Below, piece by piece: positions 1 to 23,529 of a stretch of DNA of 23,529 nucleotides. Under the pieces are notes generated by a model. That model ran no database searches. It had not been told where the DNA came from and worked only from the letters and a program-made list of their open reading frames with translations. Positions within the stretch are counted from its first letter, which is position 1. Each line of letters begins with the position of its first letter. The position numbers were made by a program, and so were the translations under genes. This stretch comes from a virus, in the IMG/VR virus record IMGVR_UViG_3300017788_000176, positions 1 through 23,529 of that record; one strand, given 5' to 3'.

Positions 1-3000
1 AAATCATTTAATTTTAATTTTTGACTATCCGATAACTGGGGTTCTAAATATAGACCAGAAATTTCTGATATACATCTGCTGTTTTCACTGTATCCGTTTT
101 TCCACCAATCTATATAATTCCAATATCTTCTGGTGTCAAAATCTTGTGTTAACGATCTAAAAAATGTTTTATTTTTTTCATTAAATTGATAAATGGACCA
201 ATAATTGTTATATGTTTCATCGGAATTAATTAAAACCGAGAAAGCTCTAACAGTTAAAATTACACTGTCATATTTTTTACCAGTGTTTAAAATTTTAGGA
301 TCGATTACTCTACCCTGATTATCTATAGACACAGATATCTTAGCACCTACCCCCGTACCAGAAATAACCACCGGCGGAGCCACTCTATAACCAAAACCTG
401 GATCGATAATATCAACTGATTCGATCGCACCATCTATTATATTAGCACGTAAAAGAGCCGGTTTCACTCTAGCAAAATTAACATTAATTAATTCAGAATA
501 ATTTTCTAACACCAAATCATAAAGATTAAGAGCCTTATTTGGAACTTCGTCAACAGAATTTAAATTTTTAAAATTGATCGTTTCTGCAAATGCCCTAGTT
601 TTTAAAATTAAGTTAACGTCGTTGACAAAAATTTTAAGTGCGGTCTTTCTATCAACAAACATTGTCTGGCGGGGCCTAAACATTATTCCATATCGTTGTT
701 TCGGAGATAGGTCTGGATCTGGTACTTTATTTCCCACAGAATCATAACCGATCAAACTATCAATCCACTTTTGCTCTATTTTAATAGGTGGTAAACTATT
801 TTCGTCGTCTTCTGTTAATAAAACATATTCATTGTGTACTAAATTAACACGATCATTTGTTTTATAAAATTTAATATTCAATAAACTATCATTAGATGTT
901 AAAGTATTTTCAAAATTATAGGCTAAAATTTTATCTTTATCAATAAAAGAAATAAAAGGAATTCCGGAAGAAGAAGGATTTAAAATATAAAGTGCAATTT
1001 CTGCAGTAGATAACTTTCTGTCTCGATGATTAGGAACGATAACAGAATTCTTTACCCAATAATAGTAAAGACGCTTAACTGTTACTCCTGTTGTTTCATC
1101 CACTATTTCTTTTGTATTGTAAATTGTAGAATCTGTGTAAAGAGGTTGACCGGAAATATTATTATTCAATCCCTCGGCGCTATCGGCTATCTCTGACCAT
1201 TCGACTGGAGTCAGAGTTGTTTCAACCCATTCACAAACATCAATAACTGATCCTTCAGCAAGTTTGTACCAATGCCCAATTCTATAAGATAGAGAATCTT
1301 GCTCAGCGTTGATCCACTTTACCTTTTTTAAATTAAACCAGACCTTTCCGACATAATTATCATACCAAGACCTGTTCGAATCAACAATTACGGTGTCCGG
1401 GCCGGTAGAATAAATTGCAGGATCATACGGATTTTTAAATTTAATTTCTTGTTCTACAATGCCTAAAAATTTATTCTTATAATGATCAACTATATCAACA
1501 TCAGCAATTTTTTCGTTTTTAACACTGTCATAAAGACCAACACTCTTTAAAAGAGAAATATTAGTCTGACGTTCCTGCTTTCCAACATTTTTCCAAATTA
1601 GATCAGAGTTAGATTTAAAGAACTTTCGAACCTGACCTGTTTTTTGAGAACTCTCAGTGTATTCTGGCGATCCGATAACGATGACATTATTTTTACTATC
1701 TATAGAAATTCCAAACCCTTCGTCAGGAACAAGTTCTGCGGTTAATTCTTCAGATAAAAAATATTCTGTATCTTGTTTTTCAAACACATACACTTTACCA
1801 GTTGAAACTTTTGCGGCATAAAATGTTGATGTATTAGAATCAAACGTTGTTCTGTTATTATCAAATCTTGGTCGAATCTTGCTCACGGAGTTTCTGGCTC
1901 CGATAATTATCTGTTCTGCATCAGGAGTTATTTTTACGGTATTTCCAAATAATTGAAAATTTGTAATGTCAGTTCCTTCGAATTTACTGGTTATTTTATA
2001 CACACCCTCGCTAGACAATTTAAATGTATAAACATACCCATTATCGACAAGATTGGTATTTCCGTAGGGCGCAGATGCAACTATTGTTGAACCAGAATCA
2101 TCTATATCTACAGAAAATCCAAATTTATCTCCGGCTTCCAATACTTCAATTCCTATATCTGTAATAGCTGAAATATTTTGATTGCTTACAGTTTGATACA
2201 ATCGATAAACGCCAGACTCGTTTCTTCTATATATAAAGATCTTTCCAAATTGTTTATTTGCACTGTCGAACGCATAAGAATCAAGCAACACCCATCCGAC
2301 CGTAAGTGGAGGTATATCGTTGAAACTAGCAGAACCTGTATATCTATAATATTCTGTTTGATATCTAACAACGTCACCGCTTAAATATGTTTGATAGGAT
2401 TTCCAAACTCCTTTGTATCCTGTAAATATTCTATCGTCACCATTTGGAGAGCCAACTACCAAGACAGAAGCATCTTTATTAAAAGATATTGAATAACCAA
2501 ATTCGTCTCCTGGTTTTACGATTTCTGGCATTCTAAAAATTTCCCCGCTGGGCAGTACGCCAACCTCAGTCATTAACCCATCAGATACCACAGCCGCACT
2601 GGTCGGAAGAGAACTTTGAGTAATCGTATCCTCCATCTCAATCCAGTTAGATAAATTAGACGAAATTAAAGAAGTGGTATCGGCCACCGCTTTCCATAAC
2701 TTATTTTCATGCCAGACTATCGATCCCGCGGGATATAAACTTCCCGGTTGATATATTCCTAAATAATTCGTATCTTCTATAAGTTCCCATTCATCATTAT
2801 TCAATGTATAAAGATAAACTGCTCCTGTAGCATTATTAGCACCAGGAGAAGATATAGCCAGATAATATTTTTCTCTATCATACCCCGAAGTAATAGAAGA
2901 CCCAAAAAATTCGTTTGCCTGTGGACGGGGACTTACTATTGAGGTTTTTTCTATCCATTGATCGTTTTGCCATTTATAAATTGTAACTAGACCTTGTTTT

Positions 3001-6000
3001 ATATGACCGGCATCACCTTGTGTTGTAATAGACCAGAATGCCGGATTAGTTGGAAGATTTCCAATTGTTGTCTGAATAGCCATGTAAGAAAACGTGCTAA
3101 ATTTAACAATATCTCCTGGTTTGTAGGTCCTTGTTGGAGAATATAAATTTATAAAATTATCTGCAGGAATATTTTTGACCAATTCCCAATCATCAGTATA
3201 AATGTTAATCGTACTACCATCACCGTTGATATTGCGTTTTGCTCTCCATAATTTTCCTGCAAAAACTACAATATCATTTTGATTGTAAGTAAAAGTTGTA
3301 TTAAATATCCCTTTATATCTCGAACCGATGCCACTGGTCAATGGTGATCCTACAAAAAGCCAAGTTTCATCGCGAGTACTTTCTAATGTATAGCCAAATT
3401 TATTTAAAAGATTGTTTTCAAATGCATCTGGTGCAAACAAAGTCTGTACATTTCGAAGTCCATCATTAAAATCATCTCGATATATTGCTACAGCATTTGA
3501 CCCGGGTAGTGAAGCTACTATCTGAGATCTTTTTTCTAAATAAAGAACTGCCTGACCGGTTTTTTGAGGTTGAGTAAATCCAAAATCGATAATTTTTCTG
3601 TTATTGAATATTGAATTAGTTTTTTCTAATACTTCCCATCTTTGATTTTCATCTTTGTCGATAAAAATCTTATCTCCTTTTTTCAATTTTGGTAATTCAA
3701 ATCTAGAAATATTTTTTGATTTTTCAAATCTACAATTAGCAAAATAACCAATACCTGCTCCCGAACTATCTTCTATATTCGGATCATCTTTAGGTAATGT
3801 ATCTAATATAATATCGTAATTTGATGTGGATTTTACTTTGAAAAAACCTGAAAGATTTGAAATACCATCAATACCAATAATGTCGCCAGATTTATAATTA
3901 GGAACAGATAAACAAGTTAACACAACCGTTTTATCCTGAACATTTCTAGATACTGCATCTATTATTAAACTGTCTCTGGTATAGCGCAATACCGTCCACT
4001 GTTCGGGTTCTAAAAAGGTTACCCAGATATGATTTCCAAATTTAATCTGAGAAATATCCAGATCCAAAATATTATCGATCGATTTAACCGTTAGATCTAT
4101 TTGATCTTCCCTAACATAACCGGCAGTTCTATTATACTGATCATAATATTTTGTAGGGGCGATTTCACTTGTTAACGGAATAGGTTTAATAGTAAAATCA
4201 CTTGCTACTATTCTATAATAAAGATCAGGAACATCTATCGATTCAACGAAATCTCTAATTAAAATCGGCTGAGGTGAAGTTCTAAAATTTCCTTTTCTCA
4301 AAGGAAATTCTATTTCAGTGAATTGATCACTTCCTCCATATTGACCAACTCTGACGGCCCATTCTTCTTTTAAAGAAATACTGGCTCTGTCTGTTCTACT
4401 TAATTTATCAAAAATTTTATTGATAGAATTTGCTGTGCCTTTTTCTCGTATGAATCCCTGATAAATTTTAAATTGACTTATAGAATCTTCACTTAAATTC
4501 TTTAGATATTCTCTTTCTTGATACCCAATTGTGTGTCTTGCCAAATCTCTCTGGCTAGAACTTACACCCTCAGAATCGAGATCAAAATAATCTTCAAATT
4601 GATTAATTTTATAATCAAAATTAGGAATCAGTCCCTTAACAGGAATTTTATCTAATTTCGACCATTTAGTCTCATCAAACGATTCGATCGCATCCTGTCT
4701 AACTTGACTGGTCCAATAAAATTCTTTATATCTAACTATATCACCTAATTTATAATCAACAAATGGTTGCCAGTCCTGTATATTAACATTATCAAAAATA
4801 AATCCAGGACTAGTATAATCTCCATCCCAATCTGTAGTTCTATACCCAATTACCTTAATTCTTTCTTGTCTATAACCAGACGATTTATCGTAAAGAACGT
4901 CATTAAAAACAGTTCGATCATCAAAAATTACTACGTGTTCTTTTAAAACAAAATTAATGCTTACAAAATATATTCCGTCAAATGTATCGCTAGATACTTT
5001 TATTGAAAAACTTTGATAATCTCTGTTCATATCTAACGAAGTAATCGGAAAAACCGTACCATCTTTTTTGTATACCGAATAATCATTAAACCCTGTAATT
5101 AACGATTCAACTGAACCTAAATTATAATTAATGCGAAACTCATACGCTGCTGGACTGAGAGTTATTAATTGACCTTCTGCCCAATTATGTTTTGTCCAAA
5201 ACATGAACTCTTTGATCGAAGTTGTCCAATCATTTACTGTTTGTGTTTCATAATTATATCGATCAAAAACTATTCCCAACGATGTTAAATATTTTTCATA
5301 TCCAAAAATAAAATCAGCAACAGATTGAATCGTTGGTAGAACTGTAGAATATTTTAATTTCCTCAATTCTGCATCATTAAAGACCTGTCTTTTTAATAAT
5401 TCAACTGCACCGACCTGTTCTAGTCTGGCTATTTGCTTGAACTGTTCAGAATCGAAGGTAGCACCACTTTCGTGACCTTTTGTTACCTTGTAATATTTTT
5501 CGCCAAACTTAACTATCTGACCGATAGAATAAAATTTATTAGACTCCCAATTAAGGAAAGAGTCAGTAACGCCGCCGACCGAAATCAACGGATCTGATTT
5601 AGTTTCTATTGGTTGATAATAATTAAAAAATGGATTTTTATTATCATATCCCGAAACTTTCCATCCCGTGTTAACTTTTTCAAGTATTATACCGCTATAA
5701 TTTATTTGTCGGAAAGGAGTACTGACATTAAAAATTATTTCGTAATTTTCCGGAGGTATAAAAATTCCACTGTTTTTAGATTTTGGATTTTTACTATCTA
5801 AAACATATTTTTGTTGATCAATATCAACAAACCCCTTTATTTTATTCGAGAGCCTAACATCTATATTTTTAATTTTGTTGATTAAAATATCTGTAGACTT
5901 GTCATTGCCTTTTAAATAATCATACAGATAATTAATCAATCCCGATGTTTGCTGACCACCGGTTATCGGAAATACTAAATTTTTTAAATTAAAAAACAAT

Positions 6001-9000
6001 CCAGTTGGCTCGTAAATTGTCTGATTTAATTTATTATTTTTAATCCTAGATATATCAAAAGCTTTTGTAATAAATTCAAAAGGTCTTACTAAACACATAG
6101 CAATAATCATTGCGTAAGGATATAAAGAACTTTTTCTCCAGGCAGCTTCTGCGGGACCCATATCACCGAATTCAAAATTTCCATTCGCATTAATTAATGT
6201 AAATTCTTGTGCAAGATTTGATTGCAAAGGACTTAGTAATTTTCCTTCTTGATCTACCGGCAAATGAGATAACAACGATGGTCTCTTATATCTATCGTAT
6301 ATTCCTTTTTTAGGACCTTGTTTAATAATTCCGTCTCTAAGATCTTCCCAAAGTATAAGATTTCCATTTGTATATGGTGCAGGACCGTATTCATCTTCCC
6401 ACCAATCTGGTTTTTCGCTAAAACCTAACATTTCCCAAGGACAGGTATGAGGACGATCTGTATCATATAACCAATGATAAATTCCTCTCCACCATCCTAA
6501 AAGATTTTTCTCTAAAGAAAAATCTGTCATATTACTATATGTGTAGGTAAAAGAATTTTCCCCATCAAAATAACTATTATTCACATAATCAATGTTACTG
6601 GAGGTAATCCATTTTAAGAAGTAAGGTTCTAACACAGAATTTATATCATCTCTTGAATAAATTCCAGAATTGTAGTAACCTCCAGCTATTTGATCAATAT
6701 CAAAAATCTCAGAATTATAGTTTATTTTAATATTATTATAAATTCTTTTTTCTAATTCTAATATCAAATCATCTCTAAAATCATTATAGGCGACGGTAAT
6801 ACTACCGTCATGCCCTTGTATTATTCTTGTAGGATCTATATATGTGTTATCTATAAAGATGTCAGGTGTATATTTTTTATAAAGACCTAATTTAGTAGGT
6901 GTCGGTGGAATAAAATTAAATGCCGTCGAATCGTATTCTCTAATTTCGATACTATCGCCGTCATTGATGTCTATTAATAATTCAAGATAACCAAACGTCG
7001 AATTAAAAATATAATCTTTATTGATTAGTAATTGTTGATTATTTCTGTACACATATACTGCTTTTCTTGATACTTTAGTCGGATCAAATTTTTCTCTCAA
7101 GGCAAAAACTTTAATTTGGTCTTCGACTTGATAAACTATTTTTTGATATGAACCAGATCCAATCATATCAGAATCGGCAAACGCAAAATCTGAATTTTTT
7201 ACTCTAGACATTTCGTCAATGATTTTATCGACAAAATTTACAGGATCTTGATCATATTCTAAAGTAGTAGATAACGACAAGAAACTATTTTTAAACTGTT
7301 GATATTCCGATGATGCATACTCGATTGATTTTATAACGTTAATATCTTTATTACATAATAAAGTTAAAGACAATGCAGCACTACTTTCGTGTTTGATAAG
7401 CCGTCTTCCAAATTTTTGAAATCCAGATATATCTCTTATATTACTATTACCAGGATATTGACCTTGAAAATTGTCATCTAATTCTACCATTGTTCCAAGA
7501 TGATCTAAAATCTGACCATAAGTAAATTCAGAAAGATCATCATTTAACGGATTCTTCTCTAAACTTAAAGGAATTTCATAATAACCCCTGTCTGGTACAG
7601 AATCTGTATAAACTTTAATCGTTACAGTGTCACCTTTAGAAAACTTTGTCGAAAAAACAAAACTTTGATTTCTGTTACCTGTTCTCTGATAAGTCTCATT
7701 AAACAACACCCCGTTCTTGTAAAATACTATTTTTTCTCGAGACGCTATTCTCCAAAATGTAGAATTAAAAGAAATGATATTAGTGTCTTCCTCTACAAAA
7801 ATAGAATCTACAATCGGTTGTAAAAACTCTCTATCTGTCCTGATCCATGTATTATCAAAAATTGCAGTCAAATCAGAATTATTTTTTAAAAATCCCGAAT
7901 TAATTTTATCCGAAATAACTGATCCGTTTTGATAAGTAAAGAAATCCTTATCCCAGTTGACTTCGAACAGAACATCGCCGATGTTATCAATGTTAAGATA
8001 ACTTAAGGGTATCGATAATTCTTTATCTACGATTCCGTTTCCTGGTTTGTAACTAATAATTTTAGTTCCGATAAAAGAACTAACGGGGTATTTTTTTAAA
8101 TCAGAAAAACTGTCGCCATCATTATCAAAGACATCAAATAAAGGAGATTGATTTATTGATGTTTTGTCTTGACTTTTTTCCCATTTATTTTCTGTCAAGG
8201 AATAATGAAACATTTTTCCTTTGTACAGTTTTCCTTTTTTAATTAGAACACAATCTCCATGATTAATCGGTTCGTTGATTTCCACAAGACTTATCTGCTG
8301 TCCGGTCGGCCCGCTGTATTGAGTCGATATAAATCTAACTTCATAAATTTTATTATTTGCTGTACTGTCTGTATCAGCAGTAAAAAGAACTCTTGCCCCC
8401 TGAAATAAGTTTTGACCATCTATATTATAACCAGAGCTTCCTTCAATCGTGCTAAAAATATCCTTTGTAAAATTATCAACAAGATCAATCGATGGTTTAG
8501 CTCTAACGCCGTGATTGAAAAGTTGTATATTAGGTTGAAATTCAATTATAGGTCTTTTAGCTCTATTAAGTTCATTAAAATCTGCTTCAGTGCTATTAAA
8601 GGAAGCTGAATATTCGATCACATCTCTATGAAACCATCTATTTCCTCTAGCCCACGGGTTTAAATCTAAACTAGATCTATTAGATGTTATATAATCTTTA
8701 ATGTCTGGAAATGAAGCTGCTTCATCAAACGGTACAGTATCAAATCCGTCATTATCAAAAAGAACTTCAATATCTGAATTCCCCAAAACAGGAGAAATTA
8801 AATCATCAAAATTTATCAACGAGATCGATTTTCCTACTCCTTCAACTATCCATGATCCTCGAGAATATTTTTCCGGAAATACTGTGCCGCTGAACGAAAC
8901 TTGAAGACCATTTGTAAATTTTACATTATTGCTGCTGGTATATGCCAATTTTTGTAATATTTCTTTTTCAACGTCAATAAATGTGTTTTCAGTAATATCT

Positions 9001-9953
9001 TTGATTATAATCAACCCATTTCTTAAAGGTTCTTGATCGCTGGTATAAAACAATTTATCAGGTGCATCAACGGGAACTGTAAAGGTTAATATACCGACTT
9101 CAACTCCGTTGTTAGTAATACCTTTCGAATAATAATTTACAGATTCAAGGGTAGTTATTTCCCAGTCTTGAGAAAATTCATCGATTGTACTACCATCTCC
9201 TTCTATATCAACTTTGGCTTTCCATAATTTTCCATTGTATTCTACTACTTCTCCTGCTTTATAAAACATTGCAGGATTAAACTGTCCGGCCACTAAATTA
9301 ACAGAATTAGTTGTTCTGATAGAAAATCTGTTTCTTGGAGAATTAATTTCAAAATTATAGGTTTGACCTCTGTATAAAACTATATCGGGATTATAAGATT
9401 TTCCGTCAGGATAGAATAACCAGCCTGTTAAATCGCCAGTTTCACCTGTTCTTACTCGATAAGTAGATTCTATATTCTGTGTAACTCCTGCAACTGATAC
9501 GATCGAAGGTCCGTTAGGTAACCAATAATATTCTCTAAAATTAACAAACTTATCCCATTCAATTGGGGGATTCCACGAATATACTTCGTTATTAGTAATT
9601 AAATCATCTCTCTCTGATTCGTTAGAAAAGAATCTAATTTGATTCTTAAAATCAAGATAATCATAAAAGTTATCAACAGTTCCTTTGTCATTTAAAACAA
9701 CAACGCCCGGTTCTAATTGATATCGACTTCGTAGAGTATCGTCGTTATCTAAATAGACGTCTTTCGAATTATAAGATTTTCCGTAACGACGACCGATATA
9801 TCCGTATAACTTTTCTAAAACTCCCGGCTGTATTAAAGGATCAAATACACCGCCAAGAAATTTAGAGTTTGAATCTGTTTTAAAAACAGAAGGTAAAAAA
9901 TCTATCGATCTTCTAATAGGTAAACCACTTTGATTAAAAACTTTATCTGTCAT
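1..9953 (-). CDS. Giant virion structural protein in the gp7 position (partial, C-terminus outside window)
   Basis: The frame opens at an ATG one base after the gp6 stop (TAATATG) and stays open to the window edge, at least 3317 codons; the stop lies to the left. There is no good Shine-Dalgarno, so translation is probably coupled to gp6. Blocks I recall from giant virion proteins of marine T4-like and jumbo phages include EYYWLPNGP near residue 140, NPWARGNRWFHRDVI near 440, GHDGSITVAYNDFRDDL near 1045, DTDRPHTCPWEMLGF near 1160, GPAEAAWRKSSLYPYAM near 1265 and YVGKVWFNLKKVKW near 2850. Residues about 2175-2775 hold five FG-GAP-like repeats, with Trp-rich modules between them; another such module lies near 225-264. 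Gly-rich repeats lie near 3170-3230. T4 has gp7 (about 1030 aa) after gp6, so a wedge or wedge-attached fibre role is likely, but I see no clear gp7 similarity. No signal peptide or membrane segment is evident. Confidence 0.85.
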   Translation of the reverse strand, partial: MTDKVFNQSGLPIRRSIDFLPSVFKTDSNSKFLGGVFDPLIQPGVLEKLYGYIGRRYGKSYNSKDVYLDNDDTLRSRYQLEPGVVVLNDKGTVDNFYDYLDFKNQIRFFSNESERDDLITNNEVYSWNPPIEWDKFVNFREYYWLPNGPSIVSVAGVTQNIESTYRVRTGETGDLTGWLFYPDGKSYNPDIVLYRGQTYNFEINSPRNRFSIRTTNSVNLVAGQFNPAMFYKAGEVVEYNGKLWKAKVDIEGDGSTIDEFSQDWEITTLESVNYYSKGITNNGVEVGILTFTVPVDAPDKLFYTSDQEPLRNGLIIIKDITENTFIDVEKEILQKLAYTSSNNVKFTNGLQVSFSGTVFPEKYSRGSWIVEGVGKSISLINFDDLISPVLGNSDIEVLFDNDGFDTVPFDEAASFPDIKDYITSNRSSLDLNPWARGNRWFHRDVIEYSASFNSTEADFNELNRAKRPIIEFQPNIQLFNHGVRAKPSIDLVDNFTKDIFSTIEGSSGYNIDGQNLFQGARVLFTADTDSTANNKIYEVRFISTQYSGPTGQQISLVEINEPINHGDCVLIKKGKLYKGKMFHYSLTENKWEKSQDKTSINQSPLFDVFDNDGDSFSDLKKYPVSSFIGTKIISYKPGNGIVDKELSIPLSYLNIDNIGDVLFEVNWDKDFFTYQNGSVISDKINSGFLKNNSDLTAIFDNTWIRTDREFLQPIVDSIFVEEDTNIISFNSTFWRIASREKIVFYKNGVLFNETYQRTGNRNQSFVFSTKFSKGDTVTIKVYTDSVPDRGYYEIPLSLEKNPLNDDLSEFTYGQILDHLGTMVELDDNFQGQYPGNSNIRDISGFQKFGRRLIKHESSAALSLTLLCNKDINVIKSIEYASSEYQQFKNSFLSLSTTLEYDQDPVNFVDKIIDEMSRVKNSDFAFADSDMIGSGSYQKIVYQVEDQIKVFALREKFDPTKVSRKAVYVYRNNQQLLINKDYIFNSTFGYLELLIDINDGDSIEIREYDSTAFNFIPPTPTKLGLYKKYTPDIFIDNTYIDPTRIIQGHDGSITVAYNDFRDDLILELEKRIYNNIKINYNSEIFDIDQIAGGYYNSGIYSRDDINSVLEPYFLKWITSSNIDYVNNSYFDGENSFTYTYSNMTDFSLEKNLLGWWRGIYHWLYDTDRPHTCPWEMLGFSEKPDWWEDEYGPAPYTNGNLILWEDLRDGIIKQGPKKGIYDRYKRPSLLSHLPVDQEGKLLSPLQSNLAQEFTLINANGNFEFGDMGPAEAAWRKSSLYPYAMIIAMCLVRPFEFITKAFDISRIKNNKLNQTIYEPTGLFFNLKNLVFPITGGQQTSGLINYLYDYLKGNDKSTDILINKIKNIDVRLSNKIKGFVDIDQQKYVLDSKNPKSKNSGIFIPPENYEIIFNVSTPFRQINYSGIILEKVNTGWKVSGYDNKNPFFNYYQPIETKSDPLISVGGVTDSFLNWESNKFYSIGQIVKFGEKYYKVTKGHESGATFDSEQFKQIARLEQVGAVELLKRQVFNDAELRKLKYSTVLPTIQSVADFIFGYEKYLTSLGIVFDRYNYETQTVNDWTTSIKEFMFWTKHNWAEGQLITLSPAAYEFRINYNLGSVESLITGFNDYSVYKKDGTVFPITSLDMNRDYQSFSIKVSSDTFDGIYFVSINFVLKEHVVIFDDRTVFNDVLYDKSSGYRQERIKVIGYRTTDWDGDYTSPGFIFDNVNIQDWQPFVDYKLGDIVRYKEFYWTSQVRQDAIESFDETKWSKLDKIPVKGLIPNFDYKINQFEDYFDLDSEGVSSSQRDLARHTIGYQEREYLKNLSEDSISQFKIYQGFIREKGTANSINKIFDKLSRTDRASISLKEEWAVRVGQYGGSDQFTEIEFPLRKGNFRTSPQPILIRDFVESIDVPDLYYRIVASDFTIKPIPLTSEIAPTKYYDQYNRTAGYVREDQIDLTVKSIDNILDLDISQIKFGNHIWVTFLEPEQWTVLRYTRDSLIIDAVSRNVQDKTVVLTCLSVPNYKSGDIIGIDGISNLSGFFKVKSTSNYDIILDTLPKDDPNIEDSSGAGIGYFANCRFEKSKNISRFELPKLKKGDKIFIDKDENQRWEVLEKTNSIFNNRKIIDFGFTQPQKTGQAVLYLEKRSQIVASLPGSNAVAIYRDDFNDGLRNVQTLFAPDAFENNLLNKFGYTLESTRDETWLFVGSPLTSGIGSRYKGIFNTTFTYNQNDIVVFAGKLWRAKRNINGDGSTINIYTDDWELVKNIPADNFINLYSPTRTYKPGDIVKFSTFSYMAIQTTIGNLPTNPAFWSITTQGDAGHIKQGLVTIYKWQNDQWIEKTSIVSPRPQANEFFGSSITSGYDREKYYLAISSPGANNATGAVYLYTLNNDEWELIEDTNYLGIYQPGSLYPAGSIVWHENKLWKAVADTTSLISSNLSNWIEMEDTITQSSLPTSAAVVSDGLMTEVGVLPSGEIFRMPEIVKPGDEFGYSISFNKDASVLVVGSPNGDDRIFTGYKGVWKSYQTYLSGDVVRYQTEYYRYTGSASFNDIPPLTVGWVLLDSYAFDSANKQFGKIFIYRRNESGVYRLYQTVSNQNISAITDIGIEVLEAGDKFGFSVDIDDSGSTIVASAPYGNTNLVDNGYVYTFKLSSEGVYKITSKFEGTDITNFQLFGNTVKITPDAEQIIIGARNSVSKIRPRFDNNRTTFDSNTSTFYAAKVSTGKVYVFEKQDTEYFLSEELTAELVPDEGFGISIDSKNNVIVIGSPEYTESSQKTGQVRKFFKSNSDLIWKNVGKQERQTNISLLKSVGLYDSVKNEKIADVDIVDHYKNKFLGIVEQEIKFKNPYDPAIYSTGPDTVIVDSNRSWYDNYVGKVWFNLKKVKWINAEQDSLSYRIGHWYKLAEGSVIDVCEWVETTLTPVEWSEIADSAEGLNNNISGQPLYTDSTIYNTKEIVDETTGVTVKRLYYYWVKNSVIVPNHRDRKLSTAEIALYILNPSSSGIPFISFIDKDKILAYNFENTLTSNDSLLNIKFYKTNDRVNLVHNEYVLLTEDDENSLPPIKIEQKWIDSLIGYDSVGNKVPDPDLSPKQRYGIMFRPRQTMFVDRKTALKIFVNDVNLILKTRAFAETINFKNLNSVDEVPNKALNLYDLVLENYSELINVNFARVKPALLRANIIDGAIESVDIIDPGFGYRVAPPVVISGTGVGAKISVSIDNQGRVIDPKILNTGKKYDSVILTVRAFSVLINSDETYNNYWSIYQFNEKNKTFFRSLTQDFDTRRYWNYIDWWKNGYSENSRCISEISGLYLEPQLSDSQKLKLND
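1640..3430 (-). other. FG-GAP-like beta-propeller region inside the giant structural protein
   Basis: Five segments follow the pattern FG-x-S/T-hydrophobic, about 12-15 residues, then hydrophobic-hydrophobic-x-S/G-x-P. They are NKFGYTLESTRDETWLFVGS (about 3338-3400), NEFFGSSITSG followed by YLAISSPGANNATGAVYLYT (about 2815-2915), GDEFGYSISFNKDASVLVVG (about 2440-2510), GDKFGFSVDIDDSGSTIVAS (about 2065-2130) and EGFGISIDSKNNVIVIGS (about 1665-1725). Two are followed by G-x-V-Y-x-(Y/F), as in FG-GAP/integrin-alpha blades. A degenerate half-repeat, SQIVASLPGSNAVAIYR, precedes the first near 3500-3550. Repeat spacing is about 120-165 residues, wider than a plain blade, because Trp-rich modules are inserted in at least three of the gaps. 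The family call rests on motif pattern only. Confidence 0.6.
3178..3300 (-). repeat. Trp-rich CBM5/12-like module, copy 2, in the giant protein
   Basis: Residues about 2218-2258 read FTYNQNDIVVFAGKLWRAKR then NINGDGSTINIYTDDWEL. This is the closest relative of the module at about 9160-9290. It sits between the first and second FG-GAP-like segments. Looser versions occur nearby and elsewhere: YKPGDIVKF (about 3030-3135), YPAGSIVWHENKLWKAV (about 2640-2760), YLSGDVVRYQTEYYRYTG (about 2290-2395), YKLGDIVRYKEFYWTSQ (about 4685-4775) and YSIGQIVKFGEKYYKVT (about 5470-5545). The family seems to have expanded inside this one gene. Confidence 0.5.
6361..6830 (-). other. Conserved core blocks of the giant structural protein
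   Basis: Two blocks lie close together. One reads GHDGSITVAYNDFRDDLILE followed by LEKRIYNNIK (residues about 1041-1074). The other, about residues 1150-1193, contains GWWRGIYHWLYDTDRPHTC and KPDWWEDEYGPAPYTNG. I recall nearly the same wording in very large virion proteins of other marine and jumbo phages, so this is probably the ancestral, assembly-critical part of the protein, with the repeat modules added on the C-terminal side. The charged and aromatic residues (DTDRPH, PWEM, WWEDEYGP) suggest a compact fold. Its function is unknown to me. Confidence 0.5.
9160..9290 (-). repeat. Trp-rich CBM5/12-like module, copy 1, in the giant protein
   Basis: Residues about 222-264 read FYKAGEVVEYNGKLWKAKVD then IEGDGSTIDEFSQDWEI. 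The pattern (turn, G-x-V-V/I-x-Y-x-G-K-L-W-K/R-A, a GDGSTI turn and a closing D-W-E) resembles the small three-stranded carbohydrate-binding modules of the CBM5/12 type, which bind glycans through exposed aromatic residues. It shares the core GKLW-x-AK, GDGSTI and DWE with the copy at about 3178-3300, roughly 2000 residues away. Glycan binding is inferred, not shown. Confidence 0.5.
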
Positions 9954-9954
9954 A

Positions 9955-12900
9955 TTATTGGCTCGTGTTGCTTATAATGTTAGCTGTAGGTATATTAATT
10001 TCTGAAGCGGTTATACCTGTGACTATCTGGATATCATCGACTGTTGCTGCACTGGTAAAAATTTCATCTTGTCTTGATTGTATTTCAAATAAGCTTCCAA
10101 AACTTTGATCAGTTTGTCTAGGCACGATAACAAAATTACTGATATCTGGCGAGACAGCATTAATAACATATGTTGCCATTTCACTAAAATAAAATTTATC
10201 TCCAAAATCCCAACCGTTAACATTAAAAAATTCATTGATGGCATTAACAATCCTAACCTTTAAATCATTATCGCTTATAGATTTACTAGGATTTTTAACT
10301 ACCTTGAACTGAGCTCTAAACTGAGGATCTGCTTTGGCTCCAAATAATGGTTTGAATTGTACCGGATGATATATAATCTCATCACTGACTGATTTAATAT
10401 TATTTAAATTTAAACCGAATTGATTTCTTAAATCATTGCTAGTCTGAGGAATTGGCATTTCGCCGTTGTTTCTTAAATAGTTTAAAAATGCTGTTTCATA
10501 GGCTTTTGTTAAAATATAAACATCAATGATATTACTAACACTAGGATCTATTCTTCTATCATCAGTGGCATGATGTATGTACTGAAATCTAATATCATTT
10601 CTACCTATATTCGCTCTATAAGAACTATCTATTTCAAAAATTTTACTACCTGTACTAGTCAAAGTTACTTTCTTTACCACATCCTCGTTGACATCATAAA
10701 AATAAACCAACCTACCAACGGTATATTCTAAATCGTTAATATTCACATTGTTTGTCTTATCTCTGATTAAAATTTGACCATTAGAATTATCTATGTATCT
10801 ATAAACTTCAGCACCATATTCGTCGTTTTCTTTTTTAAAAAATAGATATTTTAAATTTTGATCTTCGCCAGCAATAATCTCAAATGCTTCTGGATTATCA
10901 ATAACTCCATCGTCGTCTGAATCATAAAATCCTAGTTTTACAGAATTCGTAGTTTGGTATCCGTCGCTAAAACGCAGACTGTCTTTAATTTCAAAAACAA
11001 TATCTTGTTTAAGCGGTAACAATTCTGTATAATCCGAATTAATATTTAAAATGTTTATTTGATCTTTGATCACTTTTCCTGTTTTAGAATCGTAAACTTT
11101 TTCTTGATTATCAAAATAAAATCTATTTTGTCTTAGACTCTCAAAAATATATTCCAGTTCTCTAATATGAATATTGTATTGAACACCGTCATAAACAAAT
11201 GCTAATAACCAAGAACTATCTAAGTTTAATCCAGACGAGTCTCCACTATATGCAGAACTAAAAAATGGAGAATTTATATTTAAATTTGACGACATTATAA
11301 TTTTCCATTTACGCTCGTCCTTGCTATATCTCAAACCAAAATTAGTAAAAGAAAACATTAAATTTATCATTTCGGTTTCTAGACCAGAATCTAAATCAGA
11401 AGTAAATCGAGGAACAATTCTCTTGATAGCAGCATCAGTAGGCACTACTTCACTAAATGTGATAGGTCCCAATCCGTTAGGCAATATACCTCTATCGGCA
11501 TTTGTTCCATCACCAACAGCATTGATTACTTTTACCCAGAGTCTATCCTTCTGTTCAGCATCATTCGAGTTTATATTGACTATAATTCCGTTTTTAAATG
11601 CTTTTCCGGGAGGAGGAACAAATTTTACCAACGAACCAACTTCAAAAAATCTCATGTTGGTAGAGGTATAATTACCAACTTTAATTTTTGTTCTATCATT
11701 AGCGTTCTGAAAATATCCTGTAGACGAATCAATATCTTTAGTAACCTGTAACCAGTGAATGTTGTTATCTGTAAAAATTACTTTGTCAAATTTCGTAAGA
11801 TAAAAATTATAAATTCCAAAAGAAGAAATTTCTTTTTCAATGGTATTTCTGATAAAATTAATAATTTGAGCTCTCGAATTAAATTTAAATGATATTGCTT
11901 TTTCAACATCATTTTTGTATATTAGACCATCGTCAGCAAAAACATTCACTGTAGAATATTTTCCTGTTGCATCAACTATATCAAAATTTCTACTAATACC
12001 AGAACTTGTTCTATTAATAGATTTTATTTTAAGAATTTCTTGAGACGACGACAACGGAGCTAAATTATAATCTTCAGCTGTGATCATTCTATTCTGAGTA
12101 TAATAAATTGCTGGTGCTTTTGTCCGTATACTTTCAATGTCTTCTGATGCGGCAGCATTAGATACCGTATATTTCAACGCTAAACTAATTGTCAAAGTAT
12201 GTACTGAACCGGATTTACTTATATAAGGAACATTTATATTAATACCCCTCATCTCTGAAGGATTAATAGAATATGTTAGACCATTACTAACTCTATAATA
12301 TGCTCTGAAGGAACCCTTAGGGAGATTTCCATAAATGCCGTCAGAAAACTGAAGATCAACCTTGTCGTCGGCATTAGTGATAACAGAATATATATTTCTT
12401 ATATTTTTACTAATACTATTATAAACAATATTGTTACCGACTAGATTTGAAACCTGAGTCCACTCGTCCCCTTGCGACCCATCGGCATTCAACGAAAACA
12501 ACCATACATCATCATTGTTGATATTAGCATTTTCTATGCTAACACGTTCGTTAGTAGTGGGCTGTTCAATTGCAAAATCAGCTAATTCGAGACTTCCTTG
12601 TTTGAACAAAAGATAAAACCCAGTGTCAGCGCTCGATGCTCCTTTTCCGTCACTTTTAAAAATAAATCCCATCTGGGTTCCGGGTGTCGGTTTTTCTTCG
12701 ATAATTGTATTATTTTCAGAAACAACTGTGCTCACTAATTCAAAAACTGTAGATCTCGATGCCACTGCCTTATTAAAGGTGAATATAGGAACGTCGCCAC
12801 TAAATGTATTAAAAACATATTGTTGTGTCTTGATACCATTAACTGTAAATTCTCCCTGACTTCTGCCAAATTCTAGATTTGTGGCCATAGCAGAATTTAA

Positions 12901-13377
12901 CACCAAAAGAAATTGTTCGTACCAATTAGAATTAGTAGGATCATTCCATATTATAGTCTGTCTTGATAGATTTCTACCATTACTATCTAGAATAGTTTCT
13001 GTAGTACTTACAGTGTCAAATTTTAATAAACCGGATGCAGCTATATTTCTTTTAGCATTATATGAAAGCATCTTAGCTAATCTGATAACACTTTCCTTTC
13101 TGTCGGCTAAATCAATAAAATTTTCTCGACTGGCTAAATCTATACGGAATGCTAAACTTTGTCCTAAAAACGCTATGGCATCTATGAGCGCAAGATATTC
13201 AGAACTTTCAATGTAATCGTTAAAATCTTCAGGATAGTTTTCTCTAAGATATGTAATCATTACTCTTCTTAGATTTTCAAAATCGTAAGATTTAAAATCA
13301 GCATTTTTAAATGTCTGATAAATTTTAGTCCAATCTTCGGATAAAATTAAATTATTTTGTCTGGCTGTTGTTGTCAT
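9955..13377 (-). CDS. 6: Baseplate wedge protein gp6
   Basis: gp6 dimers form the inner ring joining the baseplate wedges around the hub. The N-terminus carries the characteristic block EDWTKIYQTFKNADFKSYDF, then YLRENYPEDFNDYIESSEY and the helix LIDAIAFLGQSLAFRIDLAS (residues about 15-90). A baseplate J-like region follows, with NRMITAEDYNLAPLSSSQEI near residue 430. The C-terminus has VNGWDFGDKFYFSEMATYVI and SPDISNFVIVPRQTDQSFGS, typical of the family. At 1140 residues it is much longer than T4 gp6 (about 660), so the middle holds extra material. The ATG follows AGGATA at about 9 bases. The upstream gap of 47 bp to gp25 is the largest inside the operon, and I see no clear promoter in it. 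The stop is one base from the giant gene's start. Confidence 0.93.
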   Translation of the reverse strand: MTTTARQNNLILSEDWTKIYQTFKNADFKSYDFENLRRVMITYLRENYPEDFNDYIESSEYLALIDAIAFLGQSLAFRIDLASRENFIDLADRKESVIRLAKMLSYNAKRNIAASGLLKFDTVSTTETILDSNGRNLSRQTIIWNDPTNSNWYEQFLLVLNSAMATNLEFGRSQGEFTVNGIKTQQYVFNTFSGDVPIFTFNKAVASRSTVFELVSTVVSENNTIIEEKPTPGTQMGFIFKSDGKGASSADTGFYLLFKQGSLELADFAIEQPTTNERVSIENANINNDDVWLFSLNADGSQGDEWTQVSNLVGNNIVYNSISKNIRNIYSVITNADDKVDLQFSDGIYGNLPKGSFRAYYRVSNGLTYSINPSEMRGININVPYISKSGSVHTLTISLALKYTVSNAAASEDIESIRTKAPAIYYTQNRMITAEDYNLAPLSSSQEILKIKSINRTSSGISRNFDIVDATGKYSTVNVFADDGLIYKNDVEKAISFKFNSRAQIINFIRNTIEKEISSFGIYNFYLTKFDKVIFTDNNIHWLQVTKDIDSSTGYFQNANDRTKIKVGNYTSTNMRFFEVGSLVKFVPPPGKAFKNGIIVNINSNDAEQKDRLWVKVINAVGDGTNADRGILPNGLGPITFSEVVPTDAAIKRIVPRFTSDLDSGLETEMINLMFSFTNFGLRYSKDERKWKIIMSSNLNINSPFFSSAYSGDSSGLNLDSSWLLAFVYDGVQYNIHIRELEYIFESLRQNRFYFDNQEKVYDSKTGKVIKDQINILNINSDYTELLPLKQDIVFEIKDSLRFSDGYQTTNSVKLGFYDSDDDGVIDNPEAFEIIAGEDQNLKYLFFKKENDEYGAEVYRYIDNSNGQILIRDKTNNVNINDLEYTVGRLVYFYDVNEDVVKKVTLTSTGSKIFEIDSSYRANIGRNDIRFQYIHHATDDRRIDPSVSNIIDVYILTKAYETAFLNYLRNNGEMPIPQTSNDLRNQFGLNLNNIKSVSDEIIYHPVQFKPLFGAKADPQFRAQFKVVKNPSKSISDNDLKVRIVNAINEFFNVNGWDFGDKFYFSEMATYVINAVSPDISNFVIVPRQTDQSFGSLFEIQSRQDEIFTSAATVDDIQIVTGITASEINIPTANIISNTSQ

Positions 13378-13424
13378 TTCCGACTATCCTATTACATATT
13401 TAACTAATAAAATTAACTGCTACT

Positions 13425-13865
13425 TTATCTAATAATGTTGTTTTCGCGATCAAAATCAAAGGTCATTCGTTCATTAATATTAAACGGCATATAAACACAG
13501 TCGACTTCGATCCGTATACCTTGTTGCGTTGAATCGATTGTTACGTCGTTAATAGCGATGCGGGGATCATAATTAATAATTTCCTCTACATCTCTAATTA
13601 CGATTTTTTTATTTTCTTCCGTCATCGGTTCAAATATCATATCCCATATAACTGTTCCAAAATCAGGATTTTCTAATTTTTCACCTTTTTTAATATGAAA
13701 GTGATTAATCAAATCTCTTTTTACTAATTCAATATCATACAGTTTAAATCGTTTTTTGGTTTCTTGGCTGCTGAATCCTTTGTAGGTAAACACACCGGTA
13801 TTGTCATCACCTGTCGTGGCTTTGTTTACTGCTACTGTTTTTTGATTGTATAGTTTATTTCCCAT
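13425..13865 (-). CDS. 25: Baseplate wedge protein gp25
   Basis: This is a small wedge protein of the gp25/GPW/TssE family, which in T4 contacts gp6 and gp53 and helps nucleate the sheath. The core HFHIKKGEKLENPDFGTVIW (residues about 55-74), FEPMTEENKKIVIRDVEEII and NYDPRIAINDVTID is characteristic. The family's Glu-Pro-Arg motif appears here as Asp-Pro-Arg (residues 100-102). At 146 residues it is slightly longer than T4 gp25 (132) because of a polar, Thr/Lys-rich N-terminal stretch of about 40 residues. Its ATG overlaps the gp5 stop (TAATG), so translation is probably coupled to gp5. Confidence 0.93.
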   Translation of the reverse strand: MGNKLYNQKTVAVNKATTGDDNTGVFTYKGFSSQETKKRFKLYDIELVKRDLINHFHIKKGEKLENPDFGTVIWDMIFEPMTEENKKIVIRDVEEIINYDPRIAINDVTIDSTQQGIRIEVDCVYMPFNINERMTFDFDRENNIIR

Positions 13866-15505
13866 TAGTTTGATTCCCTATCGGTGTTTAACTTCGACCA
13901 CACATCCGGAGCAAAATTTTCATGGCCCAACCAAGGTTCGTGCATAGGTATTCTTCTCATAATACTTGAAATCGTTTCTGGATTTTGATATTTTTTTTCC
14001 CAACCTAATTTTGTATCTGTTAAGAAATTTTCTCGCATACCTAATGGCACAGGCGGAGTTGCCTCAACTGCTTCTTTGGCCCTGGGACCATTCATGTCAA
14101 TTCGTGCCGCTTGCTCCGTATAATTTCCTCCACTGAAAACATCGATATCACTTACGGATGTAATTTTTGTTTGTTTTCCAGTTTTTATATCTAATGATCC
14201 CACCGTTGTTAATTTAGTGTCAGTTAAAATTGTTTGATCATAATTGCCATCGACCTGTATTTTTCCATCGCCGCCCACGATCAAATTATAATTAAACCCA
14301 GCCTCAATGTGTATTTTTCCGTTGTCAAAGCCTGCAGCATCAGTTTTACTTCTTGGTTTGTGCAACTCGTCAGGACTTTGATATTCTCCAATCGCTTTAA
14401 TGTTAATATTTCTACCGGCTTCTAAATTTAGATCCCTATCAGCTCTGATGTTAAGATCATTTTGTGTATGGATGGATATACTATCGTCCGAAAAAATATC
14501 TATTTTTCCGTTGCTGGTCATTTCGATCCAAACAGTGCCTCGAGAATTACCTATGTAAATTAGATCTTCCGAGTTATGCATTAATAACTGATGGCCTGTA
14601 CGAGTTCGTATTCTAAAATATTCAGAATATGGAATAGTCGGGTCGCCCTTTTCGCCTTCCTTATTAGTGTCTGCGTATTCCACTCCCCCTTTTGAAGCAT
14701 GGGTTTTTCTTTGATATTGATCATCACCATCATCCATAACAATCTGGGTCCCACCTAATCTACTAACAGGAACGGGCGTTTGGGTCGGTGTGTCTTTCTT
14801 TCCAATGTACGATTTTTTTCCTTCTTGATCCAATGGTCCCGGCGTTGATATTCCAAATACCATTCCTGGAAGGTCTCTTCTCACTGTCGAGGGTGCGGTT
14901 CCTCTGCAATCATCCTCTAATAACCCCTGTTCTAAAAATTTATCGGCAATTGGATGAACTGGTTTCTTAATTTTTGGAACGTTGAGATTTGTTGTTAAGT
15001 CGTTCGTTACTCTATTAATTTCAGCTACAGGTAAGGGCATCTCTGTATTATATTTTTTCTTATCATCAGGAGTAATGTCCAATTCAAGACTGCCACCGAT
15101 TGCTGGGATCATATGATTTGCAAATCTATCAGGAACACATGCAAACCAATATCCGTCACTGATATCACCGGCGACAAACATACATAAAACCGTTACACCG
15201 ACATCTGGCGGGACGAACCACATACCATAAGATTTCTGAGTATCATTAAATCCTGTTTTTGCATCAGTATCGACGGCTTTATTTTCCCCCATGAACGAAA
15301 ACCCAGTAGCTCCATAAAATGGCGTGGCACACTTCAGCGTGACAGTCTGAGAATCCTCGGCCAGTTCATTTCCTTGTTCTCTTAATAAAGTGCATACTAA
15401 TGCCCCCATATAAGAAGGATCAAGATGCGAAACTACAATCGCTTTATAAACTCCTGGATTCAGTTTAACACGTTGATTATCGGGTGCTCTATAATTAATA
15501 GACAT
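13865..15505 (-). CDS. 5: Baseplate hub and central spike protein gp5, lysozyme-less form
   Basis: gp5 trimers form the needle under the baseplate hub. Residues about 15-130 look like the OB-fold domain (GVYKAIVVSHLDPSYMGALV; SYGMWFVPPDVGVTVLCMFV). Residues about 297-475 are a repetitive beta-helix spike like that of VgrG (RIRTRTGHQLLMHNSEDLIY; SISIHTQNDLNIRADRDLNL). T4 gp5 (575 aa) has a T4-lysozyme domain between these parts. Here the linker (about 140-296) contains HPIADKFLEQGLLEDDCRGT and PGMVFGISTPGP and shows no lysozyme catalytic signature. A short C-terminal tail, RRIPMHEPWLGHENF, follows the helix, as I recall for marine relatives. A strong Shine-Dalgarno (AAGGAT) lies 7 bases before the ATG and overlaps the upstream stop codon. 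Confidence 0.9.
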   Translation of the reverse strand: MSINYRAPDNQRVKLNPGVYKAIVVSHLDPSYMGALVCTLLREQGNELAEDSQTVTLKCATPFYGATGFSFMGENKAVDTDAKTGFNDTQKSYGMWFVPPDVGVTVLCMFVAGDISDGYWFACVPDRFANHMIPAIGGSLELDITPDDKKKYNTEMPLPVAEINRVTNDLTTNLNVPKIKKPVHPIADKFLEQGLLEDDCRGTAPSTVRRDLPGMVFGISTPGPLDQEGKKSYIGKKDTPTQTPVPVSRLGGTQIVMDDGDDQYQRKTHASKGGVEYADTNKEGEKGDPTIPYSEYFRIRTRTGHQLLMHNSEDLIYIGNSRGTVWIEMTSNGKIDIFSDDSISIHTQNDLNIRADRDLNLEAGRNINIKAIGEYQSPDELHKPRSKTDAAGFDNGKIHIEAGFNYNLIVGGDGKIQVDGNYDQTILTDTKLTTVGSLDIKTGKQTKITSVSDIDVFSGGNYTEQAARIDMNGPRAKEAVEATPPVPLGMRENFLTDTKLGWEKKYQNPETISSIMRRIPMHEPWLGHENFAPDVWSKLNTDRESN

Positions 15506-15512
15506 TTAATGT

Positions 15513-15518
15513 ATCCTT
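15513..15518 (-). promoter_or_regulatory. Shine-Dalgarno of gp5 overlapping the upstream stop codon
   Basis: On the minus strand the sequence reads TAAGGATACATTAAATG. The TAA that ends the 762-aa hub gene shares bases with the AAGGAT ribosome-binding site of gp5, with 7 bases to the ATG. This arrangement favours reinitiation and ties spike production to hub production. Confidence 0.7.
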
Positions 15519-17805
15519 ATTCGCCCTCTTGTGAATAAATCGGAGTTAAATCTGCATTCTCAACTGTTCCGATTGCTTCTACCTGCAGTGCCGAAGATCT
15601 GTTTTCTGCGGGTTGTTTTTCTATATTGAAGTCTGTTGCTTGACCTGGCATTCTATTCATTTTTAGCGTCTGTAAAAATCGTCCATCTTGAAATTTACTT
15701 TCACATTCAAGAACTTTATAAATTCCACTGAAGCCACTAACTTTTCCGTTATCTGGAAATCCCATCAAACCTGTTTGTTCTAAAACATCCGACGGAGTTC
15801 TAAAGGTGATGTAGACATATACTTCACTTCCTTCATAAGTGGCTGTACCGTCAACTGTAACTGCATCGTTTACTTTTTGAGAAATATAATTTCCTATTCC
15901 GCTGTCGATCATCCAGTAGGGATCTCCAAGCAATTCTATATTGCAAGAAATCATGTCGCCGCTTTTTAAAAAACTATTTTGAAAGGCTTCAGCAATTTTT
16001 TGTTCAGTACTAACTGCAGTGCTACCACCAGAATATTGTTTCGATAACAAACTAGGATCATTAAGAACTGGTGCAATTCCTGTTAACGCGGTAGCGGTTG
16101 ATACACCGGCCGCCGGTGGAGTCGCAAATTTAGTTTCCGAGATAGGGGCTGCCGAATTTGTTCCTGGATTAGCAATGTTTCCAGATGTTTCTGGTCTTGA
16201 TGGGTTAGCTCCTGCAAAAAACGCGGTATTAAAAGTAACATCAAACTTCACTATATTATTATTTTGACCAGTATATATGTAGTCATATCTCTTAGCAATT
16301 TTCTTCTCTAATTGTTTATATCCCACAGGAGGAGAAGAAGGATTCATAAATGCTGTTGAATGAACTAGATAAGGAACAATTCTAAAAATTATTTTTTTAG
16401 ACCAGTCTTTAGCAACAACATCATATTCTTTTAATTGTATCTGAGTATCAATTTTAAACCAATTAAGAGACCCATCGGCGTTTAATTTTTTAAACGTTTC
16501 CTTACCAAAGGTACTACTAATAATAATTTGACTTATAATATGTGTGATGGATTGACCTTGAGCAAATTGAAATTCTCGTTTATTAGTAATTATTTGAACT
16601 TTTGATTTATCAACTTTACCTCCTTCGTTATACACCTCAGACTCGTTATTCATAGGATATGTACCGCCGGAGGCCGCGTTGTATCCCATATCTGAATCTC
16701 CTATAGGATTATTTCCGAAAGCTGTTGTTTCTTGAGGTGGACTAGATACAGTCACAGGGATGTAGGTGAACGGATTTGTAGTTGCAGAAGATGAACCAGA
16801 AGATGACTGACTAATGCCTATTGTATCATAAGCGTCTTTGGGGAATAGAAAAACATATTCATTAGGTTTAGTTTGCTGTTTTCCCTCCGTTACATTTTTC
16901 TGTTGCTCTTTATTAAGGAACGCAGATAACGATTTTTCACCGGTAGCCAAAAGCTCTTTTACACTAGCACCAACTAATGTAATATCTTTAAATATAGTAT
17001 TTGTGACACGACCAAATGCCTGATGATTATAAGGAATTGCCTTTATTTTGTAATTGCTTCCACTTTCATTAACATCAAATTTAACTTCTAAAAGTTTACA
17101 GGTAAAAAATTTAGATCTTTTTAGTTTAACTGGTGTTCCATCATCCCTATATCCTACAAAATCCAATCTTAACAAATAAGGAGCATTGTCTAGATAGCTA
17201 AGATATCCCGCTTTTATTGCTGCATTCTGCAAACTTTGAAGAAGTAATCCCATCGAATAAGGTTCAAAAATATCAAAACTAAAAGTTATAGCATTTGAAT
17301 TTCCTGTTTTTACTGTAGGAGAGATAACAGATTGCATGGAAAAATTATTAACAAAGTATTCCGGAGCACCATACAAAGTTTTTGTACGATATTGATCATA
17401 CCTGCCTGCAGAAGAAAAAACTATACCGGACTGAAATAATTTTCCGGCAGAATCAACGTATGAATCTCCTGCAAATGCAGAATCGTCTTGTCTATATGAT
17501 AAAGGATTATTAAATTGCTTAGAAGTAAGCACAGCCAATGTCCACAAAGGTGCATAAGATGCAAAATTGTCCAGAGGATTCCCTATTAATTCACTGACAT
17601 ATGATGGAGTATATCGTTGACTATTTGTAGACGAAGACGAATTTGTATTTGCCGACGACGACGTAGCTGTTCTAGATCCATCAGATCTTGATTCAACTCG
17701 AGTACTTGCAGAAGTCGGTTTTTCGTTTGTGGTGCGAGTCGCATTTCCTGCAGGAATTTTACTAGAAGGAGCATTAACTTGCGGGTTATAAACATTAAGA
17801 GGCAC
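15517..17805 (-). CDS. Baseplate hub structural protein, gp27/VgrG-tube-like (VrlC-like of marine T4-likes)
   Basis: This 762-residue protein sits directly upstream of the spike gene gp5. Residues 1-65 are a low-complexity Ser/Thr/Asn-rich tail. Residues about 150-290 (SFDIFEPYSMGLLLQSLQNA; PYLLRLDFVGYRDDGTPVKL; NYKIKAIPYNHQAFGRVTNT) resemble the tube-forming domain of phage hub proteins. A second block near 410-535 (FAQGQSITHIISQIIISSTF; KIIFRIVPYLVHSTAFMNPS; KRYDYIYTGQNNNIVKFDVT) matches the downstream part of such hubs as I remember them. A third, near 640-740, has LLGDPYWMIDSGIGNYISQ and FSGIYKVLECESKFQDGRFL. In cyanophages a protein called VrlC occupies this position; that name is less certain than the structural role. 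The start codon is GTG, with GGGAG 6 bases upstream and only one base after the gp53 stop. Confidence 0.75.
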   Translation of the reverse strand: MPLNVYNPQVNAPSSKIPAGNATRTTNEKPTSASTRVESRSDGSRTATSSSANTNSSSSTNSQRYTPSYVSELIGNPLDNFASYAPLWTLAVLTSKQFNNPLSYRQDDSAFAGDSYVDSAGKLFQSGIVFSSAGRYDQYRTKTLYGAPEYFVNNFSMQSVISPTVKTGNSNAITFSFDIFEPYSMGLLLQSLQNAAIKAGYLSYLDNAPYLLRLDFVGYRDDGTPVKLKRSKFFTCKLLEVKFDVNESGSNYKIKAIPYNHQAFGRVTNTIFKDITLVGASVKELLATGEKSLSAFLNKEQQKNVTEGKQQTKPNEYVFLFPKDAYDTIGISQSSSGSSSATTNPFTYIPVTVSSPPQETTAFGNNPIGDSDMGYNAASGGTYPMNNESEVYNEGGKVDKSKVQIITNKREFQFAQGQSITHIISQIIISSTFGKETFKKLNADGSLNWFKIDTQIQLKEYDVVAKDWSKKIIFRIVPYLVHSTAFMNPSSPPVGYKQLEKKIAKRYDYIYTGQNNNIVKFDVTFNTAFFAGANPSRPETSGNIANPGTNSAAPISETKFATPPAAGVSTATALTGIAPVLNDPSLLSKQYSGGSTAVSTEQKIAEAFQNSFLKSGDMISCNIELLGDPYWMIDSGIGNYISQKVNDAVTVDGTATYEGSEVYVYITFRTPSDVLEQTGLMGFPDNGKVSGFSGIYKVLECESKFQDGRFLQTLKMNRMPGQATDFNIEKQPAENRSSALQVEAIGTVENADLTPIYSQEGE

Positions 17806-17816
17806 TCTAAACTCCC
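17803..17816 (-). promoter_or_regulatory. GTG start with strong Shine-Dalgarno for the hub gene
   Basis: Reading on the minus strand, GGGAG is followed by six bases and GTG, with the TAG stop of gp53 lying in the spacer. No in-frame ATG lies nearby upstream, so GTG is the best-supported start. It is the only non-ATG start among the genes of this window. Confidence 0.7.
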
Positions 17817-18106
17817 AAGAATTGTGTCAGATTAGATTTTTTTGGAAGATAGATTGATAAGCCAGGAACAAAATCAAATATCGGATCCTTCATGGTGTTC
17901 ATATTTCTTTGAACAAATACCCACCACAATTTTGAATCGCCGTATAGATCATAGGCTAATAGATCTGGCCTATATTTGTATTGATTTTCTATTGAATAAA
18001 GAAAATCATCAGGTTCGGCAGGAATCGGACGTATGTTTAATAATTCTAAATAAAGATTGTTTTGACTTGTATTAAACCAAGGACTAGTATTTTTATAAAT
18101 TGCCAT
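17807..18106 (-). CDS. 53: Baseplate wedge protein gp53 (LysM-like)
   Basis: gp53 in T4 clamps neighbouring wedges together through a LysM-like fold. Here 99 residues carry the family hallmarks: IPAEPDDFLYSIENQYKYRP (residues about 28-47), LAYDLYGDSKLWWVFVQRN (about 50-68) and DPIFDFVPGLSIYLP (about 74-88), the last two resembling a LysM half with a closing IYLP strand. It is about half the length of T4 gp53 (196 aa), so the T4 C-terminal part is absent; the short form may be normal in marine relatives. The ATG is one base after the previous stop (TAAAATG), with AGGA about 10 bases upstream. The N-terminus (SPWFNTSQNN) is polar with no signal peptide. Confidence 0.88.
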   Translation of the reverse strand: MAIYKNTSPWFNTSQNNLYLELLNIRPIPAEPDDFLYSIENQYKYRPDLLAYDLYGDSKLWWVFVQRNMNTMKDPIFDFVPGLSIYLPKKSNLTQFLGV

Positions 18107-18107
18107 T

Positions 18108-19223
18108 TTACATTATTCCTATTTCTTTTCCTGCGGCAAAATTCTGTAAACTAAATCTCCTCAATCTTTCTCTATTATAAACCGGAGTTACTGTAATACT
18201 GATTGTCGATAATACCGGAACCCAATTTTCTTGATTATTACGATAAACATTTATGTAATTAACATCATCCTTGAGATCTACCTGAAAATTTTTAATAACA
18301 ACAGGAACATTATTAAAAACCCTAGGCCCATAACCAGTTAATCTGCAGACTACAGGAGGATTCCCAGCAAATGATCCTTGACCGTAAAACATCTTTGTTG
18401 CCGTCCTTAAAAACATAGTAGCTTCCAACCAATAAGCACCGTCCTCGGAAGTCTCTGCCGGGAAATCTCCAGATATGGTGATATCATCAATTTGACTATT
18501 TTTGTAACTCTGAAAAGGAAAATTACTGTGTACAGGATCTGTAGAAGTGTAGTTTGCTTTGCTACTAATAGTTAAATTAGGAGTAAAAGGAAAAATCATT
18601 CCCGCCGTTCTAGACAATCTTGAAAAAGTACCTTTTCCAAAAAGTGTATCAAAGTCGCACGATATTCTGACCCTCCAATCACCTTCTATTGAAGGGATAA
18701 TTTGGACCGCCGCTGTGCTTTTAAACAATTCGGCACCGCTAGGTAAATTTAATGCTCTACCTAAACTTAAAATGTTGTTGAGTTGTCCTGCTGCTGCTGA
18801 AACTTTTCCTGCAAGCTCAGCTAACCCAGAACCGAGGCCGCCGGCGCTCGCTATACCATTGGTTATCTTATTAATGGTATTGGCTGCGCTAGACGCTATA
18901 TTTGATACTGCTCCTGCTGCTTGACCAGCAGCAGATAACGCACCCCTTACGCCTCCTACCAGTGTTTGGGCAGCACCGTTTACTCCACCTGTAGACGATA
19001 AACTGCCGAATCCACTCTCTGCATTGAATCTTCCGCCGCCGGTTATTCCATTAAAGGACGAATTCAGGCCTGCACCTGATTTGGAGATCTTGTTGTCTAA
19101 AAAACCTTTATCGGCCGCGGTGCCTGCACCTTGAACCGCTGCACCTGCTGAATTTTGAGCTGCTGCGACCTGAGCAGCAGCATTGGCAACTATCTTTGAT
19201 TGTGGATTTACGCTTAAAGACAT
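18108..19223 (-). CDS. 48: Tail-tube-associated baseplate protein, gp48/gp54 family
   Basis: gp48 and gp54 cap the hub and start tail-tube polymerisation in T4. The C-terminal half (residues about 170-371) has the tube-protein-like pattern I associate with this family: GMIFPFTPNLTISSKANYTS, DPVHSNFPFQSYKNSQID, ITISGDFPAETSEDGAYWLE and MFLRTATKMFYGQGS, then INVYRNNQENWVPVLSTISI. The N-terminal 165 residues are Ala/Gly/Ser-rich, low complexity and probably helical, unlike the rest. Length (371) is close to T4 gp48 (364). T4 gp54 (320) is the alternative, and the two paralogues cannot be separated by eye. This is the first gene of the leftward operon; AAAGG lies about 10 bases before the ATG, and a late-type promoter box lies about 20 bases upstream. 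Confidence 0.72.
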   Translation of the reverse strand: MSLSVNPQSKIVANAAAQVAAAQNSAGAAVQGAGTAADKGFLDNKISKSGAGLNSSFNGITGGGRFNAESGFGSLSSTGGVNGAAQTLVGGVRGALSAAGQAAGAVSNIASSAANTINKITNGIASAGGLGSGLAELAGKVSAAAGQLNNILSLGRALNLPSGAELFKSTAAVQIIPSIEGDWRVRISCDFDTLFGKGTFSRLSRTAGMIFPFTPNLTISSKANYTSTDPVHSNFPFQSYKNSQIDDITISGDFPAETSEDGAYWLEATMFLRTATKMFYGQGSFAGNPPVVCRLTGYGPRVFNNVPVVIKNFQVDLKDDVNYINVYRNNQENWVPVLSTISITVTPVYNRERLRRFSLQNFAAGKEIGIM

Positions 19224-19242
19224 ATTTTTTTACCTTTTAGTC

Positions 19243-19250
19243 TATTTATT
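19243..19250 (-). promoter_or_regulatory. T4-late-type promoter box for the baseplate operon
   Basis: On the minus strand the box reads AATAAATA, 7 of 8 matches to the T4 late -10 consensus TATAAATA, which is recognised by RNA polymerase carrying gp55. It lies 19 bases from the ATG of the first baseplate gene, leaving room for a short leader with the AAAGG site. T4 late promoters need no -35 box, and none is seen. Confidence 0.6.
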
Positions 19251-19262
19251 CTTGTAAAAATG

Positions 19263-19271
19263 TGCTATTAT
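19263..19271 (+). promoter_or_regulatory. Possible extended -10 promoter for gp55 and the recombination genes
   Basis: TGCTATTAT matches the bacterial extended -10 (TGnTATAAT) at all but one base. A convincing -35 at 16-18 bp is missing, which extended -10 promoters tolerate. Host sigma-70-type recognition is therefore possible. An overlapping TATAAGTA at 19271-19278 is one mismatch from the T4 late box and is an alternative reading that would make gp55 autoregulated. Confidence 0.4.
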
Positions 19272-19296
19272 ATAAGTAAGTGAGGACAAGAATTCG

Positions 19297-20133
19297 ATGA
19301 CAATACAACCAAAAATAAAGTACCTAACAAATAAAGATATACTAAAAGAAATACATCTAAGCAAAAACACATATTGCGCATTTACCCAACCAGAATATCA
19401 TGATTACGATATGATCGTTTCGAGCCTGGAAAAAATAAACATACGATCAATCGCAGCAGCCAAAAAAAATAGAGCACAGAAATTATCAAAACTTTCCCAT
19501 GAACATGCGCTGTTAACTGATAAAAAAGCTTCAGCCAGAAATTTTGAAATCGATTATAAAAAGATTTCTAAACAAGATGTTATTTTTCGAATCATGACAT
19601 TTGAACACATCCCATTAGCACCTGGCCGCAAAAAAACTGTTAAATCAACTGCCGACGGTCATGAAAAAGTAAATTTTCCACCATTCCAACATTGGAAATT
19701 TGATGATAGAGATAATTTAATCTGTATTGGTAAGAGTCACTGGAAAGGTGATGTGCATCTAGGAGAGTTTTCTAAAGATCATGGAAAAATGACTAATGAC
19801 CTAGCCCGTATGTTCATTAAACTCTGTGAAAGATATGCTACCAGAGGTAATGTCCGCGGTTATACCTATAATGATGAAATGCGAGGACAGGCCATACTTC
19901 AGCTCACACAAATAGGACTACAGTTTGATGAATCCAAATCCAACAATCCTTTTGCTTATTATACCGCTGCTGTTACTAATTCATTCGTTAGAATCATCAA
20001 TATCGAAAAACGCAATCAAAACATACGAGACGATATATTAGAAATGAATGGCATGAACCCTAGTTGGACCAGGCAAAATAGCGGACCTAGTCTTTCCGAA
20101 AAATCGCATGGCGACGGCGGCGATTGGGATTGA
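19297..20133 (+). CDS. 55: Late-transcription sigma factor gp55, extended form
   Basis: gp55 replaces the host sigma factor to direct RNA polymerase to late promoters. The sigma region 2-like core is at residues about 165-245 (NDLARMFIKLCERYATRGNV; GYTYNDEMRGQAILQLTQIG; KSNNPFAYYTAAVTNSFVRI), aligning with the T4 gp55 stretch that contains FSGYT and KNPHAY. The N-terminal KYLTNKDILKEI (residues 8-19) parallels YVNNKELLQAI of T4. Between these lies an insert of roughly 130-150 residues (TYCAFTQPEYHDYDMIVSSL; RIMTFEHIPLAPGRKK; KVNFPPFQHWKF) that T4 lacks, so the protein has 278 residues against 185. The C-terminus (SLSEKSHGDGGDWD) lacks the hydrophobic sliding-clamp-binding peptide I recall in T4 (SLDFLYE). 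GAGGA lies 10 bases before the ATG. It is followed after 32 bp by gp47. Confidence 0.9.
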   Translation: MTIQPKIKYLTNKDILKEIHLSKNTYCAFTQPEYHDYDMIVSSLEKINIRSIAAAKKNRAQKLSKLSHEHALLTDKKASARNFEIDYKKISKQDVIFRIMTFEHIPLAPGRKKTVKSTADGHEKVNFPPFQHWKFDDRDNLICIGKSHWKGDVHLGEFSKDHGKMTNDLARMFIKLCERYATRGNVRGYTYNDEMRGQAILQLTQIGLQFDESKSNNPFAYYTAAVTNSFVRIINIEKRNQNIRDDILEMNGMNPSWTRQNSGPSLSEKSHGDGGDWD

Positions 20134-20165
20134 TTTAATTATTCAAGAAACATATACCAATATCT

Positions 20166-21176
20166 ATGAATCTTTTTAAAAAAGCTGCCTGCTTTACCGA
20201 TATACATTTTGGTATGAAGGGCGGAAGTAGAACTCATAACCAAGACTGTGAAGACTTCGTCACATGGTTTTGTGATACTGCCAAGGCAGAAGATTGCGAA
20301 ACTGCGATCTTCTTAGGTGACTGGCATCATAATCGATCAACTACTGACGTCAGTACCATGAACTATACTGTTAGTAACTTGGAAAGACTGAGTAAGTCAT
20401 TTGAAAGAGTATATCTTATACTAGGAAATCACGATGAGTACTACAAAGATAAACGTGAAATCCATAGTTTAGAATTTGCAAGGCTGTTTCCTAATATTGT
20501 ACCTATCAATAAAATCTTTACCGATGGTGATGTAACTATAATGCCATGGTTAATAGGAGACGAATGGACCGAAGTTCCTAAAATCAAAAGTCGCTATATT
20601 TTTGGTCATTTGGAATTGCCTCATTTTTATATGAATGCTATGGTTCAAATGCCCGATCATGGACAATTGCAAAGAAATCATTTTGTTAATCAAGAATATG
20701 TATTCACTGGCCACTTTCATAAACGGCAACAATCAGGTAATATCATCTACATGGGCAATGCTTTTCCACATAACTATGCCGATGCGGGAGACGACGAACG
20801 AGGAATGATGATCTTCGAATGGGGTAAAGAACCAATTTATAAAGCATGGCCGGAGCAGCCAGTATTTCGAATCTATGATTTAAGTGTTCTATTATCTAAT
20901 CCGGAAGATTATCTAAAAGAAAAAATGCATGTTAGGGTCAATATCGATGTTCCATTAAGTTTTGAAGAAGCTAACTTTATCAAAGAAACTTTCATAAAAC
21001 AATTTCATTTAAGAGAACTGATGTTAATTCCACAAAGAGAAGAAATACAAGATGTAACATTCTCGGGAGATGTCGAATTCCAAAGCGTAGACACCATTGT
21101 AGTTAATCAACTAACTTCAATAGAATCTGAGTCGTACGATAAAAATCTTTTATTAAGCATCTACCATAATTTATGA
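20166..21176 (+). CDS. 47: Recombination nuclease subunit gp47 (SbcD/Mre11-type)
   Basis: gp47 is the metallophosphoesterase nuclease subunit that resects DNA ends with gp46, feeding strand invasion and recombination-dependent replication. The metal-binding motifs appear in order: TDIHFG (residues 11-16), GDWHH (51-55), GNHDE (87-91), FGHLE (146-150) and TGHFHKR (181-187). Length (336) matches T4 gp47 (339). The C-terminal part (FRIYDLSVLLSNPEDYLKEK; VRVNIDVPLSFEEANFIKET) fits the capping domain. The ribosome-binding site is weak (only AAGAAA about 17 bases upstream). The last four bases (ATGA) overlap the gp46 start, which suggests coupled, balanced synthesis of the two subunits. Confidence 0.95.
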   Translation: MNLFKKAACFTDIHFGMKGGSRTHNQDCEDFVTWFCDTAKAEDCETAIFLGDWHHNRSTTDVSTMNYTVSNLERLSKSFERVYLILGNHDEYYKDKREIHSLEFARLFPNIVPINKIFTDGDVTIMPWLIGDEWTEVPKIKSRYIFGHLELPHFYMNAMVQMPDHGQLQRNHFVNQEYVFTGHFHKRQQSGNIIYMGNAFPHNYADAGDDERGMMIFEWGKEPIYKAWPEQPVFRIYDLSVLLSNPEDYLKEKMHVRVNIDVPLSFEEANFIKETFIKQFHLRELMLIPQREEIQDVTFSGDVEFQSVDTIVVNQLTSIESESYDKNLLLSIYHNL

Positions 21177-22951
21177 CTATAAAAATAAAAAATCTAACTG
21201 TTAAAAATTTTATGAGTGTAGGTAATCAAACTCAGGCTATTGATTTTGATAAAGGTCAACTAACGTTAGTGCTCGGTGAAAATCTAGATTTAGGTGGAGA
21301 TGATACCGGGGCACGTAACGGCACCGGTAAAACAACCATTGTTAACGGTTTAAGCTATGCCATATACGGCAACGCCTTAACGAATATCAAAAAAGATAAT
21401 CTAATCAACAAAATTAATAATAAAAATATGTTGGTTACTATTACTTTCGAAAAAGATGGGATAGAATATCATATTGAACGTGGTCGAAAACCAAATCTAT
21501 TAAAATTTTCTATTAACGGGCAAGAGCTACAAACCAAAGATCAAGACGAAAGCCAAGGTGATAGCAGGGAGACACAAAAATCCATCGAAGAATGTGTTGG
21601 CATGACACACGATATGTTTAAGCACATTTTAGCATTAAACACATACACCGAACCTTTTTTATCAATGAAGGCTGGAGACCAACGAGCGATCATTGAACAA
21701 TTATTAGGTATAACTATTCTTTCAGAAAAAGCAGAATCTCTCAAAGATGGTATCAGGATCAACAAAGATTTAATTTCTCAAGAAAATACAAAAATCGAAA
21801 CTATCAAAATTAGCAATGAGAAAATACAACAAAGCATCGATTCGCTAATTAGAAAACAAAAACTTTGGAGTCAAACCAGAACAGAGAACATCGAAGATCT
21901 GAAAAAATCAGTAAAAAAATTATCATTGATCGACATTGAAAAAGAAATACAGTCTCATAAAGATCTAGCCGAGTGGCGAAAAAATAAAACCGAGCTAGAT
22001 AATATCAACAGTTTGATTACTAAGACAGTTCTACAACTTGAAAAAGAACAGAAGATTTTTAACAAAATAACATCCGAACTAGCACAATTAGAACTGCACA
22101 AATGTCATGCTTGTGGTCAGGATCTGCATGATCAAAAACACATGGAATTATTAGAGCAGAGAAAAACAACCTTAAGCGAAAGCGAGAAAAATTTAAAAGA
22201 GTTAAATGAAGAACATGCAGCACTATTAGAAGCAAAATCTCTAATCGGAGAACTAGAATCAATGCCTGTTACCAATTACTCCGACTTAGAGGAAGCATTA
22301 AATCATAAAAATACGTTAGATAATTTAGAAAAAGAAATTAAAAACAAAGAATTAGAAACTGATCCTTACCAAGATCAGATTTTAGAATTACAAAACACCG
22401 CCCTCCAAGATATTAATTGGGATAATATCAACGAATTAACCAAAGTTAAAGATCATCAAGAATTTTTATTAAAGCTTTTAACCAACAAAGATAGCTTTAT
22501 ACGCAAACGTATCATTGATCAAAATTTAAGTTTTTTAAATAATCGACTCTGTTACTACCTCGATACTATCGGTCTGCCGCATACCGTAAAATTTCAAAAT
22601 GATTTAACAGTCCAAATTACTCAACTAGGACAAGATCTCGATTTTGATAATTTATCAAGAGGTGAAAGAAATCGACTTATATTAAGTTTAAGCTTTGCAT
22701 TTCGCGATGTTTGGGAAAATCTGTACCAAAATATCAACCTACTATTCATTGACGAGTTAGTTGATAGCGGTATGGATGCTAGTGGTGTTGAATCTAGCAT
22801 CAAAATACTTAAAAAAATGACTAGAGAAAGAAATAAAAATGTATTTTTAATTTCCCATCGAGATGATCTAACAAACAGAGTAAATCAAGTTTTAAAAGTT
22901 ATTAAAGAAAATGGATTTACCAGTTATGCGACAGACGTGGAACTCGTATGA
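21173..22951 (+). CDS. 46: Recombination nuclease subunit gp46 (SbcC/Rad50-type ATPase)
   Basis: gp46 is the ABC-type ATPase partner of gp47. Walker A is GARNGTGKTT (residues 46-55), preceded by an acidic, Gly-rich stretch (GENLDLGGDD) not present in T4 gp46, where the lysine loop follows the strand directly. A long charged coiled coil (about 185-440) is interrupted by the zinc hook CHAC (311-314), the apex where two molecules join through a metal ion. The ABC signature is LSRGE (494-498), Walker B is LLFIDE (523-528) and the switch histidine is in LISHRDD (559-565). Length (592) is near T4's 560. The start overlaps gp47 by ATGA and the end overlaps the next gene by ATGA. Confidence 0.95.
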   Translation: MTIKIKNLTVKNFMSVGNQTQAIDFDKGQLTLVLGENLDLGGDDTGARNGTGKTTIVNGLSYAIYGNALTNIKKDNLINKINNKNMLVTITFEKDGIEYHIERGRKPNLLKFSINGQELQTKDQDESQGDSRETQKSIEECVGMTHDMFKHILALNTYTEPFLSMKAGDQRAIIEQLLGITILSEKAESLKDGIRINKDLISQENTKIETIKISNEKIQQSIDSLIRKQKLWSQTRTENIEDLKKSVKKLSLIDIEKEIQSHKDLAEWRKNKTELDNINSLITKTVLQLEKEQKIFNKITSELAQLELHKCHACGQDLHDQKHMELLEQRKTTLSESEKNLKELNEEHAALLEAKSLIGELESMPVTNYSDLEEALNHKNTLDNLEKEIKNKELETDPYQDQILELQNTALQDINWDNINELTKVKDHQEFLLKLLTNKDSFIRKRIIDQNLSFLNNRLCYYLDTIGLPHTVKFQNDLTVQITQLGQDLDFDNLSRGERNRLILSLSFAFRDVWENLYQNINLLFIDELVDSGMDASGVESSIKILKKMTRERNKNVFLISHRDDLTNRVNQVLKVIKENGFTSYATDVELV

Positions 22952-23190
22952 AAGAAGATCGCGATTACCACGAGATGATGATACAGGCTTTTCAAGAATA
23001 TTTTAAGTATCATAATAAACTCTTAGCCGATTGTAATGTAACAGCTGGAGTTAAAGCTCGATTTTGGTTAGGTAAGATTAAAGAAGCTGCAACACTAGGC
23101 AAAAGAGAAATACTTAAAACAAATAAAGAAATTAAAAAATCCAGAAATGGCAAACCAGGACGACCAAAAAGAATAATTAAGGACAAATGA
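22948..23190 (+). CDS. Small basic protein of unknown function between gp46 and the GIY-YIG gene
   Basis: I do not recognise this 80-residue protein. The first half (DYHEMMIQAFQEYFKYHNKL) is likely helical and amphipathic. The middle has ARFWLGKIKEAATLGKREIL. The C-terminal 20 residues are strongly basic and contain GKPGRPKR (68-75), which resembles an AT-hook (GRP core flanked by basic residues). DNA binding is therefore possible but unproven. It overlaps gp46 and the downstream gene by ATGA at both ends, so it is almost certainly translated with them and may assist the same DNA-processing work. Confidence 0.7.
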   Translation: MKEDRDYHEMMIQAFQEYFKYHNKLLADCNVTAGVKARFWLGKIKEAATLGKREILKTNKEIKKSRNGKPGRPKRIIKDK

Positions 23191-23529
23191 CATGGTTGTA
23201 TCAGAACAAAACTTTAGATGAAATTCCAGAAGGCTACATTGGCTTTGTATATCTCATTACAAATCTAAAAACAGGGCAAAAATACGTAGGCAAGAAATTA
23301 GCACAATTTAAGCGCACAAAACCACCTCTCAAAGGCAAACGACTTAAAAGAAGATCCACAATTGAAAGCGATTGGCGCGATTACTGGGGTTCTTCCGATA
23401 GGCTCAACGCAGATGTACAGGCACTAGGTCCGGAAAACTTCACTAGAGAAATACTTTATCTTTGCAAATCCAAGGCAGAAATGTCATATCTAGAGGCAAG
23501 AGAGCAGTTTGAACGCAGGGTTTTAGAGT
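23187..23529 (+). CDS. GIY-YIG family nuclease-like protein (partial, C-terminus outside window)
   Basis: The ATG overlaps the preceding stop (ATGA), with AAGGA just upstream; the frame is open to the right edge (114 codons). The GIY-YIG fold is visible as GFVYLITNLKTGQKYVGKK (residues 19-37), a basic stretch KGKRLKRR (49-56), ESDWRDYWGSS (60-70), ALGPENFTREIL (79-90) and the candidate catalytic glutamate in SYLEAREQF (about residue 103). Tyr22, Tyr33 and Gly35 match the motif. Such proteins in T4-like phages include Seg-type homing endonucleases and uncharacterised stand-alone nucleases. The basic insert and YWGSS resemble the second group as I recall it. Its place in a tight cotranscribed run argues for a resident function over a recent insertion. 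Confidence 0.78.
   Translation, partial: MTWLYQNKTLDEIPEGYIGFVYLITNLKTGQKYVGKKLAQFKRTKPPLKGKRLKRRSTIESDWRDYWGSSDRLNADVQALGPENFTREILYLCKSKAEMSYLEAREQFERRVLE

Follow-up and report, generated by a model that had tools for sequence, protein, structure and literature searches.

The receptor-binding protein of Staphylococcus phage phi11 (Gp45) holds a five-bladed propeller platform in the baseplate, with a cavity proposed for GlcNAc (PMC4901313), and provides a precedent for a propeller as a receptor-binding part. A second baseplate propeller, the seven-bladed gp131C of the jumbo myophage phiKZ (4GBF), lies at the baseplate periphery; similar guesses on its function were unconfirmed when reviewed (PMC4901313). 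FG-GAP repeats are known from the integrin alpha propeller and, as FG-GAP_2 (PF14312), from repeat proteins found in bacteria and in certain jumbo phages (Phosso). Lastly, Cis13 (All3316; 7b5h), a part of the contractile injection system of Anabaena, contains a CBM5/12-like module that is not known to be inserted in a propeller. In the open-licence literature on FG-GAP together with phage baseplate, propeller or jumbo phage, we found no description of an FG-GAP propeller in a phage baseplate; judged by titles and abstract openings, the open-licence papers that pair FG-GAP with phage are not on phage tails.

Here we analyse a window of 23,529 nucleotides, positions 1 to 23,529 of the IMG/VR virus record IMGVR_UViG_3300017788_000176. 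The following features of a T4-like baseplate gene cluster are considered:

3..9953, minus strand: giant virion structural protein, start at 9953, at least 3317 residues, C-terminus beyond the window edge (phrog_10938, 1015 bits)
1563..3566, minus strand: FG-GAP beta-propeller domain of the giant protein, residues 2130-2797 (Pfam, motif, AlphaFold and inter-blade homology; precisely absent in L091, a related uncultured locus)
9955..13377, minus strand: T4 gp6-like baseplate wedge protein, directly upstream of the giant gene (phrog_10646, E 2.7e-291)
13425..13865, minus strand: baseplate wedge protein, putatively gp25-like (phrog_261/43)
13865..15505, minus strand: gp5-like baseplate hub protein (phrog_13211)
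17807..18106, minus strand: baseplate wedge protein, putatively gp53-like (phrog_7145)

The opposite strand carries a late sigma factor and SbcD/SbcC-like genes. An ORF at 23187-23528, open at the window end, has a start (GFVYLITNLKTGQKYVGKK) that by eye resembles a GIY-YIG nuclease. The giant gene occupies the place of T4 gene 7, directly after gene 6 (T4 order 6-7-8), and its PHROG is annotated as 'virion structural protein'. No homology to T4 gp7 was detected (hhalign 0.1% against the single T4 gp7, a weak test), profile comparison of the giant protein with T4 gp6-gp10 brought up no match, and its N-terminal profile had no PDB match. Since sequence homology of the giant protein to T4 gp6-gp10 was not detected, it is from gene order and the PHROG annotation that we infer a baseplate protein. 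The propeller is thus set in the product of a gene belonging to a T4-like baseplate cluster, in line with a first-pass annotation. Complete relatives mostly measure 4450-4940 residues, one full-length example having 4452.

Throughout the 3317 residues, the strict motif FG-x-[STV] ... [SG]-x-P is found five times only, at positions 2186, 2350, 2485, 2611 and 2747. Shuffling the region yields 0.05 strict motifs (at most 2 in 5000 shuffles) against the five observed, and shuffling the whole protein yields 0.17 on average (at most 3 in 2000). Pfam FG-GAP_2 exceeds its gathering cut-off (43.6 and 47.3 bits vs 23), while FG-GAP (PF01839) stays below it for the propeller (11.7 bits vs 22.1). Single blades score weakly in Pfam, and when the domain is cut into pieces the matches fall at the expected places. 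A sixth repeat at residue 2669 reads FG ... GAR in place of S-x-P, and a seventh blade on the N-side (2130-2180) is weak and devoid of FG. The blades are arranged as follows:

3414..3566, minus strand: blade 1, residues 2130-2180; degenerate, no FG; four AlphaFold strands and 43-51% profile similarity to blade 4
2922..3413, minus strand: blade 2, residues 2181-2344; 117-residue 2-3 loop with two CBM5/12-like modules
2763..2921, minus strand: blade 3, residues 2345-2397
2517..2762, minus strand: insert in the blade 3-4 connection, residues 2398-2479; one CBM5/12-like module
2178..2516, minus strand: blade 4, residues 2480-2592; CBM5/12-like module in the 2-3 loop
1968..2138, minus strand: blade 5, residues 2606-2662; best single FG-GAP_2 match
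1731..1967, minus strand: blade 6, residues 2663-2741; the repeat that the first-pass annotation did not spot
1563..1730, minus strand: blade 7, residues 2742-2797

After removal of the inserts, blades 2-7 are mutually homologous in profile comparison (66-99%, as against 0-6% for equal-sized flank controls); in the same comparison, blade 1 resembles blade 4 only. An AlphaFold2 model of residues 1901-3100, built from 31 sequences (mean pLDDT 74.6, pTM 0.60), predicts four strands in propeller order in each of the seven blades, mostly at a blade pLDDT of 80-95. The domain is therefore probably a seven-bladed FG-GAP propeller, whose blades would close into a ring. The profile of the propeller alone matches the propellers of integrin alpha-E, at E 0.025, and of alpha-M, at E 0.15; both matches are weak yet have the right fold.

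The first-pass annotation had read FG-x-S/T ... S/G-x-P segments in this region as the blades of a propeller. The reading frame and all five of its motifs are present, in excess of shuffled sequence and with Pfam above cut-off, but its count was too low: six repeats are recognisable in addition to the weak seventh, the one at 2669 having been overlooked because S-x-P was required where this repeat has G-A-R. It placed the domain at 1640-3430; the limits are slightly wider (1563-3566). The wide spacing that it described applies to the intervals of 164, 135 and 126 residues where modules are inserted, and not to blades 5-7, where the spacing is only 58 and 78. It had proposed a profile search and an AlphaFold prediction of five to seven blades, and the FG-GAP_2 score, the weak integrin alpha matches and the seven times four strands in propeller order agree with it; neither a non-propeller fold nor a lack of profile matches was encountered.

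How does this domain compare with the systems above? It shares with the integrin alpha propeller the FG ... G-[AS]-P repeats, probably seven four-stranded blades, upper-face loop insertions and the weak alpha-E/alpha-M matches, but it sits in a phage structural protein, has no I-domain and carries CBM5/12-like modules in its loops. The integrin calcium loops DxDxDGxxD (DxDxDG in short) are also absent on reading the region, in which the 1-2 loops span 2-5 residues and blade 5 has only D-I-D-D-S-G. By score it is a direct member of the FG-GAP_2 repeat proteins, although those of Phosso form long arrays in separate proteins rather than one propeller inside a baseplate-cluster giant protein. The likeness to phiKZ gp131C lies in the jumbo myophage setting, the probable seven blades and the baseplate; gp131C differs in being C-terminal in its own protein and in having a weak WD40/RCC1-like Pfam match below cut-off, and phiKZ gp131, considered as a relative, was rejected for want of profile similarity (hhalign 0.15%). 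The phi11 protein also has its propeller in the baseplate, but it is a homotrimeric receptor-binding protein with five blades of another propeller type. Finally, the blade 2 insert has a profile match to Cis13.

The first-pass annotation had also supposed that other modules are spliced between the blades, and this is the case: four CBM5/12-like modules in blades 2, 3/4 and 4 account for the wide repeat spacing, and three more lie elsewhere in the giant protein:

9153..9278, minus strand: CBM5/12-like module a, N-terminal part of the giant protein, outside the propeller
5430..5549, minus strand: CBM5/12-like module b, outside the propeller
4653..4772, minus strand: CBM5/12-like module c, outside the propeller
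3177..3317, minus strand: CBM5/12-like module d, blade 2
3024..3143, minus strand: CBM5/12-like module e, blade 2, forming a tandem with d; not present in the relatives listed in the alignment
2634..2753, minus strand: CBM5/12-like module f, blade 3-4 connection
2283..2417, minus strand: CBM5/12-like module g, blade 4

Summed over the giant protein, CBM_5_12 (PF02839) reaches 74.1 bits against a cut-off of 26.2, the blade 2 pair giving 32.2 bits and single copies scoring under the cut-off. The propeller inserts lead by profile to Cis13 of the Anabaena injection system and to a chitin-binding domain. Over 50 bases, the DNA of modules a and d is 78% identical (window 9184-9233 vs the blade 2 module), which suggests copying within the gene. 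Because such modules also occur elsewhere in the giant protein, they may be structural spacers. A 1114-residue ORF with about ten CBM_5_12 modules lies at 71247-72749 of IMGVR_UViG_3300021963_000035, the contig of L004/L083.

In the usual propeller topology the 2-3 and 4-1 loops share one face. Every window loop of more than 20 residues is of one of these two kinds; there are five, with 117 (blade 2), 96 (blade 3-4), 67 (blade 4), 25 and 31 residues, and the 1-2 and 3-4 loops have 2-7 residues; the decorated loops would thus form one face of the disc. Among relatives the length of the blade 3-4 connection varies between 19 and 173 residues, and that of the blade 4 loop between 8 and 85. L019, L024 and their kin are an exception: the 3-4 loop of their blade 3, on the otherwise undecorated face, has as many as about 190 residues inserted.

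The conserved part of the giant protein (residues 765-1721) matches named jumbo phages at 23-29% (Atu_ph07, SCTP-2, the PA5oct group, Phosso, the RaK2 group and others) and 80 uncultured viral loci at 50-60% identity. We surveyed the propeller site in the 60 uncultured loci in which a single frame covers both flanks: it holds 504-901 residues in 59 of them and 24 residues in L091. FG-GAP_2 is matched in 30 of the 31 aligned members and CBM_5_12 in 23. In six named jumbo phages the giant-protein homologues have other sequence at the site, with neither the repeated motif nor a Pfam FG-GAP_2 match; between the conserved flanks of Atu_ph07, Phosso, SCTP-2 and PAC2 no Pfam family rises above cut-off, and searching named phages directly with the propeller protein returned one weak match (Phosso). 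No cellular relative was found in genome contigs, and we therefore propose no host.

Three observations on relatives concern the same repeats or the same gene. Sinorhizobium phage Phosso (PV764938.1) has about 66 FG-GAP_2 matches at ~48.4-68.9 kb and 92-94.5 kb, mostly in ORFs of 3182 and 3702 residues and two smaller ones, all apart from its baseplate-cluster giant protein. Agrobacterium phage Atu_ph07 (MF403008.1) has a 409-residue ORF with four FG-GAP_2 matches at 243045-243821, away from the baseplate cluster. In L075 (3291-17299) one frame change and one in-frame stop divide the giant protein into three frames, with the propeller in the middle one; this could be sequencing error rather than real fission.

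L091 and its relative L088 are colinear to either side of the site. L091 retains the same kinds of next genes downstream, and its 217-kb contig has no FG-GAP_2 match anywhere, from which we take the propeller to be dispensable. The break falls between '...W-K-V-I-E-K' and '...V-L-A-Q-E-E-P-T-V-D-I', which suggests that the single point of insertion is the tip of a beta-hairpin. The core tree joins L091 to L088, L012 and L013 (ultrafast bootstrap 86, SH-aLRT 96), and these lie within the family that bears the propeller (100/100); because of this nesting, loss in L091 is the simpler reading, with moderate support. Widespread, cleanly absent in L091 and unmatched in six named phages, the propeller is an accessory domain of a baseplate-cluster protein that is itself conserved.

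Diversification would be expected of a strain-specific receptor tip, and dN/dS was for this reason pooled over 19 disjoint pairs. Diversifying top-face loops were not found in these pairs: the pooled value is 0.065 for the top-face loops and 0.075 for the other parts of the propeller (blade strands), and the scaffold has 0.058 and 0.074 before the propeller and 0.063 after it. The C-terminal part of the giant protein has 0.086. The highest dN/dS in the protein, 0.117 vs about 0.06, belongs to residues 1901-2109 (window ~3627-4253), just before the propeller. Purifying selection on the top-face loops is as strong as on the scaffold, which argues against a fast-evolving host-range determinant. 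Because dN/dS is low and about equal to that of the scaffold, the propeller is, by coding-sequence comparison, conserved on the short scale, and it is deletable on the long one.

Based on the above data, we propose that the conserved giant protein of the baseplate cluster bears its accessory, probably seven-bladed FG-GAP propeller as a conserved outward contact platform, a reading to which we give an even chance. The disc would stand out from the baseplate rim and, as the phage adsorbs, would hold the cell envelope or a surface polysaccharide that the hosts share, presenting one loop face to the ligand as integrin-type propellers do; it would differ in this from a strain-specific receptor-binding tip. 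The proposal draws on sequence and comparison, namely the repeats, the single insertion point, the presence through a large uncultured group, the L091 absence and the CBM5/12-like modules in blades 2-4, and it is weakened in that no ligand-binding residue was identified in the propeller. The principal competitor, a serious one that we nevertheless rate lower, is that the propeller is an assembly joint, with no host contact, on which a tail fibre, the wedge next to it or a cap protein docks. Propellers often serve as platforms for contacts between proteins, CBM5/12-like modules are found on structural parts such as Cis13 as well, and purifying selection is about as strong as on the scaffold, all of which suit a docking joint. 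A joint of this kind fits less well with the clean loss in L091 where neighbouring gene types are kept, with the lack of an FG-GAP match in the giant-protein homologues of six named jumbo phages, and with propeller loops that vary by tens to hundreds of residues between relatives. The selection result does not separate the two readings; the L091 deletion and the loop length changes lean towards the contact platform, which we prefer for this reason.

A polysaccharide-degrading (depolymerase) domain of n-bladed propeller fold is unlikely, even though such propellers rank second among the polysaccharide-degrading folds of phage proteins in one survey (PMC11326577), since the match is to FG-GAP_2 and none of the 31 members matches any glycosidase or lyase propeller family. 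FG-GAP propellers are, moreover, mostly non-catalytic. Least probable of all, to the point of being scarcely credible, are chance motifs or a repeat of another fold: weak single blades in Pfam, a blade 1 devoid of the motif and a pTM of 0.60 would speak for them, against the shuffle test, the Pfam score over cut-off, the family-wide match, the inter-blade homology and the predicted strand order. The first-pass interpretation thus holds for the FG-GAP-type propeller, the baseplate-cluster protein and the spliced modules, and less well for receptor or glycan binding, as the loops are not diversifying and the calcium loops are absent; such a role for the contact platform is plausible. A tentative and rather doubtful extension would have an integrin-type adhesion propeller, which the ancestor of the group acquired a single time and which is studded with CBM5/12-like modules on one face, form a multivalent glycan-holding disc on each baseplate wedge.

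On the evidence of its repeats and relatives, the propeller is real and widespread in its jumbo phage group, and some 670 residues of a giant protein whose sole annotation is otherwise 'virion structural protein' are assigned a fold. Few phages are known to have baseplate propellers, and what these do has seldom been settled; the present one adds another family and sits in a giant structural protein, not in a fibre. The natural deletion, together with undecorated and heavily decorated versions, makes the function of a baseplate propeller testable by comparison or domain deletion. If the glycan-holding disc is true, it would be a previously undescribed kind of device for phage attachment.
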